Shown one piece after another: positions 1 through 64,000 of a DNA stretch of 64,000 nucleotides; position 1 is the stretch's first letter; each line of letters opens with the position of its first letter. The stretch comes from Bremia lactucae (lineage: Eukaryota; Oomycota; Peronosporomycetes; Peronosporales; Peronosporaceae): the NCBI RefSeq assembly GCF_004359215.1, contig NC_090619.1, positions 5,301,736 to 5,365,735 of the forward strand. The letters are read 5' to 3'. Under the pieces are notes generated by a model. The model saw only the letters and a list, made by a program, of their open reading frames with translations, was not told the origin of the DNA and did not search any database. The position numbers were made by a program, and so were the translations under genes.

Positions 1-199
1 TCACAGAAGAATGTCAGCCATGTTGCGATTCTAGGCGAGACGTGCGGCGAGCTTATTGCGGTCCGCAGTGCGTGATCAATATAAACTACAAAATATTTCG
101 GAGCCCAATAGGTGCACACGAAACTTTACAAGAGCATACTTTATTGAAAGTAGCTCTTTGTCATGCACGTAGTAATTCGTTCCGCGGCTTTTAAAAGTC

Positions 200-3100
200 G
201 GGACTGATAAGAGATGTTGTGGTCAACGCCATCGTCATCTTCTGCATGAGCGCGCTGCCGATTGCACAATTACTTGCATCGCAGACGACGCAAAAGGGCT
301 TATCTGCGTCTGGCAATGCTAAGACCGGTGCCTTTACAAGAAATTGCTTCACTGATGTGAACGCATCATCTTGTTCTTTTAACCAAACTCATTCTGCGTC
401 CTTTAGAAGGAGGTCAGATAATGGTTTAGTTTGCTCAGTATAACTCTTGCTATATTTATGCAAGTAATTAGCGAGCCCTAGAAATTGGCGCAAATCCTTC
501 ACATGCCGTGGGCCATTCCTTTAATGATTTTACCTTATCTGGGTCTGCTCGTACACCATGTGTACCTACGATGCAACCCGGCATAGGTATCTCAGGGACC
601 CGCTATGACGCACTTTTGCAAGTGACGTACAATTGGGCGTCCTTCAAAGTCTGCAACACAGCGTCTAATGACGCTTGTGCGACTTTATTGCGCTCATCCC
701 GTTCTCGTCCCTACTATGCACGAATACATCGCCAAAAAATGGGGCATGTAGGCACGGTCCTGAGGCATTATGTGAGCCACCACTACGTCGAATGTCGCTG
801 GTGCATTTTTCAAACTTGGGGCATCACAAGCCACTCCCAAAGCATACGGCTTGGGGTACTTACCGCTGTTTTAGCTACATCAAACTCTCCCATGAGTACC
901 TGATAGTAGCCATCCTTCAAATCCAACGCGGAAAAGATAGTTGACTTTCCCATGGAGTTCAACAAAACATGTTTTTCGCGGAATCGGCGTTTGAGCCAGT
1001 ATAGTCGCCGTGTCTAGCTTATTGTAAGCATGAACCACGCGCTATCTACCTGTGGCTTTACGCACACAAAAGGTCGGGCTGCAGTAAGGCGATTTGCTCT
1101 CACGCACATGTCCCGCCTTGTTTCGCTTGTCAATGAGCTCATCAATATAATCGACTTGTTCTTTCGGCAACGGCGATTGTCTGGCCACACAATACTTGGT
1201 GCCAGGTTCGAGGTCTATCTCGTGCTCGATGCTCCTATCTGCTGGCAGGCGGCTCGGCACTTCATCTGGGAACGCATAGCGATGTTTCCACAAAACCTGA
1301 AAGAATGGACTGTCTCTCAAGGCATCCCAGCCTTGAGCAGCATACCGTTTCTTATTATCCGTTTCTAGGGACGCTCTCGTCCATTGTGGACGACGTCCAC
1401 CAAGTTATCTTCTGGAATTGGTTCGACTAATTCGTGGATCTTTCCTTTTTTTTATTCGGCAAGGAACAGATCCCACGACATCTCCGGGAGATTTACTATC
1501 TCCTCGGCAGATTTAAAGACTTACCGGAGTACCTCAACTGAGGGTGCCAACGCAATTTCGTCGTTGACGGCCTCGAACACCTCGTTCGAAGGCCCGTCCT
1601 CTTTATTAGGAACTGATCCAAAGGTCACATGTTTAGTCGTGCCTTCGATCGCCCTAATCTGTCGGGTACTCATTCTTCGACTCACCACGACCTTTGACTG
1701 GGAAGCGGGTGCTGTTGCTCTCCTGGCTAACGCGCCCCTTCCAACCGCACCAGACTCTAGGCACTGTGCCGGTTCATGCGACGCTTGACATCCTGTAAGC
1801 TCGCCGTCTACTGCCACAGCCTCTCGGCTCTGTGTAAAACTATGCGACACATGACTACTCGTCATTGCCCTTTTCACCACCACAGTCTCCACAAGCTGGG
1901 TAGAATTTGGTGAAGTTTGACATCCTGTCAACGCACCCTCAACTGTGTTCGACACGACATCAATTGCATACGCCTCTCGCAGGAGCTTGTCTCTCCTGTC
2001 CTGCGTAGAGTTCGCAACTGTGCGTGTACGCCAGTCTATCCATGGTGGGTGTTTCGCCATCATGGCATGCCTAGGATGAGGTCATACGGACTCTCCATAC
2101 CTAGCCTTGTGTTCATCTCTTTACAAGAGAAGTCACTAAAGCTGAAGGCAAGTTTTACCTGAACTCCCTCAGACTTAACGAGCGCGCCGTTCGCTAAACG
2201 AACAATCACCTCTTCTCGCTTGCCATCCTGGCAAAGCGACTTAAACATCACCGGTCTCTTTCTTAAAGCCGCGAGTTTTACAAAATTTTCTTATGCACTC
2301 AAATTCACTAGGAGGGTCATCACCTGGTCATTGCCTCGTACTTTAGCGCTATAGACCAGCAGAGTTGAGTTCCAACATTTCGAGACCTCAGGGATTATGC
2401 TACCATTTGTTCGACAACTCTGAGCTTAGGGGTAGCTTCAGAGCCCCCACTGCACTCTTGAAATTCTAAACTCCTCAGTAGTCGATGCAGAACTCATGTG
2501 TCTCGCACGCTGCTTCTTGCCATCGCCCTTGGGGAAGGGAGTCCTCTAGCTGGGCATTTTCGCCCCAGCAGGGACCCTGGCACAACAGCGAGCCATCATA
2601 TGACCACGCTTACCGCATTTATAACAGACAACGTCTGCATTGCACAACTTCATGGGAGTGACATCTAACCACTCAGCCGACGGCTTATACCAAGCTGTTT
2701 TTTTAGGCAGTGCTGTAAGATTGCTCCTCAACTATGGCGATTTGGATTGCCTCTTACATCATCGACGGCACCTTTCTTAAAGGACCTGTCGCGATGGGCC
2801 ATGCCGTACTAGTCCGTTCATAAACGTGGGTCCGTTCATAAACGTGGGCACCTTAATGTGCTTCGGAATCGGACCTAAGGTAATGGACGCCGACAGCGAG
2901 CGTATCTCTTGCACATACTCTTGCAGAGATCGCTTCGCCTGTCACGCTCCAAAGAAGTGCGCCTGAAGCAACACTTCGTTGTTCGGCGGCTGGTACATGG
3001 CGCGAATCTTTTCCTTGAAGATCGCCCATGTAGGTAACGCCTTTCTCTCCGCCATAAGCGCCGAGTAAGCCCACTCTGAGGCCTTACCGCGCAGGTGCGA

Positions 3101-3600
3101 CATGGCGTGCGACACCATCCGGCTGTCGTCCTCGATGAGCTCCACGGCTAACAGCCAGCGGACAATGGTATGCACTGCAGTTCCATCGAATTGGGCGGGT
3201 CCATCCGAATGGGCCTCGGCTGATGCGGCCGGGCAGAGAGCATCACAACAGTAATGTTGAGAACCTCGCTCAGATCCTGCTCATACCTCAGGTCATCCTG
3301 AGTCTGAGTGATGGACTCCATCGCAGCATAGCTCTGTGCCACGGACGCGACTCTCCGCCGTCTAAGCACGAAAGCCTCAAACTGCTCCAACTGAGCAACA
3401 TGTTGCTCAGGAGGACTGCCCAGGAGCCTGGCCAGGGCTTGTTCACCAAGTCCCTGCCCATATGCCCTGCAACCTCCCGATGATGTTCGGAGAGGTAAGC
3501 AAAGTGAGCCCAATCGATGTTGAGGATCATCCTCACGTACACACGCAGAGATGCGGGTCGTGGGAGTTCTACCAAGTGCAGACGGGCACGTCAAAGTGCG
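200..3600 (-). mobile_element. Degenerate Ty3/gypsy retrotransposon, gag to RNase H
   Basis: Read on the minus strand, the pieces follow gypsy order. A gag-like segment (3175-2942) is followed by a CCHC zinc knuckle with CYKCGKRGHMMARC (about 2660-2610), then protease sequence ending in YDLILGMP (2251-2060). The start of reverse transcriptase comes next (1320-1042, with EIDLEPGTKYC and SPYCSPTFCVRKATGR), then thumb and RNase H sequence out to about 220, including a GVRADP stretch. The parts are in different frames and broken by stops, so this is a dead copy. No LTR was found on either side, and the integrase part would lie beyond the left edge of the window. Confidence 0.85.
2813..2848. repeat. 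18-bp tandem duplication inside the gypsy relic
   Basis: TCCGTTCATAAACGTGGG occurs twice back to back with no mismatch. It sits between the zinc-knuckle and gag parts of the dead gypsy element, so it is a local slippage duplication with no evident function. Confidence 0.9.
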
Positions 3601-5518
3601 GCCACGCTCTACTTAGATACACACCCTAGCACAGCGAGGAAGCGGATAACCCAGCTTCTCTTGCGTGCAGTGTGGTAGTTGTGGTGGGCGCCTTAGCGAC
3701 CTTACTCAAAGCACTAAGTACTCTAGTAAAGTGTCGTCACGGGACCAGTTATCCGGCTCCTCGTGCGCACTTACTAAGTAGGAAGTAGTTTTCAGACTGA
3801 TTTATATTTAATCGCATTAAATATAAATACCTATATTTACCAATCAAAGATGTCATCTCCTAAAATAAAACTAATATGTGTTGCGAGCGTACCTTTTTGC
3901 CCCTATGTGCATAGATGGGTTCGACCTCGTCGGGCTTCAATACAGTGTATGCAGCATACTCAGTTTCATAAATCCGGATTTTTAAGGAATATCCGATACA
4001 AAGCTCATGCCGCGAACCATATTGATTAAAGCACCATGCATATGTGCAGGTTTACATTACTGACTTCCTTTGTGGGCTCGCTTATCTGTATAACAACTCC
4101 TTGTTGCTTGCATAAAAGATTATCGTCGGCAAACTTGCCTCCTACGTTAATAAAAAAAAAATTGGACGCGGTCGTTAAATCTTTTTTTAAATACGCAATG
4201 AAATGCTTATTTTTTAAATAGCAGCTTAATATTTCATTCTTCTGGCAAATTTTGAACATAATTCGATTGTGAATCCACAAAATTGATAAAATAGCGATTG
4301 CGATATCAATCGAGCGGCGTAATTGGCCCTATAAATTTCTGCAACCACTTCACCTACCGATCGATCCGTAAACGATTTTAATGTCATTCTGCGCCTGACA
4401 AGATCTAGCCACCTTACTAACGGTCCTGGGTTGCTAGTAAATTAATTCCAGAGCCGACATCATAAACCATTCGCTCCATTGTGTCGACCCTAAGTGGCCG
4501 AATCATAAATGAATGCATAAAGCTTACTTCGACGTAAACGTTTCTTACGTGGATCCAAATGGCTGCACCATGACAATATATTTAATCTTTTGTGTCTTGT
4601 TCGGTGATCTCCGCTCGAGAACATGCGACTACATGCGAAATTAAAAGCCACTTACGACGGTGTGTGGAATGACCATTTTAGCTTGACGTGCCTCGAATTG
4701 ACACCCTTGTTTGATTCGTTATCTTAACAAAATCGTAATGCTGGACAACGAAGGTGGGTAATACACACCACGCAGCTGAAATTCAAAATCCTTTAAACGT
4801 CACGCCACACGGCCTTTTGTTCACCATTTAGAAGGCGCAACCATCCAGATTCTTGTAGTATTCGCATCTTGAAGCATCGCTATATCGCGCACGGCAAGGA
4901 TTATACTGTGATGTAAGCCGCTGTGATGAGTATGACGACATGCAAAGTTATCCGCATGTTGAAGGCTGGAGGACGCAGTTTTACAGACTTGCCTACTTTC
5001 TTGAGCAATTGCAGCTCGCTTTCAAGGTCAGTACTATCCATCACTAATCTGTGCACTTGTATGGTGCAAAAGCTTGCGTTCGTGAACAGAGCACTGGCTG
5101 CACTTGACAGCAATGGTACCGCAAGCGGAGCGAGGGGAAAACTTGCCTACCTCGCCGCATTTACGCGCTAATTAATAGATATGACCCCAGGCATACTGCT
5201 TACTTACGTCACGCACAAGAACTAGTGGCGAGGGCGCAGAAGAATGAAATGCCAATAAAGTCCACACCCAAGAAATTGTGAACAGGCTGGCGAGCATCGT
5301 AAGTGTTTAGTAGTGAAAAGCAAGATTACTTAGCGAGAGAGTGCACGTCCAAGACAACGGTATATAAGATTCTGGGCACTCGCGGCTCACCAAATTCCGT
5401 GAATATGAATAGCTAGATGTCGAGTAATTTTAACTGACTCCTGGAATGACTGCTCGTTGCCACATGCTGCCATGCGTGCCTTGTATTGCTAAGTGTTACC
5501 ATCGACGTCCTCTTCGTT
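3601..5518. other. Gene-free decayed sequence
   Basis: No convincing coding frame was found on either strand. The sequence is AT-rich around 3780-4300 and contains one perfect short palindrome, listed separately. It probably holds the unrecognised LTR or leader of the neighbouring minus-strand gypsy element plus old transposon debris, but no specific family could be shown. Confidence 0.5.
3801..3827. repeat. Perfect 12-bp inverted repeat, AT-rich
   Basis: TTTATATTTAAT and its exact reverse complement are separated by CGC. It lies in gene-free sequence about 200 bp beyond the gag end of the gypsy relic. Being almost pure A/T it could arise by chance, and no function is claimed. Confidence 0.75.
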
Positions 5519-6035
5519 TTAAAGACCCACTTGATCTGGAGTGAGTCCTCTTCGATGCAGTACACGGAAAGGCCCAATGAACTTGGGTAGTAGTTTACTG
5601 CTTCGTCCCGCTCGGCTGCTTCCTCCTTCGACCTTCGGCTTCCCCTTGCTGATGTCGAAGTTCCGGCTTATGCCCAACATATACGATACCTGGTCAGTTG
5701 TACCATTTGTCATCCAATTGATGAACAGACACAGGTGACTGTGTGTTAAAGGTTTTGCAGACGGACCCCTCCTCGGAAGTAGCCGCGTACTGATGGTACG
5801 GGCGGAGCAACCCTTTAGCATACGAGGCAGAGCATTCCAGTCGCGCTGATGCGATACAAATGCAACAGCACGTTAGATTTATGGAAAAGGCACCGGGATT
5901 AGTACCCATCGATCCGTTAAGTGCGACATTGACACCGGCAATGTCTTTTGCACGTGCGCGCTTTCTTTCGCCGGAACCATGATGATTTAGACGTGTGGAC
6001 CGACTCCCACGTATTGATTGCCTCCAGCGAGTCAA
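5519..6035 (-). mobile_element. Ty3/gypsy integrase C-terminal fragment
   Basis: The minus strand encodes KLLPKFIGPFRVLHRRG, the conserved stretch after the integrase core and before the chromodomain-like tail of oomycete gypsy elements. The surrounding frame is short, and sequence upstream to 6035 is only loosely coding. This is a second gypsy piece, separate from the one at 0.2-3.6 kb because the matching reverse transcriptase is not next to it. Confidence 0.65.
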
Positions 6036-6353
6036 TTTCAGTGCTCTTATTCCACGCGCTTGTCACTTTTCATAGCTAGGCTCCAATTGCTTGGGTCCAC
6101 TTGGTAAATTGCTCCAATTATCTCGCGTTGCGGTGTCTTTTTCTATCGAATCGCGTTGTCATGCCGTGGTGTCTCAGCGAGCGTCTTAGTATTCGACATT
6201 TCCCTTGCCCGCCGCACTTACTACGCAACGTGGGTGGCCATGTGTACTTACACGGCTCCTTCTAATGTCCTACATCGTGATACTCAGCCGAGATGAGTTT
6301 GACACTGTACCAAGTGATTCGGCAGTACTCAATCCGGACGCAGCTAGCGGATT

Positions 6354-7800
6354 TCAGGACTCAGCTGACGTGTTCGCTTGTATCGAGATGCTTTCTGCCA
6401 GACGAAGTAGCTGAACAGTAGCATCCTCACTCAGCATCATTATGTTTTGTAAACGTTGTGTAGTGCGTACTACGCGATCCTTTGTAAACAATGCACGGTA
6501 TCCTTTGACTTCGTCGCTTTTCCTAAATATCGATCCTGCTTCTCCGCGTCTGATCAGCGCTTGGGTTTCCGTGTTCGGATAGCGGTACACGGGGAGTCTA
6601 TATATATATATATCTGTTTGCGTGAATTTAATACCTGTGAGCACGTGGATAGGTAACGCACGCCCCACCTTACCCTCAAGTTGGGTTCGATTAAGAATGT
6701 AGGTCACGTACTCAGCTGCATCATCCCAGAAGCTCCACGGGTGTCTAGAACCAAAACTTATTGATCGCGCCAAGTTCATCAAGGTCTCGAGCCTCTTATC
6801 TTCTTTTCCACGCACGGTTGTCAGCTTCGGACCCTGGCGACGCACATTCTTGCAGAACGAATTGACTTCTTTGTACTCGGCGCCTCCATCCCTACGGAGA
6901 TAGTTTATCTTGAAGTTGAAGCGCTTCTCAAAGTAGATCAGAAAGTCTTCGAAATGCTTGGTCGCCTTGTCATTCGTCTTGGCGAGGAATACTCGGCAGT
7001 GGTTACTCTTGCGGTCGATGAAATTAATCGAGTATCGATTTCCAATCCTGTCGACCGGCGTGAGTGGTCCCTTGATATCGCTGCAGATTGCCCCGCCAAC
7101 CCAATCGATAGGCGCTTTTTTTATTCGTTCTTTCTTCGACTGTTGATTGCGGCGCGGTGTACCTTGAGCACACGTGTCCTTGTTAACATTAAAGATGTGG
7201 CATTCATCACGCCGAGGATTCAGCGATCACTTATTTGTTCATTGTAACGAAGTTAACACCACGCTCCTCGATCTTCTCATAGGATATGACGCCATTAGGA
7301 AATATACACTCCTCATTGCATTCACTGCGTTGCTCAGCTGTGACGCCGTTGTCACGAAATGACGGCTTGAACCACTTTCTAGTATCTATTGGCCTGTGGT
7401 GTCAATTCCGTCGACGAGAGCTAGGGGAAAGCTCTATTTAGCCTTACTGAGACAGTCTCGTCTATAGCGGCCTTTTTTTACAAAACTTGAAGCAGTCTCT
7501 AATTTTCTGTACATTGTTCGACATCTCGACGTCGAGCACAAAAATCCCTCTTTCGAGCCTTGCGATCACACGATATTCGCCTTGGTATACAATGCTGTAT
7601 CCTTTTGCCTCGAGCATACCGTAAAAAATATGTTTCGTTTCAGATTTTCAGCGTAGTACACGTCCATCAATCGCGCTTTAGTCGTCTTTCCCTTCACTGT
7701 GCTCACAATTACGACGCTACCGCGCTTGGTAACACGTAGAGAGCCGCCGTCCGCTGCGACACTTATGCTCAAGTGCTCTTCCGGATCTATAGAAAGATTG
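6354..7800 (-). mobile_element. Degenerate Ty1/copia fragment (protease end and integrase)
   Basis: On the minus strand, sequence near 7772-7566 has LMDVYYAENLKRNIFF, the copia motif before the GAG-pre-integrase domain. Around 7200-6845 come pieces of integrase core (IGNRYSINFIDRKS, then DGGAEYK). The C-terminal integrase helix region (FWDDAAEYVTYILNRTQ) follows at 6845-6600. Frames change several times and no reverse transcriptase follows, so the copy is truncated and dead. A short (TA)n run lies at about 6599-6612. Confidence 0.8.
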
Positions 7801-8301
7801 TCGTTATTTACTAAATGTCTGCTTGATTCACTAACCAGGATCCAGCTTCCTTCATCGACAGTTAGTATCTTGCCTGGGAGGACGAGTCCGTATCATGTTT
7901 TCGAGTGCGTTCTCCTTCAAGGGAACCTTACCTTTATATCACTGCTATCCCGCACTTGTAACACGTTCGCGTGTCCTGCCTTCTATTAGTAAATGTGTTC
8001 AACACTTCTCGTCCCAGCTGCCTTCCACGTCAAGTACGCCAAACTTAGTGTCCTCACTCCATAGGAATCCACTCGCACGTTCCGCAAACTTGATTCGTCG
8101 AACAAATCATTGTCCTTATGATAGGAGACCTGTACCCAGTCCCTGTTACAACTCCTTACCGTCAAATAAGAGAATCCCAAATTTCCATTGACTTGCGTCT
8201 GAAATTCGTAGAAAATGCTGACCTAGCGCCAATGCGTGGTGTTGCTGCTGAGCCAGGTGGTATACTGGCGGCTGAATGTAATGTTGAGGTAGATCAGGGT
8301 G
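7801..8301. other. Decayed sequence between two copia pieces
   Basis: Short open frames exist on both strands but none matches a family I recognise. The position between two minus-strand copia fragments makes it likely to be gag or linker sequence of the left-hand piece. Confidence 0.4.
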
Positions 8302-9900
8302 TTACGACTGCGCCATATCGACGTTAGCTGCGGCTAGCAATCGAGCGTGCAAGAGTTGGCTCCAAAGTTGTCCGGCCTGATTGAGGCTGTACAGGCCTTT
8401 GCAAAGCTCGAGCACGACATCCTTATTGCGTGTGGCGCTGAGTGTCTTGAAAATTGTCATGCTGCCTTCCATCGCCTGTAGATCATGCAGTAGAATTTCC
8501 AAATGGGTTTTCTTGTATACCTTGAAGTACGTGTCCGGCACCCCTAGCTTGCATGCCTTAAAGTAGGTGTTTAGGACGACTCCGTGCTTCTTCAGCACCC
8601 CAGACTGCTGCAAGCGCCAAATATCACCTTCACAGTCGGCGTATCCATGACGGCCGCGAAGGTACCTCATAACCCTGTTTGTTGTCGCACGCCACAAGTC
8701 TTGCCCTCAGATGCTCGAGGAGGCCGTCAGCATTTGTCTTCGTCCTGTAGACCCACTTCGTGTGCAATGCGTTGCTTCCTGTGGGTCGCTTATTAAGGCT
8801 CCATACGCCATTTTCTTGGAGAGCTTGTAGTTTCTCATGCATTGCTTTCTCTCAGTCATTTCTTTCTGCGCTGCGCATCGCTTCCCTATAGTTTTTGGGA
8901 TCGCGCTCGTACACATGCGCTACCAATTTTTCTTGATGCGCACCTTCGTCTTGTGCTAACTCCTTCTGAACTGGTCACATCTGTCACGACCGTCTGATCT
9001 TCAAATTCGAGTGCGCGTTGAAGCTGACTGTTTTGGTCCACGCTGTGAGTTTCAATATTGCGCCCATGCTGTGTGACCGTGACCTTGTTCGTCTTATGAG
9101 TGGACACCCTACATCCCTTCGTCTTATCACTGCGATCGATGATGACGCCAACTTGTGCCCGTTGCGCTAGTAAGTTCTTTTCGAGGTCCCGGCACACCGT
9201 GCAGATCAATCCAAAAGCAACGATACGACGCAGTTCGGAAGCGTGTTTGGTTAGAGACTCCATCGGCGATGCGCGCTTTGCATTTGCGCTGATAAGCTGC
9301 ATACTCGACTGCGTCCCCCCAAAATGACTTCGGAAGACGACTGGCAAAATCCTGCTGCGCGCCAAGTGTAACATTGTCCTGTGCATGCGCCTCGCCACTC
9401 CGTTTGACGCCAGATTTCTTGCCAAGCTTATTTTCCGCGCGACACCTGTCGACTTGCAGAACAGGTTGACGTTTGCGTACTTACTACCCCCGTATATGCG
9501 AAACACGTGGATATGGCAGTTTAACCGGCGTTCGAAGAAAAACTGAGAGTGCTTAAATTTCTTTTAGCCTTATTCTTCTTAGGCGCCAAAAAGACGCAAC
9601 AGTTGTTCTATTTGTAATATTAAGATCGCAAGATAACGGTTTTCGAGCCGGTTCTTCGGCGTCATCGGCCCTTCAAATCCGAGCAAATTACTCCACCGAT
9701 TCTTACAATGGAGAATTCGCGCCAGTGTATTTCCGCGACTGATTTTTTTCGTCTGCTTTCCCTGCGCACACGCAATAGGAGTCGGCCTCTCTGGTATCCG
9801 TGAGTCGGATGCCGGACGCTGGGTCCTTGGCCATCCTTTCGATGCCGTCGCAAGCGAGATGTCCGAGTCGATGGAGGAAATGTAGGAGTAAGCCAAGCTA
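8302..9900 (-). mobile_element. Degenerate Ty1/copia fragment (integrase to reverse transcriptase)
   Basis: Minus-strand order is copia-like. The pre-integrase and integrase start lies at 9896-9580 (RIGGVICSDLKG, split over two frames). The integrase core and C-terminal part follow at 9506-8886 (NLFCKSTGVARKISLARNLA, then RMHRTMLHLARS). Reverse transcriptase starts at 8842-8630 (HTKWVYRTKTNADGLLEHLR) and its palm continues at 8500-8350 (LELCKGLYSLNQAGQLW). Stops and frameshifts break it throughout, and RNase H is missing at the left end. Confidence 0.85.
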
Positions 9901-9974
9901 GGTGAAGAGTATGACTGAGGTAAATAAGTTAATGGCTGTTGTAACCCGAGCCAAAGTTGACGACTTAGTATGAC

Positions 9975-10095
9975 TTATAACTTGGAAAATTAGTATAGGA
10001 ATTTAAACACTCCTATACTAATGTCGTCTGTATAAAGCCTGTACTAATATCGCATCTTTAATTTCTATACTAATACCGCCTGTTTAAACTTCTAT
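9975..10095. repeat. ACTAAT-rich repeat cluster with an 11-bp inverted repeat
   Basis: TTAGTATAGGA at 9991 is repeated inverted as TCCTATACTAA at about 10012, and variants of CTATACTAAT(A/G)(C/T)CG recur at 20-35 bp spacing up to 10090. Related motifs in the opposite sense occur near 12120-12230. This could be an LTR end or a non-autonomous element flanking the copia fragment that lies between the two clusters. That link is an inference. Confidence 0.5.
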
Positions 10096-10186
10096 AACGT
10101 CTGCATATCAGCATTCGTCTCTTCCGTCGTTCTACTCGCATCATAACCATCAACACATCATTTGGGGTCCGTGTGTTGCACGCTTA

Positions 10187-12070
10187 CTACACTGTCCTTG
10201 CGCACTGTACAATCAATTTCATTAACACATCAAACGCGACTTCACCGTCCCTGCGTCTCGCCAGATCACGCGTCACCCCATTGTGAACGAGGCCAAAACC
10301 CTTGCACTCAAGCTTACCGTATGATATGATATTGCGCGCTAGCTCAAGCGCAAGGAAAGGAACAATCGTAAACGTCACAGATTGCTGCTTGCCTTTCGGC
10401 AGCACTATCAGCACCACGTTGCCAACCCGCGACAGCTTAATTGTTTGCCGTCAGCAAGGTGCAATTCTTCTTCACAATCTTATGAGTCCATCAGCAGTGT
10501 CGGATCGTTGACGAGGTGGCGACTGGAACCACTATCGAAGACCCATCGTTAGCACCGGTGCCACCCTCATCGCCTTTCACCATCGATAGGTCGCTCTTCA
10601 CGGCACATAAGCCCTTGATTCCTTTGCTTTCGCCAACAAAAAGCACCATGTGTTCATCATGCCAACTGCGATGACCACCGTTGTTTTTTTTATTGCGGGA
10701 TCAGCCTTGACGTGCCCGACCTTGCCGCATCCGTAGCAAGTGCGCGTCTCATCCTTACGTGTCTTGGACTTATCCATTGAGCCGCAACCTCATTTCCAGA
10801 AAATATACCCGATCGAGCTTCCATCTCGATGGCTTAAGCATTGTGAGCAAGCTCCTCTACGTGCACAAGATAGTCCAGACGCTGCGTATTATACTTCGCC
10901 ATGAGTATCGTCGATAGCTCGATCGACGCATACCTGACGATGTTGTCCAGCACTTGTTGCTCCGCGCCACCTGCGGCGTCATTGACAGCCACTAGGTATA
11001 TGTAGTGCGCCGGCCACAAACACTTGATCTCTTTCTTCGTTGTGAAGTTCTCCATGGATTGTGCTACTGTTATCGTTGTCTTGAACGTTGTCTAGCATAC
11101 GTTGCATCACGTACTGCGGCGTCGGCAGCACAGTCTATCACGAGTCAACCTGCTTGGTGAAGTAGGGCTCGGCGGTACTGGCCGAGCCCTACGGTCTTGA
11201 CATTCTCGATCCATAGGAAACCGCACGACTCTTGTGCCATGTCAACTTGACGCCAACAGGTCTGGCTAGGGTCAGTCTTCTTCGACTAAGGTAAGACGTA
11301 CACCTCGGTGTCGTCAAACTTGTAAATCGCAATCTTGCGTTGCCACGCATAGTCCAAGCCTGTTTTCCAGACATGGCACAAATTCTGAATTATACAGCAT
11401 GCCCCAATCTGGTCGAGTCCTCGAGTCAAAAACCGTCTACCTCTGCTGTCAATGAAAAATAGCGGCGTTAAAAAAGGTAGTGACTTGTTTGCGACTGACT
11501 GCAGTCGCAAACAAGTCTCTATCTTTTTTAACGCCGCTTTTATTCGGTGTTTCGTACTGCGTCGACGCGATGACTTGCTGCGGTGGCCCTGGCGATGCCC
11601 GAGGCATCGGCTGTGGCTGACATGGCGGAAGCTGCGGAGGCGGCTGCGGCAGTGGCTCGGCGCGTTGCTGCGCAGGTTGTCGCGTCTCCATCCTTAGGTT
11701 GTCAAGTCGACCACCCACACGTCGAGCTTGCGGTGATCCATGCCGTTCACGGAGGACCGAAAGCTTCAGGGCTCCACAATATACCCTGCCGACAAAGTCG
11801 GCACCGAGCATGGAGGTGAATAGCCCGCTTTCTATGGCGCCGCGCATTCGTTCGTTATCTTTGATTTTTGCTTGCGATGCTTCCATCTTCTTCATCATTG
11901 CTTCTATTCCGGATCACATTTCGAGAGCCTTGGCCAGCGCTTCAGAGTCCGCCCTCTTTGAGTAAGCGGGAGAGATAACGACTGCAGCAGGCTTCATCGT
12001 GGCCCTTTCGTGACCAGTTGCCGGCGATGCCTGTGCCGCGGGTGTTATCGTCGTTGCCTCTTTCGATGTG
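10187..12070 (-). mobile_element. Degenerate Ty1/copia fragment (gag to pre-integrase)
   Basis: A copia gag segment lies at 11055-10834 on the minus strand (VLDNIVRYASIELSTILMAK, then YLVHVEELAHNA). A zinc-knuckle-like CYGCGKVGH, whose last cysteine is not seen, follows near 10720. The protease/pre-integrase region comes at 10417-10187 (LARNIISYGKLECKGFGLV). Upstream, 11898-11449 encodes a Gln/Pro-rich stretch of unknown origin that spans the strong hairpin at 11.5 kb. The element is broken in several places. Confidence 0.75.
11461..11538. repeat. Long hairpin: 36-bp inverted repeat, 6-nt loop
   Basis: The left arm (11461-11496) and right arm (11503-11538) are reverse complements with only 2 mismatches in 36. 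The loop is GACTGC. It lies inside the copia gag-like region. It may be the terminal inverted repeats of a small DNA transposon that lost its interior, or a fold-back duplication. Clear target-site duplications were not found. Confidence 0.9.
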
Positions 12071-12099
12071 TTCAAATATAAAACTTGGAAAGTTAAAAA

Positions 12100-12240
12100 G
12101 GGATTTACTATGGGAAATGAAGCAGCAATATTAGTATCGGAAGTTACACAGGCGATATTAACATAAAAAATAAAAAAAATGAAATATTAATATTTGCATG
12201 CTACTAGTGATATTAATATTAGTATGTTTCGCTTATATAA
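12100..12240. repeat. AT-rich ATATTA repeat cluster
   Basis: Motifs of the type GATATTAACAT, AATATTAGTAT and GATATTAATATTAGTAT recur. They resemble, in reverse complement, the ACTAAT motifs at 10.0 kb. The cluster lies just upstream of the Arf-GEF gene, so it may also overlap that gene's promoter. Confidence 0.4.
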
Positions 12241-12298
12241 CTTGGGGGAGGTCATTCTGCGCTTTCAGACCGCCCTGTCATGTAAACCACATCAAATC

Positions 12299-15200
12299 AT
12301 GTCACGCCGATATCTTGACACCATGGCAGCTGTGCGTTCCATGGTGTTGAGCGACATTCAGAGCGTCCTGAGTCTAGCAAGACAGCGTCATGGCTACTTA
12401 CTACCGTCTAACAATAGTGACCCATCGAATCAGGTACATATCAATGTTTTCTGCTGCATCCTCTAAGCCCAAGAAAGCAAACAATCCTCGAAATTCACTC
12501 CATTATGGTGGCAATAGGAGAGCTCCCTCACACTTTTCCAAGGCGTTTCTCAATTCCGTGAACGTCTATTACGTTGCAACAGTACGATTGAAAAACCAAT
12601 CTATCTATCCACTTAAATCTTTCAATTCTAACCCATTGCCAATTCATTGGACGCAGATATGATCGAATTCTCACCAGTGCACGTCGTCACGCCGTTCCTG
12701 GACGTTCTCCGTCACGAAAAGACTGGTAGTAAAATCACTAGTGCCGCACTTAATGCAGTGCTCCATATTCTTCACTCGTGGCCATGGGAAGACATCCAAA
12801 ACCAGAACGTGGCCGTGGAGGCCGTCTCAGAGATTGTGGACGTGGTCTGTCACTGTAAATTCCAAGAAACGAACCTTGAAAGCGACCAAGACGTACGTGG
12901 AGTAGTTGTTCATGTACTCTACGCCATTGTGCGCTCGCCGTATGGCGTAAATCTATCGGATCATTCCATGTGGCAACTCGTTGAGTCCCTCTACTCTCAT
13001 AGTCGCCATCACCACGACGTACGTGCTTCGATACGAGCGATCCTAATATGTTTTGTAGTCCTAAACAATGTGACTCGATTTTTAACCCTTGTAGCCCCAT
13101 TGGACGCAAACGCTGCGGTTAACAGCATCACGGTTTTTACATGACACAGTGGCCTTTATTTTTTCGACGCTTTTGTCGGAACAAATGCTTGTCAAGCCAT
13201 TACCTTTTGCCAAGTCCGTAGAAACTGGATTTGGACTACCTTGTGCTGTCAAGATTCTCGGATTTCTGTGCCAGAAATTGCATACAACTCACGACACAGA
13301 ACGGAGGAATTCATTGAAAAGTGGCATGAACAAGTGGCACGATGTAGTGCTTTCATTGACATTACTGGAGCGAATGTTCATGGCATGTGACGCGGCACTT
13401 TTAATCCGTGTGCCATCGTTAATGCTATTTCTACAAGACGATCTCTGCAGGGCGCTCTTGCGCTATTGTCGACTTGGGTGGGTACGGCTTGAACTCAAAA
13501 AAACACTATCACTAGTGTACAACGATTAATGTAGAATCGTATGTGTTGTCCAGTGCGTGTGTCGAGCTCGAGATCTTGATTGTCAGTCTTCATCTTGTTC
13601 GGCTTGTATGGACGAAACTGCGCTCCAAGCTCAAGATGCAGATCGAAGCGTTGTTTCATGGTATCTTTTACCACACGCTTCAGTGGTGCATTACAACAAT
13701 GGATGTAAATAATCCCGACTTTCCTCATGGACAGGATATTGTCGTCGCCGAAAATCACGTCCATTGTTCTTCTACAACGATAATTGACACCGCGTGTGAG
13801 GAATTTACGGGTGTACAACCTTCCAAGCAGCAGCTTTATGATGGATCGATTGAAATTCTCCATTGTTTTACGGATTTGCTCGCTGAAACAACCTTGTTGC
13901 CGGATTTGTACGTCAATTACGACTGTGATGGCAATCGTTGCAACTTGATGCAGTCATTAGTTGAGCTTCTCTCTCAAACCACACAACAGTCGCATGTTGC
14001 GTGCTTTGAATCGCATGATGAAAACCATTTCGTATGGGCGCAAGCAATAGGCGAGATCTCGTTACGGGGATTGGTCAATGCCATAGCGGTTTTGCATTCA
14101 CGTACAGAATTTGAACGCCATATTGCTGACGAAGACTTGAAGAAAGAGAAGACACAAGATGTTTTGTTAAACCATTCATTCGAGTGTCAAAACTTTGCAT
14201 TAGCGGACGAATTGCTACAAAAACGGCAGCGAAAAAAGTGGTTTCAACAAGGAATTCAAGAATTTAATCGTAAACCCGTGGCTGGGATACAACATTTGCA
14301 GGACAATACGTTTCTTCCGACGCCATTGGATAGTTTCTCACTCGCTACGTTTCTACGATCGCTTCCAGAAGGATTAAATAAAACTGCCGTCGGTGCGTAC
14401 TTGGGAGCCGTGGGAAAAGAAGTCAAGGGTTTTGAAAAGACTGCGATTCATGAAGCCGAGACCATGGACTTTCATCGAGACGTGCTGACAATCTTTGTAC
14501 GATCATTTAATTTTAAAGACGAGAGTATTATCACGGCCTTGCGAATGTTTCTTGCGAGCTTTCGGCTTCCAGGAGAAGCTCAACAGATTGATCGTATTCT
14601 GAATACATTTTCGCTTCAAGTCTACGAACAATGTCGCGAACGCTTTCTCATGGCGTCTGTCGACGTTGCGTATTTGCTGTCCTTTAGTCTCATTATGCTC
14701 AATACGGACTTGCATAACCCCAACATTCGACTTGAGAAGAAGATGAAATTGGAAGATTTTATAAAGAATAACAAAAACTATGGCAATGAAGTATCCAAGG
14801 GATTGGATTTACCCGATGAGTTTTTAACGGAATTGTATACGACGATCTCAACGCATGAAATCAAGACGTTAGAAGATGGTGGAAAACACGGTCAAGTCAC
14901 GAGGGATCGGTGGAAAGATTTGTTGTATCAAGCTGAAAAGAATCCTCGAAATTCTTGTTTTATTGTACACGACTCGTCCGCAGTAGATTCGACGTTTGCT
15001 CATACATTCAATGCGTCATCCGAGGGAATAAATAAGGAGATTAAACGTAATACTGAAAGCGCGTCGACTGGAGCTCCTTGTCTGGTTCGTAAAGCATCGA
15101 AGGAGCAAGAGAATGGCATGAAGGCTGCTTGTAATGCGCTGAGAGGGAATCAATACAATCGGCACATTTTTGAATTAATTCAGCAAAGTCTTGTACGTGC

Positions 15201-17750
15201 GTTTAGTAGTGTTTTTCAACAATTTGTTGTGGATTCACTAGCAAAAGATGCAGCACGAGGCGCGGATTTCGTGGTCGGGAGTAGCTATGTAATGCATTAT
15301 GTGCCTCAGAAAAGCGCGTTGCGTCTCGCATGCAATGGATTGGTCCTCTGTACTGCCGTGGCATCGCATTTGTCGTTGTTGGAACCGTGTAACGCGTTGT
15401 TTATTCGACTTTGTAAGTACACGGGACTCGTTTCGTCAGATATTTATCCTCTTGGGTACCATGGTCGTCACAATGGAATGGCTGTGTATTGCGAGAATAC
15501 AAGCGCTCCTATCGCGACGGCAGCCGTGTTGAAGCTCGTGAATGTATATTGTTCGTCTCTCCAAAGTCGTGCGTGGAAGTATTTTTTCCATCTAATCAAT
15601 GCCTTGCGAGAGTTTCGTGTACTACCATCGCAAATTCTGTATCCTAGCGAGGACAGAGCACTGAATCTCATGACACGGGACGAATGTCTGGAATTCATTG
15701 ACTTGGTCGATCAAATGAAGACTAAAATAGCCTTGCAAGTCGCCCAGAGTACGCAAGAACAAGACGATAATGCGGACGAAACGAGTAGTTTCTATCGAGG
15801 TATAACGTGGCTCCTTTCCGCACTTGATTCAAATCTTGGAGGCCCTGGAAGTGGCACCATGTCGCCAACCAAGTGTCTTTCGCGTGAATTGGAGCACCCG
15901 CAAACATCCGTGGATTTTGAGTGGAATGCTGACGATCTTTTGATTGAACAACAATGTCTTTCGACAGACGATTCGACTACCACGAAAGAAGGCAAGTGGA
16001 TTCGTGAAATGTTACAGCCGTATCGTATCGAATTTTTGCTACAAGACGTGGCCAATTTGCCACCTCGTGCATTACGTGAAGTAATTCAAGCACTTCAGGA
16101 TGAAATATTGTCGGTTTTGCGAGGTTTGGATGATCAAGCGGTACGGAGCGATCGAAAACGATCCAAGCTTTTACTTAGTCAAGGAGGAAGTGTTTTCTTG
16201 GCTCACTTGTTGAGTCAAGTCGTTGCAACGAGTCCATCGCTGTATACTACTTGTGAAAACAAAGACTATGGGATTCGTGCTCTTTTAAACGCGCATTATT
16301 GTCAGCTCGTGACGTATGTGCGGCCAGTGCTTCTTGCCACAACTCCTAGTCCAAGCAACTTGACGTATGACAAGGCATGTTTTCTCATGTATAAATCCAT
16401 CCATGGGTTGTTTGCTTGGGTCTTGCGGGCTCCAAGTGATGCCAATGGTTACTTGTTGATCACGTTTTTAACCACATTGATGGAAAAAAGTGACAATGAC
16501 GACGTCCTGAGTCCATTCTTGACGCCAATCTTATGTGGATTAAATCGTTACGTGGCATCGAAAGCGCCGACATGGGTGCAGTACACACACAAGGAGTGGT
16601 TGCTTCTTTGCCACTTGATTCAATCCTCGGTGAATCGATCGTATGCCGCATCTCATGGTTTTCGACTTCTTGAGCGCTTTGTGACGACACAAATTTGGAC
16701 GACAGACGGTCATGCCATGTATCTTCGTGACTGTTTTACAATTATGATGCGATTTGCCATGAAATCTCGTGAACCACACGATGCTTGGACTGTATCGCGG
16801 CCATTGGAACTGCTTGTCTTGATGTTTGATTCGCTTGGTCGGGATACAATGGAGTTTCGAAATGAACGGCTTCGGTTCTTAGGTGGCATGGCTCTTGTTT
16901 CAAGACGATTACTAGGACCTTCAATGGATTCAATAGTTGCGACGGAGCTCAAGAGCGTAGCAATTGACGGGTTTCAACACATGCTCCGTGCCCATGCCGG
17001 CACCACTCAATCATTTGATTCCATCGCATGGCTCGAGGTTCTTCAATACGGCATCCTTCCACTTGGTTTCGATTTGCTTCATGACATTCATTTCGAAGAA
17101 TTTAATCAAAATTTTCGTGACGAAAAAGCAAGCGAGAAGTCGTTGTTTCTCGACTTTCAACGACACCTTCCTTGGAAGAATAACGTGATTCGTGGTACTA
17201 GACAAAGCGACGGAAACAAGGCACCACGTAGCCGTCGACGTCGACCATCGACGGTGAACGATCCTTTGGCACTTTATCCGCACGTCGTTGTCGTTCAAGT
17301 CCTGTCACTGGTGATTTGCGAAGAAGTGACGAACTTACAGACGTGTGTAGCGTTTCAGTCCGTGTGGGAGGATATCACCGACCTTTTGATGGGGTTGCTG
17401 GAATACACGGCGATTGAGATCGCTCCAGGAGCGATTGAGAAAGCCGCGAGTGGCGAAGATATGATTGCAGCGCTTGAACGTCGAAGTGTGCTCTTAGCGC
17501 ATGAAGAGATTCGGGAACATGTAAAAGGAATTGTACGGCGCTTGGCAATGATGCAGGAAACCAAGTCGACACAAGGACAAAGGAGTTGGTGCAGCCACGT
17601 GTTTTAATGCAAACACTCATGGACAAGTGTCGCACGAGCTCGTACTTGTTCAAGCAGCTCTTTACGTTCCAAGAAGACGACGATACGAAAAGTAAGCAGG
17701 ACGGTAGTGGTTCGATGCATCATGAGGAAATTGAAGCCGACGACGAGTAA
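12299..17750 (+). CDS. GBF1: GBF1/GNOM-type Arf guanine nucleotide exchange factor, C-terminus frameshifted
   Basis: Large Sec7-family exchange factor that activates Arf GTPases at early Golgi membranes for COPI transport. Five exons can be inferred: 12299-12433, 12518-12581, 12657-13018, 13095-13477 and 13554 onward. Introns are 75-84 bp, all phases fit, and the coding sum to the first stop is 1665 codons. The N-terminal DCB/HUS region is followed by the Sec7 domain at about residues 550-755, with the catalytic glutamic finger FRLPGEAQQIDR and NTDLHNPN. The frame stops at 17605-17607. An open acidic tail (MDKCRTSSYLFKQLF onward) continues in another frame to 17750, so a 1-nt frameshift near 17580 (mutation or assembly error) probably removes about 50 residues. 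The start could also be ATG 12323, which has a strong CACCATGG context. The first two exons are the least certain. Confidence 0.85.
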
Positions 17751-18294
17751 GACACGGCATCGAATGTTAGGAAAACAGGTCGAGTTCGATTTGATTGAAA
17801 TGAAAAAAAAAACAAGTGTACAATTGCAGTTGGAGCGAGCTGAATAAGCAATGTCTTGATATCGGTCTCATCTATTCGCTATTCCAAATTGCCAAGCTCT
17901 TCTTAACTAATACGGTTGGCATCTTAAACTGCGCTACCTCCAGCTGTGTAGTCTATGAAATTGCTGCTAGCTTCCTTCGACAAAGCACTCGATACATCTT
18001 GACAACATTATTTACAAAAAAGCCGTGGTCTTTGCCAATCTAACATTCAATGCTCGTCTTTTTTGCTCTCGTTGAACCTGTATGCGACGCAATACTACGA
18101 TATACAGAAGATTTCTTGCCTTAAGCAACAGAAAAACACGTCACAAGGATGTCTTCACTCCATGAATCATGCAATTAAGGAGCGGCGTAGTAAGAAAGAA
18201 TGCTGGTGCAACTTCAAGGAATGACAATCATTCTTTCAAAAAAAACTGTTTATTTTCGTTGGTTTTTCAAAAAGTGTATACTTAATTTAAACAC
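17751..18294. other. Intergenic, nothing recognised
   Basis: AT-rich spacer between the Arf-GEF and the next plus-strand gene. It should contain the 3' end of the former and the promoter of the latter. No repeat or RNA gene was seen. Confidence 0.6.
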
Positions 18295-19239
18295 ATGGAT
18301 TCGATTAAAACCTCCTTGCTTGGCGACGTGCATAGTGGTGGCGGCGACATCGACTCGCTCTTGTCGAATGAGGCAAACGTAATAAAGCAATCCGTGCGCC
18401 GACTCCATGAACCTTACGAACGACATCGCGCTCACGACCTACGTGCCGAGTGCTACCGACGTGGGATTCGTCCCATTAAGAAAGGGCCGAATGCGAATGA
18501 CAATAAAGGGGGATATGTTGATTTATTGCGAAAATTCGATGCGAATGGAACCACAAATACGACGGGAGTTCCTTCTTTTGGTACTACATTGCATCAAGTC
18601 TCGAAACGAACGGATCAAGAGACTGGGGACGAGACTATCGGGGACCCTTCGGAAACTCAGATAATTAGCAATTTGACAAATAAACGAAATATCGTAATTA
18701 TGCCAACACAACCCGAGACAACTCCCTCTACAGGAGAATTACAAGGCTTTTACGAAGGGGTCCCGTCAAATTTACTCTCGATGCAGTACCCCCCGTCAAC
18801 TTTAGGAAAATCCACACTTTCGACGGCCAATAATCCCACGACGGATTTAGAGATTCTAAGTGGCATTGCCAATTCATATACTCAGAACGAGGTTTCTGCC
18901 GATGGACAATTATGTGGCAATTGTAGAACGGTCGTGACGGATCAATTGATGGAGTCCATTCGATTGGGCAAGACGAAAATGAAGCTCGAAGAGTGGCATA
19001 AAATTGCTGCACAACGTGATCGAGATACCCATCATCTTAAGGAAGTATTGGGTATTTTACAAGATCTTCGGAAAACGTACCGAGATACACAGATGCATGG
19101 TATGACCCACGATCTTCTCGTCGAATTACAAGACGATATTGCATTTTTTCGAAATTTAAAAGAACGGACGAAAGAACGAATGCGACAAACGTTGCAAGAA
19201 GCTCGTGAACGAATTCATGAATTAAATGGAACCACATAA
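18295..19239 (+). CDS. Unknown protein with SAP-like N-terminus and C-terminal coiled coil
   Basis: An intact 314-residue single-exon frame whose family I do not recognise. Residues about 40-85 (AHDLRAECYRRGI, then GGYVDLLRKFD) resemble a SAP helix-extension-helix motif, which often binds DNA or chromatin. The middle (about 90-200) is low-complexity, rich in Thr and Ser. From about residue 205 a CGNC pair is followed by a long charged helix likely to form a coiled coil up to the end. Codon use looks like the neighbouring host genes, so it is probably a real, lineage-restricted gene. The SAP assignment is by eye and tentative. Confidence 0.7.
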   Translation: MDSIKTSLLGDVHSGGGDIDSLLSNEANVIKQSVRRLHEPYERHRAHDLRAECYRRGIRPIKKGPNANDNKGGYVDLLRKFDANGTTNTTGVPSFGTTLHQVSKRTDQETGDETIGDPSETQIISNLTNKRNIVIMPTQPETTPSTGELQGFYEGVPSNLLSMQYPPSTLGKSTLSTANNPTTDLEILSGIANSYTQNEVSADGQLCGNCRTVVTDQLMESIRLGKTKMKLEEWHKIAAQRDRDTHHLKEVLGILQDLRKTYRDTQMHGMTHDLLVELQDDIAFFRNLKERTKERMRQTLQEARERIHELNGTT

Positions 19240-19528
19240 TTAAAAACATATTTCATCGTGCTAGTTACAGCAGACGAGAGTTTTCAAAACCAGCAAATGA
19301 AACACAATGATTTCAATCCGACTGTTTTCATCTGATTCGGCATTTTCTTAAACCCCCACAAGATCGTACGACGCACGTCTTTCCGAATCAGGAATTCAAG
19401 TCCTACGAGGAAGATTAAACCTCTTGGGTTTCGTGCTTTTCATGAACGAGCAGCACGGTGAAATTTGGTAGTTGAGAAATTGCAAGCTTTTGAAACAAGC
19501 TCCTTGTGACCCGAGTCGTTTTTTAGTC

Positions 19529-21034
19529 ATGACGATTCATATTGAAGTGAGTACACCCACATACACGCGTACGGACACGCCACCTCATCGGGAATCGTTT
19601 GCTTTGGGGTTAATTGACCATCCTCCTCGTCTTTCGACGTTTTCGCATCTTGATTTAAACGATGGTGGTGAACACAACCATATGGTTGGATGTTCTGTAC
19701 CAATGCTGGTTTTATTATCCCTTCCACGAATGGCGACGAATATGGCGTGGTCGGCTCAATGGGCAGCATTAGGGCCGTATCTTGGAACGATGTTACCACC
19801 GTTTGCCGTCCAGCTCACCCAAGTTATTGGCCCCCTTTCAGGGATCGTCGTGGCGCCAATTATTGGTGTCCTCAGTGATCGAAGTCAGAGTCCATGGGGC
19901 CGTCGACGTCCTTATTTAGTCTTTGGTGCGATCACGAGTGCAGCGTGTTGGACACTCATGGGGTACACACGTGAATTGGGAGAGTTTTTCGGGGACTTTG
20001 GCGAGCATCGACCCTACACAGCTTGGCTCACGATTGTTTTTTACACGTGCATGGATGTGACAGTCAATGTAGTTCAAACCCCTGCATTTCTCATGATAAG
20101 TGACTTTGCAGGCGATCGACAGACTCTTGGAGCTAGTATTGGTCAAGCGAGTTCCACGTTAGGCTCCATTTGGGTCGCTGGGTACATTTACTTCTTTGGT
20201 GCTGCGCATATGACGCTACGGTGGTTCCTTGGCATGCTCTCGGTGACTATGTTGATTGCTGTAAGCGCCGTGTGTGTCTTTGCTACCGAAGAAGTTTCGG
20301 TCCTCTCCAAGGACATTGAAATGACATCCGATGAAACTCAAGGCACAATGTCTCGAATTCGTGACGCGTTTTCATCGACTTTACTGGGGATCAAGACTCT
20401 TCCTCGCACACTGAGTGTCTTTTGTCTTATATTCTTTTGCATTCAATTTGGCTTCACGGCATACAATGGCAGCAAAGGGCAGTTCTTTGGCATTGAAGTG
20501 TTTCATGGCAATTCCACGGAAGCAGACGTCTGTGGTTTATCGCATTGTACAAACGACCAAGAGCTTTATAACGACGGCGTTCAGATTGCGGGAGGATTAG
20601 CCGATCTGTTGTTTAATATTCTCGGCTACGTCTACTCGTGGGTTCTGCCATTTCTTGTCTCTCGTCAAGGCGCTCGATGGATCATCACAGTGGCCTGTAT
20701 TCCACAAATTCTACTCATGGCCATGGCGTTTTCGCACAATGTCGCGATTAACGTGACGATCGTGACACTCACTGCCATTACACAGGCCACGATCTTTGCA
20801 CTTATTGTCCCGATGATTGTGCACGTCTTTGGCACGTCGACACCAGTTGGTATGTACGTTGGTGCAGTGAACTCGGCCAATTGCGTGGGTCAATTGGTCA
20901 ATTTTGTTCTTGGTGCCGCACTTGTCGAGACGTCGTTTGGGTACGCATTACCAGTGTTTGTAGGAGGCGCTTTTTCCCTCGTCGGTGCTCTGATCAGCCT
21001 TGGCATGCTACGGATTGACGTGCATTCGATATAG
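19529..21034 (+). CDS. MFS sugar:cation symporter, sucrose-transporter (GPH) type, copy 1
   Basis: A 501-residue membrane transporter with about twelve hydrophobic segments and a polar N-terminus of about 60 residues. After the first helices (PRMATNMAWSAQWAALGPYL) comes the loop with GVLSDRSQSPWGRRRPYL, the MFS loop 2-3 signature in the form typical of plant sucrose transporters and the GPH family. The likely role is import of a sugar or glycoside with protons across the plasma membrane; the substrate cannot be read from sequence. ATG 19529 was chosen because upstream in-frame starts are non-ATG. Two close paralogues lie in this window at 36.9-38.4 and 46.8-48.2 kb. Single exon. Confidence 0.85.
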   Translation: MTIHIEVSTPTYTRTDTPPHRESFALGLIDHPPRLSTFSHLDLNDGGEHNHMVGCSVPMLVLLSLPRMATNMAWSAQWAALGPYLGTMLPPFAVQLTQVIGPLSGIVVAPIIGVLSDRSQSPWGRRRPYLVFGAITSAACWTLMGYTRELGEFFGDFGEHRPYTAWLTIVFYTCMDVTVNVVQTPAFLMISDFAGDRQTLGASIGQASSTLGSIWVAGYIYFFGAAHMTLRWFLGMLSVTMLIAVSAVCVFATEEVSVLSKDIEMTSDETQGTMSRIRDAFSSTLLGIKTLPRTLSVFCLIFFCIQFGFTAYNGSKGQFFGIEVFHGNSTEADVCGLSHCTNDQELYNDGVQIAGGLADLLFNILGYVYSWVLPFLVSRQGARWIITVACIPQILLMAMAFSHNVAINVTIVTLTAITQATIFALIVPMIVHVFGTSTPVGMYVGAVNSANCVGQLVNFVLGAALVETSFGYALPVFVGGAFSLVGALISLGMLRIDVHSI

Positions 21035-22025
21035 ACCCGACTTGGTTGCTGTCGAAAGCTTTTTACGCTTTGTACTTGAAGCAGTAGAATAATGTCTTTC
21101 GAACGTGAATTTTCGATTTCGAAAACTTTTACGAAAGGTTTAAGTAGATAGACTTTGGGATGGGTAAGGCTACTTATGTAAATCATAGTTTTTCTGGTTT
21201 ATCTTGTAGTAATATAAGCAATGAGGATACAAAGCGACTTTATAGTGAGTGACCTTGACTAAACGTCGGTGTTTAAAAGATGGGAGACGCGATTTGATAA
21301 CATAATTGTATTGACATTTAGTACCTTGATGCTTGATTTGATGCGTGTAGCGAGACTCACAAGCACGTCAACATCAAGCATGGTATGCCGATCTGGATAT
21401 CCTGGAAGTGTCGGAGGTTGTAGCTTGACGTGATTGGCCAAATTCTGAAGCGACTTCGTCATGTATTTCACATAATTCAGCTAGTCCTTTGTCAGCCAGT
21501 CAAAAAGACGGACATCGCAATGAAGGGGTCATTGTAAAATTTAGCCTCGTCCAACTTTGCCGTATTCGTCGAATTTGTTCTAATGGGATGGAATGAAGAA
21601 CTTAATTTATTAATAGTGAAAGGAGTAGGAACCGTTTTGGTCTCGCCTCCTTCTATGATCGTTCCACTTTGTCATAGTTACACTGACCATCCAGTCAACC
21701 ATTTTTCCACATTACCATTTTCTAGCTAGAGAATTGCTTGATATGTATTCTAAGTGAGAAACGTGACCAATATGTTTTTCATTCTTTCAGTATCAGGGTG
21801 CAATAAATTGACTGTTTAACGTTTACATCAAACATTGCTGACATAATAATCGCGTACGCGTCTTGATGGCTGGGGTTTGCATACGTATACGCCATATCTG
21901 TTAGGTTACACAGACTCGATAATTTGGCTCATTGTAGCTAAATCTTTGGATATAAATTGATTTTGTCCAATCCTCGCCACCAAAAGACCTGTTGCTGTGG
22001 TAAAGAATACAAATTCGCCCTCGAC
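21035..22025. other. Intergenic, nothing recognised
   Basis: About 1 kb of AT-rich spacer between the transporter and SGT. A 70-codon minus-strand frame at 21471-21259 has no recognisable features and is more likely chance or an old transposon scrap. Confidence 0.55.
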
Positions 22026-23467
22026 ATGATGGACAGCACGTGGAAAGCGACGCTCTATAACGCGCTTGCATTTGTGGATAAGCTCAAGAATCGCGACGGT
22101 GTGAACACACAACAAGTTGATGAGGCCCTCCCTCGCCTTGCGTAAGGACTATGCTTGATAATTGCATTTTTCTACGTTGCAACACATGACATCGTGTCTG
22201 ATTGTTCCCATGATGCTAACGATACTTACAGCGAAGCTTTTGGCTTGAGCATGCATGATCCCGAGCTAAAGCGGCAATTGGCCATTAATAGTGATACGTC
22301 GTTTGATGACATCGTTGCGGCGGGACTCAAGGCGCTGAATTTAGACACGGGTACGCCGTCTGAGGTTCCATCAATCGCAGCTGAAGATCCCGTCGTAAAA
22401 AAACGTACGTACTTTATTTTGGCAACTGAACCAAGAATGCATGTTTAAAATTTATTTCTATGGTGACAGACCCCGAGTTGTGGCAAAAGTGGGTCGCGAA
22501 GCTGGAAAGCAAGGGTTTTTTCAAGGACGCTTTGCCAGGGTCAAGTGAATATACCACACGCACGAACAAGGCGTTGAGTAAATTTAAAGAGAAATTTGGC
22601 GATGTGACGCCGGAATTGTCAAAAGAAGAAAAGGAGGTCAAGGCAGAAGAGGTCAAGGCCCAAGGCAATGCTGCATTAAGTAGCCAGGACTACGATGGTG
22701 CTGCTACCTTGTACCGTGAGGCTCTGCAATTGTCACCGAATGGTCCATTTTCACACATTTATCACTCCAACTTGGCAGCTGCACACATGTATATGGGCAA
22801 ATATACTGAAGTGATTGATCACTGTGAACAATCGATTGCACTCAAGCCGTCCTACATGAAAGCGTACACTCGTTTAGGTAGTGCACAGCTGCAGCTTCAA
22901 GACTTTGACGGAGCTATTGACACGTATCGACGTGGCCTTGAAATCGATAGTACGAATGATGCTTGTCGATCCGGACTTGCCGAGGCAGAGAACAAGCGTC
23001 AACAGTTGCAAACAACTTCCACACCTTCGGTTTCGAGTAATCATGCGACGGGTGGGATGCCCGATTTATCAAACCTTGCGAGTATGCTTGGTGGAGGCGA
23101 CGGGGGCCTTGCAGGTCTTATGAATAATCCGCAAATGATGCAAATGGCGCAGAGTATGATGCAAAACCCGCAAATGATGCAAATGGCGCAGAATATGATG
23201 CAAAATCCCGACATGCTGAATAATTTCATGGGAGGATTGGGTGGAGGTGGGGGGACTCCAAGCACTGAGGCGAATGGAGGAAACGGGACGCCCGATTTGA
23301 GTCGCGTTATGAATAGCCCGGAGGTCCTTGCTGCGCGTTCCGACGTGGACTTAGCGGACTTTTTTCGGGATGTGGATACCGAAGGTCCGTCAGCAGCCAT
23401 GCGTCACATGTCGAATCCTAAAGTCTCGGATCTTATGCAACGCGTCATGGCTCGAATTCAAGCTTAA
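22026..23467 (+). CDS. SGTA: SGT/SGTA-type TPR co-chaperone
   Basis: Small glutamine-rich TPR protein that binds Hsp70/Hsp90 tails and hands tail-anchored membrane proteins to the GET pathway. Three exons: 22026-22141, 22232-22404 and 22470-23467. Introns are 90 and 65 bp (donors GTAAGG and GTACGT, branch GCTAAC), giving 428 residues with consistent phases. The N-terminal dimerisation region is followed by three TPRs (about residues 155-260: KAQGNAALSSQDYDGAATLY, YHSNLAAAHMYMGKY, AYTRLGSAQLQLQDFDGAI). A Gly/Met/Gln-rich region then carries a duplicated NPQMMQMAQ block, and a C-terminal STI1-like NP-rich segment ends the protein. ATG 22029 is an equally good start, one codon on. Confidence 0.9.
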
Positions 23468-23567
23468 GACGACGCGAGAGCTGGGATGGAGTGGAAGGAA
23501 TGACTCGAAAGCAAGCCAAGTATAAAAACAAATGATGAGATACAGCCCTCGGTAGTGGTTTTATTAA

Positions 23568-24343
23568 TCAATTCTTTACAAACGATTCCGCGTTTTCGAG
23601 AAATGCCAAGTACTCGCGCTGTTCTTTCAAATCGGCATACTGCGTGATAAATTGCGCCAAGTCGTCGTCGATATGACGATCGGCCAAGTAGCTGTAGAAC
23701 TTGTCTTGAACATCGAGTTCTAGATCAATGAAATCCGGACCATAGTATTGCGATTCGTTTTTGTCATTCTTTTCAAAATCGTGAAAAAAACGTAAGCGTT
23801 CGATCGTGAGATTGCTTGTTGCGACGCAATCGAATTGCAAACCCTTGTTATTACGCAGAATGTCTGCAGTAAAACGGATACCAGGAAGTTCATCCTCTTC
23901 GTCGTCGCTTTCGGCTTCATCGTCCACTTCTTCATCTTGTTCATTCGACTCTTCTTCATCATCGCTGTAGTCCTCGTCCTCGTCGAGTTCCACCGTGTCT
24001 TGGGCGTTAAAGTGGATCTTGATTGAGTCGGACCCTACAGTGCCTTGTAATACGACATTCATGCATTCAGGGGATTCCTTAAGCTTAAAGACCTTTTCAA
24101 ATCTCAAGCGAAGCTGCTCAAGCTCCTCTTCTTCAAACGAGTTGCCCTTCTCTTCGCGAATCTCCCGCTGGAAGTTGAGCAATTGTAAGCATATCGTACG
24201 TCCATCGCTTTAATTCAATCGCGTACCTCAAGCAAGCTGGCAAGCGAAGACTTCTGTCGGGTCTCCAGTGTACGCAGTGCCGTGGACGGCGTGCGACGCA
24301 GAGCGATACGCGAGGTTACACGGGCTACTCGGGAAAATAGCAT
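23568..24343 (-). CDS. MAM33: Mitochondrial p32/MAM33-family matrix protein
   Basis: Acidic, trimer-forming mitochondrial matrix protein linked to mitochondrial translation and oxidative phosphorylation. Exon 1 (24343-24227) encodes 39 residues rich in Arg, Ser and Ala without acidic residues at the start (MLFSRVARVTSRIALRR), a good mitochondrial presequence. A 59-bp intron (donor GTACGC, acceptor TTCCAG) leads to exon 2 (24167-23568). The mature part has the family's Asp/Glu-rich segment, the IRFTADILRN block and a C-terminal YLADRHIDDDLAQFITQYAD helix. Total 238 residues, normal for the family. It is convergent with SGT, whose stop codon is 100 bp away. Confidence 0.88.
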
Positions 24344-24789
24344 GAGCTCTCGGGAAGTTTTAAATGTCGTGACAGCCACACACACTTAATAATTAACTGA
24401 TTAGCTGAATTGAGCCTTTATTTTGACCAATACGATGCTGAAACGTACGGACCATTTAAAAAACCTTCTTCGCGTGTGGCAGTGACGATAGAAGTGTGTT
24501 CTCGAGCTCCTTAGGGAAACCCCAGATAGCTTCATGAGTCGTAGACTATTCTGTATACGCGCGAGTGAAAGCTTCTCGGTAAATTCTGTAGACACGAGTT
24601 TGCCGATTATTATGGGGAATAATACGTTTCTATTTCTTTTTGCGAAAAGGCTGAAGAGGCTATTGCGAGAGCCCTATGCATACGCTCTCTAGATCGTAGG
24701 AGATACATTTATTCAAGAAATATCATAGGAGCTGGGACAGAAATAATGAAAAGGCGAATCTGAGCCACCAACTTGCATTGTTTTATTCG
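24344..24789. other. Intergenic, nothing recognised
   Basis: Spacer containing the upstream region of the MAM33 gene and the 3' flank of the methyltransferase gene. No repeat or RNA gene was seen. Confidence 0.6.
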
Positions 24790-25825
24790 TTAGGTTTTAC
24801 GTTGTACTTCGTAAAGGTAGATACTGTCAAAGTCTCGTGTCACGTTGGCTTCCATTTCAATCTCGTCGTTTATATACGTGCGCTTATCAATCGACTGTGC
24901 AGTCAATCCCCAGCGGCTTAAAATTGGAGCAATCGATTGATCTATACTGCGCAATTGATAAGCGAAATAGAATTTACAATTCGTGGCGGAGCTGCAGCGA
25001 AAAATTAGAGCGACGGTCGCGAGCACTTTTTCAAAAGCTAAAGAAAAGTATTCGATAAATCCAAGTTTGCGTTAAATCTAAAGAGCGTTGAGACTACAAA
25101 CCTTTTGATTCGTAGAAACAATCAGCAGCAAGAACGACGTGGACACCTTGGAAAACAGTCATCATATCCTCGGAAAGGTGCATGTCTCCCCACACCAAAG
25201 GGAGGTATGTCGCACAAGCTTCAAGTCCGTTTAGCGCGATATTGGCGGCTACATTGCGCGGGACATCGCCCGCGCTTGCACGATCGGTCATGTAAACTTT
25301 TAATGCTCCACATAATCCAGCGAGAAGTGAAGGAAGGCCTGTACCACAACCAAGCTCCAGTACAACGTTGTCACGACATAGCCACTTTGAATTGTATGCC
25401 ACAAATCTAGAAAGCAGCAACGCCGATGTCCATAGAAAGAGACCGTAATATTTGTCATTGTTGTCACTAGCCTCACTTATGTCACCAATGAGCTCGACAA
25501 GACGCACTTCGACTATTAATGGCTTGTTCACGCGCTGCCGCTTCAGCTTCGGAGCTATTCCCGCTACAGACTTTTGTTGAGACTCTTTCTCAGCGGTCGT
25601 AGATCCACAGACGAAGCGAAGTGTGCGGTGAGCTGCTGCGCGTGGATTCTTCATACATGCGCTATAGTTTCGTACATACTTTGTAATGGCTAAAATGTCA
25701 CCTAATTTAAGGGTTCTCGCAGATAGCTCTCGACAATTTGAATCTCGTTCTAAATTTAAGACCTTAAATGGACTATTCGCTTGAAAATGAATCGGACACG
25801 CACGATCAAACGTTTCATTCGACAC
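24790..25825 (-). CDS. METTL23: METTL23-like methyltransferase (methyltransferase family 16)
   Basis: SAM-dependent protein methyltransferase fold. Exons 25825-25102 and 25037-24790 are separated by a 64-bp intron (donor GTTTGT, acceptor CTTTAG) with matching phase, giving up to 323 residues. The core shows YGLFLWTSALLLSRF, motif I VVLELGCGTGLPSLLAG, an acidic DR after the next strand, WGDMHLSEDM, VLAADCFYES and, across the intron, the FEKVLATV and YQLRSIDQSIAPILSRW blocks. This order matches METTL23 better than METTL21 types. METTL23 proteins are about 190 residues, so either there is a long N-terminal extension or translation starts at Met58 (25654). The upstream start overlaps the divergent neighbour by 58 bp. 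Confidence 0.8.
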
Positions 25826-26169
25826 TTATGCTGACAGAGGATGGCAGCTCGCTAACGGAGCAGATAATTCCGGACTACTTTACAAGTGACGGATTAAGAA
25901 CAAGAACGCTCGACAGCTGCAATGACGAGCCAGTCTTAGCTGGAAGCGGTGGAGAGGAGCAGAAATGCATGTCTAAGGGAAAACCACAGGAGGTAGAGGA
26001 TGTAGACGTGTTGTCGAATGCACCTGTTAACCACTCGCTCGCACCAATCGCGCAATCTGGGCTGACAAGAAACATATTGGAAGGTATTTCTGCTTGTACG
26101 TGGGAAATGGCGATGTCGGTGCTTTTGGTTATCTTAGCAATTGTATATTTTATGTGGTTTAATATTTAA
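25768..26169 (+). CDS. Small tail-anchored membrane protein, unknown
   Basis: Intact 133-residue frame, family not recognised. The first 100 residues are polar and acidic. The last 20 or so are strongly hydrophobic (MAMSVLLVILAIVYFMWF) and end two residues after the helix, the layout of a tail-anchored protein facing the cytosol. It is divergently transcribed from the METTL23-like gene, and the 5' ends overlap if both upstream ATGs are used, so the pair probably shares a bidirectional promoter. The SGT gene 2.3 kb away belongs to the tail-anchored insertion pathway, but that closeness need not mean anything. Confidence 0.65.
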   Translation: MDYSLENESDTHDQTFHSTLMLTEDGSSLTEQIIPDYFTSDGLRTRTLDSCNDEPVLAGSGGEEQKCMSKGKPQEVEDVDVLSNAPVNHSLAPIAQSGLTRNILEGISACTWEMAMSVLLVILAIVYFMWFNI

Positions 26170-26836
26170 GACAATACGTACATGTATACACATTTCATAA
26201 AATTACAGAAAAAGTAGATAAGAAAAATGATCTGAAATATTGACTCGCGCAGTGTTTTACTTAAGAATTGGCGGCTCGCGACATTCGACAACCGATCAGA
26301 TGAGTAGCCTGTATAATTATAGGAACAATTCTTGCGCCTGCCGATGCAGAGCTGACTATGAAATAATGCGAGTTGTTATCATATTGCTACAATATAACAT
26401 CATTTGGGAGCAATGTTTACGTATAAGCAGTTATAGTGTCATGTCGGATTACAGTCGGGTCTTAATTTTAAGAAATATTTGTATTGCCAAATAAGTGAAT
26501 TGCCATACATCAGTCAAGTTAACAACACCGACACGATAGCCGCTCAACTTGAGCAAGGTGGCCGTCTCTGCCTCCTTTTTTATAGATTGTGAAGTAACAT
26601 GCTTGAAGCTTTTGTCGATTATCATTGTCGACACCAATTTTTCTACAAGTAACCATCGTGATTTTCATATGGAAATTCTTTTCGGACATCTGGCTCCACC
26701 GATCGCAATTATTATACACCACTCCAGTATACGACCGTAAACAGCTACTGTATTATATCATGCGCTCGAAGATCCACCATTCTAGCTTCTGCCCTCTCAA
26801 GACCAAGACTCCCCCCTGCATAAGCACATCGTTCCC
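26170..26836. other. Intergenic, nothing recognised
   Basis: AT-rich spacer of 0.67 kb with only short frames on both strands. The promoter of the phospholipase D-like gene should be in its right part, where a pyrimidine-rich stretch precedes the start codon. Confidence 0.55.
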
Positions 26837-28429
26837 ATGAGCGGACTCAGCCGTGCTTTCCACTTCATTATGGACCCCTTTCAAAAGGAGGAAAGACCCG
26901 AAAAGGCCGCGACAGCTCCCTTCGATCAGCCCTTCCTTGAGCCTTCGCGGTGGTTTCTCACTGAGGAAGAGATGAGCACCTCTCGCGATGGCTACAAGCG
27001 TGAGGGCATTCATCTCTACACTAGAGGAAACCGCGTGAAGCTCTACGTGGCCTCTGCCCCGTATTTCAACGACGTGGCCGACAACATGATGGAAGTCCGT
27101 CGCGGCGACGTCGTGTACCTTACAGGGTGGGGTACTTGTAACGTGCCTTTCAAGCCGCACGAGCCTGACACGAAGCTCTGCGACTTGGCCAAGAGCGCTG
27201 TTATGCGTGGCGCGGACTGGCGTATGCTCGTGTGGTCAAACATCACGGAACGTGATCAAAACCACGAAGTGCGCGACCTCGTTAACGCGCTACCGCCTCC
27301 AGAACGAAGTGGCCCCGCTCGCTTTGTATACGATGACCGTCTGCCCCATGCCACGTCGTCGCATCATCAAAAATCCGTGATTATACGCAAAGGCCGTGAT
27401 CTCGTGGCGTACGTTGGCGGTGTCGACCTGACCAATGATCGCTGGGACACGATTGAACACGATCAGGCCGAGGTGCGGGAACGCACGGGGATTAAAGCTC
27501 TTTGGAATGGCTGGGTCGATGCCCACGCCCGTTTGGAAGGCCCTGCGGCCAAGGACGTGGCTCAAAACTTCTTTGATCGGTGGAACATGGACAAGAAGCC
27601 ATCCGAAGACCTCATGGATGACCTCTTGGACTTTGAAAACCCCGAGTTCTCTTCACTTCCCCCGATTCATCATGCCGATGTCTCGCTGAACATTCCTACC
27701 GACGGGACCCACGCTGTGCAACTATGCCGTACGTTCAGTCCCGATTACGACCACTATACATTTGCTCCTCAGGGAGAGCAATCGATTTTTCACGCTCGTA
27801 TTAAAGCCATTCGCAATGCCCAGAATTATATTTTTATCCAGGATCAATACTTTATCCTCGTGCCAGAGCTCCTGGAGGCTATAATGGACATGATGCCCAG
27901 TATTGAGCGGCTTATTGTAATTGTGCAACGTACGGTCGAGGCGGGGTACACGGGGTACGCCAAGTACCTTTATGACATGGTCTTTCCGATCCAAAAAGCG
28001 TACCCGGATAAGTTTAAATTGTATTCGACGAAAGAGTCGAAACAGCTGTATATCCATAGTAAACTCGTGATTGTCGACGACGTGTATGTGTCGTTGGGCT
28101 CGGCCAATTGGAACCGTCGCAGCATGACCAGCGACTCGGAGATTGGCATTAATATTGTGGACACCGAATTGGTGCAGTCTCCGGACAATATTACGGTCAA
28201 TAAGCTTGCGCGAAACTTTCGGATCCAAAAGTTTGCCGAGGCGACGAAGCTTCGATTTGACGAGCTGGATGCGATGACATTCCTCGAAGCGTGTGACGCG
28301 TTAGAGGCTGCTGCCCATGACGATGGCACTAGTCTCATTGAAACGTATAGTGTGGTGGACCAGCCACTCTTTGACTACGTGCCGGATTCTCTGCGTCAAA
28401 TTGTTGACCCGGACGTTGAAAGAGATTAA
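26837..28429 (+). CDS. Phospholipase D-like protein with two HKD motifs
   Basis: A 530-residue intact single-exon protein of the PLD superfamily, which hydrolyses or transfers phosphatidyl groups through two HxKxxxxD motifs. The second motif is complete (HSKLVIVDD followed by GSANWNRRSM). The first (HHQKSVIIRKGRD) keeps the catalytic His and Lys but has Arg where Asp is usual. The GGVDLTNDRWDT and QDQYFI blocks also fit. There is no PX or PH domain, no C2 domain, no predicted signal peptide and no membrane helix, so it is one of the small PLD-like proteins that oomycetes have in expanded numbers, probably cytosolic. GC content is higher than in the flanks, as in well-expressed genes. Confidence 0.87.
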   Translation: MSGLSRAFHFIMDPFQKEERPEKAATAPFDQPFLEPSRWFLTEEEMSTSRDGYKREGIHLYTRGNRVKLYVASAPYFNDVADNMMEVRRGDVVYLTGWGTCNVPFKPHEPDTKLCDLAKSAVMRGADWRMLVWSNITERDQNHEVRDLVNALPPPERSGPARFVYDDRLPHATSSHHQKSVIIRKGRDLVAYVGGVDLTNDRWDTIEHDQAEVRERTGIKALWNGWVDAHARLEGPAAKDVAQNFFDRWNMDKKPSEDLMDDLLDFENPEFSSLPPIHHADVSLNIPTDGTHAVQLCRTFSPDYDHYTFAPQGEQSIFHARIKAIRNAQNYIFIQDQYFILVPELLEAIMDMMPSIERLIVIVQRTVEAGYTGYAKYLYDMVFPIQKAYPDKFKLYSTKESKQLYIHSKLVIVDDVYVSLGSANWNRRSMTSDSEIGINIVDTELVQSPDNITVNKLARNFRIQKFAEATKLRFDELDAMTFLEACDALEAAAHDDGTSLIETYSVVDQPLFDYVPDSLRQIVDPDVERD

Positions 28430-28891
28430 AACTAGTTGTGTTGGACAATGTTCGTCCTGTCGCGAAAGTTGTAAAGAATGTCTTGAAAGGATTCTGTTAT
28501 GACTTTGTATGAAAGAGGAGTAGCCATTCTGCTGCGACAAAACCCATAAGTAAATTTAATCTTTTCTGTTTTAATTACGGGAAAATAATGTCGCGCGGAT
28601 GTTTCACGAAGCTTGCACCACCATAGGGACTAGAACGACGATGGACAAAAACAAGACGCAGTTGCAAGCGAATTAGTCTACTTATTTTGTAATTAGAGAA
28701 ATGAGGTTGCGATGTGGCTTACATACAATGGTGTGTCCACACATGTCCGACATGGAAAATGTGCACGCATTTTTAGGAAGAGTCGACTGACTGAGCGCGC
28801 CTTCCCGTCACATCAACCTATACGCGACTCGATCCCGTCCTGCTGCAGCTAATAATATCATCTAGATCCTGTAACTTTCATTAACGAAATA
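28430..28891. other. Intergenic, nothing recognised
   Basis: Spacer between the PLD-like gene and NF-YC. No structured repeat was noticed. Confidence 0.6.
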
Positions 28892-29359
28892 ATGGAAGGC
28901 CAGGTGGTGGAACTTACAGAGGCCGAGCAGGCGCAACACCAGCTGCAGATGGAGCAACAGCTCAAGGCTTTCTGGGCCAAGCAGCTATTGGAGATGGAGC
29001 AGCTCGAAGTTGGTAGCGAACAAGGTCTTTTTCGATTTTTCACGAAGAACGAATTATTGGTATAAGGGGCATGAATAAACTGACCTCCATGCATGTGTGT
29101 GGCAGATTTTAAGAACCATAACGACTTGCCACTCGCCCGCATCAAGCGTATTATGAAGTCGGACGAAGATGTCCGTATGATCAGTGCGGAGGCGCCCGTG
29201 CTCTTTGCGAAGGCTTGCGAAATGTTTATTCTCGAGCTAACGCTGCGCTCGTGGGGCTACTCGGAAAAGAACAAGCGGCGGACGCTTCAGAAAGAAGATA
29301 TCCAGACGGCCATTAGGAACACGGATATCTTTGATTTCCTTGTAGACGTTATCAACTAA
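28892..29359 (+). CDS. NFYC: NF-YC (HAP5) CCAAT-binding factor subunit
   Basis: Histone-fold subunit of the heterotrimeric CCAAT-box factor NF-Y, acting in the nucleus with NF-YA and NF-YB. Exon 1 (28892-29012) gives a Gln/Glu-rich helix ([14 protein letters not shown]) typical of the segment just before the fold. A 93-bp intron (donor GTAGCG, acceptor GTGGCAG) leads to exon 2 (29106-29359) with [37 protein letters not shown] and the KEDIQTAI end of the fold. The total is 124 residues. This is nearly the bare conserved domain, lacking the long Gln-rich activation tail of animal NF-YC. Phase across the intron is exact. Confidence 0.92.
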
Positions 29360-29728
29360 GCAGATCTGCTACTGCCAACCCTGCCCTACATGATTCTGGA
29401 GGGACTCGATCAAAAAGATATATCGTAAAAAAATAATCCTGCTTTGCTTGTTGAATAGACATTTCTCTGTATTGCATTAAGATGTCATCGCTGTCTTGAC
29501 AAGCCACAGCGTTGGTAAAAAGTAGATTGATGCAGCTTTATTTTGATGAAGGACTTGTCGTCGTACTTAATGTATTCGCCACGTCGTCCCGCAACTTGAA
29601 GTTGCGAGAAGCTCCGTCAACTTCGCTGTCAGATTGCCACTTGACATTCTGACGAGTACCCCCTCCAGTACCCACAAGTAACCTTTGACCTTTTCAAGAA
29701 CATCACTCTTGCCATATTAAGCACGGCA
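29360..29728. other. Intergenic, nothing recognised
   Basis: Short spacer holding the NF-YC 3' end and the dehydrogenase promoter. No repeats or RNA genes seen. Confidence 0.6.
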
Positions 29729-30797
29729 ATGATTCGTTTATCTCAAAAGTCATGCTTCACCCGCACATTGTCGACCCTATCGTCTGTGAATCCGGTCGGC
29801 ATTATTGGACTAGGACAAATGGGTGGGCGCATGGCCGACAACCTCCGCAAACATGGCTACAACCTCGTGGTATGCGATCCTGTAGCGGCCAATGTACAGA
29901 AGCACGTGGATCAGGGTGCAATTGCCGCTGTCACTGCCCGAGAGGTCGCTGAACAATGCGACACTATCATTACAATGCTGCCGTCCACTGCCACGGTCGA
30001 GAAGGTCTATTTAGGCAAGGACGGTATGCACGAGGTGCTACGTAGCGAGCACTTGCTACTAGACTCGAGTACCATTGACCCGATTTTTACCAAGCAGCTG
30101 AGCAAAGAGCTACACGACCGTGGAGCTACATTCGTGGATGCCCCAGTGTCTGGCGGCGTAGCGGGTGCTCAGAATGGCACATTAACATTCATGGTCGGTG
30201 GTGAGCCAGAGGAGTTCGAACGCGTGAAGCCACTACTTAAAGCAATGGGCAAGAATTTAGTATACTGCGGTGGAAGCTGTAAGTAGTGTATACAAATTGA
30301 TATCTGTTAAAATGATGTGCTGACAGAAAGACTAGCTACTGGCCAAATTGCAAAATTATGCAACAATCTGGCATTGGCCATTCAGATGGCGTCCGTGGCC
30401 GAGGCGATGAATCTTGGCACGACTTTAGGCATTGATCCCAAGATTCTCAAAAATATCATGGATACATCTACGTCTTCATGCTGGTCTTCTCTTGTGTACG
30501 TGACTATATAAAACGTGGGGCGAGACTAAATGTTTTGACAAAAGTACTGATGATTATAGCAACCATCCATACCCTGGCTTAATGGAGAATGTGCCGTCAT
30601 CACATAATTACGAAGGCGGTTTTGTGGTCGGGCTACATCGGAAGGATTTAGGACTAGCCATAGACTGCGCCAAGCAGGCTGAAGTGTCCATTCCTTTGAC
30701 TTGTCAGGTTCATCAGCTTTATAATATGATGGTTGCCGGTGGTCATGGCAAGAAAGACTTTAGCTACATGCTTCAGTACCTCAAAAATGGAAAGTAA
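29729..30797 (+). CDS. HIBADH: 3-hydroxyisobutyrate dehydrogenase, mitochondrial
   Basis: NAD-dependent oxidation of 3-hydroxyisobutyrate to methylmalonate semialdehyde in valine breakdown. Exons are 29729-30278, 30336-30495 and 30560-30797, with introns of 57 and 64 bp (donors GTAAGT and GTACGT), giving 315 residues. The acceptor at 30335 (GACTAG) was chosen because the nearer AG would create a stop at the junction. An Arg/Ser/Thr-rich presequence (MIRLSQKSCFTRTLSTLSS) is followed by the Rossmann motif GIIGLGQMGGRMADNL, the family signature DAPVSGGVAGAQNGTL, the catalytic-lysine block TGQIAKLCNN and the C-terminal GLHRKDLGLA. All expected parts are present. Confidence 0.92.
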
Positions 30798-30898
30798 TGT
30801 AAAATGAATTTGAAAACATGTACAAGGTGTCTACTGCCTATAGCAGCATCGCGCTCACTTTACTTTACTATGTCGCCGTCAATCTTTGCAACTCTTGA

Positions 30899-31198
30899 AG
30901 AGTTGGAGTACGTAATACATCTAATCGCCTTCCACCACCGGCGAGTTGGTTTCATCCAGATCCCAAACAGCTTTACGTTCCACGTTTCTTTCCACCGGCA
31001 TTTATATATCCTTATGCAATTGGAGCTTCATATGAGACTATACGCACTCGCACAGGTTCAGGTGTGCAAACTCAGCTTGAGAGTCTCAGCGACATTGCAA
31101 GGTCAAATCGTGTTTGGATCATAAGTGGAGCGAGAACTGGAGTCATAGGCCCGTTTGAATCATTGCATGAAGTTGCTCTTTGGCCAGAGAGGAGCTGA
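30899..31198 (+). other. Open coding-like stretch without a start, unknown
   Basis: One frame stays open for 99 codons between a TGA at 30896 and a TGA at 31196 but has no ATG. Its content is unusually rich in Pro and aromatics (PRFFPPAFIYPYAIGASYET), then turns helical (LESLSDIARSNRVWII). It ends where the inverted-repeat arm carrying RNA polymerase sequence begins. It may be a fragment of another gene of the same insertion, or chance. No family was recognised. Confidence 0.35.
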
Positions 31199-31667
31199 AG
31201 CTCAAGATGAATTCCAAAAAAGTTGGACAAGTTTTCACAGCAGAACATAAGTCATGCTAGAGAATCAAGTGAAGAGGAAGTTTTAGTCAAGACATGGATT
31301 TTATGAAGTCCACCAGTTGTTGTATGGATGATCTTCCAAAGGTGTATACTGGAATAGCAGACTCGACGAGACACGCTGGCATCATGGGTGTTTTACATGA
31401 TAACACACTCGTAGATGTAAGGCCATTTGAAGAGGAGACTGGAAATGAGGATGATGACCGCAATGCAAGATTCAATTTAGAGCTACGAGAGACGCTTGAG
31501 TATCTGAGTGGATTCATAGATTGTACCTATACACCAACGTTATGCCATGGCGTTCGCATTCGGATACCAACAGAGGCTCTGATAGCACGCGCACATGACA
31601 TCATTGAAGTTTCTACAGCGGATGAATCTGAGTTTGCTTACACAGGTGAATGTCATATCGCTGAAAC
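31182..31667 (+). pseudogene. RNA polymerase subunit-1-like fragment, plus-strand arm of an inverted repeat
   Basis: This segment is a diverged second copy of 32689-33195 in opposite orientation. The shared protein stretch includes STSCCMDDLPKVY and IADSTRHAGIMGVLHD, then FEEETGNEDDDRNARFNLEL. Its left part has stops and frameshifts (31200-31290), while from 31294 on it is open. It lacks the catalytic DFDGD segment present in the other copy and is about 20 bp shorter, because of an indel near 31545. At 31667 it runs in frame into RNA polymerase subunit-2-like sequence, so this is a rearranged pseudogene and not a working gene. Confidence 0.75.
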
Positions 31668-32638
31668 TTTGGAGTATCTTAACAGTAGCCAACCTTGGAT
31701 CTTCCACTTCTGTGGCATTGTAAGTGCAATTCGTTCTGCTAACGTGGTAGAGATGATCTTGATGTGGCTCACAATGAAAGGTCATGAACGCCCAAGTTTG
31801 CATGTATTCGAAGGTAGACGTGTAATCTCAATGGCAATCACACCTGGATGTCTAATGAGACCTGTGTCTTCACTTGAATGTCCGCCTCAAAGATGGGATG
31901 AGCTTGACTGGGTAGACTCACTGACATTCTCAACTCCTGCGATGATGGAACTATATGATTATGAAAGGCCCTCAACAGAGCAACCGCTAGTTTGAGTTTT
32001 GCAAGTCTTTCTCTCATCTTGTGACTTATATCTGCTGTGATGATCCTCCTAGACCCTTGCTCGCATCAGCCATGTCAACACAGGCCATTTGCAAACCAAG
32101 AATCGAGATGATGTCGACAACAACAAGCAGGCACAAGGTACAACCTGTGTTGCAGACAGAATTGATGAACTTGATAGCGTCTGAAGTCGAAGATGTGTCT
32201 TGCCTGTCTGTGCCTGGATTTCCTCTGCTAACTGTTTACATGAATTTGAAGGGCAATTAGGAGGATTCCATTGTGGTTAACACTTCCATTGTAGAGATGG
32301 AAGTTTTCAACCATAACGGCTACGTGCAACATCCATTGCCTCCACGTCGCCCACGCGTGCAAACTGGGGGTAAGCTTGGAGACAAGGATCGTTGGTTCAG
32401 ACCTGCGGACTCAGCTGTAGTCATGGCAGAGGGTGAGAGCAGAAATAAGACTAGTTATGTTCTTGCTTACATGCAGAACTGCAGATTGAGAGTAGGAGAT
32501 AAACTTGCGACTCAACATGGACAGAAATTCACAATTTCCCAGATCCTTGATGACGACGAGATGCCGACCTGCTACGATGAACAGACTGGAGAATCTGCGT
32601 GCTTGCGCATGCTCGTTTATAGTGAATCTGATGATTGA
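31668..32638 (+). pseudogene. RNA polymerase subunit-2 (RPB2)-like fragment, virus-type
   Basis: C-terminal half of the second-largest subunit of a multisubunit DNA-dependent RNA polymerase. In order: a fork-region stretch (HVFEGRRVISMAIT, RWDELDWVDS), the segment with ASAMSTQAI, the EDSIVVNTSIVE block, and the catalytic-loop block GDKLATQHGQKFTISQILDD. Breaks: a 1-nt frameshift near 31985-31991, and a TAG at 32258-32260 exactly where the conserved glutamine of the QEDS motif belongs. The N-terminal half and the usual C-terminal clamp after the DEMP stretch are absent. It is too diverged to be host RPB2, RPA2 or RPC2, and resembles the polymerases of large DNA viruses. Confidence 0.75.
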
Positions 32639-32657
32639 ACGAGAGACATTGGAAAGT

Positions 32658-32695
32658 GTCAGTGTCGTCTAGCGGTTAGGACGCGAGCGTTTCAG
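32658..32695 (+). tRNA. 5' half of a tRNA-Glu(UUC)-like gene, truncated
   Basis: GTCTAGCGGTTAGGAC forms a D arm with a 4-bp stem and carries an A-box-like core. It is followed by CGAGC and the anticodon-loop start GTTTCA, placing TTC at the anticodon. The pattern matches eukaryotic tRNA-Glu. The sequence then switches abruptly into the RNA polymerase inverted-repeat arm: no 3' anticodon strand, T arm or acceptor partner follows. The shared bases GTTTCAG at the junction suggest microhomology-driven joining. It cannot give a functional tRNA. Confidence 0.55.
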
Positions 32696-33927
32696 CGATA
32701 TGACATTCACCTGTGTAAGCAAACTCAGATTCATCCGCTGTAGAAACTTTAATGATGTCATGTGCGCGTGCTATCAGAGCCTCTGTTGGTATCCGAATGC
32801 CATGGCATAACGATCGAATGCGACCCGCTTCAAGTGACGTTGGTGTATAAGTACAATCTATGAATCCACTCAGATACTCAAGCGTCTTTCGTAGCTCTAA
32901 ATTGAATCTTGCATTGCGGTCATCATCCTCATTTCCAGTCTCCTCTTCAAATGGCCTTACATCTACGAGTGTGTAATCATGTAAAACACCCATGATGCCA
33001 GCGTGTCTCGTCGAGTCTGCTATTCCAGCATACACCTTTGGAAGATCATCCATACAACAACTGGTGGACATCATAAAATCCATGTCTTGACTCAGCACTT
33101 TTTCTCCACTTGATTTTCTTGCATGACTTATGTTCTGCTGTGAAAACTTATCCAACTTTCTGGAATTCATCTTGAGCTTTAGCTCCTCTCTGGCCTCGGG
33201 TGAAGATACAACTGCAAAGTGAAGTTCATCACCATCAAAGTCCAGATTCATGCCTTCACACAATTCGGGACTGACACCAATGGTGAGACCATCCCAAGCC
33301 ATGAACCTCACTGCAACAATAGAATGCACTGAAATGACTGGAGCTCTAAGAATCACGCCTAAGTTACCATCTTGCATCGGTCTGAATCTATACATTTCGC
33401 TTTTTCCGAAGACCATCAGGCGTCGACTCACGCATTGGTACCTTCATGCTTCTCATCCAGCGTCTGGGCACAAACACAATCGTTGGATCTTCTGTCCATA
33501 CACAAGTTGTATTGCCTCTGGCACCTATTATTGGACGGAAAGATGTGAACTTCTTACGCAATAGACCTCGCTTACGCATAAGAGTAGAACGAACTCTAAC
33601 TACAAATGTAACACTGTCTATATCTCCAGCAAATAGATCAGCATTGGCAGACGCTCGTTCGTCCTTCACAAATTCATCTTCAGTCACCATGTAACGTGGA
33701 AGTCCAAGCAGTCCTGCGTTCTCGCTTTGTATATGACCTTTACATCTGACATGTCCTTCCACATCACAATTGTTGCTATTCATTGCGTCCTTCTGCACAT
33801 ACTGGATTGTACGTAGCTTCTGGACGTCTAGTTTCTTTAATCCCAGCTTCTGCAATCTAGGTGCAGCCGTTACCAGTCTTCCAGGTGCAACTACACGCTC
33901 AATTGTGAATGGCATTGGATCGCTCAT
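32689..33927 (-). pseudogene. RNA polymerase subunit-1 (RPB1)-like gene, virus-type, broken
   Basis: Largest subunit of a multisubunit RNA polymerase, minus strand, starting at ATG 33927. The N-terminal part has a clamp zinc-site remnant (NCDVEGHVRCKGH). RKRGLLRKKFTSFRPIIGAR corresponds to the switch region that reads GKRVDFSAR in cellular enzymes. After a frameshift near 33420-33430, GVILRAPVISVHSI and the metal-binding MNLDFDGDELHF follow. The N-terminal clamp is much shorter than in cellular RPB1. The gene is cut at 32689, where it meets the half tRNA, so everything after the active site (bridge helix, trigger loop, jaw) is missing. The catalytic aspartates are still encoded. Confidence 0.78.
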
Positions 33928-33957
33928 GTTACGTTGTTAGCTTTCTAAGTTTTTAAA

Positions 33958-34203
33958 CTACTTGTACGGTGATGGCAACAGCGAACGACTGCGAGAACAA
34001 AAAGGTCTGAGACATTCTGGTGCTTCCACATTCACATAGGAGATGGAGCATTGGAGTTTCTTCAGCTTACGATTCATCTTGTACTTGAATCCGTCAAGTA
34101 TTAGGGAATCAAGGATAACAAAGCTATCTGCCACAGCCCTGGTTACTCTTTCTCCAGATACAAGAGGGCACTGATCATAAAGCTGCAGAGATGTAATGAG
34201 CAT
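33958..34203 (-). CDS. Small unknown open frame upstream of the RPB1-like pseudogene
   Basis: An 81-codon frame from ATG 34203 ends 30 bp before the ATG of the RPB1-like gene on the same strand. The content is plausible protein (VADSFVILDSLILDGFKYKM, then basic KMNRKLKKLQ) but no family is recognised. The tight spacing is unlike the host genes here and like the packing of large DNA viruses. It could be the C-terminal end of a longer gene that has been cut, or a chance frame. Confidence 0.4.
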   Translation of the reverse strand: MLITSLQLYDQCPLVSGERVTRAVADSFVILDSLILDGFKYKMNRKLKKLQCSISYVNVEAPECLRPFCSRSRSLLPSPYK

Positions 34204-34216
34204 TTAAATCGGATCT

Positions 34217-34259
34217 AATGCCTCTTCCAGCGTTGTTATACAACGCTGGAAGAGGCATT
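34217..34259. repeat. Perfect 20-bp hairpin with 3-nt loop
   Basis: AATGCCTCTTCCAGCGTTGT is followed by TAT and the exact reverse complement. It lies 14 bp outside the start of the small minus-strand frame, at the right edge of the RNA polymerase-bearing block. Stems of this size between genes are the transcript-end signals of some giant viruses (the Mimivirus hairpin rule). A small palindromic mobile element is the alternative. Confidence 0.92.
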
Positions 34260-34721
34260 TAAGTTGAGCTAATTTTTTGCTTTTCAGTCGAGTTCATTTT
34301 AGCCCTAGATTATCTATTATTCCTCTTATGGAATAATATTTACATAAAGGGTGCATGGATTGCTTGAGGCGTAAAATTTGGTAAGATACGGAAATGCTGA
34401 TGTATCGCGACAGAATTCGCTACAAGCCAAATGTCTTTCAACGTATCCGAGACATCATCCGTATTGACCGGACAATTCAATGAAATAATCCGATGATATT
34501 TAGCTGCTCTCCACAGATGATCATCTAAGCAATGACACCGCTAAGAATTTTGAATTTTTTCAAATTTCTTGATTTGAGACTTAATTGCCCTGCAGGCACT
34601 CAATACCTATTGCAATGCCTACTATCGATGCTTGCAGTTGTTTGCGTCTTTTAAAGGTACGAGAACGCGTGACTTCAAGTATATCAATTTACATATTATA
34701 TTTTTTCGTATGTACGTATTA
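34260..34721. other. Intergenic, nothing recognised
   Basis: AT-rich spacer between the virus-like block and the TAF1B gene. No coding frame stands out, so the outer edge of the insertion cannot be placed exactly. Confidence 0.5.
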
Positions 34722-36692
34722 TTATATTTTGTCGTCCCGCTTTCGCTTCGAATGCCGCTGACGAGATGACGCATCGACTATAGTGGGCGTCAAGGGAGCT
34801 TTTGCAGCTTTCCACTTGGCATGGCCTGCTCGTAAAAAATCAGTGTGAGTGGTAGTGCGCTCAAAGTGGTAAATGAGACTCTTCATCCGCTTGTCAAGTT
34901 TGGTCAGGATTGGTAGCACTTGGGCAATTGGCGCGTCAATTTTTCGACAAAGCAGTTCAAGCACATTTTCATACGCTGAATGCAAAGCTGTGCGATGATC
35001 ATTGGTATATACGGGATAAAAGAAAGCATCCATGATCTTTTCTGTATCATTGACGCTATCTCTGTTGCCATCTCGAGATCGTAATCGCGTCATACGCTGC
35101 TCAATTTCTACATCAGTCTCCGCGAGGACTCCGTCGACGTGTTTAGCTGGATACGCGTAAAGAGGATTCGTCATCAATTTCTTAGTGTGCATTTGTCTCA
35201 CTGCTTTTTCGTTCTCTTGAATGCGTTTCAGCTGCTTCATATGCTCTTGAAACTCTTCAGGTATGGCAGACTTGGTAGGATCAATAAAAATCTGTTTGGC
35301 AAATGAAGCAAACGAGTCGAGATCACGCCGAAGAAGACGCTGAGCCTCGTGCACTGCAGCAACGGGTGGTGCATTGTATTGGACCCCTTCCGTATTAATT
35401 TCTTCATTATCGTCCTTGGTATGATGCCGATCATAGATCCACTCATGCCAATTGGCACACATTTTAATCGCGACAACCAAGTGAGCTACAAGACCCACTT
35501 CAGATTCGAGAATTCCATCGACAATGGCTCGATCGTTTGGCGTGTGTGTAAGCTTCAATCGAGGGTACCCATCGACTTCCGATTGCAGCAGCAGCGGCAA
35601 TTCCGTCATGGGCCCTTTGACATTCATCATGCCAGTAATCCATAAGAAATTACGATACACTCCTTTAGGAAAGCCCATCGTAGCGCAAATGCGGTGAGCT
35701 GCAAGCGGAACGTTTAAAGGAGGTAGACGCAAGCCCATGTGATACTGAAGATGGTGAGCCGAGTACGCAATTTGAACGCTACTTGCTCGGTGACGGCGCA
35801 TGAAGGACTGAAAGAAACTGACAATAAATTTCACCGATTCTCGCACGTCAGGGGCGTTAGCACAACACGTGGCCAGCGAATTATGATACGGAATGACACC
35901 CGTGGCAACCCATTCCGCAAAATCACTTGGCAACAGTCCTAAATTTAAAACTCGCGATGCAAGCATTAAAATTCCGACTAAATCGACGATTGAAAACATA
36001 TTGAGCTCATCAAATCGTCGACGTGGAGGATCTCTAACTCGGCTTTTTCGTCGAGGTTTGTCGACGTTTTCCTCTTCTTCTTCCACCGTCTTGTCTTCCT
36101 TGCTTTCTGCCTCGTCACCTCGTTTTTTCTCCCATTCTGCATCCCATTGTTCTAACAAGTCGAATGTTGTGGCTGGATCCATGCTTACTTCTTCTTTCTT
36201 TGTATAGTACATGAAAAACTCATTGTAACAACGCAAGAGCGGTTTCGTGCCTTTTACGCCCCACGTTTGTAAGAATTTAAACCACAGCTCTTTCACAACT
36301 CTCGGATACTCGTCTTTGGGAAAGGTACTGCTTCCTACTCGCTCAATTAATGCGTGCGCCATGGAATTTAAGACCATTTGTGTGGCAATGACGCAGTCTA
36401 ATAGCTCTGGCAGCTTTGGTACCTCCTTTTCAAGCTTTTCTTTCTTAATTTGGGTTCTTTGTTCGGTCGGAACCGTACTATTGTCTTGACTCTTCTTCTT
36501 CGTGCGCACGACACGGCGCTTCAGCGTCTTCAGCACTGTTGCGATGTCCATACCCGTGTCCTCAATGGTGTGCGTTTCATTCCGCGCCTGCAAGAAGTTT
36601 TGCGTCCCACAGAGCTCACACACCATCTCCCCAAAGTAATTTTCGCTAAAAAACGTGTCGCCAACGGCGCCGCAATTTTGGCATTCCAACAT
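34722..36692 (-). CDS. TAF1B: TAF1B/Rrn7-type RNA polymerase I initiation factor
   Basis: TFIIB-related subunit of the core factor that recruits RNA polymerase I to rDNA promoters, nuclear. It is an intact 656-residue single exon. It opens with an RRN7-type zinc ribbon using Cys4, Cys7, Cys25 and Cys28 (CQNCG, then CELCG). Two cyclin-like helical regions follow, with the typical LLDCVIATQMVLNSMAHALI and FLQTWGVKGTKPLLRCYNEF blocks. A Lys/Glu-rich acidic insert lies at about residues 195-225, and the C-terminal end is basic. Identification rests on the ribbon plus the LQTWG block. Human TAF1B (about 590 residues) and yeast Rrn7 (about 510) are somewhat shorter. Confidence 0.85.
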   Translation of the reverse strand: MLECQNCGAVGDTFFSENYFGEMVCELCGTQNFLQARNETHTIEDTGMDIATVLKTLKRRVVRTKKKSQDNSTVPTEQRTQIKKEKLEKEVPKLPELLDCVIATQMVLNSMAHALIERVGSSTFPKDEYPRVVKELWFKFLQTWGVKGTKPLLRCYNEFFMYYTKKEEVSMDPATTFDLLEQWDAEWEKKRGDEAESKEDKTVEEEEENVDKPRRKSRVRDPPRRRFDELNMFSIVDLVGILMLASRVLNLGLLPSDFAEWVATGVIPYHNSLATCCANAPDVRESVKFIVSFFQSFMRRHRASSVQIAYSAHHLQYHMGLRLPPLNVPLAAHRICATMGFPKGVYRNFLWITGMMNVKGPMTELPLLLQSEVDGYPRLKLTHTPNDRAIVDGILESEVGLVAHLVVAIKMCANWHEWIYDRHHTKDDNEEINTEGVQYNAPPVAAVHEAQRLLRRDLDSFASFAKQIFIDPTKSAIPEEFQEHMKQLKRIQENEKAVRQMHTKKLMTNPLYAYPAKHVDGVLAETDVEIEQRMTRLRSRDGNRDSVNDTEKIMDAFFYPVYTNDHRTALHSAYENVLELLCRKIDAPIAQVLPILTKLDKRMKSLIYHFERTTTHTDFLRAGHAKWKAAKAPLTPTIVDASSRQRHSKRKRDDKI

Positions 36693-36932
36693 GATGCAGT
36701 TGCGTAGTGAAAAGTATTGTGATTCGCTTGGTTCCTAGCTCGGACCATTTCGTGTTTTATGAAAGACTGGTCAAAGACTTTTTAGTGCTGTAGAATATGT
36801 TAAAAAAGATTGAAAGAAAGAATTAAAGCACAAAAGTTTTTAATTGTCATTAATATGTGATACAACGAGTTGGTTGTTAAGAGATTGTCAGAGAAATGTG
36901 GTTTATCAATGCCCAGACTACGTATACCCTTC

Positions 36933-38363
36933 TTACATTGAGTTCATTTCCACGTGAAAGAATAATAAAGCTGTGATAAACCCAAGGCCGCTCATGACAC
37001 CGCCCAAAAAGACTGGCAGTTTGTAACCCAAAGAAGTTTGCACGAGGCCCGAGCCAACCGCAAAGTTTAGTAATTGACCAAAGCAGTTGGCCGAGTTGAT
37101 TGCGCCAACGTACATGCCAATTTCTTTGCCATCTCCGAAAACATGGACAACCACTGGCACCATGAGAGCAAACCACGTGGCCTGGGTGATACTAGTGATT
37201 ACGACGATAATTACGTTAAATGTTACATTGCTCGTCCAAGCCATGATCATTAAGAACATTTGTGGAATGGTTGAGAGCGTCAAAATCCATTTCACGCCGA
37301 CTTTTGTCACTAGAAACGGAAGCGTCCACGAGTAGACGTAACCAAGAATATTAAATAGCAAATCGGTGCGCCCCCCGGCAATACCTACGCCATCATTATA
37401 AGCATCCTGCTCCGGGGTACATGGGTTACAAGTATCCGCACTTTCGGCGGTACCCTTGTAAACCTCCAAGCCAAAAAATTGGCCCTTATTGCCATTATAC
37501 GCTGTAAACCCGTACTGCACGAAAAAGAGGCAGATACTGTATACCGCCAATGAACGAGGGAGTGTGCGAACACCAGTATACACAGACGCAAAGGCACGTC
37601 CGATGCGCACCCACGTTGAGTCGGCGTCGATCGTACTCGGGTCCAGTGGCGTCTCGTGCGCAAAAAATGAAGCGATGCCAATACAGATGAACATGGTGAA
37701 CGAGAGCATCCACATAAATTCGTGGAGACTCTTGTGCGCGGCTCCAAAGAATTCAATGTACCCCGCGACAAGGATCGAGCCGAGCGTGGACCATGCTTGG
37801 CCAAGCGCTGCCCCCATGGTCTGACGATCCCCTGCAAAGTCCGCAACGAGAAGCATGGCAGGCGTTTGGACAACGTTGACGGTAATGTCCATCCACAGGT
37901 AAAAGAAGATGGTCAGAATTGACGTGTACGTGCGGCTCATGGGCTCGCCGGCAATGCCAGTACCGTGGTCACCTAGCGCTTCGCCCATCTCGCGCGTGTA
38001 ACTCATAGCAATCCAGCACACAATACTTAAAAGACCAGCGACAATGAGGTACGGACGACGTCGACCGATCGTAGAAGTGCTTCGGTCGCTAAGTACACCG
38101 ATACTGGGACCGAGGAGTACACCGACTACAGGGCCAATAAATTGCGTGATTTGAACAGCATATTTTGGCAGCATCGTCGACAGGTACGGCCCAAGCGCTG
38201 CCCATTGTGCCGACCACGCCATGTTGAGAGCCATACGCGGCATGGACACTGCAAGGAGGAGCCATATGGAGGGATGCGCGAGCGGAGCGGCGTCGATGCT
38301 GCCAATCTTAGATTTAGCATTAGGCGAGTTTTGAATGTCATAGCCTTTCTCGACGTCGGTCAT
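36933..38363 (-). CDS. MFS sugar:cation symporter, sucrose-transporter (GPH) type, copy 2
   Basis: Intact 476-residue paralogue of the transporter at 19.5-21.0 kb, with the same blocks: PRMALNMAWSAQWAALGPYL, GVLSDRSTSTIGRRRPYL, and NVVQTPAMLLVADFAGDRQT in the central helices. A GYVYSWTLPFLV stretch and a C-terminal helix ending in HVEMNSM also match. The polar N-terminus is shorter (about 35 residues). GC content is higher than in copy 1, suggesting long separation or stronger codon selection. Likely a plasma-membrane sugar importer; substrate unknown. Confidence 0.86.
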   Translation of the reverse strand: MTDVEKGYDIQNSPNAKSKIGSIDAAPLAHPSIWLLLAVSMPRMALNMAWSAQWAALGPYLSTMLPKYAVQITQFIGPVVGVLLGPSIGVLSDRSTSTIGRRRPYLIVAGLLSIVCWIAMSYTREMGEALGDHGTGIAGEPMSRTYTSILTIFFYLWMDITVNVVQTPAMLLVADFAGDRQTMGAALGQAWSTLGSILVAGYIEFFGAAHKSLHEFMWMLSFTMFICIGIASFFAHETPLDPSTIDADSTWVRIGRAFASVYTGVRTLPRSLAVYSICLFFVQYGFTAYNGNKGQFFGLEVYKGTAESADTCNPCTPEQDAYNDGVGIAGGRTDLLFNILGYVYSWTLPFLVTKVGVKWILTLSTIPQMFLMIMAWTSNVTFNVIIVVITSITQATWFALMVPVVVHVFGDGKEIGMYVGAINSANCFGQLLNFAVGSGLVQTSLGYKLPVFLGGVMSGLGFITALLFFHVEMNSM

Positions 38364-39030
38364 ATTAAACGCTTAATTGGACTCAATTATTTGCGAGTAC
38401 TCCGAGTCCACTTGGCAGAGCAAGTTGGAATATGAGAGGTCGCCTACGAGATCAATAAAGGCAGCCTATTACACTTGCAAGCTGTATCGACCATCAATTC
38501 TAGACAAGACAAACAGCCGGAGCGGCGCTCCAAGGACTTGCTAATGTCGTTGCCTTGACAGATAGATCGGATGCTGGGCATGTTTCGTGAAATCGTTGAT
38601 CGTTTCGCCCATAACAGAACATGGGTTGTAAAAGAAAAAGCTGCAACGTAGGTTACTGGATTAATGTGCTTCTATTTAATATGAAGCCCAAAGATTAGAC
38701 ATGTACATTGTAATTTTAAGAGCTTTTTATTTAGCACAATGAAAACTGTCGAATGGACGACTTTTAATTACAGCTGGTGCTTTGTCGCAGGCATAGAGGA
38801 GCTCGCAAAAAGAAGCTTCATTTTAGCATCAGTTTCAAAGCGCAAGTTCCGTAACAGTTTTAAACTCAAATCAAGGACGGTACATGTTGCGTGCGTGATT
38901 TATAAACGGCACCCGCAAAATGAAGTGAAAAAAAAAAGACGGACGACATTGCTGTCAGACGGAAGAAAATAGATCGCATTTGCACATTTTTTAGAGATAT
39001 GACTTTTGTAATTTTTCAAAAAGGTTACCG
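38364..39030. other. Intergenic, nothing recognised
   Basis: Divergent spacer between the transporter (minus) and eEF1B (plus), so it should hold both promoters. No N-terminal exon of eEF1B could be recognised in it. Confidence 0.5.
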
Positions 39031-39660
39031 ATGGCTACAGCTGATCGAAACCATTCACTTAAAGACACGAATTCCGACCATAATTTGTGTTCCACCATGC
39101 CAACTAATATGAGTAAGTTCCAGCTCGTGCAGACCGCCAAGTTCTCGGTGTTGCACCCGATTAAGGGCGCAAAGCCCATGAAGCCCATTGTAGGCGCAAA
39201 GAAGGCCGTGGCGCCGGCTAAGAAAGAAGCTCCTAAGAAGGCGATTCCTACAAAGGTCGAAGAGGATAACGACGATGACGACGATTTATTCGGGGATGAC
39301 GACGATGAGGATGACGAGGCTGCCAAGGCATTGGCAGCTAAGCGTGCGGAGGCTGCAAAGAGTGCAAAGAAGGAAAAGAAGAAGCCTATTGAGCGCTCGC
39401 AAGTGGTGATTGAGGTGAAACCGTGGGAGGCCGAGACTGATCTGGAGGAATTGGCTAAGAAGATTAAAGCCCTTGTGGTAGAAGGTCTCACGTGGGGGGA
39501 AGGTCACAAATTGGTTCCAGTAGCTTTTGGGATCAAGAAGCTGCTCGTGCAGTGCGTCATTGTGGACGAACTTGTTCTACTTGACGACATTACGGAGTCT
39601 ATTGAAGCCATTGAAGATTACGTGCAGTCGGTCGATATTGCGTCCATGAACAAACTTTAA
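39031..39660 (+). CDS. EEF1B: Elongation factor 1-beta/delta (eEF1A nucleotide exchange factor)
   Basis: Catalyses GDP/GTP exchange on eEF1A during translation. The C-terminal exchange domain is complete (about residues 120-209: VVIEVKPWEAETDLEELAKK, GLTWGEGHKLVPVAFGIKKL, VDELVLLDDITESIEAIEDY). It is preceded by the acidic EF1-beta linker (DDDDDLFGDDDDEDDE) and a Lys/Ala-rich hinge. The N-terminal GST-like domain of most eEF1B proteins is absent. The first 26 residues, before a second ATG at 39109, look unlike coding sequence, so translation may start there. Either an N-terminal exon lies further upstream or this is a shortened paralogue. GC-rich, with strong codon bias. Confidence 0.87.
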   Translation: MATADRNHSLKDTNSDHNLCSTMPTNMSKFQLVQTAKFSVLHPIKGAKPMKPIVGAKKAVAPAKKEAPKKAIPTKVEEDNDDDDDLFGDDDDEDDEAAKALAAKRAEAAKSAKKEKKKPIERSQVVIEVKPWEAETDLEELAKKIKALVVEGLTWGEGHKLVPVAFGIKKLLVQCVIVDELVLLDDITESIEAIEDYVQSVDIASMNKL

Positions 39661-40440
39661 GCTTGCTTTGGTAGTCGTATAAAATAAAGCGCGACTGACC
39701 TGCCTTAATCAATGTAGCAAAATAATCTTATTTGTGACGGAATTACCGAAAGGTTAACTACTAGTTGGCAGAAAAAAATAAAAGATCTCAAGCAAGAAAT
39801 TTTATGACCGATATATTATTACAAGAATCATATCATTCACTAAACAGACAAATGAGAAAACCAAGTTAAGATAGAATCTTTAAATAACGGAAATATATAA
39901 AAATACACCAAAACAATAAATAAATGTAAAATACATACCAAATAATCAAAAATGAAACAACAGTAGTAAAATAATTGATAAATAAAAATATATAACCACA
40001 CATGTATAATATACCTACGAGTACACAAAAGCTTGGGATCATGAAGAAATATGCTACACTTGATCTTAGTCATGAGGCAGAGAAGGTATTATGAAGAGAT
40101 ATGGATTGAAGGCGTTGATATTCATAGAAATTTGTCATAAGCATACGACGGACTTTTAGCATGCTTCAATCAAGTCACGTGATCATTAAACTTTTGAGTG
40201 GATTAAGACTCTGTAACACTGTTCCATTTACTTTTCTGCTGTTCAGACGATATTTGACACGTATCCTGTTCTAATTATTGTATGATCTCTAATGCTGCAA
40301 TATGTATAATTCTGGCATGTTTCAAAACTTAGATGTCCCACCTCCGCTACCTCTTGCTGGCCACACATCAACGATTGTGTTTTGCTGCAAATTTATACCA
40401 GCGATGGATAGCGACGACGAGCAATAGAAAGATAGCAGTT
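39661..40440. other. AT-rich gene-free spacer
   Basis: Very A/T-rich between about 39780 and 40020, with simple AAATA-type runs. No coding frame, repeat family or RNA gene recognised. Confidence 0.6.
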
Positions 40441-41870
40441 CTATTTTAATGACTGCTCGAAATTGCAACCGTCAGCTTCGTGTTGTGTCAAGCGATGAAC
40501 GGCGCTACAAGGCAGTGTGCACGCAACATGCCTGTCTCTTCGCTGTGCAGTTTTTTTTTTCGCATACATTCAGCCCTCCGAATTTTTTTGCAATGCACAT
40601 GCGTCAAGTATACGGATCGTCCAAGGCGTCGTGCAGAGCCTGATCAGGCTTTTCGCATGCGAGCACGACTCCTAGCGACTCGACAGGGTAAACGAACCCT
40701 AGGGGACTTTGTCCAGGAGTTGTGAACTCTCATTGCATCTGTGCATCAAGACCCGGTGCAAGAAGCAATTGTCGTAATAATCTCTATGGGGGGTCTCAAT
40801 GAGGGCGTTGCCCGGACGGAATTATTCCGATCTCATCCTGCTAGATATGAGACTGCGAAACAAATTGCTTTAAAACCTTCAATTTGAGATATGGCCGTTT
40901 CCTCTGGCAGGAAAGTGACACCCATGATGATTCAATTGAAGTTAAGGAGCGAAGGGATTAACGCCACCTATAAAAATTGCGTTTAAGCTCTCAAGAGTTG
41001 AAGCTTGAGCTATTCGGAAGCGACATTGATCAATACAACCTCATTTCATCCTCCATGGATGAGCTGAAGATTCGAGGTCACGAATCCGAGCTTGATGTCG
41101 TAGAGAACAAATTTAAGTGGCTTTTTGTGTCATTTTTTCGGGAAGAGCTTCAAGCATATAAGCCATACAGTGAGTGTGGGATATCCGTGAATGGAACCTT
41201 TACGAACACGTCAGTCGGTGGAGTTCTTCTTGTAGCGTGCTTTCGAAATGGAAACAACGAGATCCAAATAATCGGAGTTGGGATGGTATCGGTGGAGAAC
41301 GAAGATAACTGGACCTGATTTTTGAATTTCCTACTCTTCGACCTGCAGCCAGCTCTGGCCCAGCATTTGTTATACCGGATAGGGACAAGGGACATATATA
41401 AGCTATGCAGACAGCGTCACCAAACGTCCCACACTTTTATGCTTCCGCCATTTGATGAAGAATTTTAACAAGATGTACAAGTTCAAGGTTTAAAATTTTT
41501 GGCATGGATATTGGCTCGTTTACGGACAACAGTGGAGAACGAGAAGGTGGTAGCAAATATTGCAAGTGTGAACAGCAGTGCGTCGGCGTGCTTACAGGAG
41601 GTTGGTCGTGAAAAATGGTCAACGTCTTACTCTACATGCCCAAGATACAATACTATGACGTCAAATAACGTTGAATCCGCGAACAGAGTGTTGAAGGGAA
41701 TTCGGAGTCTTCCAGTCATCGACTGTTTGATGGAAATCAAACGCTACGTGGCATGCAAGTGGTCTATGAACGTCAAGAAAGAGAGAGGGTGGGGAGTCCG
41801 CGAAGAAGGACACGCAACTCGCCATTCTTTGCGACAGGTGTGGACTGTTTATGTCCGTGCGCCATGACGC
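40440..41870 (+). mobile_element. Degenerate MULE (Mutator-like) transposon
   Basis: Pieces of a MULE transposase follow in order on the plus strand. A zinc-finger-like DNA-binding start near 40470-40550 (QLRVVSSDERRYKAVC) is followed by catalytic-core sequence at 41190-41320 (NTSVGGVLLVACFRNGNNEI, VSVENEDNWT). A C-terminal part lies at 41640-41770 (MTSNNVESANRVLKGIRSLP). Stops and frameshifts separate the parts. Terminal inverted repeats were not found. Confidence 0.8.
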
Positions 41871-42188
41871 ATGGTCCATATAAACAATGAACGGTCTAGA
41901 ATCGAAAGGATAGACCAAAAGCGTAGCCAGTGCTTATTTCATTGCAACGTGTGCCTTGTCATGCACTGGGTATTTGCACTTAGCTAGTTTCAGCTGACGC
42001 GAACAACGTCTTTGCGGCGCCTGTGCTATCCTGTAGTAATGCACAGCCGATTCCAAAAATCCAAAATAGCCGGCGTCCAGACCACGAGAATCGATCTATC
42101 TTGGTCTGCAATCACCAAGATCACCGATTGCATCAAGCTTTGCTTGATATTTCAAAGAAATACAGACAATAGGTGTTCCGTGTCCACT
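41871..42188. other. Decayed spacer between two transposon relics
   Basis: Short sequence between the MULE and the next gypsy relic. No coherent coding frame or repeat seen. Confidence 0.5.
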
Positions 42189-43745
42189 TCACATTCTAAC
42201 CAACATGAATACTGTCATTTCGGTAGAGTTGCGCGGGTACTTATGCAAATACGCAGCTAAGCCCAAGAAGTTTCGAAGGTTCTTTACACCGACTAGCGCC
42301 GGCCAGTCGGTGATCGCCTTGATCTTTCCAGGATCAGGGCGTAAACCGTGTTTACCACGTTGCACCCAGCAAGTGATATCTCGCTTGCATTGATTTACAC
42401 TCTTGAAATTTGCATACGATTTTTGCTTAAGTATTAGTGTATGAACCATTCCGACGTTAGTACGATGTACTCCAACGTCCGGCTTTTGCGTTCATGGCCT
42501 GACAACGAAAGAAGACATCATCAAAACAACATGGTGTGATTTTTTCGCGCCGATCTCAACAAATTGGTTACACGTCTGTTATATTTTGCTGGGGCATTAT
42601 TCAGCCACTGTGGTATAATAGCCACTCCCAAAGCATACCGCTAGGGCGCGCTAATTGCTGTGAATTTAATACTCTGTTCACGCATGAGGATCTGATAGAA
42701 TCCGTCCATCAGATTCATGAAAACGAAAAGATGGAAAGATGGTACTCTTTGACATATCATCAATGATAATGTCCTTTATCGGTATTGGCGTTTGAGTCGG
42801 TACTGAAGTTATTGAATGCATGCACCCCTCCTGTTGCTATGTAGGGAGGTTAAAGTTCTCACATGGCCTAGCTGCTCAGCGATTGGTACAGAACTTTTCG
42901 ATCACTAATACTTCTAATACTTATTAACGAGGCAGTGGCCAATGCATCATGAGCAGTATTTTGAACCTGGTATCAGGTCGATCTCATGTCGAGTGCATTT
43001 ATCCTTGAACAACTCGCAGGGTACCGAATCAGGGATTACATCCCTGAAGTCAATCAAATTCTTAGATAAAGGATTCGCTTCTAGCGACTACCAAATTGAG
43101 CCATATTAATTTCATCTGAAGCTGCTCGTCGAGGACATTCTCGTCCATCCATGTGCTGCTGAGAACCCGTCATTCTCAGGAAATATCATTGCCAACCGAA
43201 TATTGGCCACGTGCTCGTCATCTGATAAGTACGCAGACCTGCTTGACGTTACCACTGCGCAGATCACGCAGGAAGCGTTTCAGCTGTAGAGTTGGTAACT
43301 GAGTAATCTTCGAAGTTAACTTCCGCTGGTGTCAGATCGATTTAAGGCGTCTGAGTTTTTTCCTTGGGTCTTATTGCCAAAAATTATTGAGGACTTATCC
43401 CCCTAGTTCCTGGGGACCTTATTCTCAAGTTTATCGGGACTTATTTGCTTATTTATTTTGGAGTGGTCTTTCCAACTGCCTCGAGCTGTATAGCGAGATC
43501 CTCTACGATCGACTCTGCAGTCGTTATAGAATTTCGCACTGTCTATTTTAGATAGACGCTCCAAACTCCCTTGGATGTTGATGTCGAGGCAAGCATCCTT
43601 GTTTCTATCCACCCGACTAACTAGGTGGTTTACTTTCGACGCTGCCTGTGCTTGTGCACAGCCGTCGGAGTCTAACTTCACGCTGTGATGAAATGTCACG
43701 CTGAGGTCTTGTGCATACGTACTAACGACCATCCACAAGCGGGGC
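42189..43745 (-). mobile_element. Degenerate Ty3/gypsy fragment (protease to RNase H)
   Basis: Minus-strand pieces follow gypsy order. Pre-RT linker (QVCVLISDDEHV) lies near 43240-43190 and the RT start (CTRHEIDLIPGSKYC) near 43000. The palm segment (NLMDGFYQILMRE) lies at about 42720-42680, and 42449-42189 has HGLRPDPGKIKAITDWPALV followed by VKNLRNFLGLAAYLHKY. The last segment is the best preserved. Sequence from 43738 to 43403 is open but not recognised, and is probably the gag-protease junction. It is a different copy from the gypsy relic at 0.2-3.6 kb. Confidence 0.78.
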
Positions 43746-45527
43746 CATCACACTCAAAAACTACACGTTGTTAACACTTCAAGACGCTCATCCGATGGCC
43801 ATCTGATTAACAGATCACAGATATCGGACAGACCAATGCTGCCAGTTTATGCATGGCTCGTCCTTTCTAAGTCATGTTATTACAAGGATGGCATCAAATT
43901 TGTCATCCAAATCCAGTACAATGACGTCGTCATTGCACTGTTAACCCTTAAAGTTTTCTTGGGTAGCAACCACACGTTTCTTAGCTCTTACAGATGCGCT
44001 TGTTGCAAGGCGCACTGTCATTCTCGTTAGAGCTAAAATCGCGCTCAACAAATTGAGCCTTCGATCTTCTAGCGGTTGGCGTCGAATGGATTATCTTGAA
44101 GCTCCAAATGGACAAATTTTTTTAGTGGCCACTTATTTACCACTTTAAGTTGTAAAGTGATGTGGGGAACCGCATCACCAACTGCATTCATAGGCGTAGT
44201 GCCCTGCCTTTTGACAACGTTATCGCCTTTGCAATCGCTTGTAACTGGTGGAGCGAGGATTTTCGCTCTCTACATAAGAGAGGTCTCTAAGTTTTGGACC
44301 TCAGACTTCTTGTCGTCTCGGTGGACGATAAGCACCAGAGTGGACAAAAGCTTCTTTCAGGCTAGAGTCGTCCAGTTTCGCTATTTATGAAGAATGGTGA
44401 AGCGTCTCTTATTCTAAACGGAACCGGTGGGTCTTGACGGAGGCATCGGCAAATTATTGATAAACACAGTAATCTGTGTCTGTTCATTAATTGGTTAACT
44501 CACGATACAATTCGTATGTGCTGTCAAGGTCACGCTTGCCCTGTTTCAATTACAAGAGCTCTTAAATCGGCACGTGGCAGCTGAAACGTTTGCCCGAAGT
44601 CTCAAAGACCTCAAACAACTAAAACACATATACGGAAGCTTTGAGCCCTAAGGTCCAAGATTTGGCACGTTTGGTCACGTTGGACATGCCAAACTTTACT
44701 TTCGTTGCATGTCATCGATGCGGCGAGCGTCTATGGCATTGGCTTATTCGACGAACCATCTTATTAGGAGTCGCTTTCGACTGCCTTGAGATTAAATGTT
44801 TCGATCTTTAAGCTTTCGGGTCGACGCAAAGACGTTGGCCCGGCAGCAGCATTTTAAATGCTGCTATCTAATAACAGCTTTAGCTGTTGAGCACCCTATT
44901 CTCTCAACACCTCTGCGTGTTGAGAGCCTTGATAGTGAAGAATGTACTTTTTCTGAGGCAACGTCGAGTTCAAGTTGAATGAATTCGGCGATAGGTGCAT
45001 GTTGATCGTCACTTGCAGAGTGAACAAAATGGCGCTAATGGCTGCCCGCCTACGGCCTATTGCATTTTTTGACTACTTCCCAGTCGAGGTCACTCAAGCG
45101 AGCGATTTTTTCTGCGTTGCATGGAAGCCTTCGTGGGTGGCGTCCTTCTTCATCCAACATCCCTTGTTTGATGGTTTGTACGTGGACGTTGAACGGATCA
45201 CGAAGTGCTACCAGGCATAACGGGGCACCTTTCGCTTATACTGGATCAGTACTATCCATCCTGCAGTGATAACAGTGAAGGTGAGGTGCTTCCAAGTTCT
45301 TGCGTACACGACGTGCATAGGAACGTTTAAAGTTGCTACAATATTACCATGCACGGTAATATTGGAAAATTCTGTTCAATGGCATTTTGCCCATACGAGG
45401 GTTTTCTCAAATTTGCCCGAGCTTAATATCAAAATGTTTTTAGAAGTATAATTTGGTGGAACTATTGTTTTCTTGTTTTTCTTACGGTACGATAGAACGG
45501 CATCGTATTTACTAGAATTTGTGGAGT
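43746..45527. other. Decayed, transposon-like sequence with several inverted repeats
   Basis: Small open frames occur on both strands, none recognisable. Notable structures are three consecutive hairpins at 44845-44926 and a 9-bp inverted repeat at 45340-45363. The left part probably continues the gypsy element. The right edge holds the promoter of the EEF2KMT-like gene. Confidence 0.45.
44845..44926. repeat. Three consecutive inverted repeats
   Basis: AGCAGCATTT/AAATGCTGCT (44845-44865, 1-nt loop), AACAGCT/AGCTGTT (44873-44888, 2-nt loop) and CTCTCAACAC/GTGTTGAGAG (44901-44926, 6-nt loop) are all perfect. They sit in otherwise non-coding sequence. Confidence 0.88.
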
Positions 45528-46651
45528 ATGGAGCTACAGCGAGTGCTGGAGGCTTATCGGGCCATGGCGCCCGTACGACATCTCATTGAATTGATCAAAG
45601 CGCAGTTCGACGCAGATTGTCAGTGGGCGTCGCTGGAAGTCCAGGTTCTATTCATGACAATAATGTTAAATTTATACCGCTTTTTAATATAGTATCAAAC
45701 ATGTCTGTAGGCTCAAGTCATGCAGGTAGTTATTCACGATAAAGTCTGCGAAGACTTTGCGCCACTCAAAAAATATACTTACAATTTTCTTAAAACTTAT
45801 GTGGAAGGTAAGGTGAGCAAATTGTGACCGTAACAAATTATCAGAAGACTAACGATGCTGAATCATTGACAATAGCTATTGAAGCTGAGCACGCAAGCTT
45901 AGACGATGGCCTAGTAGAGAGTTTAATGGAATACGTGCAAAGTCCTCAATGGAATGAAGATACTCTGAATGCCGAAGCTATGCATTACGTATCATACACT
46001 ATACCATCAATTGACAAGTCCGTTGTTGTCACTTGTCGAGTAGCCTCTGTGATCAATGAGGTGGGACTTAAGGTGTGGGAAGCTAGCTCACTACTTGCAG
46101 AGTACATTATTGCGTATCAAAGGGAGTTTCGTGATAAAAAGGTGCTGGAGCTAGGGGCTGGAGTCGGCTTGACTGGAATTGTCTTGGCCTGTGTGTGCCA
46201 CTCTCGTAGTCTAGTACTTACTGACTACGCGCCAAATGTCATGCAAAATTTGCGCTACAATGTCGAAATCAATTCCAGTTACTTTTGTTGCCCCGTTCAA
46301 GTGCAAGCACTGGACTGGGAAACGTGGGAGCCACATGACGACAAAAGTGAGCGCCCTGACGTCTTGATAGCAGGCGATTGTGCCTACGACGTTGCTGCTT
46401 TTCCCCATTTTATGCGTGTTTTGCAAATATTTCTTGCTCACAAAGGAGCCGAGCGCCCACAGCCATTGGCACTCGTTGCTGCCACTATTCGAAATGAAGA
46501 GACCTTCCAGGAGTTTCTTGACCAGCTCGCAGCTCACGAGATTGAATACAAAGATATCACCGCGACGTCGCTTGAAAAAATAGGAACCCCTATTTTTTGT
46601 AATCCAAATCGAGCCCAAATTCGCATTTGTCGTCTTTCAAAACTCGATTAA
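45528..46651 (+). CDS. EEF2KMT: EEF2KMT/FAM86-like protein-lysine methyltransferase
   Basis: Seven-beta-strand SAM methyltransferase of family 16, most like the enzyme that methylates a lysine of elongation factor 2 in the cytosol. Exons are 45528-45644, 45711-45807 and 45876-46651, with introns of 66 and 68 bp. The second intron uses donor GTAAGG, branch ACTAAC and acceptor CAATAG; this solution closes the phase exactly and gives 329 residues, the usual FAM86 length. The N-terminal helical region (MELQRVLEAYRAMAPVRHLI) fits FAM86. Motif I is KVLELGAGVGLTGIVLA, followed by LTDYAPNVMQNLRYNVEIN, IAGDCAYD, and a late VAATIRNEETFQEFLDQL block. Confidence 0.83.
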
Positions 46652-46757
46652 ATAAAAAGGATGGGTTTCCACGAGTATCGCAAGATTGAATACTGTAAGA
46701 TCATTAACTTTCGAAAGCATTTTTTTTTATGGTTTGTAATCTCTCGCATTAGTTATC

Positions 46758-48206
46758 TTATATCGCGTGCATTGTGATCCGAAAGAACGTTATACAGACG
46801 AGAAATGATACGAGGCTAACAGCACCACCGACGAAGACGGGCAGTCGATAGCCCATGGACGTTTCCACGAGCGCCGAGCCAACAATAAAATTAAGCAACT
46901 GACCAAGTGAATTGGCCGAGTTGATTACACCAACGTAGACGCCAATATCAGCACTCTGGCCCAAAGTATGCACCACAATCGGAACAACCAAAGCAAAAAA
47001 GGTGCTGATAGTAATCGACGTTAGTGCCACAATCACGAGATTTACTGCCACGACATTCCAAAATGCCATCAGCATAAGCAAGATCTGTGGAATCGTCGCA
47101 AGAGTTGCAATAGTTTGCGCGCCAAACCGACGTACGAGCGGAGGAAGCACCCACGAGTACAAATACCCGACACTGCAAAAGAGAATATCTGCCAATCCAC
47201 CACCTAGTCGTACGCCACGATTATAGTCAAGCTGTTCTTTTGAGCACTGGTTGCCACATGTTGCCGCATTCGTGGCATCGCCATGAAAAACCTCGAGACC
47301 AAAGAACATGCCCTTGTTGCTATTGTAAGCCGCAAAGGCATATTGATTCAAAAAAATCACACTACAATAAATCACAAGCCCTTGTGGTAGCGTCTTAATT
47401 GCTAAATAAATTGCATGTATTGCCATTAGTGCATTGTGGCAACAAGACTGATTTGCACTTGTTTCTTTCATTCGTGGCACTTCTGTTGCCACATAGCAAG
47501 AAGCTCCGATGGCAACTACCATACACGTCGAGAGCATTCCAAAGAAAAACGACATTGAATTGTACGCAGCTCCAAAGATTTCCGTATACATAGCGACGAC
47601 AATTGCTCCAAGCGTGGACCATCCTTGACCCAAAGCCGATCCGAGAGTTTGTCGAGTACCCGCAAAGTCAGAAATAAGCAACAAAGCTGGTGTTTGTGCA
47701 ATATTGACAGTAATGTCCATCGAGAGGTAAAAGAAAATGGTGAGAAGACCAGTGTACGTACGATCGGTGACTTCACCGGGCAATCCCGACCCGACATCCC
47801 CCAACGCGTCTCCAAGCTGACGGGTATAAATCATAAGTATCCAACATAGGATACTTCCGACTGCCGAGACAAAAAGATATGGTCGCCGACGTCCAAATTT
47901 TGATGTCGAGTGGTCGGAATAGACACCCACGATTGGGGCCATAAGTATTCCACAGAGGGGTCCACTGAGTTGCGTCAATTGAACCGCGTAGCGAGGTAAC
48001 ATGGTTTGGAGATAAGGTCCTACTGCTGCCCATTGGGCAGCCCATGCCATTCGAATGGCCATGCGAGGCATTGAAATTACGAGCAAAGCCCCAACGGAAG
48101 CGTTTGGTAATTCTTTTTTTTCGTCGCATTTGGGCGTCTCAATTGAGTCAAAATTGGCATTCGACAGTCTACTTTCAATGTCGTCACTGAGTGATTGGTA
48201 ACTCAT
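46758..48206 (-). CDS. MFS sugar:cation symporter, sucrose-transporter (GPH) type, copy 3
   Basis: Intact 482-residue paralogue of the two other transporters in this window: PRMAIRMAWAAQWAAVGPYL, GVYSDHSTSKFGRRRPYL, and a final ITFFRITMHAI helix end. In the loop 2-3 signature LSDRS is changed to YSDHS, and the first block has Arg where the others have Thr or Asn. These changes may alter transport or substrate. It is convergent with the EEF2KMT-like gene, with 106 bp between stop codons. Confidence 0.85.
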   Translation of the reverse strand: MSYQSLSDDIESRLSNANFDSIETPKCDEKKELPNASVGALLVISMPRMAIRMAWAAQWAAVGPYLQTMLPRYAVQLTQLSGPLCGILMAPIVGVYSDHSTSKFGRRRPYLFVSAVGSILCWILMIYTRQLGDALGDVGSGLPGEVTDRTYTGLLTIFFYLSMDITVNIAQTPALLLISDFAGTRQTLGSALGQGWSTLGAIVVAMYTEIFGAAYNSMSFFFGMLSTCMVVAIGASCYVATEVPRMKETSANQSCCHNALMAIHAIYLAIKTLPQGLVIYCSVIFLNQYAFAAYNSNKGMFFGLEVFHGDATNAATCGNQCSKEQLDYNRGVRLGGGLADILFCSVGYLYSWVLPPLVRRFGAQTIATLATIPQILLMLMAFWNVVAVNLVIVALTSITISTFFALVVPIVVHTLGQSADIGVYVGVINSANSLGQLLNFIVGSALVETSMGYRLPVFVGGAVSLVSFLVCITFFRITMHAI

Positions 48207-49229
48207 TTTTTAAGCGTAGTAGGAGCTGCACAAGGCAGAGTCGGGATTCGTCGTGCTTGGTGTTTATTTTTGTGTATGAAAGTGGTATGCTTGTGCACGT
48301 TTCGAGGAGTTCGAAAGGCTTCAGTGTTAGCCCATCATGCTGGCACTTTTCTCGGTTGCTTTGACAAGAATTTGGCAGAGGGTAGATAGATATAACGAGT
48401 TGGATGTCAACTTAATCGAGAATAATTATTGTTGAGACTTCATGGGCTTGGTATTGGCGGTCGTAAATGCGAAAGTGGGAGGATTGGACTGACCAGATCC
48501 CGCTGTCCTGAATAGAAGGCTCTTTTTAGTACAAGGTCATGGAAACCGTAGAATCAGGTCACTTCTAAAGTTCTAACTACGAACAACCGAGTCGTGACTT
48601 GTCGTTTTGTCATCGACACATCATGCAATAGAATAGAAAATCTTTTGTTGCCTTATAGTGGGACAAAGGCATCATTGTGATTTGCCCGCGTCAAAGCCTC
48701 CAAAACTAGAGGAGATGACAAATTGCTTACTATTGGGCAAACTGCTCGCCATCTTTATTAGTAGGATATGGTGATTAACTTCATGGTGGCGATATTGTTT
48801 TTGGTGTCGATAGAATAATGGCTAAGTAAAATTGATACGCTTACTTTTAGACCATTTTTAGAAAGCAGCTAAATTTGCAACAGAAGGATCTTAATAAAAT
48901 GACAAAAATAACATTTACCATTGAAACATTATTTTGAGTATTCTCTACCAGACATGTCAACTAATCCTAATTAATTGCTCGCGTTCCTTGAGATTGAATT
49001 ACTCTTACAAGAAACGCATTCGCCGACACTTGTATAAATAAAAGCAACAGCAAGATTTGTGCAGCACAAATGCAACAGTCACCACTGGCATGAAATGCAA
49101 ATAATTGCCGCAGTTAGAAACCTACCACTGAGAATGACCATCAATCGACAAATATAATTTGCAACGTCCATTACAATCGACTAAGTTGACATCTTGGCCC
49201 TTGTCAAAAAATAATCCTACATAAAAGAA
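48207..49229. other. Intergenic, nothing recognised
   Basis: A 1-kb AT-rich stretch between transporter copy 3 and the transposon cluster. No coherent frame or repeat found on reading both strands. Confidence 0.5.
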
Positions 49230-49543
49230 TTGTCCAATTTGCAGCAACAACATACATCAGTTTATTCAAGCTCTTTTATAGAATTTGCGAAAAATTTTTT
49301 TAGTAAAATACGCGCTTCCAAAGCTAAAATAAATTACCGTCGCTGCCGACTTGATCTTGATTGGCCATTCAAAAGCCAAAAATCCTTAGTATTGCGCTTC
49401 GCATATTATTTACATGGGCGAAAAAAGTGGTGTAAAAAACGAATGACGGTGGAAATAACAAATGATGGAGTGGAATTGATGGGGTGGATAAAAATGATTA
49501 TTTACGAGCCAAATTATTGGGCGTTAGGGGCAACTGCGTGCAT
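49230..49543 (+). pseudogene. Open frame cut by a solo LTR, unknown
   Basis: About 105 codons are open up to the point where a solo LTR is inserted. The first in-frame codon is TTG, so the true start is uncertain. The content is basic and aromatic (SKIRASKAKINYRRCRLDLD, VLRFAYYLHGRKKWCKKR) and not recognised. Removing the LTR and one copy of its target duplication would let the frame run only four codons to a stop, so it was probably already near its end. It may be a fragment of another transposon. Confidence 0.35.
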
Positions 49544-50000
49544 TGTAACGGGGCACTACGGCTTGTACTGCTTCAGTACAAGTCCACTTCGCACTGCTTC
49601 CGTTGCGAGTGGTGCCTTACGTTAGTTCACGTACACTAGTACGTGCAGAGGAAGACTTCTCTTTAGGGTAACCAGCTTAAAGAGGGTAAAATGAAAATTG
49701 TATTAGTATAATCAAGTATCTCTTCTTTCTATCTGTTAGCTCTAACTTAATTATAAACTAATACTAAACATGCAACTGAATTCTTATCATATCTTATCTT
49801 ATCTGTCTCTCTCTTTGTTTATATCTACAGCTAATTAGTCTGCGGGATAAATAGATATAATGGTCTATGCCTATTTATGGGTAAGAATTCTGAACGTTAC
49901 TACATAAAGTAATATTCTCCAAATATTATCTACCTTTTAAATAATATATTATTTAAAAACTTATAAGTGTTAATTTCATGTAACGATACACCCCGTTACA
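49544..50000 (-). mobile_element. Solo LTR with 5-bp target-site duplication TGCAT
   Basis: A 457-bp reverse-orientation copy of the LTRs at 50407 and 51744. It starts with TGTAAC and ends with GTTACA, and is flanked on both sides by TGCAT. That is direct proof of insertion followed by LTR-LTR recombination. It includes a perfect 24-bp A/T palindrome at 49935-49958. Confidence 0.93.
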
Positions 50001-50406
50001 TGCATTGTGACCTGAATTCCTGCAAATACTACAAAGTCTTGAACGAACCGCCGCTTGAACAATCTCAAATATTGATGGATCTCGTTGCGTTGATAAGTCA
50101 TTCACAAAATTGTTTTGTAAGGTTTAGATGCAGTTGGGCGACCACGAGTACGTCAGGGGACAGGATTTCTTGGACCCACATCATCCAGGACTGCAATTTG
50201 TCGCAGCAGTCTCAGTATGATTTCTTGATGGCGAGGCTCCACCATATTGTAAAGTTCCCTGACAGCCTCTAAAATGGTGGCAACATTGTTTTGCCCACAC
50301 CAGAAATGGCTGCAGGCGCAGCTGCATCCAAGCGTCATTAATGGTGAAATTTTTCAGCAGTGAGAGGGCGGCTACTTCTTAGATAGCAAGTATTTGATGC
50401 TGACAA
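50001..50406. other. Unclassified segment between two LTR insertions
   Basis: About 400 bp of older sequence. Minus-strand frame 50338-50153 includes TILEAVRELYNMVEPRHQEI and RLLRQIAVLDDV, plausible but unrecognised protein. It is probably the relic into which both LTR elements jumped. Confidence 0.4.
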
Positions 50407-50859
50407 TATAACGGGGTGTATCGTTACGTGAAATTAAAACTTAAAGGTTGTGAATTAATATATTATCTAAAAGGTAGATAAAATTTTGAGCATATTACTT
50501 TATATAGTAATATTCAGAATTCTTATCTATAAATACGTATCGGCCATTATATCTATTTATTCCGCAGAAGAATCAGCTGAAGTAGTAATCAAAGAGAGTT
50601 ACAAATAAAAAAGAGATAAGAATTCATTTACATGATAAGTATTAGGTTATAGTTAAGTAAGCATTTACAAAGATAGATTAAGTGACACTTAACTTTATTT
50701 AATACAGTTTTCGTTTTACCCTCTTAAGTCTACTTGTCTTAGGAGAAGTCTGCCTCTGCACGTACAGTGTACGTCACCTAACGTAAGGCACCACTCACAA
50801 CTGAAGCAGTGTGAAGTAGACTTGTACTGAAACAGTACAAGTCGTAGTGCCCCGTGACA
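50407..50859 (+). repeat. 5' LTR of the gypsy element
   Basis: 453 bp, ending GTGACA. The first bases TATAACGG differ from TGTAACGG of the other copies by one change at the conserved TG end. It is visibly diverged from the 3' LTR by point changes and small indels, so the insertion is not recent. Confidence 0.92.
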
Positions 50860-50909
50860 CCTGGTAGCACTTTGTAGTCCGTCCGAGGACCACATTATCC
50901 ACATCTAAC

Positions 50910-51560
50910 ATGGACATGTTAGATGATAGTGGGAATACACATCACGTTTCCCCTGAAAGCTACTCCTTTCTAAGTGATATAGAAATGAGTGCGGTTGAAC
51001 GAATGAGTTCAACCGTGGGTTTCGATGCAATCCTGGCATTACTGTCTAACTTAGACAGAGATGCCCTCTATTCAACTATCGCCAAGTTCACACAACATGA
51101 ACTTGACGAGATGAAGGAAAAAATAGCCTTGCTGAATCATCAAGGCTCTCAACAGGCGGAACTGTTGAGATTACAGCAGGTACAGACCTCTGTGCCTGGG
51201 ATGATACAAACGCGTCTCCCGAAACTCTAAAGATTGACATATCTAAATATAGGGGAGTCGAAGAAGACTCCCTCTTGAGATATTTTATCGAGTTAGACGA
51301 TGCCATAAGGGCACGTACCATCGTCGACGAGCAAATGCAAGTCGCATTTGCTCAATCAAGTCTGGCAGGTCGTGCCAAAACTTGGGCATTGGGCCTTGTT
51401 GCGCGACCCATACGTCTTTGGGTCACTAGAGGCTTTTAAAACCCAACTCAAACAGACGTTTGAACCGCCAAGGACTGAGTTCAGAGCTCTTCAGAGCTTC
51501 CTAAACTCAAGCAAGGCAAGCGTGATGTTCACGCATATGCCCAGCACATACGACTCTTAG
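50910..51560 (+). pseudogene. Gag of the gypsy element, frameshifted
   Basis: It starts MDMLDDSGNTHHV after the primer-binding site. The retrotransposon gag domain is seen as DISKYRGVEEDSLLRYFIEL, then MQVAFAQSSLAGRAKTWALG, then DPYVFGSLEAFKTQLKQTF. The three stretches lie in changed frames (shifts near 51225 and 51395), and the last one ends in a stop before the gap. Gag would normally build the virus-like particle; this copy cannot. Confidence 0.82.
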
Positions 51561-51620
51561 CGAGTTCTATCACAAATAACCCAGTTCATGAACACACGTT
51601 GATTACGGTGTCCATGCAAG

Positions 51621-51720
51621 NNNNNNNNNNNNNNNNNNNNNNNNNNNNNNNNNNNNNNNNNNNNNNNNNNNNNNNNNNNNNNNNNNNNNNNNNNNNNNNN
51701 NNNNNNNNNNNNNNNNNNNN
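51621..51720. other. Assembly gap (100 N)
   Basis: Exactly 100 N, the usual placeholder for a gap of unknown length. It falls inside the LTR element, where protease, reverse transcriptase, RNase H and integrase would be expected. Confidence 0.98.
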
Positions 51721-51743
51721 ATTGTCGTTTAAGGGAGGGGTGA

Positions 51744-52194
51744 TGTAACGGGGTGTATCGTTACATGAAATTAACGCTTAAATGTTGTTAATTAATATTT
51801 ATCTAAAAGGTAGATAATATTTGGAGGATATTACTTTATATAGTAGTATTCAGAATTCTTATCCATAAATACGTATAGGCATTATATCTATTTATTCCGC
51901 AGACTAATCAGCTGTAATAGTAATCAAAGGGAGTTACAAATAAGAAAGAGATAAGAATTCATTTACATGTTAAGTATTAGGTTATAGTTATGTTAATATT
52001 TACAAAGATAGATTAAGAGACACTTAACTATATTAAATACAGTTTTCATTTTACCCTCTTAAGTCTACTTGTCATAAGAGAAGTCTTCCTCTGCACGTAC
52101 AGTGTACGTCACCGAACGTAAGGCACCACTCACAACTGCAGCAGTGCGAAGTGGACTTGTACTGAAACAGTACAAGTCGTAGTGCCTCGTGACA
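51744..52194 (+). repeat. 3' LTR of the gypsy element
   Basis: 451 bp, TGTAACGG to GTGACA, directly preceded by the polypurine tract and followed by the GACAA target duplication. Confidence 0.93.
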
Positions 52195-53640
52195 GACAAG
52201 GTATTCCCATTTTTGAATTAAACGAATCTGAACAGGTTATGGTAGCATAGGTAGGAACTTCAGAAAACTCATACTGCTCGAAGCATTTTCCTAGTGCACA
52301 TATTGGCCCACGGCACACCACACGAGCAAAGTAAGGGATTTTATGTTTCTGTGCATGACTCGCATTTGCTCCTGAGATAGCGGAGTATCATGATTTTGAA
52401 TCTGGACTTTAGTGGCATGAGCTGCGCGAGTTTGTACATCACGGAAGTCTCTTGTGGAAACACTGATGTAGCCGATGAAGCCCTTCAGCTCTTGATGATG
52501 TGACGTTGTTAAAATGCATGCAATTCCTGGTGTACGTTGGAAAAATGATCTTTATGTGACAGCCAGGTGGTATATAGATAGGCCAGCATGTTCGGCAGTG
52601 TAGTATATGTTGAGTGCGCGCTTATCATGAGATTGGTGTACGCCTCCTCTAATTTCGAATAGATTACAGCTATCCAACTACAAGAATTCATTACAGCCAT
52701 CCTCAGGTCCATAGTACTTACGACAATTTGCAAGAGCGTTATTCTGGATATGTTAAAGCAAAGAAGATTGGTTGAGGTGGGAAAATGTTATGTCAGTGCA
52801 TTCTTTTGGGCTAATTCTCGGTCTGCTGTGGCAGCTGGTCGTTAATAGATCAAGCAGATGTCCGAGAGCCCAACATAGTCCGCTTCCCATTCCTGCTTGA
52901 TAAAAGCAAGATCAACTGTGAAGTAAGTGCATTCTGAGTCGCTTTCATTTCAGGTCAATGATATACAGCACGGCATTTTGAGTCGATTTGTGTTATAAGT
53001 GCAGTCCATCAGAAAGTGTAAGGAAATCTGTGAAGTAGTTCCACAGATTTCGAGCTGGCATACAATAGGTGTGAGAGATGATATGCTTCATCTTGCTTTG
53101 TTTTATAAACCCACTCTTCATGATGCCTATCATCCAATAGAGCGTCCAGTGGTTTGCTATTGCGAAGCTCTTTTACACGCAACCGCTGGCGCTCGTTGTA
53201 GATTGTCCTTCCAATTGCTTCTGTGCTAGGATCTATTTGACGAAGGTTTGTGGCAACTTCTCTCGGCACAGCACCAGCCTTAAGAAGTTGTCACGTCAAC
53301 ATCTTTTGCTCTGCTTGAAGGCGTCGGGCAGTCGAATGACCACTCATGTTGTCTGAAGGTTCATGGTTATATTTCTTATTAACCGTAGACGCCTTGATAT
53401 ACGCAACGGACAAATAGTCAATTGGCTCGCAGAGATTCGCTGCAACTTAAGTCCCGCTGATGCCCTTTGCCGGTAGGTACCACCTCGATTGCATTTCAAA
53501 ATTATCTTATTTTTGTCGGAACGAAGGGTAGACTGAGCATATCTTGCAGCATGAGCAAATTCGCGAACTACATCCATCAGGGCCATTGTGCTGGAATAGG
53601 ATGCATTGGGTGGAGAAAGCATGGGAGAAGAGCCTGACAA
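52195..53640 (-). mobile_element. Degenerate MULE transposase with FAR1-like DNA-binding domain
   Basis: The minus strand carries, in order, a FAR1/WRKY-type DNA-binding start (53590-53450: MDVVREFAHAARYAQSTLRS, then KNKIILKCNRGGTYRQR) and a linker (REVATNLRQIDPSTEAIGRT, 53269-53200). Core sequence with LLHRFPYTF and FIKQE lies near 53020-52880. A C-terminal half around 52730-52510 has LPNMLAYLYTTWLSHKDHFS. Stops break it throughout. The LTR element has inserted near its C-terminal end. Confidence 0.75.
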
Positions 53641-53788
53641 AGATGACGGTAGAAATTGAGTGTATTATATAGAATGTATCGTGATTGATATTGAGTGGTA
53701 GGACCTGATTGTTTATAAACAGTAGATCAACCCGTTTCAACACGATGATTTATTCACACCCATGTAAATAAATATGCGAAGTGCAATA

Positions 53789-55974
53789 CAGTAGAACCCC
53801 TCTAAAGTAATACGCTCTAAAGTAATAATACGTCCTAAGTAATAAAATTTCGTGGTCCCGAGTTGGGACTTAAGGTTAAAGTAATATTTTGCCAAAGTAA
53901 TAAAGTAATATTTTTTAAAGTCCCACTATTAGTAGACACATACCCCAAAAGTAATATATTAAGTTGTATCTAAAAAATTTTTTTTTCAAATAACTATACT
54001 TCTTTTGCCGCTTTTGAGAGAAATCGATGGAGAGTGACTTGCTTCTTTCCAGTAATCTGTATCCTTTCAAAATCGTCCAAAACTTCATTCAGTTTCCTGT
54101 GAGTCGTGAAAGTATCACACTCCCTCTGCATGAAGTACAGTTTACACAACCTTATTGCATCAAGGACGTCCTTGGCTTTCACGGGGGCTGGCACTTCGCT
54201 ATCATCCGCATCAGGAATCCCTCCTTCCACTTCTACAGGCAAAGACAATCCATGTTCTTCCATTGTTACTGCCACAATGTCTTCTACGTCAGGACTATAG
54301 GCGACCTCTCTCTCCAAGGGGTTGTTGAGGATGGCGTTGATGTCCATTGGATTGCGGTACAGTTGATCATTCTGTAACATCAGGTCATCTGCAACATTTG
54401 CGGGGGGTTCGGTCGCCCTAGCAGGAACTTGGATGTTCAAGCTTGATGTCCGAATTTCGCAGTGATTAAAATAGTTACGAATAGTTTCCTTGGTCACCAT
54501 ATTCCAGGCCTCCACAGCCCACACCATCGCCTTCAAAACATCCACTTTTTTATGCGCTTCCACATTGTCAAGTGTTTCATCCAGCTCCAATGCTCTTAGC
54601 AAGTTGCGATTGAAAATTTTCCTGCAAAAGGCCTTCAAAGTTCGAATAATGCCTGCATCACACGGCTGAATTCGGGAAGTTGTGTTGGGCGGCAGGTAAA
54701 GGATTTTAACATTGGCCAACTCCGGCAAGCTGTCAATTGGAACATGAGCAGGACAATTGTCCATAATCAGCAGCACCTGTCTTCTCCTCATCCTCCGATT
54801 AAACCATTGTAGCCATTCCAAAAACAATACACTGTTCATCCAAGCCTTCGGGTTTGCCCTGTAGTGGCAGCCAAGGTTCTGACGATTGATATTTTTGAGA
54901 CAACGGGGATTCAAGTATTTCCCAATCACCCAAAGTGGGACACGATCTGAGCCATCTCCGTTGGCACAAACAACAAAAGTTAGCCGTTCCTTGTTCTGCT
55001 TGCGGCCCTCCAGTTGCTTCGTTGCAAGTGAACGATCAGCCTAAAGTGAGGAGGCAATAAATTTTAGTATTTGAAGTTGCTTCCAAAGTGATTTCAACTG
55101 GCCCCGACATACCTGAAGTCGGTAAAACAAACCCGTTTCATCCATATTGTAGATATACTTCCATTCATACTGATCCAAAACTTCTCGAATTGCGGGTAAG
55201 GATTGCTCGAGTATCTCCAGGTTAACCGAACCGCTCTCCCCATGTCTCACTCGCTCTTTGATTCCATATCGAGCTTTGAACCTGTTCAACCAGCCATTGG
55301 AGAATTGAAACGTATTTGTGTCTTGATCGGGGTACAGTCTCTCCAAAAAAATCCTCCCCTTTTCTTTATAAAGTTCACCCGAGAGATCCATGACATCTTC
55401 GTAAGTTCGCACAAATTTGTAAAGTGCCTCTTCCATGAGAGGGTATTCTACAGTCTTCTGACGCTTCGCATCCATACTAATTTTTGCTCCGTCTCCTGCA
55501 CCAGCTTTTTCACCTTGGGAGATCCAGTGCTCCTGCTGCTTGAGAATCTTGGAAATCGCAGCTTGACTGACAGTCATGCCAAATTTCTCTACCACCCATT
55601 GTGCAATATCCTTCTGTGTTCCACTGGTATCACGCTTCCTTTTACTGATAGCTATGCGGATTTCATTAGTGATAGGAGCATGAGCAACCTTCAGGTGTGC
55701 TTTCGCCATTTTTTGTGTTAAGTTTGCAGTTCTTGCTTAGACGTTTAGATTTGCCGTTCCCGTTCTGTACTTCTTATAAATATTTTAGTTTAGTTAAAGT
55801 GTCAAAGTTGAAGCTTCACGTCGAGGGTTAGGGTTAGGTAATGCGTCAGCTGCACATTGAGCTTCCTAAACGAAAATTTTCTGGAGAGAAGAGGTTGGCA
55901 TCTAAAATAATAAAACGCATAAAGTAATATTACTCTTCGGTCCTAAGAGTATTACTTTAGAGGGGTTCTACTGT
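53789..55974 (-). mobile_element. Complete pogo/Tigger-type DNA transposon
   Basis: A 2186-bp element bounded by terminal inverted repeats that begin CAGTAGAACCCCTCTAAAGT and are identical over 25 bp. It is flanked on both sides by TA, the target duplication of the Tc1/mariner-pogo superfamily. Both ends also carry several spaced copies of AAAGTAATA, probable transposase binding sites. The single transposase gene inside is intact, so this looks like an autonomous and perhaps recently active copy. Confidence 0.93.
53994..55709 (-). CDS. Pogo/Tigger transposase (CENP-B N-terminal plus DDE), spliced
   Basis: Catalyses cut-and-paste movement of the element. Exon 1 (55709-55113) and exon 2 (55040-53994) are joined over a 72-bp intron (donor GTATGT, acceptor CTTTAG) in phase 0, giving 547 residues without a break. 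The N-terminal psq/CENP-B helix-turn-helix pair (about residues 15-145: GTQKDIAQWVVEKFGMTVSQ, FQFSNGWLNRFKARYGIKER) binds the ends. The DDE_1 domain follows with the first Asp in IYNMDETGLFYRL, the second in LLIMDNCPAHV and the third in PPNTTSRIQPCDAGIIRTLK. All three acidic catalytic positions are present. Confidence 0.93.
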
Positions 55975-56410
55975 ACATGAGGCTTCTGATTGGATAATTC
56001 AAATCAAGTTCGCAGCGACGGTAATTGATTTCTTGCATGAGGTGGAAATAACCAAATAGTAGGTGGAAATAACATTTCCTATTTTAGTTTACTCGTTACC
56101 AAGTTGATTTATTTAAATTTACTCACTAACAAGTTGTTATTTAAATTTACTCATCATCAAGTTGACCGATATATACCGAGTAATATCCAATACTGGCACT
56201 GAGAGACATTCCAACTTTGATGACAAGTAGCACTCGGAACCTTTTAACAACAAGCGACCATGAAAAGCATAATTTTTTTGCCATGTACGAATCCTTTGGC
56301 GAGTATAATATCAACAATAAAAAGTTTTAAATTACTCGAAGTCACAATGCAAATCGTGGCCCTTCGATTTGGTCGTAGTACTATTAAGGTTAACCAAAAT
56401 CCCTTCCTTG
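55975..56410. other. Gene-free spacer with a short tandem repeat
   Basis: Sequence between the Tigger element and the convergent end of the GPCR-kinase gene. It includes the three-copy repeat listed next and nothing else recognised. Confidence 0.6.
56089..56165. repeat. Three imperfect tandem copies of a 27-31-bp unit
   Basis: The unit is ATTTACTC, a variable 6-8 bp, then AAGTTG and TTATTTAA. Copies start near 56089, 56116 and 56145, and the third is truncated. AT-rich minisatellite, no function evident. Confidence 0.75.
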
Positions 56411-59400
56411 CTATGCGTCAACGTCGTCCAAGACGTCGACTTTGCTTAATTCCTGACTAATTTGATCCAGAGCTTCAGGAGGTGGACCGCCGAGCAAAAT
56501 TTGAGTGCATCGTGCTTGAAAACGACGACAGTACGCTGCCGGAGCCACGGCTGAGATTCCTCGTGCAGACTTGCCCAGCAACACTTTACCTGCTTTTTCA
56601 AACTGTTTCTCCCAGTCCCATTGCTGAAGAATATCAATAATTCCTACATAATAGACTTCATGCTCCCCCAGAGGGGCAAGATTCATTCCACTCTCGCCAA
56701 TATCTCGACTTGGAAACTCCTTCCCATCAACTTCACCAGGTCGCAAGTGGCACTTGTGAATCCCAATCAGCAACGAGTAGTCCATAATACCCAGATCGCG
56801 TAGAAACTCACAGTCCAACACAATTTGTGCATGCAATTGCTCGGCAACGTGTCGACGCAAATCAAACGACCGACAGAGGTCCAAGTCTTTCAACACAACA
56901 TCGGGGCGGTGGATATGAAACGCATTCGTCAAGTCACGAGGAGTGTCGGCAAGAGCACGAAACTCGTCACTTTCGTCATGAATCCCAAAGAGATACGTGG
57001 CATCACACTCGGCGCAAGTGACGCGATCGCCTCGTTGAGGCCGTCGAGCTCGACGATCGACCCACGATCCTTTCACATCGTACTTTTCTGTAATCGTTGC
57101 TGTATGATGCTCGTGATGCAAGACATTGGACATGACGGCAAAATAAAAGTTGCGTCCGTATAGACGAACGCGATGGCATCCAAAGAAACGAATCAAACGC
57201 GAATGGCGATTTGCAGTCACGTAGCGTGCGTACGCGGGGGCCATTTCTACTAAGGCACGACATTCCTTGTCTTTCAAGCTCTTTACAAGCAACGAATTGT
57301 CGCCCGAATAAAACATAAAGGCGCCACTCGAGCCCGCACTAACGCGTTCTTTGGCCGTTGTTCGAAAACTCGCCAAATACTTTTCATCCGACAACCCAAA
57401 TGCAAGACGTATGGCTCGAAACGCACGAGGAGCATAGTCGACAAAGACTTTGGGTTTCGGATCGTCGGGTAAGAATTCCCGTGTGACGGCACTCGTCGAG
57501 GCAAGCGGTGGATCCGTGCTTCCACTTCGACTACGAAAGACGCCTCGTCCTTGAATTATCGCCGACGTGGCAGTACGACGCAAGCCTGCAAACACAGCGG
57601 ATCGCGTCGGTCGTGACTCCGGTTCGTCAATCGACGAATGCGTGCTTTGGAGTTCAATCTCTTGTTCAAAGAGCTCAAATGGAACTTGCGAGACGGGATA
57701 CAGCGAGTTGCGTTGATACGACAAGGCACTGCTTGTGAATGGGCGAGTTCGCGTACGTCGTGGGGTTGCACTTCCGTGACTTCGACTTGGCTCAAAAGCC
57801 AGACGAGAACGCCTCTTGGTCGCTGAATCCAGTGTCGACATCGTAGTAAACGACGTTGGACGGGGAAGAGAGACACTTTGTCGAGAATGTAGTGGCTCTA
57901 CACCTTGTTGTGGTTTACAATACAGTCGCGGGGACGACACAATCGTCACGTTCTGAACGTGCGAGATAAAGGAACTATTCACCAACGTCGAATCACGCTC
58001 CGCTCCTACTAACAAGGTCGTGTTCACGCTACCTCGTTCTTGATCGCTCGCTCCTTCGACTCCCTCAGGCTCTACCGCTTGCGCTTCTTTGGCTCGTTCG
58101 GCTGCGCGTAAAATCGCCTTGGTGATACCACAAACGGTGTAATAAATAATCTCACGTTGCAACGTTTCATTCGATTGTGATGTTTCATACAAACCCACCG
58201 TAGACGCACCATACGAAGACGAAGACGATCGACTCGATCGCGCATTTCGAAGCGGATCCACAATGGGTAAAAGAATTGGCAACGACGGACAGTCCTGTGG
58301 ATTGAAAGCGCTTCGAGTCGATACGTTCGTGTGAGTGTCCATATCTAAACGAGTCGACGAAAGCGACAAGAGAAGCGATTCCTGCAACGTACGTAGACCT
58401 GCTTCCATATCCTGTTCCGTGACGGATTCCAACGTTGCTGGATCCATAGAGGGTGCTGGAACGTGGCCACTTGAACATTCGGACGACGATGCCGAGTGCG
58501 ACGACGACGATGGAGCAATTGAAGGCGTTTCGTCATTCTCTTTACACTCGTGAAAGCCACAAAAGAGATACTCGAGAACACAGCAGGGTTTGTTCACACA
58601 AAGCCATACGGCCGCCGTGACAAATCCTTTGCCTGTTGAAACATAGCGAAACCACGCTTCCAAGACATGTTGTCCATTGCGTCTTGACTCGCCTTCGATC
58701 TGAAGATACGCCAAAGCGCGTCGATTCGATCGATAGAGACAAAAGACGACCAATAGAACGAGCCACATGACATTCAATGCATGGACGTAGATGGTCATGC
58801 GCTTCATGAGTCGACGTCGAGCTTTGAGCGCAATAATCGTGCCACTAGTGGACCGCCACCATCCTAGAATCAGACTCAATTGCGCTGCAACGACGACAAA
58901 CACGACAATCGCAGCGACAACGCCCCAAAACGCCACGTTCAGTGCTTGCCACTGACGAATGCGTTGAGTTTGAGACGCACTGGACTCGTGGGCGTCCGAT
59001 GGAAGCAAAGGGAGACTAAGTGTGACCATTCGACAGATTTCCGCATCCGTGAGTCGATATTTGCGTTGCAAGAGTGTTGAAAAGAGCACACATGGAGTAA
59101 CCACACTACTAATGACAAACGAGAGACCCCAGACGAGAACATGGTACAGCACGAGTTGCCGCTTGTAGCTTGCAAAAGGGTTCGACACGGACACGAAAAG
59201 GTGGAAAATTGCGGCGCCCGACCATCCCACGCCCGTGAGAAGCAAAAATAACTCGAGACTCACAGAAATACTGCACGGCACGATAGACATTGCGCGACAC
59301 GTGCCATCCGTGACACGACAGAACGTCAGCACTTGAAAAAGGGTCAGCACCGCAAGTGCACATTCACTCATGGCTACAAAAGCAAGCAATTCATTGGGTT

Positions 59401-60130
59401 GTCGTCGACAAGCTCGTCGTCGTATAAATGACACGAGAATTGTAAACGTCGACACAATACTGAGACTTGTGCCAAATAGCACAGGGGCCATGGCAACTGG
59501 CACGAGGCAACTAATGGCAAACCAGCCACTAAAAAGCAAGAAAACCACACTAAATAAAGACACTTTCTTCCATCGTCGTCGCCAATGACGCCATTTTGCA
59601 AATGTTCCCGGCAATTCCGTCTTGTCGGTCTGTGGGACTTGGTCCATGGGGATTGACGTTGTGGTAGCTGGCACATGCAAGTGACTTGACGATCGCGGGT
59701 CCACTGACGTGGATGCTGAGGTAGACGTACGACCTGTGGCCCCGAGGATCGCGGACAAGGCATGGGAGTGACGATGACGACGCCCAATGCCTTCGGCTGC
59801 GAGCAAGTCGCCGTCTTGAGCGCTCGTACAACTTGGTGTCAAGACAGCTTGATACTTTGGACTTGAAACGATGCTTGCAATGTCGGGGACGGGACTTGGA
59901 GGACCCAGCAGTGCTGACATCCCGCACGGTTGTACGAGACAAAGTACGGATTCACGCGCACTAGCGTTTGAGCTTACGATTACGAAACTAAAGTTGTCGT
60001 CACGAGCCAGATATCTGGATCTCGACCCTCTCCACGTTGCTTGATCAGATGGAGAAATACAATCGAAGGAAACCACTGCACCCGACTCGAGAGCCGCATG
60101 ACTTTTCGAGCCTTTCTGCCCTTTTTCCAA
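56411..60130 (-). CDS. GK: GPCR-phosphatidylinositol phosphate kinase fusion (GK type)
   Basis: A single protein joining a seven-helix receptor to a PIP kinase, a combination characteristic of oomycetes and some amoebae. It may couple an outside signal directly to PIP2 production. The frame gives 1239 residues. The first 70 look non-coding, so Met71 (59920) is the likelier start. Seven hydrophobic segments span about residues 185-535 (SVVFLLFSGWFAISCLVPVA near the start). A long Ser/Thr/Arg-rich linker follows to about 890. The kinase domain shows GSSGAFMFYSGDNSLLVKSL (nucleotide loop and Lys), LGIMDYSLLIGIHKC (catalytic Asp) and VGIIDILQQWDWEKQ (metal-binding Asp). The activation loop (PAAYCRRFQARC) near the end is short compared with animal type I kinases. 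No intron seen. Confidence 0.9.
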   Translation of the reverse strand: MEKGQKGSKSHAALESGAVVSFDCISPSDQATWRGSRSRYLARDDNFSFVIVSSNASARESVLCLVQPCGMSALLGPPSPVPDIASIVSSPKYQAVLTPSCTSAQDGDLLAAEGIGRRHRHSHALSAILGATGRTSTSASTSVDPRSSSHLHVPATTTSIPMDQVPQTDKTELPGTFAKWRHWRRRWKKVSLFSVVFLLFSGWFAISCLVPVAMAPVLFGTSLSIVSTFTILVSFIRRRACRRQPNELLAFVAMSECALAVLTLFQVLTFCRVTDGTCRAMSIVPCSISVSLELFLLLTGVGWSGAAIFHLFVSVSNPFASYKRQLVLYHVLVWGLSFVISSVVTPCVLFSTLLQRKYRLTDAEICRMVTLSLPLLPSDAHESSASQTQRIRQWQALNVAFWGVVAAIVVFVVVAAQLSLILGWWRSTSGTIIALKARRRLMKRMTIYVHALNVMWLVLLVVFCLYRSNRRALAYLQIEGESRRNGQHVLEAWFRYVSTGKGFVTAAVWLCVNKPCCVLEYLFCGFHECKENDETPSIAPSSSSHSASSSECSSGHVPAPSMDPATLESVTEQDMEAGLRTLQESLLLSLSSTRLDMDTHTNVSTRSAFNPQDCPSLPILLPIVDPLRNARSSRSSSSSYGASTVGLYETSQSNETLQREIIYYTVCGITKAILRAAERAKEAQAVEPEGVEGASDQERGSVNTTLLVGAERDSTLVNSSFISHVQNVTIVSSPRLYCKPQQGVEPLHSRQSVSLPRPTSFTTMSTLDSATKRRSRLAFEPSRSHGSATPRRTRTRPFTSSALSYQRNSLYPVSQVPFELFEQEIELQSTHSSIDEPESRPTRSAVFAGLRRTATSAIIQGRGVFRSRSGSTDPPLASTSAVTREFLPDDPKPKVFVDYAPRAFRAIRLAFGLSDEKYLASFRTTAKERVSAGSSGAFMFYSGDNSLLVKSLKDKECRALVEMAPAYARYVTANRHSRLIRFFGCHRVRLYGRNFYFAVMSNVLHHEHHTATITEKYDVKGSWVDRRARRPQRGDRVTCAECDATYLFGIHDESDEFRALADTPRDLTNAFHIHRPDVVLKDLDLCRSFDLRRHVAEQLHAQIVLDCEFLRDLGIMDYSLLIGIHKCHLRPGEVDGKEFPSRDIGESGMNLAPLGEHEVYYVGIIDILQQWDWEKQFEKAGKVLLGKSARGISAVAPAAYCRRFQARCTQILLGGPPPEALDQISQELSKVDVLDDVDA

Positions 60131-60744
60131 CGGCTTTCTCTACAGAGTGCAGGTGAAGTGTGCCGACATATTGCTGGTTACAGGTTTTCTGATGCGGTGG
60201 TTTGCTGAAAAGATGCATTGATGGAGTTTTTGACCAATTAGGAGACCTAGTGTTTTTGGAGAGCGTTACCAGTGCTTGGTGATCGTCACTAACGCAAAAA
60301 AAAAAACGCAGTAATTTTTTCGTTAGTGAACGCAAACCAAATTTCGATATGATTTTGCATGCACAATAATTTATACCTCCGTTAAATTGAAACATAAAAA
60401 ACGTTACTTTAGTACTCGATTGCTTCGGTTATTTCTCCGGTGAGCGGATGTTACTATCGAGGTTACACTGTTAAATCTCACGTAGATAGATAGCTTCATG
60501 GCTATCTGGGTAGGGAAGGTTGACCCATTATTATCATGTGCTAGAAGTCTGCAATCTTGAAAGCCAGGAATGTCTCGGCGGTAATTCGCGGTTCTAGAGG
60601 TAACGGGTCTCCGCTGAACTCTAGTGTAAATACTTCAATACAGGCATGTAATCTAGCCCATGAAGCACTGTTGCCGCGCCTCTAAGCGAAGTCATACAAT
60701 TGACGTAGGCCCGTTGTCCAGAAGCGTTCAGTTAAATCTCTCGT

Positions 60745-60985
60745 CGTTATGCATGTCGACATCACGACACATGTTCTTGCATCATGTTACACTGTATTTG
60801 TTGGCTGCTGATGAAACTTTATTGCTTGTCTATTATGCAAACGAATCAACGGGCGCTGTTAGCTGCTTGTTTAAAAAACAAGAAAGTTAGTTTTTTCGTC
60901 AATATGGCACTAATGTGAAAGGATCAGTGGCTACTTAAAAATCTAACGTCGTATGGCGTCGCGGAAGCTGAATGGCTCATCATCA
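60745..60985. repeat. Direct duplication, copy 1
   Basis: Shares with 61235-61482, in the same orientation, CATGTTCTTGCATCAT, GAAACTTTA(T/C)TGCTTGTCTA, GTGAAAGGATCAGTG and ATGGCGTCGCGGAAGCTGAA. The homologous stretches are separated by small indels. Confidence 0.85.
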
Positions 60986-61234
60986 TCGTTGCTGGTTAGG
61001 GGGCTACCAATACCATGTCTAACATATACGGCCACGTCTGGTAGTTTCCTACGGTGACGCGCGTACTTCTGGCCAAAATTCCGAGTACGGACGGGCATAT
61101 GTCGTCTGTCTGTCTATGACCGCTACATTTTCCCTCTACATCGTTGAAGGCGATTAAAAATTTGGACGTTTATGTATGATAATGGATCATATGGTTTGAC
61201 TGTTGTTTCTCTATCCTGGATCTCGGCTTGTCGT

Positions 61235-61482
61235 TTCATCGACATAAAGTTCACGTCTTAATGCATATCACATGTTCTTGCATCATACTTTTAGTTAACT
61301 ACTGACGAAACTTTACTGCTTGTCTATTATGCGAGGGCGCTGTTTGCTGCTTGTTTTTATAAACAAAAAAAGTTAACTTTCCTTCGTCAATGTGTAACCT
61401 GTGTGAAAGGATCAGTGACAGATTAAAAAAAATTAATGTCATATGGCGTCGCGGAAGCTGAAGGGACTCATCATCATCCTAC
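61235..61482. repeat. Direct duplication, copy 2
   Basis: Partner of 60745-60985, about 490 bp downstream and about 80% similar by eye. Neither copy has a conserved open frame, so it looks like a duplicated non-coding or short mobile sequence. The end ATGGCGTCGCGGAAGCTGAA is the best conserved part. Confidence 0.85.
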
Positions 61483-61893
61483 CAATACTACGCAATCAAT
61501 CCGACTAATTTGCCAATTAAAGCACTGCATAACCTCAATAAGAAATCGTAGAGATCGCAAATCAAAATGAAGCCCATTTCTACACATTACCTTGAATTAT
61601 GACCAATGTGGATGCACTTAGTATTAACAAATGATTTGCAAAATACTAGGTGACAGTCACTAGAGAAAAGCACTGAATCTTCATGATAAAGAGCCATCCT
61701 CGATCGCATGCCGATCATACTCTGGCTCCGAATTTCTCAGATGGGTCCCTTATCTTCTACGCTTTGTACGCGTTGACTTGACAGAATTTACTATAATTGT
61801 GCTATCCACGAAACGAACGGTTGCAAATTTCCTTTCGAGTTGTGAGTCTTAGTGGTTTCTCGTCATCCTCAAGAAACGCGTACGCACGTGAAC

Positions 61894-63048
61894 ATGAAAA
61901 ATCTGCGCTGGCTCATCGCTCTCTTGGGTATGACTTTGCTGACCATCATCGAGACCAAAAGCGTCGAAACTCCAAGTTCCAATACGAACATCCAAGCTTA
62001 TGGACGCTTGAGGCTGCTCACGTCGTCAACTTCGCATCCAGCGCAAACTCTCACCGAGGAGAGGTCAATAGGAATTCTTGGAAAAGTACGAGAAATGGCT
62101 GACCAATTGCTCGAGGATTTGACGCCGTATTTTTGGCGTTCAGTGAGTCTGGAGAAGGAAAATATACCTCAACCAGTAGCATCTGACCCCGCGGAGAAGA
62201 TCAAGGCCGCTATCGATCAAGAGGCCCTTGCACGAACGACTGATGCAGAAAGTATCAGCGATTCTGTCAGTAAGCTCCAAGCTGGCCAGCCATTGACTCA
62301 TTTTGAAACGAAGGCATTCATAGAGATGCTTCCCATTATTCAAAAAGAAAAGGATGCTGATAACTCATATGCAGTCGTGATTAATAGCCTTCAAGATTAT
62401 CATGATGCCAAGAAGCTATTTGAAGTGCTAGATGCTGCTGAGGATGAGGAACCAACAAAGAAGGCGGCGATTGCGCTCAGAAAGGAGCTGTTTAAAGTGT
62501 TGTTTCCGTCCGATCGAACGAAAGAAGCTATTATTAGCGAACTTTTTGACCTTTATGCGATAAAAGTGACGAGTGCTGGCATCTTCAATGACCCCGCGTT
62601 CAAAGCATTCATAAAGGTCGCCTTTGATGCTGACGTGGCTCTTTTCGACATAACGAAATTCCTCTACCAGAAATTTCTCAGTGCGTATGGAACACCATCC
62701 AAAGTCGACAAGGCTATTGAAGCGGCGGTCGATAAAGATAACACACTCAATGACGTAATTGCATTAATTCAAATTGAAAGTTGGGATGCCCAGAGGTTGA
62801 ATGTTGATAAAGTGGCATCCATGTTGAAGATGAATCAGCTTGATTCGTTCCCGGAATTAAGAAAGGTGAAAGCCTGGGCTACAATGGTGTACGAGGAAAG
62901 GGATGGCAACGTTGAAGAGATTATCCCTTCACTGCGGAAATACATGACTCGAGATCAGTTGGATGCACTTTTAAAGAAGTCGACGGATGATGATTTATAC
63001 CATGACGAACTCGTCGAAAGACTAAAGACGAAGTTGGAAAGCTCCTAA
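61894..63048 (+). CDS. Candidate secreted RXLR-EER-type effector with degenerate RXLR
   Basis: Intact 384-residue single-exon protein. ATG 61894 is chosen because it directly precedes a signal peptide (MKNLRWLIALLGMTLLTI, about residues 1-23); the frame upstream is not peptide-like. After about 14 residues come GRLRLL (37-42), where a canonical RXLR would stand, and EER at 55-57, the usual spacing. The rest is helical, with repeated Leu/Trp/Tyr spacing (VKAWATMVYEERDG, then PSLRKYMTRDQLDALL) resembling WY/LWY modules, although I cannot assign modules with certainty. No cysteine pattern or enzymatic motif is seen. If real, it would be delivered into host plant cells; the target is unknown. It lies alone beside repeats, as such genes often do. 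Confidence 0.78.
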   Translation: MKNLRWLIALLGMTLLTIIETKSVETPSSNTNIQAYGRLRLLTSSTSHPAQTLTEERSIGILGKVREMADQLLEDLTPYFWRSVSLEKENIPQPVASDPAEKIKAAIDQEALARTTDAESISDSVSKLQAGQPLTHFETKAFIEMLPIIQKEKDADNSYAVVINSLQDYHDAKKLFEVLDAAEDEEPTKKAAIALRKELFKVLFPSDRTKEAIISELFDLYAIKVTSAGIFNDPAFKAFIKVAFDADVALFDITKFLYQKFLSAYGTPSKVDKAIEAAVDKDNTLNDVIALIQIESWDAQRLNVDKVASMLKMNQLDSFPELRKVKAWATMVYEERDGNVEEIIPSLRKYMTRDQLDALLKKSTDDDLYHDELVERLKTKLESS

Positions 63049-63364
63049 ACGGCGCTTGAACCTTCTCATAAGCTGTTCAGCAACATTTTGCTAGCATTGG
63101 AACTCGTGGTGTTTTCAAGCCCTAATAGTTGATCTTATTGGATGGCAACGGATGCGATCAACAGGACAGGTTGCAGCAAGATAGTAGGTGACTGGCAGCT
63201 ATGCAGGAAATTCGTGCTGGAAAATCGGTTCTAGTCTTGAGAGAAGTATCGAAAAATGTCTTTGTTTGATCCATCGAATGCTTTTTAGGGCAAAACATTA
63301 CCGATTAGTACGGCAAGTGCTTATAGGGAGGGAACCATTAATCTCCCCTTCGTCGTTAATATAA
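63049..63364. other. Intergenic, nothing recognised
   Basis: 3' flank of the effector candidate. No repeat or frame of note. Confidence 0.6.
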
Positions 63365-63652
63365 TCACTGCAATCGGCATTCAATAGCGTTATTATAGCT
63401 TTTCACAATGTACATAACTCCATACACACAAGAAACAAAGCGTCGCCATCGGGAATGAATCGGCAAATTGGTCTCTTTAGTCGTGGCAACCACCTGACGT
63501 AAGATTTCTTGCACACTAGCATTCCTTCCAAGGCCAGGGACCGCTATTAATGAGTCTAGTTCTGGTTGTTTCATCTTTTTATCCACTGCATTTATCAAGA
63601 CCTCAGGGCGTTTCGACTTCACAAGTCTCGCCAGCGCCGCGTCTGAGCACAT
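63365..63652 (-). CDS. Short unknown frame
   Basis: A 95-codon frame starting MCSDAALARLVKSKRPEVLI, then VPGLGRNASVQEILRQVV, helical and plausible, followed by a basic, less protein-like end. It could be an exon or remnant of a secreted protein, since the start loosely recalls the C-terminal half of elicitins (MC-A-LV), but the cysteines are missing. No signal peptide. Low confidence that it is a gene. Confidence 0.3.
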   Translation of the reverse strand: MCSDAALARLVKSKRPEVLINAVDKKMKQPELDSLIAVPGLGRNASVQEILRQVVATTKETNLPIHSRWRRFVSCVYGVMYIVKSYNNAIECRLQ

Positions 63653-63922
63653 TAGCGGGTGTATAATCAGCTCAGAACTGAAGCACTTGATAGGATTCGC
63701 AATTTCTTGTCACAAAATACATGACATAGACCAGCGCCCAACTTAAGGTTAGAGATGCCGGTGCAAAATAGACTCGTGCTGACGAGCTTATTGCATAAGA
63801 GAAATGATTAATGATCAGGTAGATACAAACGAGCCATTAAAGCTGGTATTTCAGCTTGGAAATTTACCAAAACCTGAGGGGGAAAAACGGTTTCCGCGCT
63901 TATTTTATTTTTTATCAGCCTA
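63653..63922. other. Intergenic, nothing recognised
   Basis: AT-rich sequence up to the LTR at the window edge. Confidence 0.6.
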
Positions 63923-64000
63923 TGCAACGGGGTGTATTGTTTCATGAAATTAACACTTAAAGGTTTTCAGCTAAAATATTAATTAAGAGGTGAAAAATAT
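63923..64000 (+). mobile_element. Partial LTR at the window end
   Basis: TGCAACGGGGTGTATTGTTT and the following 58 bases match the first 80 bases of the LTRs at 50.4 and 51.7 kb with a few changes. It is another member of the same gypsy family, cut by the window edge. Confidence 0.85.

Follow-up and report, generated by a model that had tools for sequence, protein, structure and literature searches.

The stretch analyzed here (the window) comprises 64,000 nucleotides of Bremia lactucae contig NC_090619.1 (positions 5,301,736 to 5,365,735, forward strand). Positions 30,908-34,262 of the window consist of broken pieces of the RNA polymerase (RNAP) genes RPB2 and RPB1, arranged as a mosaic and partly duplicated in inverted order. 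The mosaic holds a fragment of host tRNA-Val DNA and has intact, convergent host genes on either side. The pieces were mapped by tblastn with proteins of the same RNAP family found elsewhere, which they match at 29-56%. The features are as follows.

29729..30797, plus strand: host flank, beta-hydroxyacid-dehydrogenase-like gene of several exons, presumably 3-hydroxyisobutyrate dehydrogenase (NAD_binding_2, 181.5 bits on 29729-30283; further exons read from the sequence)
30908..31165, plus strand: RPB2 N-terminal fragment, family residues ~57-155 (tblastn with P0005, 29% over 100 aa, E 5e-6; with P0006, 34% over 70 aa)
31182..31667, plus strand: plus copy of the inverted duplication, in which the end of an RPB1 piece runs into RPB2 (repeat search, alignment)
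31339..32587, plus strand: RPB2 fragment, family residues ~201-611, with GDKLATQHGQK (tblastn with P0007, 38% and 48%, E 8e-96; Pfam RPB2_6)
32596..32688, plus strand: piece of a tandem tRNA-Val array of the host, comprising the 5' flank plus the 5' portion of the tRNA gene (genome matches, ARAGORN, alignment)
32689..33038, minus strand: RPB2 fragment belonging to the minus copy of the duplication (tblastn ~32,745-33,038 with P0007, 55% over 82 aa; repeats)
33033..33909, minus strand: RPB1 fragment that begins close to the N-terminus and extends as far as the active-site motif DFDGD (tblastn with P0134, 38% over 164 aa; with P0140, 43% over 123 aa; Pfam Rpb1_2)
33947..33957, minus strand: candidate promoter motif TTTAAAA(N)[CG]TT preceding the ATG of RPB1
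33961..34203, minus strand: 81-aa ORF at the relic's right end (no match in Pfam or among the element proteins tried)
34217..34259, no strand: perfect palindrome at the right border of the relic, 20-nt arms and 3-nt loop (repeat search)
34722..36692, minus strand: host flank, gene for a Pol I factor like Rrn7/TAF1B, 656-aa open frame (Rrn7_cyclin_N, 39.5 bits)

Pfam models were used to identify the RNAP pieces. RNA_pol_Rpb2_6 matched positions 32273-32635 on the plus strand (27.2 bits, E 2.7e-6, cut-off 23.4) and RNA_pol_Rpb1_2 matched positions 32679-33431 on the minus strand (31.5 bits, E 2.6e-7, cut-off 25.3). The GDKLATQHGQK and DFDGD motifs sit within these two ORFs, and the other eight ORFs searched alongside gave no RNAP Pfam match. 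These results confirm a first-pass annotation of the window, which had read broken, intronless RPB1- and RPB2-like pieces within ~3 kb between host genes, had assigned DFDGD to the RPB1-like ORF and GDKLATQHGQK to the RPB2-like ORF, and had suggested the profile searches that now return both models above cut-off. Reading frames are interrupted in both genes: one frame change and one in-frame stop in the 31339..32587 RPB2 fragment, and a frame change in the 33033..33909 RPB1 fragment.

Three features of the mosaic were overlooked by that annotation: the inverted duplication, the RPB1-RPB2 junction at ~33,033 and the tRNA-Val fragment. The 0.49-kb duplication relates 31,182-31,667 to 32,689-33,195, with 460 of 485 aligned bases identical and a dN/dS of 0.67 between the two copies. 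The "RPB1-like" inverted repeat is itself the RPB1-RPB2 junction, where the RPB1 fragment is fused to RPB2. At the position of this joint, the copy on Bremia scaffold C12 (L037 5139-5672, minus strand, read by eye) goes on as RPB1. The fusion is absent from the C12 copy, so it is a rearrangement in the window and was rejected as an ancestral feature. The tRNA-Val fragment has 22 matches at 79-95% on scaffold C13 among the matches listed, and ARAGORN finds six tRNA-Val genes in the matching host array (L038). The right-border palindrome has only its self-match among the matches listed in the genome search.

Contamination or mis-assembly would mean that a foreign contig was joined into the scaffold, as the first-pass annotation had allowed. 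Assembly gaps do bound the copies of the element on scaffolds C8 and C148, which are described below. The window relic is differently placed: it lies inside a 7.1-Mb scaffold, the sole N run of the window is at 51,621-51,720 and thus not at the relic, a host tRNA-Val fragment lies inside it, and other fragments occur on further scaffolds. Base composition does not set the relic apart (0.446 versus 0.454). The internal tRNA-Val fragment and the lack of a nearby gap led us to reject contamination of the window segment, an explanation that we regard as scarcely credible.

Elsewhere in the Bremia genome, the family is represented by a multi-gene element. The other copies carry RPB1 (~600 aa), RPB2 (~820 aa), a family-B DNA polymerase (PolB), a D5-type helicase, a probable capping gene and further ORFs. 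In the gene order read on scaffolds C8, C148 and C125, RPB2 overlaps PolB, and PolB and the helicase gene are divergent with ~55 bp between them. The two RNAP subunits are encoded separately, both in the C8 and C148 copies and in the relatives. The PolB is of the RNA-primed type, matching PF00136 with 156.7 bits versus 12.9 bits for PF03175. In a PDB profile search its best match is DNA polymerase delta, and the best 60 of 125 matches are family-B enzymes, among them polymerases delta and alpha and archaeal ones. The helicase matches the D5/P4 type weakly (TIGR01613, 20.8 bits, far under the cut-off of 108.7; a PHROG primase, 24 bits). The element probably encodes a capping enzyme: triphosphatase, guanylyltransferase and methyltransferase motifs were read by eye in a 570-aa part of a 626-aa frame, which has no Pfam match, only sub-cut-off noise in NCBIfam and PHROG, and no relevant PDB match. 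Seven further ORFs of 175-440 aa gave no family-library match above cut-off (three of the seven were screened in further libraries).

The copies read are partial. Gaps of 100 N flank the C8 copy; the C148 copy lies between the end of a contig and a gap of 32 kb. C8 carries a 265-nt inverted repeat, with a longer matching stretch on C94, and small scrambled pieces lie at C8:1316064-1316610. Fragments of the element are found on further scaffolds. Separately, an RPB2-like match over 29 positions was seen at C7:1299579. Between Bremia copies, dN/dS is 0.05-0.10 for RPB2 and PolB, compared with the 0.67 of the inverted copies in the window, and higher for the capping ORF (0.19 and 0.29) than for RPB2 and PolB. 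As judged from these ratios, purifying selection acted on RPB2 and PolB as their copies diverged, which suggests that living elements seeded several captures.

Trees of short pieces (n = 5) place the window outside the RPB2 subclade of Bremia C148, Peronospora and Clydaea in three of three cases and outside the RPB1 subclade of Bremia C8 and Lobulomyces in two of two; the exact sister of the window varies by piece and supports are often low. The motif TTTAAAA(N)[CG]TT also precedes genes of the other Bremia lineage and is common to both. Of its seven non-redundant occurrences, four are followed within 35 nt by an ORF of ≥100 aa, for which the background rate is 10.8% (P = 0.0036, post hoc), and three come after ORFs rather than before them. 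The motif is a candidate promoter.

Searches of 5.8 billion proteins were used to define the family. The RPB2 of scaffold C148 had eight matches: a top match at 98%, another downy mildew, Peronospora belbahrii, at 65% (30,110-bp contig), the chytrid Clydaea vesicula at 47% (26,321-bp contig) and five others. RPB1 had 13 matches, including Bremia itself and the chytrid Lobulomyces angularis at 48% (25,856-bp contig). The search depends on shared 5-residue words, and distant relatives may escape it. Relatives of PolB lie on contigs of the same sizes and also occur in Rhizopus arrhizus and Geranomyces variabilis (25,877-bp contig). The genes are linked: the 30,110- and 26,321-bp contigs recur for PolB and RPB2, a 21,394-bp contig for PolB and RPB1, and a 13,089-bp contig for all three. 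The contigs of relatives span 2-30 kb, the largest being 30,110 bp. The family was not found described in the open PMC literature, searched by titles and abstract openings with most subscription journals and bioRxiv outside scope, in keeping with the earlier suggestion that the lineage may be undescribed.

A tree of 18 RPB2 rows was used to place the family. RPB2 forms a 100/100 clade separated by ~5 changes per column from host Pol I-III (three rows) and from seven giant-virus-like rows, the latter drawn from 14 loci and chosen by likeness to host Pol II, with pox, irido and asfar rows absent. The main matches of family RPB2 to the host rows are 23-29% over ~210-440 aa towards the C-terminus, with short scattered segments besides. 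An origin as a paralogue of host Pol I, II or III was rejected on the position of this clade outside the host rows, and the non-host reading of the first-pass annotation is upheld. RPB1 is recognized by profile as the largest RNAP subunit with 48.7 bits at best; its predicted fold, of low confidence (pLDDT 62), gives a Foldseek E of 5e-9 to archaeal RNAP with a TM of 0.17. Judged by sequence comparison, the pieces belong to a very divergent RNAP family that is neither host nor, as tested, that of the asfarvirus-like insert of Phytophthora. 

Collections of viral and prokaryotic sequences gave no close relative among the matches listed. IMG/VR gave no RPB2 relative and eight RPB1 loci, all weak. 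Among the IMG/VR PolB matches listed (80 of 110 loci) none was close; 72 of the 80 had ≤33% identity in the best segment and the other eight were short segments. GTDB gave no RPB2 relative. Plasmid and phage collections gave 26 and 7 records, all <60%, and those listed match at 24-30% over about one-third of the query and are bacterial rpoB or unannotated.

Giant viruses (Nucleocytoviricota) carry PolB, D5-type helicase, RPB1, RPB2 and capping enzyme. The Bremia element has the same gene types, if the weak helicase match and the probable capping enzyme are counted, and the relic could be that of a giant virus, possibly the asfarvirus-like one of Phytophthora and Globisporangium. This endogenous virus was reported by Hannat 2021 (PMC8204020), with Sharma 2014 also cited for it; according to PMC8204020, it contributes RNAP and capsid genes to Phytophthora, is placed near Asfarviridae and is absent from downy mildews, which are reported there to lack such viral sequences. 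The two inserts are alike as broken, non-host RPB1 and RPB2 in an oomycete genome. They differ in that the protein search detected no sequence relation between the Bremia pieces and the Phytophthora insert, and a capsid gene is described in that insert alone. Organism names are attached to two of the eight RPB2 and two of the 13 RPB1 matches, and none of these is Phytophthora, Pythium or an asfarvirus. The earlier attribution to large-DNA-virus genes of the kind found in Phytophthora is therefore not supported by the named matches or by the distance of RPB2 from the seven giant-virus-like rows. An asfarvirus-like origin was rejected on the same named matches and on the RPB2 tree, in which asfar rows are absent.

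Models of giant-virus hallmark genes were run against the genome. The major capsid protein (MCP; PF16903 and PF04451) and VLTF3 (PF04947) had no genome match, with controls also empty, and A32 (PF04665) had none, with its control matched in two of 14 genomes. The first-pass annotation had proposed looking for capsid, VLTF and helicase genes on other scaffolds; a D5-type helicase was found, as a weak match, and the MCP, VLTF3 and A32 models found nothing, on weak controls. Further differences from Nucleocytoviricota are the extreme divergence of the RNAP from the giant-virus-like rows compared, relatives' contigs of at most 30,110 bp and the want of close IMG/VR relatives (for PolB, among the matches listed). 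We judge giant-virus membership improbable.

Cytoplasmic linear plasmids of yeast, virus-like elements such as pGKL, offer a closer gene logic, as the first-pass annotation had noted in naming them as carriers of such RNAP pairs. The helicase of the yeast plasmids is of another type than D5/P4. pGKL2 of Kluyveromyces lactis resembles the Bremia element as a small DNA element with its own PolB, multisubunit RNAP, helicase and, probably in the Bremia case, capping enzyme (PMC6211774), apparently without capsid genes. The relic might then come from a distant branch of these plasmids. The Bremia element differs in its PolB, which by the PF00136 score and the polymerase delta match is of the RNA-primed type where that of pGKL2 is protein-primed; in its separate RPB1 and RPB2, where the yeast element is described as fusing beta and beta-prime parts; and in its helicase, weakly of the D5/P4 type. 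Two traits that define the yeast plasmids, the protein-primed PolB and the fused RNAP subunit, are missing from the element. A further trait of those plasmids is a linear, cytoplasmic molecule with inverted repeats at its termini; the partial Bremia copies show the inverted repeat on C8 and the matching stretch on C94. Members of the family come from oomycetes, chytrids and a Rhizopus; for cytoplasmic linear plasmids, PMC10328495 gives Saccharomycetales as the only known hosts. The yeast-type linear plasmid was rejected as the family on PolB type and separate RNAP genes, and descent from a distant branch of it is highly improbable.

A DNA virus of unknown family that forms particles would be the same element with a capsid gene among its unassigned ORFs. 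The compact, virus-like gene layout, with RPB2 overlapping PolB, and the seven ORFs without a match above cut-off are consistent with such a virus. The capsid models match nothing, although with empty controls divergent capsids would escape them, and IMG/VR gave no close relative (for PolB, among the matches listed). Larger viral genomes could be the source of the relatives' contigs, which would then be fragments. A particle-forming virus is a rather unlikely explanation.

Taken together, these results indicate that the segment is probably captured debris of an undescribed, extrachromosomal DNA element of ~25-30 kb with its own PolB, helicase and RNAP, and probably its own capping enzyme. The best reading is a second lineage of small self-transcribing replicon, either a virus or a capsidless plasmid. 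A replicon of this kind would depend on no nuclear polymerase of the host for replication or transcription and would use a promoter of its own. Pieces of the element and part of a host tRNA-Val gene may have been joined end to end into a break between the two convergent host genes, after which the joined fragments would have been partly duplicated in inverted order and then decayed. Capture is proposed because of the tRNA-Val fragment, the fusion joint missing from the C12 copy and the scrambled pieces at C8:1316064-1316610. We tentatively advance the more specific view, at somewhat less than even confidence, that these are 25-30 kb capsidless self-replicating and self-transcribing replicons of an unrecognized lineage in oomycetes, chytrids and Mucoromycota. 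They would have a two-gene RNAP of very deep branching and a PolB of the RNA-primed type, would have evolved plasmid life independently of the yeast killer-type plasmids, and would have left debris across downy mildew chromosomes.

If the capture of such a replicon is correct, the range of self-transcribing small DNA replicons would take in other fungi and oomycetes, and multisubunit RNAP would gain a new deep branch, with minimal subunits, that can be studied. It would also qualify the published statement (PMC8204020) that downy mildews lack such viral sequences. The element would then be resident in a major plant pathogen lineage, where its virus or plasmid nature would be directly testable.

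The broken RPB1 and RPB2 pieces that the first-pass annotation had placed between host genes at 30.9-34.3 kb of the window were borne out by six-frame reading and Pfam. The polymerase relic is real and more interesting than first proposed. The pieces were located by tblastn of window 30,700-34,500, with 35 proteins of the RPB1, RPB2 and PolB families and 13 other ORFs of the element as queries. Neither PolB nor any other of these ORFs had a match in this interval. The relic and its neighbors are arranged as follows.

End at 30,797, plus strand: beta-hydroxyacid-dehydrogenase-like host gene, left neighbor
30,908-31,165, plus strand: N-terminal part of RPB2
31,339-32,587, plus strand: RPB2, in two frames
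About 32,745-33,038, minus strand: RPB2
33,909-33,033, minus strand: RPB1, in two frames
34,722-36,692, minus strand: Rrn7/TAF1B-like host gene, right neighbor

Both host genes are unbroken because the relic sits in their common 3' intergenic space. The single N run of the window is at 51,621-51,720. At its right border the relic has a perfect palindrome (34217-34259; 20-nt arms, 3-nt loop), of which no second copy was among the matches listed in a genome search.

The relic contains two inverted copies (31,182-31,667 and 32,689-33,195) with 460 of 485 aligned bases identical and a dN/dS of 0.67 (159 codons). Both hold the same RPB1-to-RPB2 joint, which therefore predates the duplication. The 115.9-Mb assembly, in which the window lies on scaffold C10 (5301736-5365735), was searched with the window pieces as DNA; besides self and tRNA-type matches, only scaffold C12 was among the matches listed. 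The C12 copy is 95% identical to the window over 201 bases and, by eye against the family, continues as RPB1 beyond the joint position, so the RPB1-RPB2 fusion is a rearrangement. The dN/dS values for the C12 piece (0.27 over 67 codons, 1.25 over 17) cover too few codons for use. Window 32,596-32,688 stems from a host tandem array of tRNA-Val genes on scaffold C13 (C13:2117001-2121000; ~228-bp unit, mixed anticodons) and comprises the 5' portion of one such gene together with its 5' flank. We infer that the relic would have arisen as fragments of element DNA and host DNA were joined within one break.

A Pfam profile search of the genome revealed further RPB1 (638 aa, scaffold C8) and RPB2 (open frame of 865 aa, scaffold C148) of the same odd kind. 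The C8 gene belongs to a 12.3-kb element stretch, C8:2317856-2330154 (L034:1856-10000 plus L035:1-4154), with a 100-N gap on each side. This stretch may be a true insertion, or scaffolding may have placed an extrachromosomal molecule in the chromosome. Element genes were found at these loci.

C8:2317856-2330154: probable capping gene (626-aa frame whose end runs into the gap); RPB2, truncated; PolB, interrupted by one stop; helicase of D5/P4 type, split into three pieces; RPB1; further ORFs of 359, 297 and 203 aa and one of 175 aa or more
C148:1-5043 (scaffold of 44,132 bp): 240-aa ORF, RPB2, PolB
C125 (scaffold of 96,943 bp): capping-gene pieces, PolB pieces, a common repeat; other ORFs of 440 and 219 aa and one of 127 aa or more
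C94, C107, C147, C71 and C8:1316064-1316610: further element fragments

RPB2 and PolB overlap, and PolB and the helicase are divergent with start codons ~55 bp apart. Motifs as read in the 626-aa frame point to a probable three-part capping enzyme. The 240-aa ORF (L029:1-720 on C148) is convergent with RPB2, has no Pfam match and is a candidate further element gene. A 265-nt inverted repeat (L034:3585-3849 and 8881-9145) immediately precedes the probable capping gene and RPB1; on C94 it runs on into the other arm's outer flank, as a terminal inverted repeat of the element would. In C7:1294001-1304000, which is rich in repeats, a weak match to RPB2 domain 6 over 29 positions is perhaps another small fragment. 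Equal-scoring RPB1 domain-2 pairs at C8:4004335/C9:2327263 (1539-aa frames) and twice on C164, 6.6 kb apart (398874 and 405476; 1822-aa frames; all within loci L022-L026), are possibly duplicated host RNA polymerase genes or uncollapsed haplotypes.

Searches of 5.77 billion clustered proteins gave 8 matches for RPB2 and 13 for RPB1, including Bremia's own. Among the best 120 of 400 PolB matches, about the first 16 are family (32-98% identity), and those beyond them that carry an organism name are archaeal polymerases at ~30% identity. An organism name goes with 2 of 8 RPB2 and 2 of 13 RPB1 matches; over the three proteins, the named hosts are Bremia lactucae, Peronospora belbahrii, Clydaea vesicula, Lobulomyces angularis, Geranomyces variabilis and Rhizopus arrhizus. 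Contigs of 30,110 and 26,321 bp recur for PolB and RPB2, one of 21,394 bp for PolB and RPB1, and one of 13,089 bp for all three. This recurrence of contig sizes is taken as a sign that the three genes are physically linked in the relatives. Outside Bremia scaffolds C148, C125 and C8, family matches (for PolB, those listed) lie on contigs of 2,130 to 30,110 bp, none longer. Complete RPB1 members are ~600 aa, and all 13 RPB1 alignment rows match Rpb1 domain 2 alone at E 0.01. A low-confidence AlphaFold model of the RPB1 family (pLDDT 62, pTM 0.41) returned RNAP largest subunits as top-ranked Foldseek hits (E 5e-9, TM 0.17 over the query).

An RPB2 tree of 18 rows (8 element, 3 host, 7 giant-virus-like) placed the element proteins in a single clade (100/100), ~5 changes per column from all else. 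They thus fall outside the three host Pol I-III rows, in keeping with the first-pass view that the pieces resemble none of these enzymes. Support is weaker elsewhere, at 75/83 for the giant-virus-like rows as a group and 63/44 for the host group. One of the host rows is long, and the composition of three rows is odd. Seven of 14 fetched IMG/VR loci were used; L138, L140, L141 and L143 (at least 95% alike to used rows), L146 (identical to L145 in length and scores), L151 (820 aa) and L147 (2,120 aa; by choice) were left out. The viral rows were picked by likeness to host Pol II and do not include pox-, irido- or asfar-type RNAPs. In a PDB profile search RPB2 scored 73 bits with Pol II, 71 with archaeal RNAP, 61 with Pol III, 53 with Pol I and 49 with vaccinia, which shows no special likeness to poxviruses. 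The window pieces fell outside the C8/C148 element subclades in 5/5 short trees, with supports often low. The best match of the window RPB2 pieces was P0007 in three of four comparisons and P0003 (both RPB2 family proteins) in the fourth; the RPB1 pieces matched family proteins P0134 or P0140 best in two comparisons. This placement and these best matches argue that Bremia has met at least two family lineages.

The dN/dS of PolB was 0.10 for C8-C148 (464 codons), C8-C125 (257) and C148-C125 (257). RPB2 copies gave 0.05 (276 codons, two stop codons omitted) and the capping ORF 0.19 (347 codons) and 0.29 (164 codons), with one stop omitted in each; the window's inverted copies, by comparison, stand at 0.67. 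The low values indicate that the copies of RPB2 and PolB were functional for most of their divergence, and hence that several insertions derive from living elements rather than from copying of one dead copy.

The 21.8 kb of non-redundant sequence from the element contain seven occurrences of TTTAAAA(N)[CG]TT, a candidate promoter. Four occurrences are followed within 35 nt by an ATG that starts a frame of 100 codons or more (background 10.8%, post hoc P 0.0036), and three come after ORFs; elsewhere in the window 0/4 are so placed. The test is post hoc because the motif first came to notice, on visual inspection, upstream of three genes, and two of these are among the four counted. None of 300 same-letter control words reached four ORF-upstream sites, although these lacked the optional base, which favors the motif. 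In the window lineage the motif precedes RPB1; in the other lineage it precedes RPB2 and smaller ORFs.

Giant-virus insertions are known in oomycetes, where they have been placed in Asfarviridae; downy mildews showed none (PMC8204020, PMC5294986). Yeast virus-like elements have an RNAP with a beta/beta-prime fusion (PMC6211774), and cytoplasmic linear plasmids are treated by their protein-primed polymerase (PMC10328495). The Bremia element shares its gene logic with the yeast elements but has neither this fusion nor the protein-primed polymerase. In searches of the open PMC literature no description of this family was seen. The relic most likely represents captured remains of a small DNA replicon that transcribes itself and has yet to be described.
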